Below, in pieces: positions 1 through 64,000 of a DNA stretch of 64,000 nucleotides. Both the position numbers and the translations under genes were made by a program. Source of the DNA: Tetrahymena thermophila SB210 (lineage: Eukaryota; Ciliophora; Oligohymenophorea; Hymenostomatida; Tetrahymenidae); contig NW_002476216.1 of assembly GCF_000189635.1 (NCBI RefSeq), forward strand, positions 124,001 through 188,000, written 5' to 3'. The stretch's first letter is position 1, and each line of letters starts with the position of its first letter. The notes below the pieces were generated by a model. That model did not search any database. It was not told the DNA's origin and saw nothing but the letters and a program-made list of their open reading frames with translations.

Positions 1-1523
1 AACAGCAGCAGTGCTTTATCTAAGATCTAATTAGAAGATTAGATAATTTGACTATTTTGATTTGATTTTGTCTATTACTGCAATAAAATTTCTTCCGTAG
101 ATGAATGTAAATTAGCTAGCATCTTATTTATTAAACCTATTTAGCTACTTGTTTGTATTGATTTACTTGAATAAAATTCAAATAATTTTTTCAAATTTTA
201 TCGGAAGTATTTTGTTTTGTTTTTGTAATAATTAGTCTACCTAAAAATAATTCAATAAATGCATTCATTTTATTTGAAGTTTTTATTTTTTTGATGAGAT
301 ACTTTTTATTTTTTAGCTAGAAGTTTTTTATAGTTGATTTATTACTTGTTTGCTATTCTGTAAATCTTCTATGGCGAGATATGTGAAAACGAAGATCTCC
401 TCCAGTAAGCAAATCCATAACTAAATATAAATTTGAGCGATCTGAAAAGGCATAAATCATATTAATTAGAAAGCTGTTTAAAATAAAATTATATTTAATT
501 GAGTATGATAGGCATTTTTAAAATTTAAAGGTAGCTGAAGCTAGCTTTTCTTTTATGCTCGTTCAGCAGAGAAAAGCTCTTATAATTTTTAACTCAAATA
601 ATTTAAGCTATTTATTTACTCATGTCTCAGGGATGAGAGAAGCTGCTTTTCATTCATAACCGATTGGACACTGCGTTTAGAAATAATCCTATTTAATAAT
701 GTGAATAGATTTAAATGGATTTTAATTTTCAACTATGAATTTTATGATTATAGATAGTAAAATAATAAATAGATAGAGTTATTTGATCTGAAGCTATGAA
801 TAAAATAACTTAACTCTTTAACTAAGAGAAGAAAATAATAACTATTGTAAATTTTATGATCAGCTATATTTAATTCCATGAAATATTAAAATTGACATTG
901 CTTTTATTGGAAACTATTCTAAAGTTAATTTTTGGTTTGTGCCTTATTCTAATTTTAAAGTAATTTGCAATTGTTCTAATGAAAAATGAAAATATACTTT
1001 GATTTTGACATTTCTTTGAGCGCGTATAGCTGCTTTTATTTCTTGCTTTCTACTTTCCAAACCTATTAAAAAATAGAAAGAGATTCAACATATATGCTAT
1101 GATTTGAATTAACAAAATATGAAGAAAGAAAACTCTTTTTATTTAAAAGCTTTCTTTGTTTCTTTTTGCGTTTGCAGCGTTTATAACTTAATAGATTTCT
1201 CTATATACCTTTCCAAAACCACCGCGGCCAATAACAAAATGGAAATAGAAATTTTAAACTGAGAGACCTAGTTTTAAAATGATATTTTAATGATTTCAAT
1301 AAATGAACATTGACATTTAGGTATCAATCTAAATGATAAAGCTAAAACAAACAATGAGAGTGAATGATATAAATTAAAATAAACTCAATTTGTTTCAAAT
1401 ATTTAAACAATAATAGAGTTGTTGCTTTTAGATAAAAAATTATTCATGATGGTACTTAAAAATAAAATATTTTTTACTAGAAACGTCATTCTATTCAACT
1501 GGTCTTGGACATGTTGTTCCCAT
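1..1523 (-). CDS. YANK/STK32-like AGC protein kinase, 5' part (runs off the left edge)
   Basis: Ser/Thr kinase of the AGC group. Five exons chain in phase: 1523-1478, 1267-1209, 1062-998, 688-620 and 473-346. The start is MGTTC, a Gly2/Cys5 context that fits N-myristoylation and palmitoylation as in YANK kinases. Then come the glycine loop IGRGGFGK, VWKVE, the VAIK-type lysine in ALKEMSK, a helix-C region ending SVMNEKQLLSSLRHD, and the hinge LYLVMDLLTGGDLRFH, an STK32 hallmark, up to RRFTEQQT. The catalytic loop, DFG and C-lobe lie beyond base 1. TAG is read as Gln inside the kinase fold. No coding feature lies immediately upstream; the next gene diverges from 3946. Kinase identity is secure. 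The STK32 subgroup rests on the hinge and N-terminus only. Confidence 0.85.
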
Positions 1524-3945
1524 CACTAATTAAATTCAAATATTCTCTATGGATTTCTAATTTTCGTTGCCTAGTTAAGACTCTTACTTATTGCTTTTTT
1601 CTTAATTTTAATATTGGTGTTGAAGTAATGCTCTAAACTCTATAACTTTTGAGCTCGCTTAATAATTTGCTTTAATATTTAATTTCTTTGCTTCTTATTT
1701 GTTTATTTATTTTTTTCTTTTTTTTTGTTTGTTTTCAATCAAACCTTTAGAAAACTATTAAAAAAACAATCAATATGATGTTTCTTTTGAAAAATAATTA
1801 AAAATAAACAAATAAATAAATATATTAATTAATAAATTAATTAATGAATGAATGAACGATAATGAATACATTTTTTTCTATCATTCTCATTTGTTTCTTT
1901 GCTTCTATACAAGTTTTTTGTTTAACAATCAGCCAAAAATAATAATAAAAAACAAATAAATCAATTAAATGCAGACTTAATTATATTTCTTAATATTTTT
2001 TATCTGGCCGAAACCCTTAATCAAATTAGTAAAATAAATAATCTTCTATGATATATATAGGTTCCAATAACAATTTAATTTACATACAATTAAAAAGTAC
2101 TAACCAGTCTTATTTATCGGAAATGTTATAAGAATTCAATAACTGATTATCATATGAACTAATACTAACTACTAAAGTGTATTAAACTTCTAAACATACA
2201 TTTAGCATGAATAAAATAAAATCTAAAAATAGAGAGTAACAATATAGTGCTTCCTTTAAATTTAAAAGAAAATATCTCAAAATCAAACTAATTTTTACAC
2301 TAAAAAAATGCATATTAAGTATTTCAACAAGTTCTAGTTTAATCTTCTATTACATTTTTAAATTTAAATAATTAAAATACCTTACCATCAATAGAAAATA
2401 AATAAATACATATTAAAATTATTAAAAATAAATTTTTAAATATTTATAGTCCATTTATTTAAGTTTTTAACTCTTTTTTAATTAAAAAAATCAGTAATAA
2501 ATTATTTTTATTATTTTTTGTAGTTAATTGATGAATATATTTCAAAACTTTTTAAAAATAGTTTGGATAAAAATATTTTTATTTTTTCTATGAAATCAAA
2601 AAATAACTAAATTAATTAATCAATATCTAAAAATTAATTAATTAATCAATCAATCAATATCCCAAGAGTTAATTAATCAATTTCTCAAAATCAAAAATTT
2701 ATTTGAAAAAGGAGTAAAAAAAATTTAAATTTTTATTAAGGAAGTATTTTTTTTATAATTAATTAATTTACAAAACATTCATAAAAAATAAAAAGGAAAA
2801 ACTAATTTTTCCTATAAATCATAATAAAACATAGACGCAAAGAAATATTCTCATAAGTTTTTAAATCTACATCAAATACTTGGCCAATCCTTAAGGATTT
2901 CCTCTCACCATAGTTTTTAAAATAAACCACAAGAATAATTCTTAGCATCTATATTTTAATATGCAAATTGTTATTTCAAAATGTACAATCTCTTTTTAGC
3001 CAACCCTATGGCAAAATTCTCTATTAGCATTCATAATATATAAAAAGTATTTTTTAATAAAAGCGCTTAAAGATAAATTAGAATTGCTTCAGCTTGCTCA
3101 TGTCTCTCGCTCTTGTTTCCCTTAAAAACAGATCTCATGCTATAAAAATGATTAATAAAAACTAAAAAATAATTAAATAAATAAATAAATAAAAATAAAA
3201 ATAAAAAATAAATAAATAAATAAATAAAAATAAAAATTAATAAAATACTTAAAAAATAAATAAATAGCAAATAAAAATAAAATAAAATAAAAAAATATAA
3301 AGAACAATAAATAAAGAATATTTTAGATAAGATATAAGGGAGAATGCTGCATTTTTTAAAAAATAAAATTAAAATTAAAAATAATTTGGTAGCAAATAAA
3401 ATTCTTCCCAATAAAATTTTTTGTTAATCAGATAAAATTAATGAATAAATTGTACTTTAATAAAATAAGATAAAATTTTTAATTAATTTAATAATAATAG
3501 AAGAAATATTTAATAAAAATAGAAATTTATTTACTTATCTTTAATTGTATAAAATTTTATTTAATAATTTACTATTAATCTAATTTATAAATATTATTAT
3601 TTAATAAAAATATTTTATTTTAATATTTTATCTTTAAAGTTTAATTTTTATTAAATTAAAAATGTGACCTTACTTTTTAGGTAAATAAAATAAAATCTAT
3701 GAAAATAATAAGATCAATAAAAATAATTTATTATTATCATTAATCAATTAGAAATACTGAAATTCATATGAAAATTTCAAAGTTTATCATTTATTTGGAT
3801 TTTGTTTAGAATTAATCTTAATAGAATTAAATTGATGGGTTCATTTAATTATTTATAATTACAAGAAGAAAAATTAAAGATTATAAAATTTTGTTAATTT
3901 ATTGATTTATTTATAGGTTATTAATTAAGATTAAATTCAAGTAGG
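1524..3945. other. Divergent intergenic region with A+T simple repeats
   Basis: About 2.4 kb lie between two divergently transcribed genes, so both promoters should be here. I see no convincing exon. Simple A+T tracts are common: AAAT-type runs near 1797-1857 and 3170-3330, and AATT/AATC runs near 2630-2700. A 114-codon open frame at 3067-3411 on the minus strand is the low-complexity translation of the AAAT run, not a gene. Confidence 0.6.
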
Positions 3946-5825
3946 ATGAATATTGATAAATTTACTAAAGAAGCTTAAAATGCGATTGAAAGTGAATAGG
4001 AGGAAGAAGAAAAGATTTACTTGCAGCTAGAAACTATGGATTAAATCTATAATTTGCTGCCAAAAAGAATCAGGAAGGAAGAGAGGCAGTTCAAACAGGA
4101 TAGATTTAATTTATATAATATGGCATAATAGGAAAGCATGGTTGAAGCAAAGTGTAGTAGTTTAAGAAATTATTGAAGAAAACATAAATAAAAATTTTAA
4201 CACATTTATGAATAAAATAATTTTTAAAGCTTTATTTATTTATTAATTTATATTCATTTTTTTATACAGCTTGAAGAACATGAAGCCATTTAAGATAGAA
4301 GATTTAATTTTTCCAGGTGAAGAATTTCTTATTTAGCAATGTAACGTAGAATAAGGTTTCAGTAATAAGGTTATTAGCTTACCTTAAGGCATAAACGATC
4401 AAAATGTATTCATTTGATTTATGGTTGGTAGAATAGCTCAATATAAATTAAATTATTTTATATAGCTTATAAAAATGAAATTCAATCCCAACATCCCTTA
4501 TGAAATTCAAAACTATTACAATATAATTTATAAACCTGATGAAAATCTTGATTACTTCTTTGAAGAAGAATAAAAAAATGTTGATTACACGCAAAAACAT
4601 TTATTGAAGCTAAAGCCTAAATAAGATTAAGAATATCTGTATTCTCTAGCAAAACAGGAGAGACTAAGAAAGTTTAATGTGAAAGCAACTAATGAATATT
4701 ATTTATATACAGATATTCCACCAACATAAGAAGATATTGAAAAAAGGTAATTATTTTAAAACATAATGTAAACTATCGATATTTATCATGAAAATAAAAT
4801 TTGTTTGGCATTTTATCATATTTTATTTACTTTTTCAGTTGAAATATGAAAAATTTTATGGTTATAATAATCTATAAATAGAGAAAACATAAGTAAAATT
4901 TTCAAAAATTTAATGATAAATTTTATCAAATAAAGAGCTTAAATTTTGGCCAAGCTTTTTTGCAAGTACAATCTGAAGGAAACGCAAGAAAAAATTAGAA
5001 AAAGAGATGAAGAGAAAATAAAAATAAAGCATCATCAGTAGATTTAAATGAGTATAATAAATAAGGTTTTAAAAAATGAAGACATCACTAAAGAAGATAT
5101 TGTAAAATTAATCTCTATTTAATTGGATTACATATTATAAATTTTAAATAAACAGAATAAAGCTAGCACTCAAATATCAAATATAGACTAAGATGTTGCT
5201 GCTTTAATCAGAGAGTAAAAAAGATAGGAAAAATTGGCCAAGCAATTGGCAAATTAACCACCACCAGCTGAAGAGAAAGATAATAAAGAAACTGAAGAAG
5301 GTCAAGAAACAAAGTAAGGAATTTAAATATAAATCCAGAGGAGCGAATAATTTAGGCAATAAATTAATCTTAATAATATCGGCGCTTCCTAAATACCTTA
5401 CAGCTAAGATTTCGAAGATTAAATTAAGATACATAAATAAAAAATATTCGATTATTATAGTAAATTTTTATTTTCTTTTTTAAATAAAATAATATTAATA
5501 TTGCATTGATATTATTAACATACGTTTAGTTTTAATAATCTTCAATTTAATAGCCAATTATTAAATTTTATTTATTTATCATTAAAGATAATAAGATAAT
5601 GAAATACTATAATTAAGGCAAATTACAAAAAGCTTTAGAGCTAAAAAAGGATTAAGAAGTAAAAAATATACTTTTAATTTTATTTTTAAATACTTTGAAG
5701 ATTTTTTAAATAATTTTATTTATTTAAATTAAAAGTAAAAAAAGAAGGATTTCGAAAATAGCTCTAACCCAGAAGTATTGCTTAGATCTTTGCTCTTTAT
5801 ACGTTAGACTAAATAAATTTACTGA
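3946..5825 (+). CDS. Hypothetical charged, coiled-coil protein (six exons, 453 aa)
   Basis: I do not recognise the family. Six exons join with matching phases and keep the frame open to a TGA: 3946-4151, 4270-4405, 4466-4746, 4882-5459, 5588-5658 and 5736-5825 (1362 nt in all). The N-terminus MNIDKFTKEAQNAIES is followed by an acidic and basic helical stretch with LLPKRIRKEERQFKQD. The middle holds PYEIQNYYNIIYKPDEN. The fourth exon is strongly helical and charged (RKRDEEKIKIKHHQ, then LIREQKRQEKLAKQLA) and ends in a Pro/Glu-rich linker. No signal peptide or membrane helix is visible, so it is probably cytoplasmic or cytoskeletal. The first donor is GTGTAG and two acceptors are AAG, so those borders are less sure than the span. 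Confidence 0.7.
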
Positions 5826-6500
5826 ATTTCATTAATAAATGGATATTTTATTATTATAAAATACAATAAAATAATACTCTTTTGAATTGTAACTTTTATT
5901 TTACCAAAAGTATTATTTGATAAAATAATTTGAAAATAATCAAAGGATATTTTAAAATAAATTACTTCGTTAACAAATTAATTTTAATAATTCACATAAA
6001 CATTTTGATTTAAATTTGAAAATAATTTTATATTTATAAATTAAATTCATATAAATTTATTAATTAAACTCTAATTTCATTACTTTTTTTGAATTAAAAA
6101 TGATCATTTATCAAAATATTTATTTATATTTTTTAAGTTTTTTTATTCATTATTTGTTTAATTTGATATTCCTTAAAGGATTTTTTTTTGTTGGTATTGT
6201 ATTAAAATTGGTTTGATTGTATAAAAGGTACGTCACTAATTTTATTTCATCTAAAAATTTCGGATGACGATGCAAAACTCTTAATTAAATCATCATCAAA
6301 AGTGATAGCAGAATCGGCTTTTAATTTGAAAAAATTATTCTCAAAAGTAGTAATTAGAAAAACAGATCTACAACCAACTTAAAAATAAAAATTTTTAATC
6401 TCGATTTGATCATAAACAATTTATTTTTAATAAAGATATTATTAAAGCAAGGATTTATTATCTATCAAAAGTAAAAAGAAAATAACAAAATTCTGTTTAA
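5826..6500. other. Intergenic spacer, nothing recognised
   Basis: 675 bases between two same-strand genes. A+T rich, with T-runs near 6180-6190. It must hold the 3' end of the upstream transcript and the promoter of citrate synthase, but no element stands out. Confidence 0.5.
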
Positions 6501-8632
6501 ATGAAGAAGAAAAGCGATGAATTGAGTAATCAACAAGTAGTAGATTCTCACTTTAAAAAGATTACTGAACAATAAACAAGCGATTAAGTTTAATTTATAA
6601 AAAGCATTTCAGTCACTTCTTAGAAGAAAAAAATAGATCAAACTATCCCCAAAGTTAATCCTCCTTAAGAATACGCTACATTAACTCTGCCAGATGGAAA
6701 AACTGCAAAACTACCAATTCTCAAAGGCACACTTGGTTAATCTATGATAGACATTCGTAATCTAAATTAACAGACAGGGATGTTCACTTATGATCCTGGG
6801 TTTACAGCTACTGGAAGTTGCGCTTCAACAATAACTTATATTGATGGTGACAAAGGTTAACTACTCTATAGAGGATATAAAATCGAAGACTTAGCTGAGC
6901 ATTCTACATTTATCGAAGTTTGCTATTTAATGATTTATGGTGTTCTACCTTCAGCTAAAGAATTGAATGCATTTGAGGAATTGGTCGTCTCTGAAATGAT
7001 GGTCCACGAAAAAATTGTTGACTTCTACAAAGGTTTCTAATCTGATGCACATCCTATGGCTATTATGGTTGGTGTAATTGGTGCCTTATCTGCCTTTATG
7101 CATGAAGAATTTGATGTGAATGATCCTAGAGACAGAGAACATATCGCAATAAAGCTAGTTGCTAAGTTTCCTACCTTGGCAGCATTTGCTTTTAGAACTG
7201 CTTCTGGTCTTCCTCTTGTTAGACCTAAGAAGAAATATAACTATATTCAGAATTTCTTGTATATGATGCTTGCAAATCCAATGGATGACGATTTTGACAT
7301 TAATCCAGTCGTCGTTGAAGCAATAGATACGATTTTCTTACTTCATGCTGATCACGAGCAAAATGCCTCATCTTCTACAGTCAGAATTGCCGGTTCTTCT
7401 TTATGTAATCAAAATCATATATACTTACTTAACCATTTTTAAGAAATTTGCTATTTTCATCAAATATTTCTAAAGATAAGCTATTAATTTCATCTAAAAA
7501 ATACATGAAAATAAAATAATTTTAAAATTCTATGTCGTTTTGCAGGTATTTCTGTTCTTTTACAGACATATTTCTGTTATTTTACAAACAAATGATTGAT
7601 AGGAAAAAAAGAATAATAGTAAATAGAACAGCAGTTTGTTTTTAGGTTTTATTTAAAAAGTTACAAATAATATAAAAGAATTAAAAAATTTAGGAAAGAA
7701 ATTATCATAGTTATAAATTAGTTTTAGAATAGCACAAGAAATATTATCAAACAAAATAATAATAAAAAGATAGATAAGATTGTTTTCTTTCGAGAAGCTT
7801 AATAAAAATTTTAAATTTAAGCAATTAGGAATCATTAAATTATTAATTTAATAAAATATAAATAAATAAATAATTCTGCTTTGTAGAAATTTAATCTTTC
7901 TAAAGCTTTTAATAAAAATAAAATGAGAACAGAAATTTCACAATTACAAAATTATATATTAAAATATTTTTTTAAAAATATTTCCTTCATAATTTATTTT
8001 TTATTATTTTAGCTAATCCTTTTGCATGTGTTGCTGCTGGTATAGCTAGTTTGTGGGGACCTATGCATGGTGGAGCTAATGAGGCTGTCCTTTATATGTT
8101 AGAATAGATAGGATCTCCTGATAATATTGAAAAATGTATTAATATGGCTAAAGACAAAACATCAGGATTTAGATTAATGGGTTTCGGTCATAGAGTATAC
8201 AAAAATTTTGATCCTCGTTCAAGAGTAATGTAAAAAATGTGTTATAAAGTACTAGAAGTAACAGGAAAAGATACTATGCCTCTATTAGACATAGCTATAA
8301 AATTGGAGTAAAAGGCACTTTAAGATCCATATTTCATTGATAGAAAGCTCTATCCAAATGTTGATTTTTATACTGGTTTAGTGTATAAAGCTTTAGATAT
8401 TCCAGTTAATATGTTTACTGTAATGTTTGCAATAGCTCGTTCTATTGGATGGATTACTTAATGGTCAGAAATGATGGCAGAAGGTCTTAATAAAATTGGT
8501 CGTCCTAGATAATTGTATGTGGGTCCTCCTGTCAGAGAATTTGTTAAAATCGAAGATAGACAAGAAGAATGTTAATCAAATATCTTAGAAATACCAAAAC
8601 TTGCTAAAATATCAAATTTAATGAAGCTTTGA
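6501..8632 (+). CDS. Citrate synthase, bacterial GltA-like type
   Basis: Condenses acetyl-CoA and oxaloacetate to citrate. Two exons (6501-7404 and 8013-8632) give 507 aa; the 608-nt intron splits the conserved segment [17 protein letters not shown]. All three catalytic residues are present: His320 in MHGGANEA, His361 in GFGHRVYK and Asp418 in PNVDFYTG. Other signatures are [15 protein letters not shown] near the N-terminus and [17 protein letters not shown] before the splice site. The family type is that of bacterial, plant-peroxisomal and related enzymes rather than the classical animal mitochondrial one. About 60 residues precede the domain, Lys/Gln-rich, without a clear cleavable presequence. 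The C-terminus MKL is not a standard peroxisomal SKL signal, so the compartment is undecided. In-frame TAA/TAG as Gln are common. A 60-codon minus frame at 7653-7835 lies wholly in the intron and is spurious. Confidence 0.95.
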
Positions 8633-8695
8633 AAGCTCATTCTAAATATTTCTTATATACTAGTTTGTAAATAAATTTAATCTGATAAAAAGTGT

Positions 8696-9106
8696 ATGAT
8701 AAACCTCTTTTAATGTTATACTATTATTAATTCTTTATTTAATTTCTATAAAGAAGTAACTAACTCTATTAATAAAAGGGAGAGTTAATTTTTACAAAAT
8801 AAACAATTTTAGTTTTAAAAAAATAATAATTAATATTTAAAAAAAATCAATAAGGAGTTTTTAGTTTACATATAGCAACAACCATCAGTGACTCTAAATC
8901 CAAATGTTTTTACCATCGCTTTAGGCTTGCAGGATGAAAATTATGTTCACTTTTTAGAGGAAACTATTTACAGTATAAGCGCTAGATAGAATTTACAAAT
9001 AAGAGAGATGGATTAGAGTGGTATTGCAAGCTTTAAATTGATTTACACTGAAGTGAAAATGAAACCTTGTGATGTTGTTAAAAAACAAATAATTTTTTTA
9101 AAATGA
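8696..9106 (+). CDS. Small hypothetical open frame (136 codons), doubtful
   Basis: ATG at 8696 starts only 64 bases after the citrate synthase stop, and the frame stays open to TGA at 9104. The first half is low complexity (KNNNQYLKKINKEFL). The second half looks more protein-like, with NPNVFTIALGLQDENYVHF and an acidic/basic mix. No domain recognised. The short spacing is unusual here, and TGA-only stops make chance frames this long common. It could also be an exon with a missing upstream part. Treat as a candidate only. Confidence 0.3.
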
Positions 9107-9335
9107 TTATCATTTATGTTGGTGTAATAATAATTATTGAAAAATGATTATCATTTATTATGCTTGCGAAATAAACAGTAATTTTTTAAATTATTATATC
9201 CATATTTTTATTAATGTTTCAATATAATTTAAATTTAATATATACTTTCTACTTTTCATAAATTAAAATTAATTAAATATGCTCAAAATAATAAAGATAA
9301 GAATTATTTAATTTTATTTTAACTCATTCCAATTT
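9107..9335. repeat. Two identical copies of a 17-bp near-palindrome
   Basis: AAATGATTATCATTTAT occurs at 9101-9117 and again at 9142-9158. Each copy is an almost perfect inverted repeat around the centre. They lie between the end of the plus-strand frame and the 3' end of the convergent minus-strand gene, so a role in 3'-end formation is possible but not shown. Confidence 0.5.
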
Positions 9336-12300
9336 TCAAAAATTTTCACAGTACAAAAGTGAGCTATCATGAAATTTAGAATATCTGCTGCTATTTAAGT
9401 ACACTAATAGGCTTTTGCAGTTATGGAAAAATGAGACTACTTATTTATTATCAATGATAATGTTTTGATATTAATGGCTCTCTTATATAGATATGGTTTC
9501 ATCCAAGATTACTATGCACAATTCTACTCCATAGTACTAGAGGTTCTTTATAATAAACTAAAATTCCCTTTCACTTTAACTAAATATTTTCATGTTTTCT
9601 ATTACAGCAATAATAATTTTTTTGAAAACAGTTTTTTTCATCGTATTTGGGAACAAACTATTTTACATATATGAGTTTTTTAAACTTTGGTTGTGTTGGA
9701 TAATTATATGACTACCAGAATTAATTTTATCAAATTCAATTTATTTAACATTGAATAAAATTGATTTACCTTCATTTTAGCTAATAATTTATTGAAGAGC
9801 TTTTCTGATTGTATAGTAAAAAATTTCTTTTTATTTATTATTTATTGAGCTATTAAAATATCTCTAATCTTCTTCATCATTTTGTGTTAATTTAATCTAT
9901 TCAGTCTTATTAAAATTTAATTTTAAACTATTCAATTATTTATTAATTTTATTGGTTATTTATGCTTAATTTGATGGTGAGTATTTGTTATTTTCCAATC
10001 TATCTTAGCAATAATCATAATTAAAATATTTATTCTAAACTTAAGTCTTTTATTTCTAAAATTTTCTATCATTTTAATTATAAAACATTTTTAATTAATT
10101 ATTATTTGGTAGTAGCTTGCTTTCACTGCATTACAAATTGTTTTCATAATTAGACTTGTGTGTTTCTACTTTTAGTTTATCTTGATTAATTTGTATAGAA
10201 TCTTCAAATTTAGATACTTTCATGCTTAAATTTTATTCTTTTTTTTTCTAATTTTAAATAAAATAATTATTTAATTAATGTGATTTGGAAGAAACTAAAT
10301 CTTCAAAGACTATTTAATTTTAATTCAAATTATTTCTATGACTCACTATCAGATCGTTATCCTGGCTAAAATAATAATCCCTTAATTGTTTCAGCAGCTG
10401 ATTTTTATATGTTTTAATGTAATATAAATTAGTCATCTAGATTGGCTCTTGGATAGTCGCTTCTTAAAAATTAGAATGAATAAACCCAAAATAATCATCA
10501 TTATAGCTAATAACTTAATTGAGAATATCTTCTAATAAGCTAATAGTTAATTATTCTTTTTCGTCTAAATCACAATTTTTTTCTTTTTCTATGCTTTTAT
10601 ATTATAAACTCGAAAAATTTTATTCAAAAAAATCTTATTCTGTATTGAATTAATAATCATAATTTCTAGAATCAAAATAAACAAAACTTATTTTATAATT
10701 TATAAGACTTGCCATTTGACTATACATTTAATCCAATATTTAACAATTTATTTTGTAGGTACTAAAAATTTAGATAAGCTTTTATATAGATTAGTTAAGG
10801 ATAAATGGAAAGATGAATTTACTTTCTTCTAATATCTTAGTGAAATAGTCAGCTGCTGTATAAAAATTTTGTTTAGCTAAACTCATAATTGCTTTTTGTT
10901 CTAAATACATACTATAGGTACTTTTTTCATCGAAATTTAACATATTTTTTCCAGAGGTTTTATTTTATTTTAGTTGATTTATTGATTTACTTTTTCTTTT
11001 GCTTTCAATTTTAGAGCTTTTAAATGGCTGGTTTAATAATATGGATTACCTTGAAATTACAAGAGAATTTTTTTCATTATTATTATTTTTTTATTCCAAT
11101 TTTTTATAAAAATTAGATTGATGGAATAATAACTGAAAACTTTATTATTTTTAGTTTGTTTGATTTGTGTAATAAATTTAAGAATTTTCTATGTTATTTA
11201 ATTATTTTAAAAAAGTTCCATTCAAATTATTATCAGTAAATGTTGAGATGTTTTATTTATCATGAGTTTATAAATTAATTATTTCATTTTCAAATTAATT
11301 GGTTCTGAAAAAAGAGCTTTTGTTATTTTAGCTATAGTTTTAGCTTTGAATAAAATCTTGATTGCATGGGTAAACACTACTCAATTATAACATATTAGAT
11401 TTATTTTAAAGGAGTTAATTTAGACTATTTTACTATTTAGATTCATCATTTAATTATTCATTTTCAAATTACATATTAGATTATTTTTACGATTAGAGCT
11501 AGCTAAATTAAGCATCAGATTCTTTTTCAGAATCTAATATAAACTATTATTATTTTTTTTTTTATTTACTTGACTGCTTAAGCAATTTTTTGAATTTGAT
11601 AAAATTTTGTTCATTTTCATCAATTAATTTCTCACAATATTAAATATTTTTTTTTTTAAGTAAAATAATCAAGTGGTATCTGTTTAATACAAATTTATTT
11701 CTTGTTTATAATATTGGTTGAGTTAATTTTAAATTATTTATTTTTTTTAAAGTAAAAACAACTTCTTCAGCTATATCCCAATCAGCTATTAGCATATTCA
11801 TATTTTGGCAAAAGCAAAAAATCATTGACTTTAAATAATTTACTGTCCTAAAATAGTAAGTGTCAATAAGCTCTTGCTTACTTGACAAAGCTCTATTCGT
11901 ATATTTGCTAAATAAGTCCATCTAATTTTTCTCTATCTTTTAATCTTGAATTTAGCTTATCTGATTTTAATTGCTTTAAAAAGAAAAATTGTTTTTATTA
12001 TAGGAATCATTGCTTTAATTATTTTCTTTATTATAATGGTCGATAGTTTTAGACTTTTAAGTTTTACTTAATTGAGTTTGGTCTATGACTTAAAAGGATG
12101 TATTAGGTATATTTTCAATTTAACTATGTTGTAAGTTTTTTATATCCTCCTTATATAATTTTAATTCATATTTTGAGCAAACCACAGCTAAGCTGAAGTA
12201 ATCAAAGGCTTCCTTATATCTAGCGCTATTAAAATTGATACATCCAACATTATTGAAACATACTCCAAGTGCTTGGTAATTATTATATTTTTTGAAATGA

Positions 12301-14459
12301 CTAATATACTATGTTAATTAAATTAATGATAGAAACTAGTCTTAGCCAATCATATTAAAAGTATAAAAAAAGAATGTATAAAGAAGATCGTGAACATATT
12401 AATATAATTCTAAAATATCTCCTGAGAATAATATTTAAGAGTCATCCACTTTTCTTTGTAATAATAAGGATTTTTTTTCTAAAAATTAGATCTTGTTTTC
12501 TTATTGCTATATTTTAATACACTTTAAGATATTTGTCATGTATTAAATTGATTGATTAAGAATCTTAGAATAACTCTAAACATATTTAATTGCTAAAATA
12601 ATTTATAAACTAGGAATGACATAAATTAAAACTTTGAAAAATAAGTCTACTGTAAATATTTTTTAAAATAAATTATTTGCTTGAGCTTATATTTCGTTTT
12701 TTGAAAATATTGTCAATAATATTAAAATACTGTTATAGCAATAATATTTTTAATAGTTTTGATAACCATTTTAAACATCAACCAAGTATGAAAACTGCAT
12801 AATCACAATCATTTCATTTCCGTTTTCATAATATGAAAATTATTATTGAATATTGTTATTGGTTTAAATAAACACTTAGAAATCAAAATTGCTACTAAAA
12901 CACTAGTTGATCTTTTGAGATTTATAAAAACTGTTAATTTATTCTAAAAAGTATTTACTGTTATATTCAGACAATCTGCTTAGATACGATTATTAAATTG
13001 TCAGCAATGTATTATTTTATATTGTGTAATTGCTTTGATAAATTACACTTTAAGTGGTAGGATCGTATAATATTCTAGTTTATTTTACTTATTTTTAAGT
13101 TTCCTTTTATTTTATTGTAATTGAATTGCAAATTAATTAAAAATATTATTGTTATTCATTATTTTTAACTTGCTGGTTAAAATTAATGTTTTAAAAATAA
13201 TTTAAGTATTATTTTTTGCAAATACCAAATGATATATAAGGCTAATTGTTTGAGCTATAAAGAAAAAGAGAAGGAGAATAAAATTATGCAGAAGTAGAGT
13301 TTTATGAAGCAACTTAAATATAAAATGGTTAGCATCTAACATCTATCTAATACGAACCTTCTAAGCATGTGCCATAGCTTGATATATTTTAATAAGTTAT
13401 ATTAGTTCCAGGTCCATAAAACATACCATCTAAGTTGTATGCTTAAAAATAAGATTAGATCAAAGTCTTAAAATAAGAAAAATTTTATTTTGATTTTTGT
13501 AAATGCTAAAACTAGAAAGATTTCCTTAAAAAATCTACATAACTTCCTAACTAAATCTAATACAATTAAGTATAATTTAATTATTTCAAATCAGTTAAGC
13601 CATCTACAGACCTAATATTTTAAAATAAATTTAGGATTTATTCCTTTTAATAAAAATATATTTAAACAATATTTCAAATTATATTAAAATTAAATTAAAT
13701 GTCAAACTTTGGAAATAATGCAAATAAATTTAATAGATTTATAAAACTTTTTATTTGATCTTATCAAATTAATTAATTTTATTTATTACAAATTATGTTT
13801 GATTGATATTTTAGTTATATTTTTTGAGATTTTTATGCTATTTTATAATATTTGACTTTATTTCACATGTTGTTGAACATTATTTAATTTTAATCTTCTA
13901 TCAATAAAAAACTAAGAATTATAGAATTTATAGCATAAGACTAAATGATATATTGGTAATTATTTTATCTCTATAATTTATCACTTTTTAAATTTGTTAA
14001 TGACTTTTAAAACTATTTGTTAAATATAATAATAAGTTAATACCAGCTAGATATTTAAAACGAATTCATTTTATACATTTTTAAGAGTTAAGAATCTCCA
14101 TATTAATTATAGATTTATTCTAAGTTTAAGATTGGACTTCTATATTTCTATAATATGATTGCATTACTTTTATCAATTTTATTTGCTAAACTTAAAATAG
14201 AATTTATAGATTAAATTTCTAAAAGTAAGTTTTACTAAAAAATATTTAAAATAACACTATTTTATTTAAGTACAGATTGAATTTCATTCCTAAATAAGAT
14301 ATCATTAAGCTATAATACTTAATTTTATATAGTGTTTCTGTTAAAGTTAATTAGTAATATGGAAATAATTAAGAGGATTATCTATGGTGTTACTATCAAA
14401 ATACTTAATTAAAATCCAGTATCTTATGCTAATAATAATATTTTATTTTTAATTTTCAT
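9336..14459 (-). CDS. Two-pass membrane sensor: Cache-like ectodomain, TPR, degenerate vWA-like C-terminus
   Basis: Two exons, 14459 to about 13879 and 13611-9336, give about 1618 aa; the large exon is open without a TGA for 4.27 kb. A first membrane helix (IILLIISILLINFN, residues ~20-40) is followed by a long ectodomain with NLDGMFYGPGTNITYQ and DVRCQPFYIQVA, the pattern of ciliate Cache-type sensors. A second helix (VLIYVIPSLQIILAI, ~515-535) leads to the cytoplasm. TPR-like repeats follow (YNNYQALGVCFNNVGCINF, ARYKEAFDYFSLAVV, later FYTAADYFTKILEES). The last 450 residues have the spacing of a vWA fold (KISFVYFDS, FKKIIIAVIENMKIFS, GVELCIVILDE), but the metal site DxSxS is absent. A long Asn/Gln-rich linker separates the parts. 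Two donors 12 nt apart (after 13879 or 13867) fit the phase. Function inferred: ligand sensing with a cytoplasmic scaffold. Architecture is firm; the ligand is unknown. Confidence 0.8.
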
Positions 14460-15183
14460 TTTTTTAACACTTTGTGAAGAAGTTCTACTTATTTTACTTT
14501 TTAATTTGTTTAAAATATTGACTTTGTTCTATCAAACGCTTTGTTGGTTTGTAATTAATATTTCCAAATAAGTATGAGAATAATAAACAAAAACTAGCTA
14601 AAATTTTATCATTATTTTTTCGAATAAAACTTGATATTATAATGAAAAAGAAGTCTTTAGCAGAACACTTTCTTGCTTCTACTTACAAAAAAAAAATTAA
14701 TAAAATAAAGTGTAAAAACATTAAAAAAATTTGACTCATATTTACTAAAAAAAATAGTTATTATTACAAAAAATAAACATGCGATTATTTATTAAATATT
14801 GATATTGACTTAATTAAAATAAGTATAATTAGAGAAAAAATAAATTAATTAATTTTATATTAATTCATTACTACATTTAATTTTTATCAATTACTTTTAA
14901 TCTTCTTTTTAATTTAAGAGAAAAATATATTTCATAACTGCAAGGAAATAGATTTTTTGTTTATTTGTGTTTTCACAATATTGTAAATTTCTGATAATTG
15001 TTTGATTTATTTATTAAATTTAATTATAAAAAAATTAATTAACAATTATTATAAAAAATCTGCTTATTTACTTTAATTTAATTAAATTTAAATTATCAAG
15101 TTAAATGTAATTAATCTTTAACTAACTAAGATATATAAAAAATATTTATATTAGATATTAATAAGGATAAAATTCTTTGCCTT
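14460..15183. other. Intergenic spacer, nothing recognised
   Basis: 724 bases between two minus-strand genes, very A+T rich with poly-A and poly-T runs. It should contain the promoter of the Cache-like sensor gene and the 3' end of the next. No RNA gene or repeat seen. Confidence 0.5.
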
Positions 15184-18100
15184 TCAACTATTTTAAATAA
15201 CTGCGTTTTATTCATCTTAAAATCTATTTTGGTGGCTTTTAGATGTATCATCGCTTTTCTTTATTTCATCTTTGCTAAAATTATAATCTTAATCATTACT
15301 TTAACTAAAATGAATGACTTATTCTACAGATTCTTATCTTCTTTTTATATTTATTTAAGGACTGTCATCTACGCCTTAATTTGCATTTAAAATTGGGGAA
15401 AGCTCATTATTAAAATGCATGTTATTCATATTTGAGTTTTTCTACTCAAAATATTTTGATATTCTTTGAATCTTATCTTCAAGTATATCAATCCTCTTTT
15501 TTTAATATTCATTTGAATTTATATCATTGGTGCTGTGCAGCATTTGAGTTGTTGGAAAGTTCAATTTTATTTCATTGCTCTTTTTAAATTAAATTAAATT
15601 AAAAGTTAAATATTGATAAAATTAATAAATTAGGTAAATTACTCTCAAATCATCAACTTTTGTGTCTTAGCAAATTTGTTTGATCTCTCTTTGTTTTTTG
15701 GTATTATAATTGTCAGAATAATAAAATTACATGATAAATTCTTTTTCTTTTTTATGATAAGCTCTAACAAAAATTAAAAGAACCAAAATATTTATTAAAT
15801 ACAAGAAAGCAAAAATCAAGTAAATTAATCCTATCTATGTGTCTAAAATGTTAATATAATTATTATTTTGATCTTGATAAAAGTAATTACTAATTGCTAA
15901 TGCGTAAATAATCATAGAAACCCCATTGATAAATACCTTTGATATAGTACAATATTTAACTTGGCTTTCTTTAGATCCTCTAATCCTATTTAAAGAAATA
16001 ATTATATCTAGTAAGTCTAAACAAAACAAAATGCTCAACATTTCTTTTTTTTGGTTTGTAAAAAACACTACAAGGATAATAGCCAATAAAATTTTGAATT
16101 TTTGAAATTCTTCTACTATATTTTCTATTATATTATTTCTTAGTGCTTTCTTCAAAATTTCTATACCTAGATATGCTACTAATAATAGACTTCCAAAGTA
16201 GCTTACTACATTACTTTATATTAAATATATTATAAAACCATATTTTAGATTAATTAAAATATTTTACATGAATTGAGAGTCATCATAATACTTAAGCTAA
16301 AAGAAACTATAAAATAGTACAGGAATATAGCTAATTTTACAAAATGTATTGTACCCCTTCATAAAAGTATTTTCTTTTGACCTTAATAAATCGAGAGAAG
16401 TAATAGTTGATACTATCTCAATTAAAATAAATAAAACTGATAAAATAGCAAACCATTCTATGATTCTCAAAACTTTTTAATCAAAAAACAATTATTTCAT
16501 ATATTAAAAAAAAATATTTACTATTTGCTATAAAATTTGATGTTAAGAAATCATTTTCTGATGAGAATTGATTTGTTGAGACCTAAGTTCCGAAAATGTA
16601 TGAGTCTCCTGTTTCATAATACTTTTTAACTTCTTATCCTAAGATATTGCTTTACTCAACAATAATAACTGAGATCCCGTAAAAGTTAAATTTGAACAAT
16701 TCTTTTACTATCAAGTACATAAATGGACTTTGAGGAGAAATATACAATAAAGCTAAAATCAAATATTATAAATGAACTATCGACTCAACCAAAATTTTAA
16801 CTTAGGAAAAAATTAGCAAAAACAATGTTAGCAGCCCAAGAGAGAAATATATAAAAATCTATATTTTTTTCTGGTAATCCTCAATGTTTTCTATATTTAT
16901 TTTAAATAAATTTAATTTAAAAAAAAACATAAAATTAAGTTAAACAAAATAAAAATTTACAGTTTAAAGAATTAGAAAGTATCACACCAATAGATCCAGT
17001 TGTTTTATAATTTTAAAATATGCTAGAATTTGTGTAAGTTCCTTTTAAAAAAGTAGAATTAACTACTCTAATCTAGTAAATTTGGTTGAAAAGAACATTT
17101 TAAAGTATGCTTTGATCAATTTCAAACTTTAACTCTATTGCTTAAGGATCATTTTATATTAGACTGTACTTATAGTATTATGGATCAATGTCTCTAAATT
17201 AGAAAACAATATAATCAGGTAGATTAGCTGATTTACTTGAGATAGGTTAGCTGAATAAGAGCATAAGTCTGTTCGTAAAGTAGTTATTTTAAATTATTTT
17301 AAAATTAATCATATTTGAGCAAGAAAATTCACTACCACTACTAGTTGGATCACAAAGAACACACTAATGAGATAAATAATCTTTTATGAATTCATTAGGA
17401 CATTCTTTCAAGCATTATCCTTTATATAAAAATAGATTTTTTCCACATTCTGTACACGACAAATTTGATTCATCTGAGCAGTTTAGACAAGTTGAATGGC
17501 AAGGAAGGCATTAGAATTTACTTTTATAGAAAGACATAGGGCATTAACTTAAGCACTATACTCCAACTTATATATAAATTACTGAATCATTTTATATACA
17601 TGATGTACAAGTATATTAAGAAGTGCATTCTTAGCAACCTTCTGGGCACTAGTAGCAAATATTACTACTTGAATCAAGATAATATCTCGACGGACACCTC
17701 AAATTGCAAGTTTTTAAATCTTTTACAAATACGAATGAATCAATACAGCTTTCACATTAATTTTCTGATTAGTTACAAGTCATGCAAGGTAAAGCACAAT
17801 CCTATTTTTATCAGTTTTATTTTTAAAAATTATTTTTATTAAAAAAACATGATTATTAAAGTAAATTAAGGTTATGAGCTTTATAATATATAAAAGATTA
17901 AATATTTATTTAATAAGGGATTTTCTTAATAACCAGGGACCCAAAATATATGCTAAACATAAAAAAGCATAATTTTTTGATTTTTAATTTTCGCAAATTA
18001 CAAAAAATTTTTTTAAAGGAAATCAAATTATTACCTAACACTATTAAGATAGAATATCATAAAATTAATTTTATTTACAAGGTGCTATCTATACACACTT

Positions 18101-21100
18101 TTAAGTTGACTATGAGCAATTCATACAATTTTTTTACGTACAAGCAATACATTCATTTAGTGCTTCTGATTAATAAGTACCATTGAAACATTTTGAAAAA
18201 CATTTACTTTGGAATAAATAAAAATCTTTTTTGCATGAGGTACATGAAGTAGAGTTTTTTTCGCATTAATTACAGTTTTAATCGCATTGCTAACACGATC
18301 CTAAGTTAACATCAGGATAATAACCATCAGGGCATGGTTAAATAGAGCATTAATTTTACTGTCTTAAGTAAACTCCTTAAATGCATTTATTGCAATTTGT
18401 TGGGCTATCTGTGCAAGATTGACATAAGATATCACACTTTATGCATTCACCTTTTGCTATTTTTTTATTAAATTTACTTAGTTAATAAAGAAAAAATAAA
18501 ATAAATTTATTTACCTGGATTTAAACTATTTAGATAATAACCTACAGCACATTATGTACAATTATCACTCTATCTCTAACAGAAAAGACAAGAAGAGTCA
18601 CATTATTTGCATACATTTTTATCTATATAGTACCCTTCCTAACAAAAACTAACGCAATTTCCGTTGAAAACGTAAAGATTGTTGTCACATGCTGTACAAT
18701 TTTATGAAGTTACTGAGCATTGTTTACATATTGGAGAACATTATTAGCACCACATCAAGCGAGTATCTACGTAATATCCGATACCACAATCCTTAACACA
18801 TTATTAATTTCCTGATTAATCAGTAAATAACACAAAACCATCTTAACAAAGAGTACAAAATGGGATATTTTTACTAGTTTTTAAAAAACAATAAGAACAA
18901 TTTGCTATTTTACTTGAGCAATCTATGGGAGTAGGATCCAGATAAGAATAATTAAATTAAAGATTTGTTGATAGAGAATTAAAATATTTTTCGTCACATC
19001 CTCCATAACTTTACACAATACCAAAATAGCTTAAGAAAAATAAAATATTTGGATATTAATCACTTAAAGCAACTACACTAAACATTTTATCATTCAAACT
19101 AATTGATTAAGAAGTACTATCTATAGGTCCATATCGAGCTAATGATTAACTCTTAGAATTAAAGTAGTATATAAAATTAAGTTAATTATAAATATAACGT
19201 TTTTATTCAAGTAAGAATGAGGTGCTATCAATCAAGTTTATGGGATAGTATTAAATGTAAGTTGAACCAAAGTATAAATTTTTTAATGTAGTCTATTAAC
19301 TTATTTATGGGTTATTTGTTAATAATATCTAGTAAACCTATGCATCTAATTAAACTCTAATAAAACAAAAATATTTAAATATTAAATTAAATAAAATAAA
19401 TTTACTGAAACATAATTAATATGCAAGGAACAAAATTGCAAGTAGTAAGCTAGAACGATTTAAGAATGTAATTCTGCTATTTAAATTAAGCTAAACTATT
19501 TAATAGCTATTAAAGTGAAACATCATAAAACTGTAATAAAGTCTATCCTTTCATAGTTCCCAATATAAATACAATGTCAAAATTTGAAATATATTTAATG
19601 ACCGATATAGTATCAACGTTTAATTATGAGATAGACTAAATTGCAATTTATTTTCCTTTTTTAGATTTTATTAGTTAAAAGGTATAATAAAATAAATTAT
19701 TTTACCATTCTTAAGATTGCAGGTTATGTAATGACCTAATTAACTATATGAATAGATGGTTAACCTTTTAGTATCGACTTCTATTTAAATAATGGGTGAA
19801 GAATGAAATTTAACAGTTATTTAAGAACCCACATATCTTTAGTTTGTCCCATCTTTTAACAATAACTTAAATATAAATATACTCCCATCATAATTACCAG
19901 CTGCTAGAGTTTAGTTATCTATTTAAGTAGCATAAGTGATATTTAAAGAAGGAAACTAAAAGTAGTCTGTTAGTGATTTACTATCAGCATCAACTATAAA
20001 AATTTCAGTTGATGAATAAACTAATAATTTGTTAGAATTTGAGTAATTAATTGTAAGAGGATTTTACTGTGTAGACTTTAAATTTACAGGCTTGATCAAA
20101 CCAGAAAATTTAGGTTTATAATTGAAAAATCCATTAAATATAGTACGATCACTATAACCTAATTAAATATGTAATGAGTATTAAAAAATGATATTAAATA
20201 ATTTAATAGTTTGATTAAATTAAATATGTATTTCAACATTCATTCTTTGTTGATTTGTTGAAATCATTTTATTATTTAAACTAATTTTTTTATAATTTTT
20301 AAAAATAATTTTTTCTTTCTTTCTTTTAAGCAAATCTTTTGTTTAATAGAAATCAATTTCAAAAACTATTTTTATGAAATTTTAATTAAAGTAGATAATC
20401 AACAATTGAAATACAATCACGGATAATTTAAAAAGCATGAATGAAATTTAATAGGTAAAGTTAATTAATAATTTTACATTTTAAATAAAAAAGAGAAATC
20501 TCATTTATTGGTATTTCATCTTGAGTCTATAAAGCCATTTATAATTAAATTAGATTATTCTATTATAATGCACTAAAAGCATCTAAATTGGAAACTACTT
20601 ACCAGTTAGATTTATCGATTGTTATAATTGAAACTTTATAGATTGGTGGAGTTTTAGTTGCTTAATATTGATATTGCCAGAAGAACATAAATTAATCATT
20701 AGATAGGCAATAATAAGAAAAGTTTATCATTCTTAAAACTTGAAAAGTATTTAAATCTAAGAGGAGTGATTATTAATTTTATAAATCACTGATTAAAAGA
20801 ATATTTTCAATCTATAATGATTATATATAATTTGGATTTCTAAGAAGGCTTATTTATGATTTAATTTACTACTAATAACTATTATTGATTTATTTGAAAA
20901 CTATCAAAAAGCTCATAGAGCTATCATTAATCAGCGCATAAATAAAATTTTCATATTTAATGCAGTAACTAAAAGATCCAGTGTTCATTTCAAAATTTAG
21001 TAGGGGATTTTCTTGTTTAACATTAACACTATTATCCAATATTAACTGATTAAATATATACATATTATTTTATTTTTTTAAAATATAGACTACATCATTG

Positions 21101-21492
21101 ATCTAAGTGGTTCTTTTTGTAGGTATAATATGTATATCATTCTTAACCCCCAAGTCAATAAAAATACTATTATTTATCATATCTATTACTTAAGTAGTGT
21201 TATCGCTTAGCACTACTAGAACCAATTTTTTTTATTCATCAACAACTTCTATAACTTGAGCAGAAGGAATTGTCTATTGATACTAAATTAAGGTTAATGT
21301 AATAAAGTTGTAGAAATTCAATTATCCATTTGTTGAACTATAGCTAATATATTCGCTCGTTGAAACAAATTTAAAATATGAAATATAGCTGCAATTTTCA
21401 ATATCAGGCAACTGATATTGCTAGTCTTCTACCTTACAAATATCAGCTATTGCAACTGAAATAAGTAACAAAGTTATTAATACTTTTAACAT
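15184..21492 (-). CDS. Large secretory membrane protein: signal peptide, propeller-like ectodomain, Cys-rich furin-like repeats, multi-pass C-terminus
   Basis: The start at 21492 gives a clean signal peptide (MLKVLITLLLISVAIADIC). About 1 kb of ectodomain follows with repeated short beta-strand-like segments that look like a propeller. From about 18960 to 17330 the minus strand encodes closely spaced cysteines in the furin-like pattern, for example CALPCMTCNQSENQCESC, CYQCPEGCQECTSQYTCTSC and CLPCHSTCLNCSDESNLSC. The C-terminal third (about 17050-15640) holds roughly seven hydrophobic helices, including FKILLAIILVVFF and GLIYLIFAFLYLINILVLL, then a charged cytoplasmic tail ending near 15184. 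Several introns interrupt it; one lies near 15585-15640. Open plus-strand frames at 17600-17842 and 17950-18186 are antisense to these exons and rejected. This layout is a large expanded family in ciliates; ligand and role unknown. Inner exon borders are approximate. Confidence 0.75.
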
Positions 21493-22363
21493 TCCTTGTT
21501 AAATTTTATGTTCTTTTTTATTTAATTAAATTACGACTTGATTTACCTATTTTGCTTTGAATATAATTTGAACTTTTAATACTATTTACATATTGGATAA
21601 ATCTTTAAACAGGTATTTTAAAATAAATTTAAATTGATAAACAGTTGAGGATAAAAAATCAAGTTAATCATAAAATAAACATAGAATCATCTTCATTCAA
21701 AATATTTTATTGATATATCAATTTATATTAAGTAAAATAATATTTTACTATATATTTATAATAAGAATTGGTATAATTTTTTAATAAAAGATGTATTAAA
21801 TTGTTCTAATAATATGCTTAATATGAGCAAAATTTTAAAATGTACAAAAAATCTATTTTATATTTATATTTCTATTACTAATAATACTCTGAAATAATTT
21901 TATAATCATTATTTATTACAATTGCACGTTTGTTTAAAGAGAAATTCATTTAAGTATCAATTAAAGCAGTCTCTATTTTATTATTAAAATTTTTAAGGCT
22001 TAAGTTTATAATAAATACAAAGCTTTTTATAACATCTTTAATTATTTAATTAGATTTTATATAAATGTCTACAAATTAAATAGTGTAGTTATATCAGACT
22101 TAAAAAGATCGCTTTATAATAAATATTATCTCTATTAAAACTTTATTAAAATCTCTAAATAATATTTAAATTTTAAAACCTATCAATAAGGTTTGAGTTA
22201 TTTTATTTATTAATTTGTATTTGATATAATTTAAATTTAATAAATACATAATTTCTGATAAAAAATCTCATAATTAAGAACAAAAATTTACTTTTATGTT
22301 TTGTTATTTAAATATGATTTATTGCTAATAATAAAATATAATTAAAAATATAAATGAGTCAGC
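21493..22363. other. Intergenic spacer, nothing recognised
   Basis: 871 bases of A+T-rich DNA between two minus-strand giant membrane-protein genes. No exon, tRNA or repeat stands out. It should include the promoter for the gene starting at 21492. Confidence 0.5.
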
Positions 22364-25300
22364 TCAAATTTAAATGAACTCTAACTCTTCTTTAGTATTA
22401 ATTGATTAATTTTAACCATTATCATAACAAAATGTTATTAATTTTTCTTCCTCGTGTATTTAATCTTATGTTAATGAATCGGTAGTTAATTAGTTTCTGT
22501 TTGTTGAATCAGGCTCCTCATAATCATTTAAGACATTCAATTAATCTTAAATGTTATGGGTTGAAACATTATAGTTATTTAATAGATTTTGTAAGTAGTT
22601 AATAGAAGTGTTGCATAGACTTAGCTTTTGCTTCACCCTTTTAAGCTTATCATTTTAGTTTAAGAATGTTTAATTTCCTTCATTTAAACTGACATCATTA
22701 ATTTCATAGTTCTAGGGAGGACGAATAAAAGTTTCATCATCTACTAAATTTACTTAACTTTTTTACTCATCAGGTTAGTTAATTTCTCCTAGATAGATCA
22801 AACTTATGTTATTGTTTGTATTACTAAAGTTCTTAGCAGTTTTTGGTAAATGATCATCAAATAATATTTTATTATTGCTAGCTTCTAATTCTACCATATT
22901 ACTTATAAAGCTTTTGTTGCTCTAGTTTAATTTTCTAGGTGTAAAAGCATCAGATTACTTATCTTGTTAAAAGATAGGTTTGTCTTTATAAAAGTTTAAT
23001 TCATTTTAATTAAATTCTATTCCTCCATCTTGCAATTACTAATTTATTTGTTACTTAGAAGCAACCATTTCTTATGGATTTAATGATTCTTCATCTGACA
23101 AAGTGTGAGACTTGGCTTATTTTTTTTAATTCTCTGCTTTAGCATCAACCTAAGAAAGCAAGTAGTATTTTTCATTATTTCCAATCATGAGAAGGTCATC
23201 TTAGTTTATTGCTGTATTTGTTTCTTGCTTCTTATTAAAACAAGGTAGATTTTTTTTCAAAAATGTAAGAACAATAAATAAATTCAAAAGCATTATTACT
23301 GAAATAGATATAACTTCTATAATGACTGTAGTTTCAATTTTATTTACTAATTGATCATTACTATAAATTTCATTTTAAGATTAGTTTAATAGCTCGTCAT
23401 AGCAAAAGACATAATTTATGTGACACCCTATAATAATAAGCATAATTAATTCTTGAATAGACATGTAATAATTCAATATAGTTTCTTAGAAGGGTCCCTG
23501 TAACTTAAAAATAGAAACTAAAGAACAAACTAAACTAATAGCAAATATTATATAAATCTATGTAAAAGGATAGTCATACAGTAAAACTGCAACCATTGCA
23601 AGAGCTATTTTTCTAAAAGCAATCATAATTGGATAAGCTGTGAGTTTTTACCTTGAAAAATCGGTTTCTCTAATATTTTAGAAAAAAGTTTTCCAAACAC
23701 TTTTAACTGATCTATCCATATCTAAAATTATAAGTGATCTCATCATAAAAAGATTTTTTATAACAGTTGTAGCATAAATTATTATCAAAATACTCAAGAC
23801 AAACTAAATTTACTACCTATTTTAATATTAAGAAATAATTAGTATTTGTGTAATTGGTAGAAGTTTTTTTTAAAGATGAAAAATAATTTTATAAAAAAAA
23901 TACAATTTATTAATTTATTTTTGCTTTATTCATATTATTAAATAAATTATTTTTAGAATTTTTATAGCTAAATCATTTTAAAGAATAAAAAATAGAAAGT
24001 ATTCTATTGAAACATATTATATATAGAAAATATTCTTAAAACTTTTATATTAATCAAAAAAGAATATAATTACAATTTAGATTAGAAATCAATTAATCTA
24101 CAAAATGAAGCAATCTGAGATATAGCAGAAAAAATTAGCTGAATAAAAGTTAGCTATATGATATTTCCAATCACATCACTTTCTAGCTCAATTTATATCA
24201 CTCTCAAAATCCTATAAAAACATATTTCCTGTCTTTCTTTATTTCTTCTACTTCGAATAAACTTGATAATTTTATATGTTGCAAAAACTATTCCAAGCAA
24301 AATTATAGATGTGTAGCCTGATAATAAAACAATAAATTTAAAAAATATATTTGATTGATCTTTTAGATTTAATATTACCTAAATATAAAAAGCTTTAAGA
24401 ATAGTATCCTTTATATAGAAGAAATTATTGGTCGGATGAATGAAGCTTTGTTTGAAATCCAAAAATAATCACTTTAACTGATTCAGTTTTATTGAGATTG
24501 ATTAATTAATATTAATTTTAATAACTCCAATTACAGTTAAAAAGTGATAAATACTTAGACATGCTTATAGAAAGAGGGTTTTATAGAGATTTAGAATAAG
24601 ATAAAAGCGATATATATTAAAGTATTTCAATGTTTATTAAATATCCTGAGAACTACCCTATAAAAATTGCTAAAAAATTTAAAAAGTAAAGTATCTTTGT
24701 AAAAAATGAGATTATCACAGCAGAAAACTCTAAGTCTAGTTATTACATTTAAATAAAAATGATGAAAAAAGCTTATAAATAATTGTTTTACATGCTGATT
24801 GTTGAGGAGCTATAATTGGGAGAGTAAAACCTACTTAGATATTGCTTCCATTTGTATATTTTTAATTTATCTCTATATCTATTAAGGGATTTAAAACAAA
24901 GTTATCTAACAAGATGTGAATTTCTATATCTCCTTTATCAGTTTCAGAAACTATTAATTGACTATCTTTCAAATTATTTTAATTTAATTTGATTTAGAAG
25001 AAATTATTGTTCTAATTATTTTTTTATCCCTAAAATTCCTAATATAATTTTTTATCTAACTTTATAACAAATATATTAGAATTAACAAAATCAGAATAGA
25101 CTTCAAAATTACTTTATTCTTTATAATTTGAATTATTTATTTATTATTAATTTTAATTTTTTACATCATTCTATTCATTTTCTTCATTTTTATTCCTAAG
25201 TACTCTATTTTCTGTTGTATTTTCTATTATTAATTGTTAACTTTTTTAGAAATTTTCTGCTTGTACTTAATTCATTTTTAAGCAACCATAAGAATTATTT

Positions 25301-26841
25301 TTCTAATAATAATCCAAGGGATAATTAATTTTAATGCAATCATTACAAACATCATAAATTTAGTTATCTATAACATTATGTACTCTGTATTTATTCCTAC
25401 ATGCTGTATTTGATTATTTATTTACTTCAATTATTTGATAAATAAATGATGTAGATTTTATTATTTGATTAGTATAATTCTTAAAATTTATTGTTGATTA
25501 AGTTTATTATTATTATTATTTTTTAAGATTTAAACAAAAGTAACCATTCTTATTAAAATCTATCGATTCACTAAATTGAATACTTGTTTTATTTCTATTT
25601 TATATCATAAATAACTTAAAATCTATGATTTCTATAAACTCAAACTAATTGTTGTTTTTTAATATTATAACTTAATTTTAATTTAGAAATATTTTATTTA
25701 TTGAATTTAATTCATAGTACACTGAGTCAAAAAAAAGACTTGATGTTTCTTCTAATAGCCTTATCTACTAGAGATAATTGTCAAACACAATCACTAAATT
25801 AATTTTGTCCTATAAAGTCTTTTAATAACTAAAAAATACCGTCTGATGGCATACTTAATTATCTACTAAATTCTCTAAAAGCCTTCCATCATTTTTTAAA
25901 TTAATTAAATTTTATTAACGATCTTTGTTTAATAAAGCAATTTGTCGCATTTAAGCCAAGCTAAATAATGAAATGTGTTGATTAATTTTATTATTTAAAT
26001 TAATTATATCATATAACTAATAATAAGTTTCTAGTATTATAAATTGGTTTTGATAAATTGATTATATCTTACTATTATAAATTATTGTAAACTGTTTAGA
26101 GTCCAGCTAATAAATAGTTAATTAGTTTCTCTAAATTTCTTCAATTAATAGCTATCGACAGCTACTCAGTATCTATTTTTAACTGTAATTTTCATTATTA
26201 TTTTTTATATTAATCTAATATTTTTAGTATTCAAAAAATATTAACCTAATATGAAAGTTTCCTATTTTATATGTTCCATGCTAAAAATCTAGTACTTATT
26301 ATTGAATTTTTTAGAAGCTACTTTAGTTACTATTAGAAGCATTAAATTACAAAAATTCTAGTTAACTGCTATTTTTATAATAGAATATAGCATAATTTTC
26401 TGTTATAAAACTGTTTAAAGTACCATTTTTAGCCATACTAACCAATAAGGAAGTTTAAAACAGAAGTTAATTTTCCATATTTTTTATATTTAGCATTATT
26501 ATATCTTTTGCTTTAAGTAGCTATAATATATTATTATTGTTTAAAAAACATTCCTAACTTTCACCTTTATCTTAACTTTCTGATAAGCTGAATGTTTTTA
26601 TTTTATAACATTTTTAAGTTAGACTACTTTTTCTTTAAATTTTGCTTGAATGTTTGTTATTATAAGTTTAATATAGATTGAAATAGTTTCTGTCATCATA
26701 ATTATGTTCCTAAAGATTATTAGATTAATGGAAAAATTAATCCAAATTTTATCCATAGCAAATATCTTAACTAATTAGAATAACTAAAATAATGTGAGTA
26801 AAGTGAATGTTAAATCTTTAATGCCTTAATCTTTGATTCAT
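22364..26841 (-). CDS. Large secretory multi-pass membrane protein with long cytoplasmic tail
   Basis: The start MNQRLRHQRFNIHFTHIILV at 26841 is a good signal peptide (hydrophobic HIILVILIS, then a small-residue cleavage region near CYGQ). One exon is open from there to about 24715 and encodes an Asn/Gln-rich ectodomain with few cysteines; one short cluster reads CRNKYRVHNV...CNDCIKINYPLDYY...GCLKM. Between about 24700 and 23230 follow several membrane helices (IVLLSGYTSIILLGIVFATY, IMIAFRKIALAMVAVLLY, IYIIFAISLVCSLVSIF, VISISVIMLLNLFIVLTFL). A Ser/Asn/Gln-rich cytoplasmic tail of about 280 residues ends KEELEFIQI. Layout and orientation match the gene at 15184-21492, but the furin-like repeat block is missing. 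Probably a related surface protein; no function assigned. At least two introns lie between 24715 and 23880. Confidence 0.75.
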
Positions 26842-27938
26842 TCCCTATATTACCTAATATTATGGATTTATATTTATTTTTCAATTTTTGCTAACTCTTC
26901 AATTAATTCCTTAAATAGTTGAATAATTCGACACAAAAGTAATTTAATTAGTGTTAATAAAAAAAGTGTATAATTGCTAGTTAGCCAAAGCTAAGCTTAA
27001 TTAGTTTTTAACATAATAACTTGAATTTTAAACAGTTTTGATAAATTGTTTAATTTACTAAATATTTAATTTTTATTTAGTTATTTTATGATGTATTATT
27101 ATTGATAAATAAAATAATATTTTTAAATTTTAAATAAACTTTAATATTTTTGAAGGGTTTTTATGCAAATATAAAATGTAAAAATAATAATTTATAATAT
27201 TTTGTTATTGAATTATGTCAAAATATATTTTAGATAATTATTAAAATTTATTTTTTGAAGTAGCTATTTAATTTTTTAAAAATTTATAGATTGCTTTTTT
27301 ATTTATTTATTTAATGTTGGAAATTTTTTATAAAAAATAATAATTTTATTTCAAAAGTACATACACAAATAAATGCGATTTTAAGTAATATAATACGAAT
27401 AAAGAGTCTTATTGAATATTTAGTTTCTGATATTTTATTTTATGGATATAATTATAAAATGTTTTTTGGCAAGTAAATATTTTTGGTAAATAATTTATTC
27501 AATAGATAGATAGTTAAATTTATATTATTTATTTGTAAACTAGTTAGTTTTCGAGCAGAGAGCATACAAAATAGAACTTATTATATTGCTAATACGCTCT
27601 TTAAAGTTAGTTATATTGTTTTAGTTATTTGAATATAAGAAGTAACTAACTATCATTTTTTTCATTTTTGTTACCTAAAAGAACGCTCAATAAAAATAGA
27701 TTAATAGATAGTTTTTAGTGAACATTAGTTCGTTTATTGATTGGTTAATACCTTGATATTGGTTAGTATTTAATAGTGATAGGTTGATTAGAGTGAGAAG
27801 AAATAAGAAGATAAATAATAGGGAATTTAGTTATATTGTAGAACTTATCTATAAAAGTATAGAACAGTGAGCGTTCATTTTTTGAATATCATTAGCTGCT
27901 TTTCAAAAAATGAAGGGATGAAAAATTGATAAAATTTT
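26842..27938. other. Intergenic spacer, no gene seen
   Basis: 1.1 kb between two minus-strand genes. A+T rich, with a slightly more mixed stretch at 27535-27860 that lacks a convincing frame on either strand. A small RNA gene there cannot be excluded, but I see no box or cloverleaf. Confidence 0.45.
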
Positions 27939-30900
27939 TCAGATATCTTCAACTCTGGAGTCAGATAACTCTATTAATCTAAGTCTTTCTCTATTAAATA
28001 CTCTGACATCTTCAGCCTAGGAAGCATCAATCAAGTATCCAATTAAATGTTTAAGTTCTTAATCATTTTTATCTTAGTGCCATTCCAAAATTGGAATACC
28101 GTTTTCAATTTAGAAACCAAACGAGTGAGCCAAATTATCAACAAGGACTGTTTTCTTTAAGTCTTTACCTTTTACAATTCTAAGATCTTTAATGAAGAAT
28201 CCATTCTTGGTCTCCATACAATTTGATCTATTAAGAATTCCGTTGATGTATTTACCTTCAGGATCAAGGAATTTAACAATGGCACTGGCATAAGTTGGAG
28301 ATGAAGCAGTAAAAATGTATATATCCCAATATTAAGCAAGTTTTTATAAAAATTCTAAGCAGTAAGGTCTAACTCTGAGTCCGATTTGATAGCCCTTTAT
28401 TTAAAAAAATAATCATATTAAATTAAATGAAGAAATTCTAGAGAATTATTCTGATTGATTAAAATAAACTTATTTTTCAATTAACGTATTTTAGCAATTT
28501 TTAAATTAATAATTTATTTTTATAAGCTTTAAATAGAATTTTATCAATTCGATAAATAAATATCTATTGTGATATTCAAAAACCATGTTTTTTTTTGTTT
28601 GTTGAAATATATTTGAGAGTTAAAAATTAGAGCTGTGTAGAATAATCAATAAAATAGTTAATTGTAATAAAGCTAATTTAATCCAGATTAAATGTGAGAA
28701 TAATAATAAATATTAATTGATTTCTTACGACTTTATCATCATTGTCTGCCTTAGCCTTGATAATATGATCAGGATTTTCTTTTAAGCTGCAACTATGAAT
28801 CAAGGTTTCATCCAAGTCTAATAAAAGGGTTTTTCCCTTAGGGTCTAATAAAAGATAGATGAAAATTAGATTTAGTTATTCGAAAAGAATGTTTTACATT
28901 TTGGATCTGGAACTGCTACTTGTTTGCTCTTAATGAATTTGTCAGAAGGTCCTTTTAAGCATTTTCTTGCGTATACTAAACCCCTATAAGTCAATGTCAA
29001 GTGCTTTTTGAAAGTTGCTTTATAATAATATTAAATAGAAAATTAAGTAATTGAAATGATAAAAGTAATAAGAATGAGTGACTCAAAAATGATAAATAGT
29101 TAACTAGTAGTTGTTACAAAATGTAATTATACTAAATAAAATTATAGGTCTCAACTCTAATTAAAATTTGTATAATTCTTTATTAAGGAAATACCTCAAA
29201 ATATTAGTTCATTAAAGTAATTTAATGGACATAAAATAAGGTATTTAAAACAAATACAGCGTACTATGTGTTAAAATTTTAAAATTAGAGAGAGTTATTG
29301 TGTGCTAATCTACTAACTTCTCAACAAAATAAATAGGTCTTTTAGGCTGTTCAGAATTCGAAAAATTGAAAAAAGAGTAGAATTAAAAGTAAAAAGACAT
29401 TTTTTCATTAGAAAAATTATAACATTAACTGCTGTTGCTACGCGCAGTTGTAATGTTAAAAAGAAAAATTAAAAGTAAATATTACTAAAATTTAAATATT
29501 ATTTTTCTTTGTACTTTTTCAAGCTTTCAAATTTTTTCTAATTATTATCCTTCCTTCTTACATTAATTTTTTTCTAAAAAATTAAAATTAAAAAATTGAA
29601 TGTGTATTTATTTTTATAGTCTAAATATCTATTGTATCATGTTCTTTGTCTATATTAATTTTAAGTTTACTAAGGGAAGAGCGTTGATGATAATTAACTT
29701 ATTGTTTTCTCAATTATTTATTATCAATCACTTTTGGCATAAAAAATTTTTTTGTAATAGAACCTTAGATATATTTTCCATTTTGCTCTCCTTAGTTTAT
29801 TTTAAAATCTTTTCTAGTAATTATTTTTTTGAAAATATGATTTCCTTGAATTTTAATTTTGTAATAAGCAATTAAAAAATAAAATACTTTCATATGTATT
29901 TTTAGAATTATAAAAGTATTTTATCTTACATGATATTTTTATCCTTCTATAGCTTTTGTAAGTAATTAATGATAAAATCAAATTTATTTGATCATTTAAT
30001 ATAATGATTAATCAGTCTTACACTAGCTGCATTTTAAATGCTTATAAAAAATCTTTTTATTTTTAATAGATCTGAAATAGCCTGATCATAATAACACCTA
30101 TCGCAAAAATTAATGTGGCAATAACATGGTGTAAAATGAATATTTTGAGTCATTTTTTTAGAAATTTTTATTATATTTTCTATGTATAAAATATTAATAT
30201 GCTTACCTTCTGTAACACTGTTTGAGAATATGAGATGACGGAATGGATGAGATTGGAGAGCATCTATTATTTCGTTTTTCTTGGCAATTCTTCTGGCCTC
30301 CGCATCGGAATCAACTGTAGATACAGAGTGGTTGGTGAGGAATCTACTCTTAATATCAGCCTATTAGTTAATAATAAATGTATCAGTAAACCAGAATTTC
30401 AATAAGCGTAAATTGGTTGAAAAATCAACGTTTATGTTTATATTATTGAAAATTAAACGATTTTTTTTTATGTAAGTGGACTATATATTATAATTTAGCT
30501 TTGAAATACATAAGTCAACAACTTTTTAATGATTTTAACAACTAACAAACTCATAAATGTTAAATTACTGTTAGACTATTTGGACCAACCTTCAAGTTAC
30601 TTGAGTAGCTGTTTGAGTGCTAATGAGTAGGTTTAGTGTACCCAACAGTCTGAGAGGGACTTCTGATGGAGAACTCCTCAAAGTCGTTGTTTTCTTATTC
30701 ATTAGCTCCTCTTTATTTAGTTCTCTCTATTTGTTTAAAAATATTATTTAATTGAATAAAGGTTTAAATAATATGATAAAATTCAGCGCAGTTCAGGCAG
30801 GTATTAAAATTAGCGATAAGTAGAATATGCGACTGATTATTTAAGAATGTGCTGAGAAGATTATAATTACAATCATCTGAAAGATTGGCGCTGTTAGTGA

Positions 30901-31063
30901 GTGCGAAATTAGATTAAAATGAACTCTTTTTAGTTTCAGTTGGCTTCATTGAAGGAGGAGTGTCTTCAGCTTCTTCTTCAGAGTAGAATCCAGCTTAGTT
31001 GTCAGTCATATGTTTTAGGTGACCTTGAGTTGTTTTTCCTTTGAAGTGGTATACTTTATCCAT
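27939..31063 (-). CDS. FCP1/SCP-type phosphatase (NLI-interacting-factor-like) with long N-terminal region
   Basis: HAD-superfamily Ser/Thr phosphatase of the small CTD phosphatase type. The nucleophile motif LLLDLDETLIHSCSLKEN (about 28840-28780) is followed by RVRPYCLEFLQKLAQYWDIY, the motif II segment IFTASSPTYASAIVKFLDPE, ILNRSNCMETKNGFFIKDL, and the motif III block KKTVLVDNLAHSFGFQIENG, then GYLIDASQAEDVRVF and a TGA at 27939. Just upstream are RGLVYARKCLKGPSDKF and PKRPIYFVEKLVDQHTITL. The first ATG I accept is at 31063 (MDKVYHFKGKTTQGHLKHMT), giving an Asn/Ser-rich leader with exons near 31063-30590, 30365-30207 and 29870-29557. ATGs at 29401 or upstream could be alternative starts, so these 5' exons may be a separate gene. 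The catalytic part is certain. CTD or another phosphoprotein is the likely substrate by family. Confidence 0.85.
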
Positions 31064-34000
31064 AATGTAATTTCTTGCTAGAAGTTAATATGTATTTATG
31101 TGAGAGTTTGATTATTTGTTATTAATATTAATTAATAGTAGTAGTAGTAGGTAGTAGTCAGAAGGTAATTTAAAAAAGTGTTTGTTTTATTAGTGCCTTT
31201 CTTTTTCTTTTTTTTAATTAAAAAATGATTTAGATTAATGTTATTTTGTTATCAATATAATTAATTATTTAATTTCTTTTTCTTCAGAATTTATTTATTT
31301 ATTTCTATTTTGCGATCTTTATTAAATCTGCCAATATTTTAAAGGAAAAGTGTTTGTTTGTGTATTATATGTTAATTAATTAGCTTAACTAAAATGAATA
31401 AGCGTTCTCCTAAAATAAGTTTTTTGATATACACTAACTAATCAATCAAATAACCAGTCTCTTTTTTAATAAACTTTTATTATTTCTATTAAATTAATTA
31501 GCTTTTATTGATTTCGCTGAAAAATAAATTAATAAGTAAATAAATAAATAAATCATTTGCAGAAAAGATAATTCATTAAAAAATTAATAAAAAATCATTT
31601 ATTGCATTTTCTTTCTATCGCAAAATTTTATTTATTTTCTTATTTTTCTCTTGAACTCACTCTTACTTAAAAACATTCTATGGGATTACTTGAAAACCTT
31701 TCCTTTACTTAAAATATTAGTTAGTGATATTTTAAATGCTCAATCCGACTATTTCCTTCTGATAATTTGTGTTTGTTTGTTTTTTTTGTCGATTGCTCTT
31801 ACTATATTAATCATTGGCTACTGAAATAAAATTTTAGAGTTTTTGGGGGTTAAGGAGAGTTTTTAAGAAGACAGGCAAGAAATAAAGAGAGATGGCAGAA
31901 GCTTTAATCAGCACGCATGAATAAAAATTAATTTTGAATGGTAACTGTAGTTTCTACCTTCTAATTAGGTGAGATGCAGAGGAGGATTGCGATATTTTCT
32001 TTGTGTTAGATACTTTAGAATGAATAGTAGAGAGTTAGTAGAACTTTTTCTTCTTTTGTTTATTTATTTATTTGTTTGTTAGCTTTTTTGGCTATTTATT
32101 TTATTTTCAATAATTTAATTATGATTATTAAATTTGATAACAAAAGTGATATTTAAAGACTATTCGCTTATTTGATAGTGGCTAATAATCCTTGCTTTAA
32201 AAAATTAACTTTCAGCCTCAGAAATTTTCATCTATAAATTTTATTATTTACCTAGTAAAAGAAATAAATAATTTATTAAAGCCCTAACAAGCAATAAATA
32301 AATAAAGCTCATTCAATAAGATATAAATGCTAAAAGGAATTTAAAGAAAGAGAGGCTTTAAATCAAAATTTGTTACCATAAGATCAGATTTCTTTAATAG
32401 ATTGCTCCTTTCCTGCATATTCTAATCGTTCCTTACTAACACAGATTAATTCTAAGAGGCTAAGAATAATTATCGTTAATTTATTTTAATTAATTAATTG
32501 ACTTTTGTTTCAGTCTCGTTTTATCTTATACTTTTATTTAGATACAGTCTGATTTTTAGCATATTTAAATTTTTGCTCCACTTTGATTGCAATAAAAATT
32601 TTCATTGAAATTGATCAAATTTAAATCCCTAGGATTGTTTTTATTCTTTATGCTGCCTATAGTAATTAATTGGCTATCATATTAGTAAAAATCTAAACAG
32701 AATTGCCTATCAAATAAAGTCGAACTAATTACAAATTCTGAACAAATTTAAATACATGTAAACACACACAATCATTCCATAAATATAATTTTTTATCTAT
32801 ATTTGCTCGTCTCCATAGGCTTCCCTTTGTTTACTATAAAGCAGTCCTCTCTAATTTAAAATTTAGTGACAATAGAATTACTGATTAATCTTTTCAAACA
32901 CATAATTTATTTGTGTCAAATCACATTTTATAATTCTTTTATCTATAATTTCCTATTGCTGTATTATTTATATGAAAATCACAAACTTGTAATTTTCTAA
33001 TTTTTAAAATAATTAAACGCTCATTGATAATTCATCTTTCCAAGCACCATTGATCTAACAGTTATTTCCATAAACTTCTACAAGTAAAATTTAAATTATT
33101 CTTACATTTCTTGAATTTGATTTGATTTGAACAATCAATCAATTAATAAATAAAAATACTGAAACCATCCATTTGATTGTTAGAAGAACTAAAAAATTAG
33201 AATATTATCTCGTTATCGAAATACATGTTTCAAATAATTTTATATTGCTTCCTTACTTGACTGATAAAAATATAATTTGATTTAGATAAATATTTTCCAG
33301 AAAAATTTTTCAAATCAGTATTTAAGTGTATAATGAAAACATTAAATCTGGTAAAAAAGTATTTATTGATTCAATGTTTCTATTATGTATTTAATTAATA
33401 AATTTGATGATTTTCTATTGGATAACAAGCAATCTTTAACGTTGTTTTAATATAATGACATCTATATTAATTAATATTAATTAGATATTAACCAATCTTA
33501 TGTTATGTTATGTTATGTTTTTATCATTTCGCAGTTTTTTAGCAATCAATTAAAATATCTTGCTTTAAAAATTAACATAAAGAATTATACTCTCCTATTA
33601 ATTTACAATATTTAACTTGAGATATTTAGATAAATATCTTAAAATATTAATTTTCAGTAATAACTTTAATTATTACTCTAATCATATTTTAGAGTCTACT
33701 TAAAAAACTCTAAAATGTAAAATGTTTTGAAAATTAAAGAATACGCTTTAATCTGTTTTTTATTTTTTAATCATTTTAAAAAAATGATTTTTATAAACAT
33801 GAATGAATTGAAACCGCAAATTCATAACAACATTTTGCATAATAAATCTCTTTCCCAAACACAAAAAGTTATCTATTATTTTTAGTAAATTTTGAAAAAC
33901 TATTACGATGTATTAAATATGAACAGATTTTATAGTATGATAAACTCATGGTAAAATTAAGCAAAAAGCTTTTAATACACAGTAAATATTATATTTAATT

Positions 34001-35187
34001 TCATTAATTTCATCACTTGCTTTCAAAAGAAGGATTTAATCTGTATTTTGAAGAAATGCCCTAAAAATCATTAAAATTATGATTGTATTAAAAAACCTCA
34101 AATTTTTTAGAAACTTTTAGGTTAGTTGCTTACCAAAAATAAATGATCAATCTAGAGCAAAGTAAAATAAAAGGATTTATATGAAATAGTATTTTATATT
34201 TTAGGAAAAGGCAGTTTTGCTTGACCCTTGCGTGAGATTCATAAACAATAAAACAAAAGTAGAAAAAATAAAATATTCAAATTGAAGTTAAAACAAAGGA
34301 GCAAATAAATTCATTCAATCAATCTTGCTTCTATTTTAGTATTAAAAAATTAAACTTAATATTGAAAAATATTAAAATAGCTACGTATCTATCATTGATT
34401 AATTCCTACCATAAATAAATAAAAGCTATTTCAATGATTAGAATTTTTAACAAAATGAATATTTAGAAATAAGACTTGTACAATTTCCCAAACAAAAATT
34501 GAATTTTTCAGTTAATATAAAATCAATTGTAAAAAAGTAATCCATCCTTAAAACACTATTTAATATAATAGTTTGAGTTAATAAAAATCTAAAATCCAAG
34601 CAAAAATACATCTCTCTTGAAAATAATTATTATTTATGTAAGAATCATATTCTTTCATTATATACAACAAACTTAAATAAATAAATTATTTATTTATTAA
34701 TATTTCTCTAGAGTCAGATTATTTTATAATAAAATTTTTTTTAATTTATAAATCAGAGTTATTTGTGTGTTTTTTATATTTTTTCTTTATTTAAGAATCA
34801 TATTTTTATATCTTTCTAAATCCTTGATATTATTTGTGCATTATAGATTTTATTATTAAAGCAAGATTTTTAAATTGGGAATAGATTAAATAAAAAAATA
34901 TATATTCTAATAGAATATAAAGTTCTAATTAATTATGTTTCTGGATTGTATATAAAATAGTTTTTTATACTTAAAGAAAAAACTATTATTCTAATATTTG
35001 CCTGATCATATTTTTTCTATTTTAAAATTTATCTTTTTAAATTTATCAAATAGAAAAAAAATTATTCAAAGAAAAACTCTCTTAATAATATAAATTAATA
35101 AAAACTTTTGTATATCAAACATATTACAAAAATATAAATATAAATACACTCATTCAATTAGATTTTAGGTTAAAAATTTTTAGATAA
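31064..35187. other. 4.1-kb divergent spacer; simple repeats, no accepted gene
   Basis: Lies between divergent genes (phosphatase leftward, U-box rightward). Contains a short GTA repeat at about 31136-31156 in the phosphatase leader, and four tandem TTATG units at about 33498-33520. Small frames exist, such as 31892-31972 (+, 26 codons) and 32418-32218 (-, 66 codons, MQERSNLLKKSDLMVTNF), but none has a domain or a partner exon. The rest is A+T-rich DNA where I see nothing. Confidence 0.5.
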
Positions 35188-35739
35188 ATGGCTGAAAGTA
35201 AGAAAAAATCATCATAAACAGGAGTGGGTAAAGATATAAATTATTTAAAAACAAAAACAACCAATCATTTTAAATAGTTTAGATTTTGAAACAATTTATT
35301 TAAAGTAGCCATATATAATTATTTATATTTTTCTACATTAATAGGAATATTAGCAGGATTAGCAGGAGTTGCGATAGGTGCAATAGGTGCATTCCTTTAT
35401 AAAGAATTAAAAGATGATAAAAAGACTGATAATGGAAATGGCTAAAAAGCACCATAAAATGTAGAAATTAAGAATAAAAATGATAAAAATACTAATTAAA
35501 CTGAAGATTAAGATCAATATAATGAAAATTTATTCTGTCCTATAAGTTTTGTACCTATGACAGATCCATACATATTAAAGAATTGCGGTCACTCATTCTA
35601 AAAGGAAACTATTGATTAGTGTCTATAAAAAAAATTGGAATGCCCTTTATGCAGAAAGTAATGTTAAAAAGAAGATCTTGTACCAAATTTTTCTTTAAAA
35701 AGTCTAGTCTAAGATATGATAAAAAATCAAAGTAAATGA
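35188..35739 (+). CDS. Small U-box E3 ubiquitin ligase-like protein with N-terminal membrane helix
   Basis: 144 aa from two exons (35188-35227 and 35345-35739; donor GTAAAG, acceptor TAG, phase 1). The short basic N-terminus MAESKKKSSQTG runs into a glycine-zipper helix, GILAGLAGVAIGAIGAFLY (residues ~14-32), long enough to cross or insert in a membrane. A charged Asn/Lys/Asp/Gln linker follows. The U-box starts at about residue 68: LFCPISFVPMTDPYILKNCG, then HSFQKETIDQCLQKK, CPLCRK and DLVPNFSLKSLVQDMI. U-boxes recruit E2 enzymes without needing zinc; here Cys and His survive at several RING positions, so a RING/U-box intermediate is possible. Membrane-anchored ubiquitin ligase is inferred. 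A minus-strand 62-codon frame at 35609-35797 is antisense and rejected. Confidence 0.88.
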
Positions 35740-36533
35740 GATTAACCATTAAAATATAAAAAAAATATTTAAAATTGTTATACAGCATTTTTTTCAAAAA
35801 AATTAATTAAATAAATAATTTTTAAAGTAAAATTATATTTTTCATAAATTGTTTTAGTTAAAAACTTATTATTTATTAGTAATAAGCTTTTAATTTCATT
35901 TTTAGTGTTTTTTTAATTTATTTTTACCAAATCCAAACTATGAATTATTTTTTGATTATGTTTATAAAATCCACAAATTTTACTTTTTGTTAGTTCTGCA
36001 CTATGTTAATTTTTTAATGAGGTGTTGATTATTTAATAATTTTAATTACTAATTTAATTTACATACAACATTAATGTTTATAAATATAGAGTAAACTAAA
36101 TTTGTAATATAAACTATAATGACTTATCTTTATGATAATTAATAAGTATTCAAGCTTTGTACATGTATTTTCTAAGCTTACTTTTTAGCAATTTTAAACG
36201 TAGAACATTAATCTTAAACAAGTTAAAATGTATAATATAATAATTTTGTTATTTCTGTTTAATTTTATGTTGTATTGTTATTTTAAAACAAATAAAAATA
36301 AATTGTCTATCATTTTTAAAAGTCTAAAGCTGTAATTCGAATAAAAGTTCTACGTAGATTCACAATGCTAAAAGTATTTAAAGACTTTTAAAAAGATTAA
36401 ACCCACAAAAATAATATGTTAAATATTTTTAATTTTTCAAGATTTATTTACTTTACAATTTATTACATGTGTTGAAAGTAGGCATGTATTTTAATAAAAA
36501 AAATATTAGGTAATTAATAATTTAGTAGAGTAA
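35740..36533. other. Intergenic spacer, nothing recognised
   Basis: 794 bases of A+T-rich DNA between two plus-strand genes. No frame, repeat or RNA gene supported. Confidence 0.5.
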
Positions 36534-39500
36534 ATGCAAGAAGGAAGAATTGAAATAAAAACTCGCCCTTAAAAAAGCGGGTGGTTAGAATAGTAAGTAA
36601 ATAGTGTATTCAACATATGGCAGACAAAATATTTTGTATTAGATGGAACTGAGCTACTTGTCTTTGACGATGATTAGGTATTTTTAAGACTAAAATGTTA
36701 GCTATAAAAATTTAATTAAACTAATTAATTATTATCTAAATATAAAAAAATACATAGAGAGTTTAGCCAATAGCTTCAGTTAACTTGAACCGATGCATAG
36801 TTGATGGTGTTTGGGAATAAAATGAATTGTTTGTTATCACCATCAGATCACTAGTTCAGGATATGGAGGAACAGTTTATTTAGTTAGTAAAATAAATTTT
36901 TAAATTACAGAATCTTATTTAGATTGTCAAGGAGACCAAATAACCATAAGCTATTTTAATTATCTTTAAAAAGGGATCAGTTTCAATGCAGGAAATTTCA
37001 GAATGGATGGAGACATTAAAGAGTGCAATTGTAGGAAATTTAGTTTTTTGACATTTTAAATTATGTATTTTGTGTTTAAAAATGATTTGTTAAAGAAAGC
37101 TTTTACCTATCTGTTTATTATAAATACAGTTTATATAAAAGCTAAATAAAAATATGTTTTCCAATAATAGATTTTGCTTGAGTACGAAACTCTTTTTAAG
37201 CAACTAGAGATGGAGGAGCAAGTTGATAAATGTATTTAAAACTCTGATGATACTATTTCTGATATAGATTCAGATGATTTCTAGGAGCATCCTGCGAATG
37301 GATTAGATTATGAGAAGCAAATAGGTTTGGGTGATACTCTTCAAGGAACACCAAATGAGCTGTAATTAATTTAATAAGATTTCGAAAAAAAACTCTAAGA
37401 AAATAAAGTAAATAATAAATAAAAAGTTTAATAATATTATTAATTTAGATTATTTATTTTGTAAAAATTATTCGTAATAGAACGCATGGACTTTATTTTA
37501 GGTAGAATCTAATTTAAGAATTTATAGGCAAATGAATAGTAAATAAAATTAAGTTTGCTATAAAATGCAAGGATATTTAGAAAATATTGATTTTTTCTCT
37601 ATGAGCAGCATTTTTTCAGTAATTTTTTAATCTTTTTAGTATTTAATAAGAAATTTTACATAAAAGGATCCTTTGAATGACCATTTTTGGGATTTTTACT
37701 TACAAGAAAAAGAGCTTTTTTTGAAGGTTAAAGAAAATTACTAAATTTATAAAACAAAAGAGCAGTTTTATTCGAATAAAAAAACATATAAATTTGAAAA
37801 TGTTTATCGAGAGATAAGCTGGTTCGATACAAATTAAAAAAATAAAATATTTTATTAATTTAAACAAACAATTTAAGAAAATAATCAAAATAATAAATAA
37901 ACAGAAACCATACAGCTAAAGACTCTGCAAGTAAATGAATAAAAATAAAAATTTAGTTAAATTTATTTTTAAAAATAAAATAGCAAATAATAAAAATAGA
38001 ATATGTAAAGAAAGGGTTCATATAATTTTATGTGTACTTGGCAGTTCCATATAATTTCTTATAAAAATACCCAATATGCGAAACATATCTCATGGAGAGA
38101 TTTGTTAATTTTAGTGTGTTTAAGTTTGAATTCAATGAAGTAAATTTTTTTAACATTTTAGAAATTAAAGATTTTTTGAAAATTTTATAAAAACAATAAT
38201 TAAAAGATATTAGAAAAGGTTTAGCAGAGGTAAAAAAGAATAAATGGAGATGAATCAGATTTTAAAAAGAATATCTACTAACCTATAAAATCCTACTAAG
38301 TAATAGATAAGAATGAAAATGATTCCTTTTCATAATTAAACTCTATAAGAAGTTTGACAAAACTACCACTTAATCTTCAGTATGACGATCCCTCATGGGA
38401 TGAAGAGACTCATTTGAGAATAAAAAAATTAAATGAAGAATAGCTAAATCTATTCAAAAGTTTCAAATAAAAAAATATTTCTTTAAAATTGACAGATAAT
38501 GAGTACATCCAGTTCTTAGTTGCTAGAAAGTTAATAATTAATTATTCCAAAATTTTACTTAAACAAATATTTTTTACATAAAGATTTAACTAGGAAAATG
38601 CTTAAGAAATGCTTGAAAACTGGGTTTAATGGAAGACATAAAATAATTTTGATAGCTTAACCATAGATGATTTCCCACACCTCCATAGATTAAAAGTAAT
38701 TTCTTCTATTCAAACTTTCATAACTCATAAAAATTAAATAAAATTTTTTTAATTCAATATATTTATTTATTTACTCATTTAAAGAAAAACAAAATAAAAT
38801 GAAATTAACTTAAAAAATTAATTAAAATTTTTTCAACTAAGTTTAACATTTTAAATTTATTTAATTTTAATTTTTTAATTATTTTATGTTGGTTGCTAAA
38901 TAAATACTTTTAAAAAGTTTTACATTGCTAAAAACTAATTTATTTTTATTAAAAATTAAAAAATTAACATCAGGCTTTTAGATATATTGGAAAAGATCCA
39001 AAAGGAAGACCTATTGGGTTTGGTGTAAGCAGATATATTTTTCCAGAATAATTGCCGTATTTACAGGATTTATATAAGGTTGTATTATTAATCATAAAAT
39101 AATAAATATAAAAAAAAGGTGTGACTATGATGAATATTGCTTATATTATATGGTTTATCTGAAACATATGAGGAAATTGTAATACTAAAATAACTTTGGA
39201 TAAAGTTTTAAATTTATTAATTTGTAATATTAAATAGAGCTACAGGACACGTTGATCAAATAATAATGATCAATGATGTTGGAGGTTTAATATCAAGTAA
39301 TGTAGATTTAAGCTTAACTAGGAGATAATTAAAGCTTGTATTAGATTTCTTTCCTGAAGGTGTTTTCAAACTAATAGCAGTAAATGTGGATTTTTACTGT
39401 CGTATACTATGGAAAGCCATCAAACCATTCTTAGAAAAGAGTACCTAAGATAAAGTATCAAATTTTAAAATATTCAATACTTTTAAAAAAATATAAACTA

Positions 39501-39891
39501 TTTTTATTAAAAAACAATTAATAGCTTATTCAATATAATTGTATTTTAAATAATTTTTTTCCCCTAAATTATGCAATTTTTAACACTTACTTCTGATATG
39601 AATTTTACAGCAAATATTTTGATTGAAAAATAATTAAGGAAGTTTTATGCTAATTTTTGTGATGTTTTGCATATTTAATAATTTAGATTATTTAAAAGAA
39701 ATATTATGAGCTATTTTTAATATAAAAAATGTTAATTCCACTTATATAAAAAATAATATATTTTTTGTAAATAGATAGTAATTGTTGGTTCAGACCAGGA
39801 GGAAATTCACTCAACTTTACTTTAATACATGGATGATGATTTAATTCCAGCTATATATGGAGGGAAAAATTAAGCTTTTAGCTCATTTTGA
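36534..39891 (+). CDS. PH domain plus CRAL-TRIO (Sec14-like) lipid-binding protein
   Basis: Phosphoinositide and lipid-transfer type protein. Exons 36534-36677, 36758-37030, 37171-37407 and 37640-37930 join in phase 0. The first two form a PH domain: KSGWLEQ...WQTKYFVLDGTELLVFDDD, ELFVITIRSL and the closing Trp helix ISEWMETLKSAI. An acidic linker follows (DDTISDIDSDDFQEH). Near 38030-38130 a segment reads FHIISYKNTQYAKHISWRD, faintly PX-like. The C-terminal part is a CRAL-TRIO unit: N-lobe DNEYIQFLVARKFNQENAQE MLENWVQW, then DPKGRPIGFGVSRYIF, QIIMINDVGGLIS, KLVLDFFPEGVFKLIAVNVD, ILWKAIKPFLEKST, and the closing IPAIYGGKN before TGA at 39889. In-frame TAA/TAG Gln lie inside the Sec14 fold. Expected to bind membrane phosphoinositides through PH and carry a lipid in the Sec14 pocket. 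The exon joins around 38130-38220 are not settled. Confidence 0.88.
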
Positions 39892-40512
39892 ATCAATTTT
39901 CAAACTGAATATTTTGGATTAATTTTAAAAACAAATTTGGATTAAAAATATATATTTAAATGTTTATAGGATTATCAAAAATTAAATTTATAAAAAACAA
40001 ACTTTTTAAGTTAATTTTAAAATATTTGTTCATTTCATAATCAGCTTAAAGAAATATCTTTTAAGCAAGAAACGTAGTTAATTTTTTTTTTTGAAAAGAT
40101 TAGCCGATAAATTATTAATATTTAATGTATGTATGAACAAATGCATTAAAATTTATATGTAAAATATTTCAAAATTAAATTAATGCAAGTTAGATGGTTT
40201 TTTAAATGAATAAAAATATAAATTATATTTGAGAGGACAGTAAATTTCAATAAAAGGAAATTGAATTCAATCAAATTCATAAAGAAACAACCAAGCAAGC
40301 TATCAAGCAAGCAAGTAAGAAAGCAACAAACAATTAAAAATCAAAAAAAAAAGTGTGGATAATTGATTGAATTTACGAATGAAAGAGTTTGAAGAAATAA
40401 GAAAATAAATTGAATAAATAAGAATTAATAAACTTTAAAAGATTTACAAAAATAATATATTGATATTTATTAAGCAAGTAAGATAAATAAATAAATAATA
40501 AATACTAACTAG
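39892..40512. other. Intergenic spacer with AAGC-like repeat in the next gene's leader
   Basis: 621 bases. Around 40288-40335 a purine-rich stretch repeats CAAGCAAG/CTAT/GAAAG-like units. It lies upstream of the start at 40513 and is probably 5' leader or promoter. No frame supported. Confidence 0.5.
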
Positions 40513-41660
40513 ATGAATACTCAATTCAACCCCAATGATGACATCTAAAATAAAAAAAGATATTTGAAGTTGTCGTTTTTGGTCATAGCAGTTATTTCCT
40601 GCTTCACTTGTTATGCAAGAGCTGACTACAATCTCCCTCTCTTCGCCTTTTCCTATCTACTTTGGGATTAAATCAATCCTGTATAATTCAAATTTTAATT
40701 ATATCTATTTATATTGCAACGATCATTAATTAGCTAAGCCCAATAAAATTTGCTTTGAATAAGGCATGAGCAAACAAAATAAGTTGATTGATATAAAATA
40801 AAGGCTTTGTTAAAATATTTTAGCATCCTTTTAATTAAAAGATAAAAAAGGAACTTTTTAACCATAAAATAAGCTAAATTTTAAAAAATATGAATGTTGA
40901 AAGCAAACTGACAGACAGACAAAAATAATTAATTAATTATTTTTATAAAATAAAATAGTGCGATTAAAAGACTAGACTTTTGTACTTATTCATATTCACT
41001 TGGATCTTTGACTTCGTCTGGCTTATTTACTGGGGTTCCTTCTGGGATAGCGATAAACTTGAACAAAGTTGGGCTAAGGGAGTTTAATCATTTGTTTTAA
41101 TCTTGAGCATTATTAATTTTATTATCAAGGTAATTACTCACAAAACAACTCTCTCTTTTTTTTCATATAAATTAGGATATTTTCAAATAAACAAAACAAA
41201 ATTAGCGAAAGCAAATAAAAATCTTTGTATTTTTTTTCCTGAAAAATGAATACTACGTCAAATACTTTATTTCTATTCTAACAGCATCCTATTTCACCAA
41301 GAAACATTTTACTATGCAAAATTTTTGAAATACTTACAAAATTGTTTTAATATTTGTGAGAAATATAATTAATTCTCTATTTATTATTTCATTTCAAAAA
41401 TTCTGAAAATTTTAAATTGAAAATATTTAAAATAAAATTAGCTTGGTGTTATCGTATTCTGCTGGGTTGTTGAACAAAAATGCAAAGAAGCTCTTAAGCC
41501 AGATATCTTCATTAAAAATATTCAAGAAATGTTTAAAGTTGAAGCTGAACGCGTAATTAATTATAACAAAATTTAATTTAATTTATCTAACAAATAAATC
41601 TCTTAATAAAAAAGTTACACTAAGAATCTAAGCACTGAAATTTTTTTCATTAATTTTTGA
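40513..41660 (+). CDS. Small four-helix membrane protein (AGTRAP-like topology)
   Basis: 181 aa from three exons, 40513-40680, 40971-41129 and 41442-41660, all phase 0, GT-AG. A polar N-terminus (MNTQFNPNDDIQNKKR) is followed by four hydrophobic stretches: LSFLVIAVISCFTCYA, YNLPLFAFSYLLWD, LYLFIFTWIFDFVWLIYWGS and SFVLILSIINFIIKLGVIVF. The cytoplasmic end is charged (EQKCKEALKPDIFIKNIQEM). Codon choice is unusually rich in C-ending codons in the first exons, as in well-expressed ciliate genes. Length, helix spacing and the ILS-II-IK-LG segment recall the angiotensin II receptor-associated protein family, but I cannot confirm this by eye. The last 25 codons after the motif RVINYNK are low complexity; the real stop could follow an unseen intron. 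Confidence 0.75.
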
Positions 41661-42250
41661 ATTTGCTGTTAAGAAGTTATAACGAAACCTAAATAAATCA
41701 ACAGTTTTGTGTTAATAAATTGATTATTCGTTTACCATTTACTTTATAAGTTGTAAATTATGTTCTCTTGTATGATATCTTTTTTTAGATTGACTTGCAA
41801 TTTATTCTTGAAATATTAATTTTTATTTATTGTTATTATCATTTTTAATTTTCATTTTTAAAATTATTATTTTTAAAACTTAATTTTTTATATTACATAA
41901 ATTCTCTTGAAAGTCCTAATAAAATAAAATTAATTTCTAAAATAGTACTTTAAAAATATTTAAATTTTGTAAAAATCAGCCTTAATATAATAGGTCTTAA
42001 TATATGAATATTTAGAGTATTTTGATTCAATTATCAAAAAATAAAATATCACAAAACATAAAAATATTCTTTTTAATAATGGCTACATATTTGAGAAAGA
42101 TTTAAACCAAAAAAAAAAAATAAGTAAATACATAAATATTTAAACAAAAATTAAAATAAATACTTCTTGATTTATATACTATTAATAAGATTTTAGAATT
42201 AATTAATTAAATTAATTGTTGGTTTAAATTAAAATAATATGTTACTAAAA
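41661..42250. other. Convergent intergenic region, nothing recognised
   Basis: 590 bases between convergent genes, so two 3' UTRs should meet here. A+T rich with a 12-A run near 42109-42120. No other feature. Confidence 0.5.
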
Positions 42251-45135
42251 TCAACAAAACAGACATTAGAATTTAAGATTACCAAATTGCTTGTTTTGAG
42301 TTTCAAAAGTGACCTTTTTATAGTAACAAATATTACAGTAGAAATGGATACATTGATTTTTTCTTAGCAGACTATCATCAAAACTATTAAGTTGCACATT
42401 TTCAAAACTATTCAGACAGATAGAACATACATTTTCAATACATTTGCAGAGCTACTTTGAAACTTTCAGTTAGGTTCCACAATATCCACATACACATTGA
42501 CAAATTTTATTTCCTACTTCAGTTTATTTACAATTCATACAGTAGGAATAGTTGCATTTTGGACACATTATTGTATTTTCACAGATTTTGCATTAATTTC
42601 CACACTTTTCACAGTAGCATCTACATTAAGGAACTTAGCCTTAATGTACCAAGCAAGTAACTATTTTTTTTAATTCAAAGAATAAAATATTAATTATTAT
42701 TAACAAAAATATTAGATAAAGTTAATTACCTTTTTAGCAGGAAGAGCACTTAAAATAGTCTGGTTTTTAAGTAGAACTTATGATATCTTATTTTTTACAA
42801 TAAGAGCATACAACTTCAAATTTTTACTCATTTTTTCCTTAAAGATGCTAAGAGCTCATCATTTAGTGTTAGAAATGAAATTCTTCTATTTCATCAACAT
42901 TTATTATTGATTTACATCCAGTTTCAAAGCATCTAATTTAATCGCTTTCAAATTACTTAGTACAAAGGCATTTATAACAAAAACTATGCTGGCAGCTTTT
43001 AACATAAAATAACTCATTTTTCTTAAACTTAGATCTACACATTAAACACTTAGGAACATCTGAGATATTTTAATTATATTTGTTTGAATCTATTGACTAG
43101 CTGATCGGTAATTAATAATTATTTTGGGGATTTTCTTGTTTATTCTTACTTTAGTTGATTATAAAATGGCTAATTGATTAAATTGGTATCAAATTTGAGC
43201 AGTATTATCCAATACACTTAAAATCTTTTTTATAAATACTTTGAAGTTCACACAGACATTAAATGCAGTATCCATGGTTGCATGGAGTAATAAACATACT
43301 TGATAATGTATTTAATTTGCTGCATTTAACACAAGATTTTAATGGAGATGCCTATTAACCAGGTAGGATTCTTTGACTGTTTTGCTAATTATCTTGAAAA
43401 TTTATAGATTGAGACAATTAATCCTTATTTGGATTATTTCCTTTATTTTATTTGCTAGGCGATTCAGAATATCTATTTTTATTTTGATTTAAGAAATTGA
43501 CTATACTCTCAATCTAGATTATTGTATAACATAATTTACACTTTATTGATGTGTTACCTTGCTTATAACTATTATATTATTAATAAATACAATCATAACA
43601 AAATAAATGTCTGCATTAAGTAAGGAATAATGATTCCACAGGTTAAATTTTATTGCACTCCAAACATTTTTTTTGACTAGATTCTTATTTACTTTATATA
43701 AAGTCTTTAATCATATTTATATCGAGCGATTAAAAGCATTCATCACACTTAAGAGCATATTAATATGTATATTTTAAACTTTCTAAGTATTTTTTTTAAA
43801 TGCAATCAAAGCATAGTGGGTGTGCACAATTACCATAATAAAAAGTATCTTTATTAACTTAATTATTGCATTTGACACATTTAATAATTGGCTAATTTTA
43901 CACTTGATCTTTTTGTTTAACTTCTTACTGTTATTGTTATTATTGTTAATATTGTTATTATTATAACTATTGCTATTATTATTGTTACTACTACTACTAC
44001 TTAAGCTCTTATTGTTTTTTATATAGCAATAGTTATTTTGAATAATTTTGTAAGAATTGATTAACTAATTCGGGAGCCATCTAACTATTACAAGTGTTTT
44101 AAAGGCAAAATTTTTAATTATTTTTTTAACTTAAGCAATTAAAACAATAATAATGGCCTTGTTTACATTATTAATTTTTGAATAGAAGAATTATATCTAA
44201 TGCTTTTTTACATTTGTCACATAATTTCATATTTTCAAATTATTATGAGGGTTAGAAGCTAGATTCTCCTAAAATTTTATAAAGAATGTTTAATTTTAGA
44301 ATATTACAAATAAAATATATATAATCAATAAGTTATTAGAAAAGAAATATTTACTCTTATTATCTTATAATGATATTATTGTTCTGTTGATGCTGCTAGT
44401 ATTGCTGTTATAATTTGCTTACTAACTGCTTTGTTGTCTAACCTTCATATCTGTGACATTAATAAATCCATCTCCTATTCCTTCCATATTATTAACTTAT
44501 GTTTTATTTCTAATACAAACTATTAAGCTTTTTGGTAGAGAGTAAATAGTTATATCTGTATCTCTTTTTACAGATTTAAATTATTGATAATAGAATTATT
44601 TTAAAGAGGTGTTATATTTAATTAAAACTATTTTAGATTAAAGAATCTCTGTTAAATACTAAATTACTTCAGGCTAAATGTAATTTTGAGAATTATTTGT
44701 AAGTTATTATTAAGATAATTAAGAATATTGCTTCAATTTCTAATTTTGGTTTATTTATTCTATTAAAATTTACTCGCATATTTTCTAAAAGGATGCATCT
44801 TTAATTTTTTGGTTTAACATGTTTAAATCACTTTTATCGATTATGTCTTTAACATAAAAAAAAAATTATTATTATGCAGACTAAGACACACTTCTGGTAA
44901 CAACTTTGTTATTCATCTAATTCCTTCTTAATTACTCAACAAAATTAAGAATATCTACTTTTTAAGCGTATATGCTTTACTCAATTATGCCAATTAATAT
45001 GCCTCCTAATTGCCATTCAAACTCTCTAAAATGACTATACTTTGTTTAAATATATCGTTTACTTTCTTCCGAAAGATTTTAACACTTCTATAGTGTTGCA
45101 ATGAAAACATCATTATTCATAGGCTATCCACTCAT
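42251..45135 (-). CDS. Protein with multiple RING-like zinc modules and a polyQ tract (909 aa)
   Basis: Three exons chain in phase (45135-44355, 44268-42730, 42660-42251; 2730 nt). About 260 helical residues (MSGQPMNNDVFIATLQKCQN...) precede the zinc region. Then at least six Cys/His clusters follow: CDKCKKALD...CKQGHYYCFNC; CVKCNNQ...CAHPLCFDC...KCDEC; CLECNKI...CRHLFCYDC...KCKLC; CVKCSKL...CNHGYCIQC...CIGQYC; CLMCRSK...CQHSFCYKC...CFETGC; CSYCKKQ...CSSC. The last exon is crowded with Cys pairs (CRCYCEKCGNQCKICENT, MCPKCNYSYCMNC) and ends with a full RING order, CSICLNSF...CIHFYCNIC...CLFC. Spacing C-x2-C-x(10-12)-C-x-H-x3-C-x2-C matches RING or RBR-type E3 ligases. E3 function is inferred; the number of modules is unusual. 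A plus-strand frame at 42457-42660 is antisense and rejected. Confidence 0.85.
43925..43999 (-). repeat. polyQ tract written in mixed Gln codons
   Basis: Twenty-three Gln codons in the pattern Q11-L-Q4-Y-Q8, built from TAG, TAA, CAA and CAG. It lies between the first and second zinc modules of the RING-array protein. The DNA is a TAG run followed by mixed AAT/ACA-type triplets, so slippage could expand it. Confidence 0.85.
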
Positions 45136-46297
45136 TTTTAATACCTTATTTTTGTGTATTTATGAATAAAAATATCTTTGACTATTTTTTTGATGTTATT
45201 CTATTCAAAATTTATAAAGCAAACTATTTTTTATTATTCTTCGCTTAAAGCAGTCTTATCAAATAAAAAATTTTTTCTTATATAAAAACACTTATTTCTT
45301 TCTTCTATATAATTTAATAAATTCTTTTGATCAAATAAAAATATCAGCAATTTACTAATATACTAATATATTATTTATTGATTATTTTAACTATATCAAC
45401 AATTTTATTGTCATAAAGTTCCCTAATCTTTCTATTCACATCTAAATAAAAATAATTTTATTTGTAAATAATTAAATTTTTATTAAAAGAAATTTATAGT
45501 TAACAAAATACTACTTCAAAGATAAGTTTTATTTATTTGTCCATTTTAATTTTTTATTTACTAAAAATTTTTGATTTTTTTTTAAAACGTATTTGAGGCC
45601 TCCACTAACTAACTAACTAACTTAAAGAGACATATATTTTTATAATTATTTAAATTGATTTAAATGAGATTTTAATGCCTCTCTAATAATTTGTTTTTAT
45701 TAATAAAATTTTTATATTATCTAAAAATCTATTTTTATTTCTTAAAAATTTCTATAATTTTTATTCATTTGATCGAAAATGAGAAATTGGGTATTTTTTT
45801 TTGTGAAAAAATAAATTGAATACATTTTTTTTCTTAGGTTATTTTAAGTTTTAAATTGTTTTTATTTGTTTTACTTAAAATATTTTTAATATCATTCAAA
45901 TAAATATTAGACTTGATTAAACTCAATAAATAATAAATTTTCTTTTTAAAAGTGATATTTATTGTATTTATTAAAAAATTTAATTGAATTTACTGGTTTT
46001 TATTTAATTCAACTATCCTAACTTTATAAAATGATTTTTAAATATGAAAGTGATTTATAAATTTATTTAAGAAAAGTAGAATATTTATGTAGAATATATT
46101 CTATAAAATGGCATTAAATATAGCTTTCTAAATCAAAGAGATGGAAATATTATCAAATTATCAAATAAAATTAAAAGATATAAAAAGAATCAAATAGTTT
46201 TGTAAGAATCAATTATTTTTTTAAGATTTTAACAATTATTGATATTTTTTGATAGAAGTAAGAATATTTAGCAAATAATTTAATTTATTATAAGAAA
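45136..46297. other. Divergent spacer upstream of UTP23 and the RING-array gene
   Basis: 1.16 kb, A+T rich, with four CTAA units at about 45606-45623. A short frame starting MALNIAFQIKEMEILS at 46108 precedes UTP23 but ends within 45 codons. It may be leader or chance. Promoters of both neighbours must lie here. Confidence 0.5.
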
Positions 46298-47378
46298 ATG
46301 AAATTCAAAAAAATTAAATAGTTAAGAAAGTGGATTAATTTTTATAGGATCAACTACGATTTCCATTTCCCTTATAAGCTTTTAGTAGACGGAACATTTT
46401 TAAAGGCATGTTATGATAGAAAATTTGAATTTAAGGAAAAACTTACAAAACTGATGCATGGATAATGTTGGGTTTAAATTACCACATGCGTTTTAAATGA
46501 GCTTAGATCTATTCGTAAATAATTTATTTATATAAAAGAATCTTTATAAAAATAGATTTAAATACTAAAAAGAAATAGATTATTTTATATTAGATATTTA
46601 ATTTTATATAAAATTATTAATTTTTCTTTAAATTTTATAATGGATAGCTTAATTGAAAGATTTATTTGATTTTGGAATGACTTTACCAAAGTTGAGATGC
46701 AATCATATTGATGGATTAACTCCTACTGAGTGTTTCAAAGATTTAGTATAAAAAAATAATGCAGAAAGATACTGGGTTATGACATAAGACGAAGAATTAA
46801 GAGAGTACTTCAATTAATTTTACCCTATTCCTCTCTTTTGGATAAGCAAAGACCTTAAATTTACAATTGAAGAGCCAAATAAAAAGTGTTAAAAAGAAAT
46901 AGAAAAGGTATATTTTTAAGTATGTTAGTAAATAATGGTATTTATCTCTTTATTTTTTTATAGAAAAAACATAATAAATATCTACCTTCAGATAAAGAAT
47001 TAGCTGTTATAAAGTAAGTATAAAAAGAGCAAAAGGAGGAAGAATTAAAGAAATACTTTTAAAAAATTGATAAAATAAAAAATGAAATGAATATAAGAGT
47101 GAAAAAGCCAGCTAAAGGTCCTAATCCCTTATCTGTCTAAAAGAAAAAAGACAAAATAATCCAAAGAAATAGTAAATATTTTTATTTAAATTTTAATTTC
47201 TTCTTTCTTTTTAAAATATTATTTATTTTATTTTAATTTTTTGAGAAAACTAATTAAAATATTTTTTAACTTTTTAGAAGACTAAACCAAAACTAGAAAT
47301 AGAAAAACTAAAAAGATTAGAAAAAGAGTAAATCATTTAAGAACTAAAAAATCAGTAAAAAATAATGAAACAAACTGA
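46298..47378 (+). CDS. UTP23: UTP23, small-subunit processome PIN-domain protein
   Basis: rRNA-processing factor of the Fcf1/Utp23 PIN family, acting in the nucleolus in early 18S maturation and snR30 release. Four exons, 46298-46514, 46648-46907, 46964-47171 and 47278-47378, give 261 aa, close to yeast and human length. Signatures: FYRINYDFHFPYKLLVDGTF near the N-terminus, KLTKLMHGQCWVQITTCVLN, then LRCNHIDGLTPTECFKDLV (the Cys/His zinc cluster), ERYWVMTQDEELREYF, IPLFWISKDLKFTIEEPN and the diagnostic AKGPNPLSVQKKKDK. The C-terminus is basic (KKIRKRVNHLRTKK), as in the family. Utp23 PIN domains are typically catalytically degraded; here the TQDEEL acid pair is retained, so the active-site state deserves an alignment. 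The last exon could also be read in a second frame ending at 47382, but splice phase favours 47378. Confidence 0.92.
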
Positions 47379-47581
47379 GTGAACTTTAAATGTTTTTTGA
47401 AATATTTCTAAATAAAAAATTTTAATATGTATTATTTGTATATATATAATTACGAATATTTACTTTATCAATTAAAATAACAACAACTGTATCAAATTAA
47501 TAAATATTTTAATTCATAATCATTTGGTTAAAGTTTATTTTTTTCTTTTAATTTACAAAATATGTTTTTTATTTCAAATAT

Positions 47582-48880
47582 TCAATTGATAAATTATTTT
47601 TCAACTTTTTAAACTATTCCTACAGCTGTAGTTTAATCAGAATCCTTTAATATGAATCTACCTAGAGGTGGATATTAGCTGTATTCTTCGATGCATAATG
47701 GTTGAAGAGGTTCAATTTCAGCTAATGCAGAACCTCCTTTTGAGACTGATATTGGGTTTTCTTCTAGAATAATGCCTGTTCTGTTATCAATTTTGTGTAT
47801 AATTCTTTTAATTCTACATTCTACTTATGTATAATGAATAAAAAGCTATGAAATTTAACCTACTTCTATCTATTTAGAGCTTTCGAGTAAAACTATTTAA
47901 GCTAAAAAAGATATTGCCTTCATCGCTGGATCTCTTTCAGCATCAGAAGCAACATTTCCTGTCTGAATCTCTGAAGTCTCAATTCCTTTAATGCTGAAAC
48001 CCATATTATCACCTGGAATAGCTTCTTCCATTGGATGATGCATCATCTCAAACTAAGAACATTCTGCTAATAAGCCACTTGGAGAAAATCTTATCATCAT
48101 TCCAGGCTTTAGAATACCTGTTTCAACCCTACCAACTGGAACTGTTCCTACTCCTCCAATCTTATAGATATCTTTAATTGGCATTCTCAAAGGTTTTTGT
48201 TTCAAATCATTAATATTATTCATAAAAAATAAAGCTTATAAAAGTGTTTATCCTTCATACCAAAGAATATTTTCTGATTTTTCTACTAAATTATCGCCTT
48301 TAACACCAGAAACTGGAATATAAAAAATACTTTCAGGATTAAATTTTATTTCATGCAAATAATTGTCAATTTAGTTTTTCATCAAAGTGAACTCATTTTC
48401 AGAAAAATTCACTATTTCTATTTTGTTAAGAGCCACTATAATCTACTTTACTCCAAGACTTTGTGCCAATATCAATTATTGCTTTATTTACTCAAATTGG
48501 AAATCATATTCATCTCTTTCTTGTTAAAGGGCTGCAACTATCAGCACTACATGAGCTTTAGATTAACCTGATATGATATTTTTAACAAAGTTTTTATGAC
48601 CAATAATATCAACTATTTCATAGTTATGGTTGTTCATTTCAAAGCATATATGTTTTTCTTCCTATTCACTGTTTCTCTCCAATTCAAATTGCAAATTTTT
48701 TAGTGGAATTGTAAAGTCTATATCCTTCTCTTCTGTAATCTAAGATGTAGTATTAAAATACTATAGCAATTGAGGACACTCTTTGCTTAACTTATAGAGA
48801 AAGTGACCAACTGTAGTTGATCTTCCTGAATTTGTGGATCCAAGAACAATTATATTGATTATTTCTTTTTTCTTAAACAT
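47582..48880 (-). CDS. Divergent eEF1A-like translation-factor paralogue with altered GTPase motifs
   Basis: Intronless, 432 aa, and aligns by eye along the whole length of eEF1A. Domain [21 protein letters not shown] stands where eEF1A has GHVDSGKST, so the P-loop lysine is arginine. The DxPGH box is DIIGH, and NKxD is NKIE. Domain II is well kept ([20 protein letters not shown]), as are [12 protein letters not shown] and domain III ending [20 protein letters not shown]. eEF1A brings aminoacyl-tRNA to the ribosome; this copy, with three changed nucleotide motifs, is probably not a normal elongation factor. It could bind nucleotide weakly or act structurally. No frameshift, and TGA is clean, so it is not a pseudogene. 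A plus-strand frame at 48353-48571 is antisense. Confidence 0.9.
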
Positions 48881-49756
48881 TTAATACAAAATCGATTGAG
48901 TATGTATATTATTTATTAGTTTATTTTTATGTAAAAAATTAATTATGGGAATCAAAAGATATTAAATAAATAGATTCTTAATTTGTAAGCTAAACAAATT
49001 GATTAAATACTAATAGAAATTTGATGATTATAAACATATTTTTTGATAAAGCAATCAAAATTATCAAAATATTATGATTATTCATTATTTGTTACAATTT
49101 TTTTTGGTATTTTAAGACATTAATGTTTTAAAATAGTAAAAAATAATTTTCTATATCCATTTTTTACTTTTGATACCAGCCTATAGTCAAGTTTATAAAT
49201 CCAATGATAATCCCTGATTATAAATCTTTTTTTCAGAAGGATTGGGTATACATATTTATTAAAATAGTTTCTTCACAAAAATTCTCAAAACTAAAAGACT
49301 CAACTCGAAATTGATTTTGTAATTTTATCTTATTTGGATAGTTTAAAAAGTAGAAAAATATATTAGAGTAATTAAAACCATCCAAATTTTCTGAAAATTT
49401 AATTATTATCAATTGTATTTGTGATTGTTAAATTATTAAATTATTTAGTTAGTATATTAAATTCTTAAAGATTAGTATAATATTAATAAGAAGATATAAA
49501 AGTGTTTCACTTTTGTAAAAAATTATTTATTATTATTTCACTGACTTTTACCAATAAAAATTTTTGCAAAATTGGTTATTAAAAAATATTTAAAAAAACT
49601 ATGACAAACAAATAAATCAAAGTTTATATTAGTAAATATTAATATATAGTAAGAAGTTATTTGGAGTATAATAAATACAATATTAAACTTATTTAAAATA
49701 TTATAATTTTTATATTAATTAAATAAATCAAAAACTTTAACAATAAATGTGTATTT
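48881..49756. other. Intergenic spacer, nothing recognised
   Basis: 876 bases, A+T rich, between two minus-strand genes. It includes the promoter of the eEF1A-like gene and the 3' end of the LSDAT gene. No other feature. Confidence 0.5.
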
Positions 49757-51133
49757 TCATGGATCTTACTCTACCGGGTCTTAATCTTAATCTTAATCTT
49801 GTCTTTATTTTTATTTATCTTTTTTTTCATCATCATCGGGATTATAATCATTTTAATCTTCCTCTTCATATTAATTTTGTTTTTTCTTTTAGTATAAAAT
49901 AGGTGTACTTTGAATGTAAGGAGTAACAGTTAAAAAGAAGTGAATATATTAAGCAACTTCATCGGAACTAGAATCAAGTAACATAAAGAAGTATTGTGGA
50001 TAATCTGTTAAGTATTCTACCAATTCTGTTTATTTAACAATTTAATTTTAAAATAGGTTTAAGGGTTATAAATTCATAAATATAGTATTTTTTAAAAAAT
50101 CAAATTATGTTTTTTTCATATTTTTTGAATGAGTCAAATAAATAAAAGAAAGTTAATTAATACCACTATCCAAGCCTCTATAGACTCCATTTTAGCTTTA
50201 TACTCCTTATATTATCATGTTGCATACTTCGCTTCCTGGGACAACAATAATTGGCTGCTAAAATTTAACAGCAAGTCTAATTTCATCTATATAATTAGTG
50301 CTATCTCCAACAAATACATGAACAACTCTTTGATAAACTCCACTATATTGATAATCTCCTTCAGCTATTCTATTTAATTATTATTATTATCATTTTGACT
50401 AAGTTATATTATTTTTTATTTTTTACCTCAATGCAAGCGTTATTTTAAAAAGGGATTCTTAGGTCCATCTAAGATCTTATTCTTTGTTATCTATTATATA
50501 ATTTATAAAATTGAATATTATGATATCTAATAAATTATTTATTACTTAGTAAAAATAAATGAGTGTGTCCTGCACATAACTCGTATGGATCTTAATAGGT
50601 TGAATTGACTTTCGGATATTATACTTCATCATCAGGAGCAACTCCAATAAGCTTTAAACCTTTTTATAAATTATTTAATGAGAAAAAAATTAAGATATCT
50701 AAAAACAATTTATATTAGATATTTTTAAATCATTACCTTTCCTCATAGAGTGTTTTTCTACACCACTTGTTATGCCATTATCAATAATTACTGCATCTGT
50801 ATTAAAACACGCTCTTGCTATTCCTGCATAAAGTTTATTTCTGTCTTATCCACTTTTTCCACCAATAATATTAACAACTGGAGCTCCATTCTCCAAATAT
50901 AGTCTCTCTAAAATTTCTTTAAATGGAAAGTTCTTCGCATAAGCATCATGCACTTTTATCTAATCAAAATAAAAAATTTGGTTTTAATCTAACTTTCGAT
51001 TCATTCAAATGATATTTAATTCTACCAGCTTGGCAGTATTTGATCCAGGAAATAGAAAGTCAAATATTTCATAAATATGTTCAGTTCCATATTCAATTTT
51101 CTACTATTAATAATTGCTTTGGTATTAACTCAT
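49757..51133 (-). CDS. Stand-alone LSDAT/SLOG domain protein (TRPM N-terminal type)
   Basis: Matches the LSDAT_euk (SLOG) domain found at the N-terminus of TRPM channels, a Rossmann-like nucleotide or ADP-ribose-related binding fold. Start at 51133 (MSQYQSNYQQQKIEYGTE). Exons 51133-51026, 50959-50737 and from 50659 join in phase. Segments in order: LENGAPVVNIIGGKSG, YAGIARACFNTDAVIIDNGI, TSGVEKHSMRKG, LKLIGVAPDDEVQYPKVNS, YELCAGHTHLFLL, then VVHVFVGDSTNYIDEIRLAV and QQPIIVVPGSEVCNMIIQGV. A helical part follows (ELVEYLTDYPQYFFML) and an acidic tail (EEEDQNDYNPDDDEKKDKQK) ends near 49757. No membrane helix is present, so this is a soluble form, not a channel. A plus-strand 82-codon frame at 50129-50377 is antisense. 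Ligand unknown. Confidence 0.85.
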
Positions 51134-51755
51134 TTAACTGAATAATTTTAAAACTATTTGCACTGTCCTTTTTTAGTATTTAAAATAATAATGCTGCTTG
51201 AAACTTTAATTTCTTTGCTTTCTTTTAGCAATAACAATAATTAATTTGTGGCTTTAAATATTAAAAATATTGCAATTTAAAATTCTTCAAAATTCGCTTC
51301 ATAAATTAAACAAATTTTTATAAAGTGATATTTTATGTTTTTTATTTAATAAAAATGAGCTAATTAATTCCTTCTGATAAGGTTTGATTGCAAATTAGTT
51401 GCTATGCAACTTTTAATTTTTAATTTGATTAATTTAAAATCAATACAATTTATTTTAAGCCATAAATGATGTTTTTTAAAAATTAAAAAAAACTCACTAA
51501 AGTTTTAAAAAAAATGTTTTCTTAGCTTAAAAAATATAAAATTTTTATTATTTTTAAACTAAATTGATAAAATTTGTTTTTTAAGAATAGAATTTATTTA
51601 TAAACATTATAATTATTGTATGCACAAATGAGTATATTAATATATTAGCAATTATTTACTCTCAGTATTAAATAAGTAATAATTTATTTTTTAATTAGTT
51701 TATTTAGGATTGAAATTTAACTATTTTATTTATTATTCATTTTTTATTAATTAAT
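51134..51755. other. Intergenic spacer, nothing recognised
   Basis: 622 bases of A+T-rich DNA with poly-A runs, between two minus-strand genes. No supported feature. Confidence 0.5.
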
Positions 51756-54700
51756 TCACATTTATAACAAATTTTATTTAGATGAACCTAAAATAGGCTA
51801 AAACTCTTAATTATTTTATATTTATTTATGTGTTAATTGTTTTTATATTTCTTCTTAAGTTAAAGTTATCATTTTGGAGGCATTCATTGTTAATGGTATT
51901 TTACTCCATTCACCAGTTAAAAAGAAATAATTTTATTCATAAAGTTCATTAATTATTTGGGAAATATCATCAATAAAATCTTTTAAATTTGGATTTTTCT
52001 CTAAGGAGTTTTTGTAGTTTATGTAAAGTTATATTTTTGATTCTACATCAGATAGATCTGAGATTTTCACTTTTTTTGAGCTGTTAATTTTATATTTGAA
52101 ATTGGAAAAATCAAAGCCCTTCACAATTTCTTTTACTATTTTCAATATAGCTTCTAGTTCTTTTACTCTTTTTTAAAAGCTTTACTTCATTTTTTCCTTG
52201 TATTCCTTGTTTTTATTTTTTAATTAGGATTTTATTTAAAATTTTGAATGATAATTTACTTTCATTATTGATTTTATTTAACTGTTCTTTTTTAGAGATT
52301 CTTCAAAATCGTTTTCATTTTTTGATATTTTTTATGTATTTTCCTTATTTTATAAATCTAGGCAGACATTTTCTTTGTATTAATAATTCTATTTGATTGT
52401 TTTTTCAAGCTCATTGGTGTTCTATGTATTTAAAGTTTCCTTTTTATAATTTGATATGATTTTATAATGAATTAAATTAAAGAAAGTTGTTTACTTTAAA
52501 TTAACTAAGATCTTGTTTATTATCTTTGCAAATTTTTGCTTAGTTTTAGGATAAGCTATTCGCACTCTGTGACCTTTTCATTTTTTAATCATATTAAACA
52601 ATTTAACATCTCTGACTTTCTTAAATTTCGTTTTGGCTTGTATCAATATAACTGCTAAGTTGATCAATCATGCTTTATTTTTTACTAGTCTAGAATTTTA
52701 GCTCTTTGAACTGCTATTTGTACTGCTAAATCAATTCTTAGTTCTTGTTTTCAAAGTACCTTTATATTTATTTTAATAACTTTAAAAGTTAAAATTTAAT
52801 GAATTTACTTAATTCTATTTTCACAGACACTTCTTTCTGTATTTAAAGTTGCTTTAGATTAAGTTTTGATTTCTTCTATTTGATTGCTCAAATCTTAATT
52901 TTTCTTCTACTCAATTTGTAAAAACTACGAGTATTCATTTTTCTCTAAGACAAGATCACTCAATTTACTCTCTAAATCTTAAATTTTGCAAGTAAGTTAC
53001 ACTTTTTCAGCTTATATTTCTTAGTTTTTTAGTTGTATTTATGCAATAAGCTTCTATAGCTAATTTGTTTTAATTTCAATCAAATATTTTAAATTTTAAT
53101 TTGTAGGTAATAAATTTGAGTTTGAAACTAAGTTATTTTAAGCATTATTATGATTTTAATTAGATTTTTTCGAATTTTCTTAGTTAGAGCTTTCAAAATA
53201 TTTTTCAGTTTATTCAATTAAAGTGTCTAATTCAGCAATTAAATAAGTAGCCAAATAAGAATCCATTTTTCTTTTTTCATTTACACTCTACTGTAAACTT
53301 TAAAGCTAAATTAGCTAATCTTATGTGCTATCAAAAACTTAATAGAAATATTCTCTTTCGTTTAGTTAATAATCTTAAATCTATTGCTGAATATCATTTA
53401 TTAGGTTCTCATTTTAAGATACAGTTTCATTTGAATTAATAAATCTTTTTTATAGCTCTTTAAAATTTTTGACAACTTCTTCATTGATATGCTTGAAAAT
53501 TGCAAGTCTTTGATATAATTTTTCAATAATTTAGTTTAATTAATTAATGTTTTCATCTTTTTTTTAAATTCCTTGATTTATTTTATCAATTAAAATATCT
53601 AAATCTTCCAATTTAGTTATCTTATTTTGAGTTCTTTCCTTTAACTCTAAATCCTCTCTTTTCATCATTTAGCTTTTTACAGATGACATTTTAATATTTT
53701 GTTAACTATTTTTAAATAATTTACTTTATGTAGCTATTTCTCAGAATCAGCTTATTTAATGTATCCATTAAAACAGACTATTCAATTTTTTAGCAGTCAT
53801 CATAAATTTTTTTATCAATAGTGCAATCTGTTTATTATATCTACTTAATCTGAGATTAACTTGCTTTAGGTTTTGTACTTGATGTTTTGATAGGTCTTGT
53901 CATAACAATTTGGCAATTATCAAATTCTGTAGAAGTAAAATCATCAATATATCTAATTTAAATAATACACATATTTAAATAAATTAAATATAATTAATTT
54001 ACTTATTAGAAGTATTTTATAGCTCTTGTTAATCATTTGTTTTTATATTTTATTTATAAAAATTTAAAGTCTTTTAAAACTCCCCTTTTAACTGGTTAAC
54101 TTGCTATTCATGACTTAAAAAGTTTTATTTGATTTCATCCTTAAGTTTTTATATTTCGTTTAGCTAGCTTTGGATTTCTTATTTAAGTCTCTCATTTTCT
54201 TCACTCAATAACTAACTTTCTTTTAGTATTAATTAGCTTTTGCTTAATTCGCTTTATAGCAAATTTATTTCAGATTGCAAAGTTGTTATTTAAGTTTCTT
54301 TCTTTTTAATTTATTGGTCTTTGAAGGCATAAAGTTAATCATTTTAAGTTTATTTTTCTTCATGAATCTGCTAATTTTAAGAAATTTAATAAAAATAAAT
54401 AAATAAAATTTTAAAATGCTTTTCTAAATTTTGTGTATTATTGAATAAAATTTTTATTTTAACTAGAATTAAAATTAAACAAAATTATTATTGATAAAAA
54501 TTATGCCAAATATTTTAATTTAATTTATAATTTAAACTTTTTAAAAAATAAAACTTTAAAATCAAAAAGGACAAACTAAAATTTAACTTAAGACTTTTAA
54601 AGTAAATGAAGAAATTTAGTTTTTAAATTGAAAATATTTAAGCTATTTCAATTAAAAAAGTTATTTACTTAAATTTAATTTTGAAGCTGTTGAACATTTT

Positions 54701-55892
54701 CGATGTATTCTTAAATTTCTTGCTTTGCTTTTTGGTATTTCTTTTTGTATTCTTATTTTTTTCTTTTGACTTTTTCAATTGTACTTGTTAACTCTTAATT
54801 CAAGTGTTAAATCTAAGAGAATTCTGCAGTTATTTTTTTTATAACCTCATGGGCTTTTGTAATGGTTTCATCTTTTTTTTTAAGTTCGTACTCTATATTA
54901 TTTATTATTTCTTATTTCTTGTTAATGACTGATATCAAATTATCATTTTGCTATTAATAAGATAAACTGTTTTTTCTTGTTGAATCTAATTGCTATGGGG
55001 TTGTTAAATGACTAGGATTCATTTCTTTCTATGAATATTACAAGTTGAATTAATTATCATTAAGATTAATTTAGGTTTACAAGCCTTGTTGTTATAAAAT
55101 GTATTGCTGTTGTAAATTTAATTAACTATTTTAATTAGATTTATTATCATTTTGTGAATTAGATTGAGTAATATTGGTATATGTTTGCTGCTTGAATAAT
55201 TCAATCTCTTCTTACTTTTTGCGAAGCTCTTCTGTTGATTTTAACAGCAAAAATTCATAATCATTTATTTTATCTTAAAGCTCCTAATTAATTTTATTTT
55301 TTTCAATTATAATTCTGTCTCTGTCCATGATTTCAGAGAGCATAGATTTAGATATAGTATGAGGTTGGTGAGAGAAATTTTCATTTGGAGTATTATGAGT
55401 GTAATCGTAGTTAATTGTAGATGTTATGAATGACAAAGGAGATTCTTGATTTTCAATACTTTTATTCCCAAATTGAGATGTCTTTTGAAGTGGATGAAGA
55501 TCGCTCGCTTGAGTTATTTATCGTTATTAGTTAAAGTTTTGGGATTTGTTAAAATCTGATTCTGATTCCAATATTTTATTTAATCTCTATGAATTCATTT
55601 AATTTTACTCCTGATTTTCTTCCATAAGTTTTTTGTGGAGATTCAAACGCGTAGGAAGTGAAGATTTAGATTAATTTACTGGAATAGATTATTCTCTTTA
55701 GTAAGGATGAGAATAAGGCTAAGCATGCTTACCTAAACTTTACTTTATGCTATAATCTTCAATATCTGAATCACTCGATATAGCTTATTCATATTACTAA
55801 TATTCGAAGCTATAATCTTAACTTCCCCTTTTGTCTTTTAAATTATCTTCTTAACCTTCTTTTGACATTAACGAACTATTTCTTGATTTCAT
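51756..55892 (-). CDS. Long coiled-coil protein, Ser/Gln-rich N-terminus
   Basis: Start MKSRNSSLMSKEGQEDN at 55892. The first exon (to about 54671) has a Ser/Asn/Gln-rich, probably disordered and phosphorylatable head (SDSDIEDYSIKQSLGKH), then coiled coil (EIMDRDRIIIEKNKINQELQ, STEELRKKQEEIELFKQQ, KVKRKKQEYKKKYQKAKQEI). A second exon (about 54376-54013) is almost pure heptads (LQSEINLLQSELSKSQLILK, ESQLLSEENERLKQEIQSQ). Further exons run to TGA at 51756 with more coiled coil and a terminal segment KDFIDDISQIINELYEQNY. No catalytic domain or membrane helix. Likely cytoskeletal, basal-body or ciliary by composition; no homologue recognised. The intron gaps at 54670-54377 and 54012-53958 are clear; later ones are not placed. 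It could be two genes, but continuous coiled coil and lack of an internal TGA plus ATG favour one. Confidence 0.65.
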
Positions 55893-56248
55893 AATTTCAA
55901 AATTCTAAGCAACGACTATTTTTTAATAAAGTAGATGAAGATATTATTTTTTATCAGATTCTTACTTATTATTTCATTTAAAAGCTAAATTATTGATGTG
56001 TAAATAAATATCAAACAAACATCTATTTTAAATGAAAAATCTTAAATTAATTAATTTTACTTATTTATTTTTTTTACTAATTACTTTAGAATATTTTGCA
56101 ACATTTGTTTTTTAATAGCTGCTAATTATGGATATTTGCATTTATTATATTTAGGTATAATTGTTAAAATATAATAAAAAGATTTAATGAAAAATATATT
56201 TTAAAATATTATAAAAATAAAATAAATAATTACTTAAAATTCATCGAA
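55893..56248. other. Spacer between coiled-coil gene and tRNA
   Basis: 356 A+T-rich bases. They should hold the promoter of the minus-strand coiled-coil gene. Nothing else seen. Confidence 0.5.
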
Positions 56249-56328
56249 GATGAAGTGGCCGAGCGGTCTAAGGCGGTAGATTAAGGCTCTATTCCGAAAG
56301 GGCGCGAGTTCGAATCTCGCCTTCATCA
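56249..56328 (+). tRNA. tRNA-Leu (anticodon AAG)
   Basis: A full class II cloverleaf can be drawn: acceptor GATGAAG/CTTCATC, D arm GCC...GGC, anticodon stem GTAGA/TCTAT with loop TTAAGGC (anticodon AAG), a long variable arm typical of Leu, and T arm GCGAG-TTCGAAT-CTCGC, then discriminator A. No intron and no encoded CCA. It is strikingly G+C-rich against its surroundings. AAG becomes IAG after editing and reads CUU/CUC/CUA. Confidence 0.97.
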
Positions 56329-57647
56329 GATTTTTTTTATTTTTTAGGTAAGTTTTCAATATATAAACTGGACTATTTTCTTTTTATATTATAAATAAAC
56401 TAAATATATAAATTTACTTTTTAAACATTGAAAAATATTTATTAAATTTACACAATAATTTTATACCAATGCAACCTTAAATTAAATTTAATATCCTATT
56501 TCCTTCGTATCATAAGAAAATCAAACTCACTGCAAAAATAGATAGTTATTTAAAACAAAGTATATTTTTTATAAATTATAATAAAAGCAAAAAAATATCT
56601 TATATAAAAAATAATATAAATATTCGATACTATCTACTGATGTTTTATATTTTGCTAGTTAAGTTAAAAAATAAAATTTATATTAAAAATTAATCATTTC
56701 AGATTTAGTAGTGTTTAAGTATACGGTGTATTCTTATTAAATAATGAAATTTATATTAAGAAAACTTATAGAGAATTTTTAAGAATTATGTACACATTTT
56801 AAATAGAAATATTAAAATTGAATAATTAAATTTACATTAACTTTTTTGTGGTATATATACTAAAAACAAATTTATAAATTCAATTAATTTATTAATTATT
56901 TTTACCCACTTACAATCAATTGAATTTCCATTTTAACTATTCAGTATTTTTGAGGAAAAAAAATGATAAAACATATTAACTATTAGAACAAATTAGAAGA
57001 AGTAATTATTTATTTTTTTATAATTACACTTTAAATTTAATTTTAAATATAAAAAGTTTTTAACCTCTTCACACTAATCTCATTAGGCTGTCAGTATAGA
57101 TCTGAAGTATATTTAATTTATATTAATAATAATTATTACTATTATTATTAATTTTTTCTATATATTTAGTTTTTAAATTATTTATAATTTTATTTTTCTA
57201 AAAAAATGCTCACCTATTTTTATTCATTTTATATATAAAAATATTTTTTTAGTTATTTTAACTTGATTTTCAATTCCAATTTTTAAAATTGATAATGCAT
57301 TTTTTATTCTTTGATATTTTTATTCATTTTTTCCTTCTAGAACTTTTTCTTTATAAAACAGTTTATTTACTTTTAATTGTTTTATATTTAGTTATAAAAA
57401 TTAATTTAATATAATATATTGAAACTCTTTTGTTTATTTATTAGCTTTTTATTTGATTTATTTTTCTTTTTTACTCTACTTGTGTTTGTTTTTCTTTGTT
57501 TCTTTGTTAATTTAACTCATTTATTATTTTCTATTTTGAATTTTATGATTAATTCATTCATTATTATTATTTCATAATTTTTCTTCATTTTTTCCTTCTT
57601 TCTAATTAACATTTTTATTATATATTTTTTTTTCAATATTTATAAAG
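56329..57647. other. Spacer and possible 5' end of the LRR gene
   Basis: 1.3 kb with no domain-bearing frame. A short frame at 56963-57001 (MIKHINYQNKLEE, followed by a GTAATT donor) is the best candidate first exon of the LRR gene. Near 57060-57110 a degenerate segment resembles a repeat (CACTAATCTC, HTNLIRLS in one frame) after an AAAAAG acceptor-like end, but the phases do not close. The 5' structure is therefore unresolved. Confidence 0.35.
56331..56338 (+). terminator. RNA polymerase III terminator of tRNA-Leu
   Basis: A run of eight T starts two bases after the tRNA discriminator base, the expected position for a Pol III stop. Confidence 0.85.
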
Positions 57648-60600
57648 TGGAAGGAAAACTAGTGATAAAGATGTATCAGGCTTAGTTTCTGCTTTATAAT
57701 ATTGTACTAATCTCTCAAATTTGGCACTTAATTTTGGGTAAGAACAATTAATTTGTTTTTAATTGTGATATTTTTATTTATAAAAATGAATTTAAAAAAT
57801 ATTACTCTTTCAATAGGAGCAGTTTTGAATATACAATCACAATTATAAATAGATTTATGTCTTTTTTTTTTCAATAACAAAATATAAATTTTTTGGGGAA
57901 TTATATTCATATATTTAGAGTTATTGAACTTTAATAATCTCTATAAATAAAGTAAATTTAAATGAAAAATTACATTATTTCTCTTTAAATTATAATATGG
58001 TATAACACAAGCATTAATTTTATAATACTTACACCTAAAAGATTATTTTTTAATTATAGCTATTCTCAGAAAATTATTTCTAGAGTTAGAAATATAAACT
58101 TAGTAGAATAATAAACATTATTTAATATAATGTAAAAAAAATTAAAGTAAATAAAAAAAAGGTTTTGAAACAGGTTTGTTTCGAACCTGAAATAATTTAG
58201 ACTAAGAATATCCCTAAAGAGTTTGGTCCCCCAACCAAGGGGGTTAAAACATATAACTCTTTTAATTCATTTAGCTTTTTATTTGATTTCTTTTTCTATT
58301 TATTGTATTTGTGTTTTTTCTTCTTCTTCTTCTATTTTTCTTAATTTAACTTCTTTTTTATTTTCAACTTATGCTTTTATTATTATTAATTAACTCATTT
58401 CTTATTATTTCATATTTTTCCTTTAAATAACTAATAATTTTAATGTTTTTTATTAAATATTTAAAAAGTTACAATGAAATTGATGCAATTGGTCTATCAG
58501 GTTTAGGTTTTGCTTTAACAAAATGCACTAATCTCTCAAATTTGACAATCGGATTTGTGTAAAAACAGTTTATTTGATTTAGATTGCTATATTTTTTAAT
58601 ATAATAATGAATTTAAATCTATATAACTCTTTTAAATTTTTTGATAATTTTTGATTTGATTTATTTTTCTATTTATTTTTTTTTATACTTGTGTTTTTTT
58701 TCTACTATGCTTGTAAATTTAACTCATTTTTTTATTTTCAAATTTTGCTTTTATTATTATTAATTAACTAATTTCTTATTATTTAATATTTTTTCTTCAT
58801 TTTTCCTTCTAAATAACTAATTATTTTAATGTTTTTTATATAATATTTAAAAAGTTGCAATCAACTTTTTTGTGTAGAAGGTGCATCAGCCTTAGGTTCT
58901 GCTTTAGCAAATTGCACTAATCTCTCAAATTTGACACTTAACCTTTGGTAAAAAGACTTTATTTGTTTTTGATTGTGATACTTTTAATTATAAAAATGAA
59001 TTTATAAAAATATAACTCTTTTATTTTGTTTATTAACTTTTTATTTGGTTTATTTTTCTTTTTATATTTTATTGTTCTTGTGTTTTTTTTTCTTCTATCT
59101 TTCTCAATTTAGCTCATTTTTTATTTTAAAATTTTGCTTATATTAATTATTATTAAGTAATAATTCATATCTTATTATTTCATAATTTTTTCTTCATAGT
59201 TTCTTTCTAACTAACTAATTATTGATATATTTTTTCTTCAATATTTAAAAAGTAATAATTATATTGGTGATAAAAGTGCATCAGGCTTAGGTTATGGTTT
59301 AGCAAATTGCATTAATCTCTCAAATTTGACACTTTAACTTCAGTAAATAGTTTATTTGTTTTGGATTGTGGTATTTTTTAATATATTAATGAACTTGAGA
59401 CAATATAATTCTTTTAATTTGCTTTTTAGTTTTTAATTTGATTTGATTTATTTTTGTTTTTCTTTTTTATTGTATTTGTGTTTTATTTCTTTTATGTTTC
59501 TTAATTTAACTCATTTTTTATTTTTATCTTTTACTATTTTTAATTCACTCAATTCTTATTATTTCATATTTTTTCTTCATTTTTTCCTTCAAAGAAGCTA
59601 TTAGATTATATATTTTTTCTTCAATATTTCAAAAGGGATAATAAAATTCGTCAAGAAGGTGCATTAGCCTTAGGTTCTTGTTTAGCATATTGCACTAATC
59701 TCTCAAATTTGACAATTAATCTTAAGTAAAAAAGTTTTATTTGTTTTGAGTTGTCATATTTTTAGTTATAAAAAGGAATTTAAAACAATATAAAACTCTT
59801 TTAATTTGTTTATTAATTTTTTATTTGATTTATTTTTTATTGTAATCGTGTTTTTCTTTTTTTTTATCTTTCTTAATTACACTCATTTTTTATTTTCAAA
59901 TTTTATTTATTTTTCTTTATTTTTTATTTAATTAATTATTTATTTTTTCTTCAATATATAAAAAGTAACAATCAAATTGGTGATAAAGGTACATAAGGCT
60001 TAGTTTCTGGATTAAGAAATTGCACTAATCTCTCAAATTTAACACTTTATCTTAAGTAAAAAAGTTTATTTGACTTGGATTGTGATATTTTTTTGGATAA
60101 TAATTTTAAAACATGATTGTTAGATTTTGATTTGATTTATTTTTTTCTTTTTTATATACTTTTGTTTTTTTTGTTCTATCTTTCTTAATTTAAATCATTT
60201 TTATTTTCAAATTTTGTTTTATTATTATTAATTAAGTCATTTATTATTATTTCATATTTTTTCTTCATTTTTTTCTTCTAAATAGTAAATTAATTTTTAT
60301 TTTTTCTTTTTATTTAAAAGTGAAAATGAAATTAGGACATTTGGTCTATTAGGCTTAGAGTCTGGTTTAATAAATTGCACTAATCTCTCAAATTTGATAA
60401 TTAGTCTTAAGTAAAAACAGCTTATTTATTTTGGATTATGATATTTTTTAGTAAAAAAATTAATTTAAAATATTAAACTCTTTTAATTTATTTATCAACT
60501 TTTTATTTAATTCATTTTTTATGTTTTTTTATCTTTCTTAATTTAATTTATTTTTTAATTAATTCATTTCATATTATTTTGTATTTTTTTCTTTATTTTT

Positions 60601-63600
60601 TCCTTCTAAATAACTATTAATTATATATTTTTTTCAACAATAATTAAAAAGATATAATAAAATAAGTGAATAAAACCGATTAGACAATGGTTTTGCTTTA
60701 GCATATTGCACTAATCTCTCATATTTGACACTTGATTTTGAGTAAAAATAGTTCATTTGTTTTTGATTGTGATATTTTTAATTATAAAAATGAATTTAAA
60801 ATAAAAAAACTCTTTAGTTCGTTTATTAACTTTTTATTTGATGTATTGTTATTGTACTTATGTTTTTTTTATCTTTCTTAATTTAGCTTATTTACTTTTA
60901 TAAACTATGTATTTTCTTTTATTATTAATTTATTCATTTCTTATTATTTCATATTATTTCATCATTTTTTCCTTTTTACTAACTCATTGACTTTCTATAT
61001 TTTTTTTAATATTAAAAAGCGAAAACGAAATTAATGCAATATCTGCATCTAACTTAGGCTCTGCTTTAGCAAAATGCACTAATCTCTCAAATTTGACACT
61101 TAATCTTCGGTAAAAATAGTTTATTTGTTTGTTTTGCAAAATGATATTTATTAGTATTTTAGTGAATTTAAAAAAATAAAACCTTTAATTTGTTTATTAG
61201 CTTTTTTTTTAATTTATTTTTTTTTATTGTGCTATTTATTGTTTTTCTAATCTTTATTAATTTAACTCATTAATTTTTTAATTAATTAATTTCTTATTAT
61301 TTCATATTTTTTTTCCTTCGAAATAACGATTAATTTTATATTTTTCGAAAATATTTAAAAAGTGGCAATTCTTTAACTGAAGAAGGTTCACCAGGCTTAG
61401 TTTCTGCTTTAGCAAATTGCACTAATCTCTCAAATTTGACACTTTATCTTGGGTAAAAGCAGCTTAATTGTTTTGGATTGTGATATTTTTTTGTTATAAA
61501 ATGAATTAAAAAAATATAGATAGCTCTTTTAATTTATTTATTTATTAATTTTTATTTGAATTATTTTTCTTTTTTATTTTACTTTTATTTTTTTTTATCT
61601 TTCTTAATTTAAAACATTTTAATATTTTCAAAATTTGCTTTTATTATTAACTTATTCATTTCTTATTATTTCATTTTTTCTTTATTTTTTCCATCTAAAT
61701 AATTAATTATTTATTTTTCTTCAATATTTAAAAAGTTGCACTTCAGTTCGTGAAGGTGCATCAGACTTAGGTTCTGCTTTAGCAAATTGCAAGAATCTTA
61801 CAAATCTGAATCTTAATCTTTAGTAAAAGAAGTTTATTTATTTTAGATTATGATATTTTTTTGTATAAAAACAAATTTAAAACAAAAAAACTCTTTTAAT
61901 TTTTCTATTAACTATTTATTCGATTTATTTATTTATTTATTTTATTTTACTTATGTTTTTTTATCTTTCTTAATTTAACTCTTTTTATATTTTAGAATTT
62001 TGCTTTGATTATTAATTTATTTTTTTCATATTATTTTATATTTTTTTCATCATTCTTTCTTCTAATTAAATTTTTAACAATTAACTTATTCATAATATTT
62101 AAAAAGTCACAATTTTATTGTTGCAAAAGGTGCATCAGACCTAGGTTCTGCTTTAGTAAATTGCACTAATCTCTAAAATTTGACACTTAATCTTAGGTAA
62201 AAAAGTTTATTTGTTGTTTATTAGCTTTTGATATGATTTTTTTTTCTTCCTTTTTTTATTTTAATTGAGTTTTTCTTCTATGCTTCTTAATTTAATTCAT
62301 TTTTTATTTTCAAATTTTGTTTTTATAAATATCATTTGTTATTATTTCATATTTTTTCTTCATTTACCTTCTAAATAACTAATTAATTTCTATCTTTTCT
62401 TCAATATTTATAAAGCTAAAATTAAATTGATGCAATTGGTGCATCCAGATTAGGTTTTGCTTTAAAAAATTGCACTAATCTCTCAAATTTGACTCTTGAT
62501 CTTGGGTAAAAGCAGTTTATTTACTTATTTTGGATTGTGATATTTATTTGATTTATTTTTTTTTTTCTTATTTATTTTACTTGTGTTTTTTTTTCATCTA
62601 TGTTTCTGATTTACCTCATTTTTTTATATTATTTTGCTTTTATTATCATTAATTAATTAATTTCTTACTATTTTATATTTTTTATTCGATTTTCAACCTA
62701 ACTAACTAACTAACTAAGTAAGTAAGTAATTAATAATGTTAAATATTTTATCTTGAATATTTTAAAAAGATGCAATTCAATTGGTGAATATGGTGCATCA
62801 AGTTTAAGTTCTGGTTTAGGAATGAACACAAATCTCTCTAATTTGACACTAAATATTGCGTATATAGAGTTTATTTGTTTTGGACTATGATATTTTTAAT
62901 TATAAAAATGAATTTAAAATGATTTTACTCTTTTAATTTGTTTGTTTTTTTGTTAGCTTTTTATTTGATTTATTTTTCTTTTTCTTTTTTTATATTTGTT
63001 TATTTTGTTTCCCTTCTATCTTTCTTAATTTAACTCCTTTTTTTATTTTCAATTTTCCTTTAAATTTATTGCCTAATTAATTCTTATTATTTCATATTTT
63101 TTCATTCTAAGTATTAAATTAATAATATATTTTTCCTTCAATATTTAAAAAGTTGCTGTGAAATTGGTACAAATGGTGTATTCAGATTAGGTTCTGGTTT
63201 AGCAAATTGCACCAATCTCTCAAATTTGACACTTAAACTTATGTAAAAACAGTTTATATGATTTGAAGCAATATTACTCTTTTAATTTGTTAAAAAGCCT
63301 TTTATATGATTCCTTTTTCCTTTTTTACTGTATTTGTGTGTGTGCTTTTATTTAATATTTCATAATTTAATTCATTTTATTATTTTTTAATTTTGCATTT
63401 TTTATTTATTTTTATTTTGTATTTTTTTATTCATTTTTTCCTTCTAACTAACCAAAAAATTAATTTTCTATTTTTTCTTAATATTTAAAAAGTGGAAATT
63501 AAATTGATGGATAAGGTGCATCAGGCTTATGTTCTGCTTTAGCATAATGCACTAATCTCTCAGATTTGTCACTTGATTTTGGGTAAAAAGAGTTTATTTG

Positions 63601-64000
63601 ATTTGGATTGTGTTATTTTAATTATAAAAAGGAATTTAAAACAATAAAACAAACCTTTTTAATTTGTTAATTAGGTTTTATTTGATTTATTTTTCTTTTT
63701 CTTTTTTATTGTACTATTTTTATTTTCATATATTTTTCTTTGTAAATTTAACTCATTTTTATATTTTCTAATTTTGATTTATTGTTAATTAATTCATTTC
63801 TTATTATTTTGTATTCTTTCTTCTTTTTTTCCTACTAACTAACTAACATATTAATTAATTATATTTTTTTTCTTCAATATTTAAAAAGTAACAATTAAAT
63901 TCATGAATAAGGTGCATTAGGTATAGGTCTTGCTTTAGCATAATACACTAATCTCTAAAATTTGACACTTAATCTTGGGTATGAACAGTTTATTTGGTTT
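57648..64000 (+). CDS. Leucine-rich-repeat protein, one LRR per exon (17 exons seen; continues right)
   Basis: Ribonuclease-inhibitor-type LRR protein. Consensus repeat: NNQIGDKGASGLGSALANC then TNLSNLTLNL, 30 residues. Exons: 57648-57737, 58469-58558, 58855-58947, 59253-59342, 59636-59725, 59966-60055, 60321-60410, 60652-60741, 61020-61109, 61363-61452, 61736-61822, 62107-62196, 62416-62505, 62770-62859, 63153-63242, 63493-63582 and 63889-63978. Fifteen are 90 nt, one 93, one 87. Each begins after an A-rich AAG acceptor, ends before GTAAAA, GTAAGA or a similar donor, and splits a codon in phase 2, so all joins keep frame. Introns are 219-306 nt except the first (731 nt). The CTNLSNLTL block is nearly invariant, while the IGDEG block varies most. 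No kinase or other domain is in view. Start and end are missing. RI-type LRRs are protein-binding scaffolds. Confidence 0.88.
57648..64000 (+). repeat. Tandem array of ~310-390 bp exon-plus-intron units
   Basis: The unit is a 90-nt LRR exon plus a T-rich intron. Introns also resemble each other: after the donor a segment like GTTTATTTG-TTTGGATTGTGATATTTTT, then T/C-rich tracts and a final TTCTTCAATATTTAAAAAG. Exon and intron were therefore duplicated together. Sixteen full exon-to-exon intervals are in the window, ranging from 309 bp to 821 bp; the largest one holds an extra structured insert at about 58153-58262. Confidence 0.9.
58153..58262 (-). ncRNA. Possible small structured RNA (cloverleaf-like) in the first visible LRR intron
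   Basis: A G+C-bearing island in T-rich intron. Stems: GTTTTGA 58162-58168 with TTAAAAC 58244-58250; CAGGTT 58171-58176 with AACCTG 58184-58189; CCCCC 58228-58232 with GGGGG 58239-58243; a weaker TTTAG/CTAAA near 58196-58217. Read on the minus strand it carries GGTTCGAAAC, like a Pol III B box, and ends in eight T (58160-58153), like a Pol III stop. It does not make a normal tRNA: T-loop length and spacing are wrong. It could be a tRNA-derived element, a small Pol III RNA or chance. Confidence 0.35.

Follow-up and report, generated by a model that had tools for sequence, protein, structure and literature searches.

The array of repeat exons toward the 3' end of the window (the whole stretch of 64,000 nucleotides analysed, C284:124001-188000, in a genome of 101 Mb and 445 contigs) is, with high probability, an apparently intact member of group III, the youngest group, of the 90-bp-exon leucine-rich repeat (LRR) genes of Tetrahymena thermophila. 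The 21-exon model, read with the ciliate code, splices in frame into 601 codons without an internal stop, and the predicted product is an LRR protein with a motif similar to that of ribonuclease inhibitor and RanGAP. The exons comprise two 5' exons of 39 and 50 nt, 18 exons each carrying a single LRR, and one terminal exon (Table 1). The frame stays open only with TAA and TAG translated as Gln (NCBI table 6). The ATG, the 18 repeat exons, all splice sites, the phase, and the terminal TGA are all intact at the locus.

Gene model and gene ends

Fifteen of the 17 repeat exons in the window, and 16 of the 18 over the whole array, are exactly 90 nt long; the remaining two are exon 3 (93 nt) and exon 11 (87 nt). 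The preliminary description of this DNA had counted 17 single-repeat exons, each corresponding to a 30-residue LRR. The count is correct for 57648-63978, but the array has 18 units and is accompanied by two 5' exons in the window and a terminal exon beyond it; the repeat length holds for the 15 exons of exactly 90 nt and fails for exons 3 and 11. The claim of phase-2 introns on both sides was borne out: AG precedes and GT follows each of the 18 repeat exons (the sites were sought at the expected place), the first base of each exon is the third base of a codon and the last two bases are the first two of another, and the flanking introns are in phase 2 in 18 of 18 cases. The loss or gain of a unit is frame-neutral, as had been proposed, because these introns are symmetric and the lengths of all 17 in-window repeat exons are multiples of three.

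Table 1. Exons and individually described introns of the LRR gene. Positions are those of the window unless a contig position is given.
Feature	Position	Strand	Description
5' exon A	56963..57001	+	39 nt (13 codons in code 6), beginning with ATG; alignment includes 14 sister 5' ends
5' intron	57002..57056	+	55 nt, GTAATT...AAAAAG
5' exon B	57057..57106	+	50 nt, phase-2 end
Intron, exon B to repeat exon 1	57107..57647	+	resembles 5' introns of other arrays
LRR repeat exon 1	57648..57737	+	90 nt
Intron 1	57738..58468	+	731 nt, ~430-nt insertion inside
LRR repeat exon 2	58469..58558	+	90 nt
LRR repeat exon 3	58855..58947	+	93 nt
LRR repeat exon 4	59253..59342	+	90 nt
LRR repeat exon 5	59636..59725	+	90 nt
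LRR repeat exon 6	59966..60055	+	90 nt
LRR repeat exon 7	60321..60410	+	90 nt
LRR repeat exon 8	60652..60741	+	90 nt
LRR repeat exon 9	61020..61109	+	90 nt
LRR repeat exon 10	61363..61452	+	90 nt
LRR repeat exon 11	61736..61822	+	87 nt
LRR repeat exon 12	62107..62196	+	90 nt
LRR repeat exon 13	62416..62505	+	90 nt
LRR repeat exon 14	62770..62859	+	90 nt
LRR repeat exon 15	63153..63242	+	90 nt
LRR repeat exon 16	63493..63582	+	90 nt
LRR repeat exon 17	63889..63978	+	90 nt, last one inside the window
LRR repeat exon 18	C284:188237-188326 (L009:1237-1326)	+	beyond the window
Terminal exon	C284:188427-188523 (L009:1427-1523)	+	97 nt, TGA end; beyond the window

The coding frame is kept free of the only stop codon. 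In-frame TGA was found in none of the 18 array exons, whereas 13 and 15 of the 18 contain it at the other offsets. Among shuffled exons, a mean of 10.4 of 18 and a maximum of 17 were free of in-frame TGA (300 trials; the shuffle was dinucleotide-preserving where successful and otherwise mononucleotide). A wider sample of the genome gave the same picture. The core motif of the exons has 3,053 genome matches at three or fewer mismatches, versus 0 for the reversed control. A scan of the extended window and the sampled loci with an exon profile gave 328 matches of at least 30 bits, 13 of which were excluded (from L042 and L062, both being the present locus, and from L066 and L068). The 315 matches used came from 54 sources, namely 30 core-motif loci, 19 terminal-exon loci, 4 intron-repeat loci, and the extended window. 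Removal of 16 that were cut off, 2 without AG or GT in place, and 34 same-place repeats left 263 distinct exons, and 256 of these are exactly 90 nt long. In-frame TGA occurs in none of the 256 exons, which include 16 from the present array, versus 189 and 208 of them at the other offsets.

Comparison with sister genes revealed the two ends of the gene and so ruled out the possibility that the locus is a lone array without gene ends. At the 5' side, 14 of the 18 other 5' flanks were aligned with that of the present gene (L062, being the present locus, was not counted; L039, whose flank starts too late, and L057, L063, and L076, which have no listed match to the present flank, were omitted). Exon A measures 39 nt in all 15 rows, 13 of which have an ATG at its start; the two rows lacking ATG are sister genes. 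The following intron measures 54-58 nt in all 15 rows, beginning with GT in 14 and ending with AG in 15. Exon B is 50 nt long in 13 rows and 53 and 56 nt in the remaining two, so that phase 2 is kept in all 15 aligned 5' ends. At the 3' side, a last intron of 100 nt is followed by the 97-nt terminal exon with its TGA. In an alignment with 18 of the 19 sister loci (L043-L061; L057 was omitted), a KCLKSKRLV block, counted when no more than one residue differed, is present in 17 of the 19 rows, the present gene included, and thus in 16 of the 18 sisters; TGA follows the block within the cut stretch in 16 of these 17 rows. The block is missing in L051 and L053, probably because the 330-nt stretch was cut too short. 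Only 13 of the 19 rows have the acceptor AG in place at the terminal-exon boundary of the alignment.

Introns 2-17 have a mean length of 270.5 nt (range 219-306). Intron 1 carries an insertion at 57815-58243, and would be about 302 nt long without it. On either side of the insertion lies one copy of an imperfect direct repeat of 23 nt (57792-57814 and 58244-58266, 20 of 23 positions identical). Within the insertion, 58042..58198 (+) is part of a dispersed repeat with at least 48 matches, its own site included, when 40 of the 132 first-look candidates were scored. Inverted pairs spanning 407-518 bp were found in 7 of 19 other loci with this dispersed repeat.

Four identical tRNA-Leu(AAG) copies flank the gene. 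The idea that tRNA genes are a general companion of LRR arrays found no support, as a tRNA was called in one (L024) of 49 LRR-search loci; the survey, which covered L012-L041 and L043-L061, some of them overlapping, is a weak test because the loci are about 3 kb long and mostly array interior.

Predicted protein and change at framework and exposed codons

The predicted 601-residue protein gave no Pfam match above the cut-off, the best being LRR_5 at 20.1 bits against a threshold of 27.7. Its matches in the PDB are weak (8 chains, E 1e-10 to 8e-4) and belong to RanGAP and DRC5-type LRR proteins, and the alignments show a strand-turn motif of the LxLxxNxIG type. A motif of this kind and a repeat of about 30 residues are common to the present protein and LRR proteins of the ribonuclease-inhibitor / RanGAP type (PDB 1yrg and 1k5d; DRC5/TCTE1, 8j07 and 9fqr), a resemblance that is weak and of sequence only.

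The 256 exons, a sample biased toward the core motif used for fetching them, showed near-fixed Leu/Ile positions, while codons 1, 6, 7, and 28 and the residue split at the junction were among the most variable. Leu occupies codons 12, 16, 22, 25, 27, and 29 in 228 to 249 of the 256 exons. Recent changes were followed in 21 reciprocal nearest pairs. Eight changes fell on the seven hydrophobic codons, versus 46 on the four exposed strand codons (26, 28, 1, and 3, a class picked after seeing the variable columns and with the LRR strand pattern in mind); per codon, change was thus about ten times rarer at the hydrophobic than at the exposed positions.

Relative to a neutral spectrum based on the introns, the ratio in the 21 independent pairs was 1.49 (1.06-2.38) for all codons, 1.90 (1.02-5.31) for the exposed, 1.19 (0.74-2.57) for the other, and 1.22 (0.27-3.65) for the hydrophobic codons, the last of these being not below 1; synonymous changes are also rare at the hydrophobic codons, so that the classes clearly differ in total change whereas the absolute ratios remain uncertain. 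With all pairs within the present array, the ratios were 1.49 for all, 1.75 for exposed, 1.44 for other, and 0.94 for hydrophobic codons, and a simple tally of changes in 82 overlapping nearest-neighbour pairs yielded 1.28. We read these patterns as a fixed hydrophobic framework that would carry a freely changing exposed surface. Diversifying selection at the exposed codons is possible, though not proven, on these sequence comparisons. Purifying selection at the gene level has been reported for the family (PMC6564038). In the main text of that article, none of the terms positive selection, hypervariable, concave, or diversifying is used, and the contrast between framework and exposed residues seen at the present locus is not named there under those four words.

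Relationships among the exon-intron units

The mean pairwise identity of introns 2-17 is 0.77, versus 0.51 for shuffled introns, and that of the repeat exons is 0.73, versus 0.38 for shuffled exons. Both values lie above those of the controls, indicating that the units were duplicated exon with intron, in agreement with the preliminary description. The check that it suggested, whether neighbours are closest, had a negative outcome. The closest partner is adjacent for only 2 of the 18 exons (permutation mean 2.0) and 3 of the 16 introns (a count without permutation). The mean identity of neighbours is not raised (permutation p 0.13 for exons and 0.76 for introns), and the identity of units does not drop over lags of 1 to 9. 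Among the 256 sampled exons, the nearest relative lies in another array for 15 of the 16 exactly 90-nt exons of the present gene. These relationships led us to conclude that the array is a mosaic, either put together from other loci or altered by exchange with them, although the 256 exons are a small sample beside the 3,053 core matches and nearer relatives may exist.

Two other accounts of the array were weighed against that of an intact, scrambled gene. A recent and still ongoing local amplification of one unit in tandem would likewise repeat whole exon-intron units, and it finds some favour in the sample at large, in which 61 of the 256 exons (50 arrays) are most closely related to an exon of their own array, versus 5.6 expected by shuffling. 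Neighbours would then be expected to be closest. In the present array, only 1 of the 16 exons has a same-array nearest relative, and the closest-partner and identity tests do not support a tandem duplication in which neighbours are most alike; we therefore regard this account as very improbable here. It is somewhat less improbable, though still unlikely, that the array is decaying or already dead and keeps its gene-like look through youth. Once composition is allowed for by the shuffled controls, the exons are about as divergent as the introns, so that the array taken alone would allow relaxed constraint or recent decay. The repeat insertion in intron 1, the two aligned sister 5' ends lacking ATG, and the published finding that most species-specific genes are weakly expressed during axenic growth (PMC6564038) point in the same direction. 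Against a pseudogene stand the intactness of all gene parts over 601 codons, the absence of in-frame TGA from every exactly 90-nt family exon sampled, and the roughly tenfold lower change at hydrophobic than at exposed codons in the 21 pairs.

An intact gene of mosaic origin is thus the preferred reading. Such a gene would have grown and been scrambled in the germline nucleus by ectopic recombination, either unequal or conversion-like, of exon-intron units. As the units all have the same phase and lengths that are multiples of three, unequal exchange could add, remove, or replace them while the reading frame stays intact. The copy-number change envisaged in the preliminary description is supported over evolutionary time by the published variation in unit number, 1 to 51 exons per gene in the T. 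thermophila family (PMC6564038), and the mosaic relationships agree with it.

The published family and the question of exon skipping

LRR exons of exactly 90 bp were described in ten Tetrahymena species by Xiong et al. (2019, PLoS Biol; PMC6564038). According to that article, there are about 72,000 exactly 90-nt exons over the species studied, eight consensus repeats (CRS1-8) serve to mask the family units, phase-2 introns precede more than 98% of the 90-bp exons, and exons have been scrambled among genes by ectopic recombination. T. thermophila has 934 group III genes, for which an association with the germline REP retrotransposon is described, and RNA-Seq support for other arrays is given in the legend of the S8 Fig (PMC6564038).

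The likeness of the present locus to group III extends over exon length, intron phase and length, and Leu positions. Group III requires at least three exactly 90-bp exons in tandem, and the present array has 16 among its 18, with phase-2 introns on both sides throughout. The six Leu codons centre on exon nt 36, 48, 66, 75, 81, and 87, the positions published for the family (PMC6564038). The mean length of introns 2-17 is close to about 257 bp, where the published length distribution of group III introns peaks, and not to the group II value of about 56 bp (PMC6564038). Whole units are alike at the nucleotide level, exons are scrambled between genes, and the genome is the macronuclear one of a Tetrahymena, with TAA and TAG encoding Gln in coding frames. 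A telomerase stretch of this genome agrees at 132 of 134 residues with PDB chain 6d6v_A, the T. thermophila telomerase, both differences falling at the edge of the stretch, and marks the genome as that of T. thermophila or a very close relative; citrate synthase and an EF-1-alpha-like protein encoded in the window had no nearly identical chain. The oddities of the locus, namely one 87-nt exon, one 93-nt exon, and the repeat insertion in intron 1, do not set it apart as a kind. Every family feature that could be tested was found here, and the locus is thus a member of the published family, very probably in the same species: it is an already described kind of gene, and an ordinary one.

Whether some transcripts lack individual LRR exons, giving solenoids that differ in repeat number and binding face, is a separate question, and we consider such combinatorial splicing doubtful. 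It is favoured by the frame-neutral build of the repeat exons and by their shortness (90 nt) relative to the introns (mean about 270 nt). The general pattern in Tetrahymena is the reverse, with exons longer than introns, and has been tied to intron definition (PMC3274533). In one survey, moreover, T. thermophila was the only non-animal whose skipped exons showed an animal-like bias toward preserving the frame (p = 2.18e-5; PMC6142364), which also speaks for it. On the other side, cassette-exon events were a minority of the alternative-splicing events in T. thermophila RNA-seq (139 of 1,474; PMC3274533), the splice sites of the gene look uniform with no sign of weak exons, and near-identical units may invite mis-mapped reads that mimic skipping. 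The mean of 279 bp given for cassette-exon introns averages three introns, the long skipped one included (PMC3274533), and was therefore set aside as evidence. Tens of thousands of exactly 90-nt exons could yield the skipping bias, either truly or through mis-mapping of near-identical units. The stronger proposal, that the 90-bp LRR arrays are a main source of frame-preserving skipping in T. thermophila and that one cell thereby gets solenoids varied in repeat number and in their combinations of diversified surface residues, seems to us improbable. A literature search joining Tetrahymena, exon skipping, and leucine-rich repeat, with most subscription journals outside its scope, returned only a Paramecium match. 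If the proposal were true, the frame-neutral units would explain why Tetrahymena, alone outside animals in that survey, shows frame-preserving skipping.

Dscam offers an instructive comparison. Its numerous exons are alike in length and phase, and each codes for a single structural unit; they are mutually exclusive and are provided with selector and docking sequences. Similar exon length, equal phase, and one unit per exon are common to Dscam-type arrays and the present one. In contrast to Dscam, the default expectation for the present array, judged from its DNA, is that all units are included.

For the gene in its preferred reading, that of an intact group III member, the introns would be removed constitutively and the protein would fold as a solenoid of 18 repeats. 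Selection would hold the frame and the hydrophobic framework, while the exposed strand residues would be left to change freely, as in a diversified recognition surface. The outcome would be a family of recognition proteins varied in length and surface. Bacterial recognition was proposed as the function of the family by Xiong et al. (PMC6564038), and it is plausible that the present protein would recognize food bacteria or bacterial products. The locus contributes a complete gene model, including the two ends, together with a contrast between framework and exposed residues that fits a recognition surface. The family to which it belongs shows natural exon shuffling in a clean form, with all units exchangeable for one another.

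An insertion in intron 1 of the LRR gene

Intron 1 of the leucine-rich-repeat (LRR) gene, lying between the first two repeat exons, contains an insertion that carries one arm of a dispersed repeat. Among 19 other loci of the genome that were compared for this repeat, seven (L064, L068, L072, L075, L077, L078, and L081) display inverted pairs spanning 407–518 bp, and the ends of the arms in these pairs resemble TATAGCTATT. The recurrence of inverted pairs with similar arm ends led us to the reading that, as judged from sequence, the insertion looks like a short inverted-repeat element kept in the somatic genome.

LRR-family exons were found within about 1.5 kb of the repeat in 6 of the 19 loci as a raw count (L063, L066, L068, L071, L072, and L076), which includes the weak profile-search matches of L068 (18–34 bits) and excludes L080, where there was a single 14-bit match only.

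Start codons of the sister arrays

The alignment of 5' ends showed that two sister LRR arrays, L017 and L023, have ACG and AGG, respectively, in place of the conserved ATG start. These arrays may be pseudogenes, or their start may be sited elsewhere.

Neighboring genes and the tRNA arrangement

Features in and just beyond the window (L009 is a stretch that extends past its downstream end)
Feature	Position	Strand	Basis or remark
Citrate synthase gene	6501–8632	+	PDB matches over 6501–7388
Cysteine-rich piece	18447–19526	-	Pfam VSP and Furin-like_2, both below cut-off
Diverged EF-1-alpha-type gene	47582–48880	-	PDB matches to EF-1-alpha
PF18171 (SLOG in TRPM, prokaryote) match	50390–51004	-	Above Pfam cut-off
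tRNA-Leu(AAG), upstream of LRR gene	56249–56328		One copy
Insertion with one repeat arm, LRR gene intron 1	57815–58243 (core 58042–58198)		Repeat search and comparison of loci
tRNA-Leu(AAG), downstream of LRR gene	L009:2322–2401, 2499–2578, 2760–2839		Three copies
Putative canonical EF-1-alpha, 435-aa ORF	L009:3829–5136, just beyond window	-	Read from ORF translation

The ORF at 7403–8632 (+) is, by its translation, seemingly a further part of the citrate synthase gene. Cysteine-rich proteins of the VSP/Furin-like_2 type form a large ciliate family. The PF18171 match may represent one exon of a gene for a TRPM-like protein. The two EF-1-alpha-type genes, the diverged copy in the window and the canonical-looking copy outside, are separated by approximately 18 kb.

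The LRR gene is flanked by four identical tRNA-Leu(AAG) genes; one precedes it and the other three lie downstream, an arrangement that looks as if the LRR gene lay inside a tRNA cluster.
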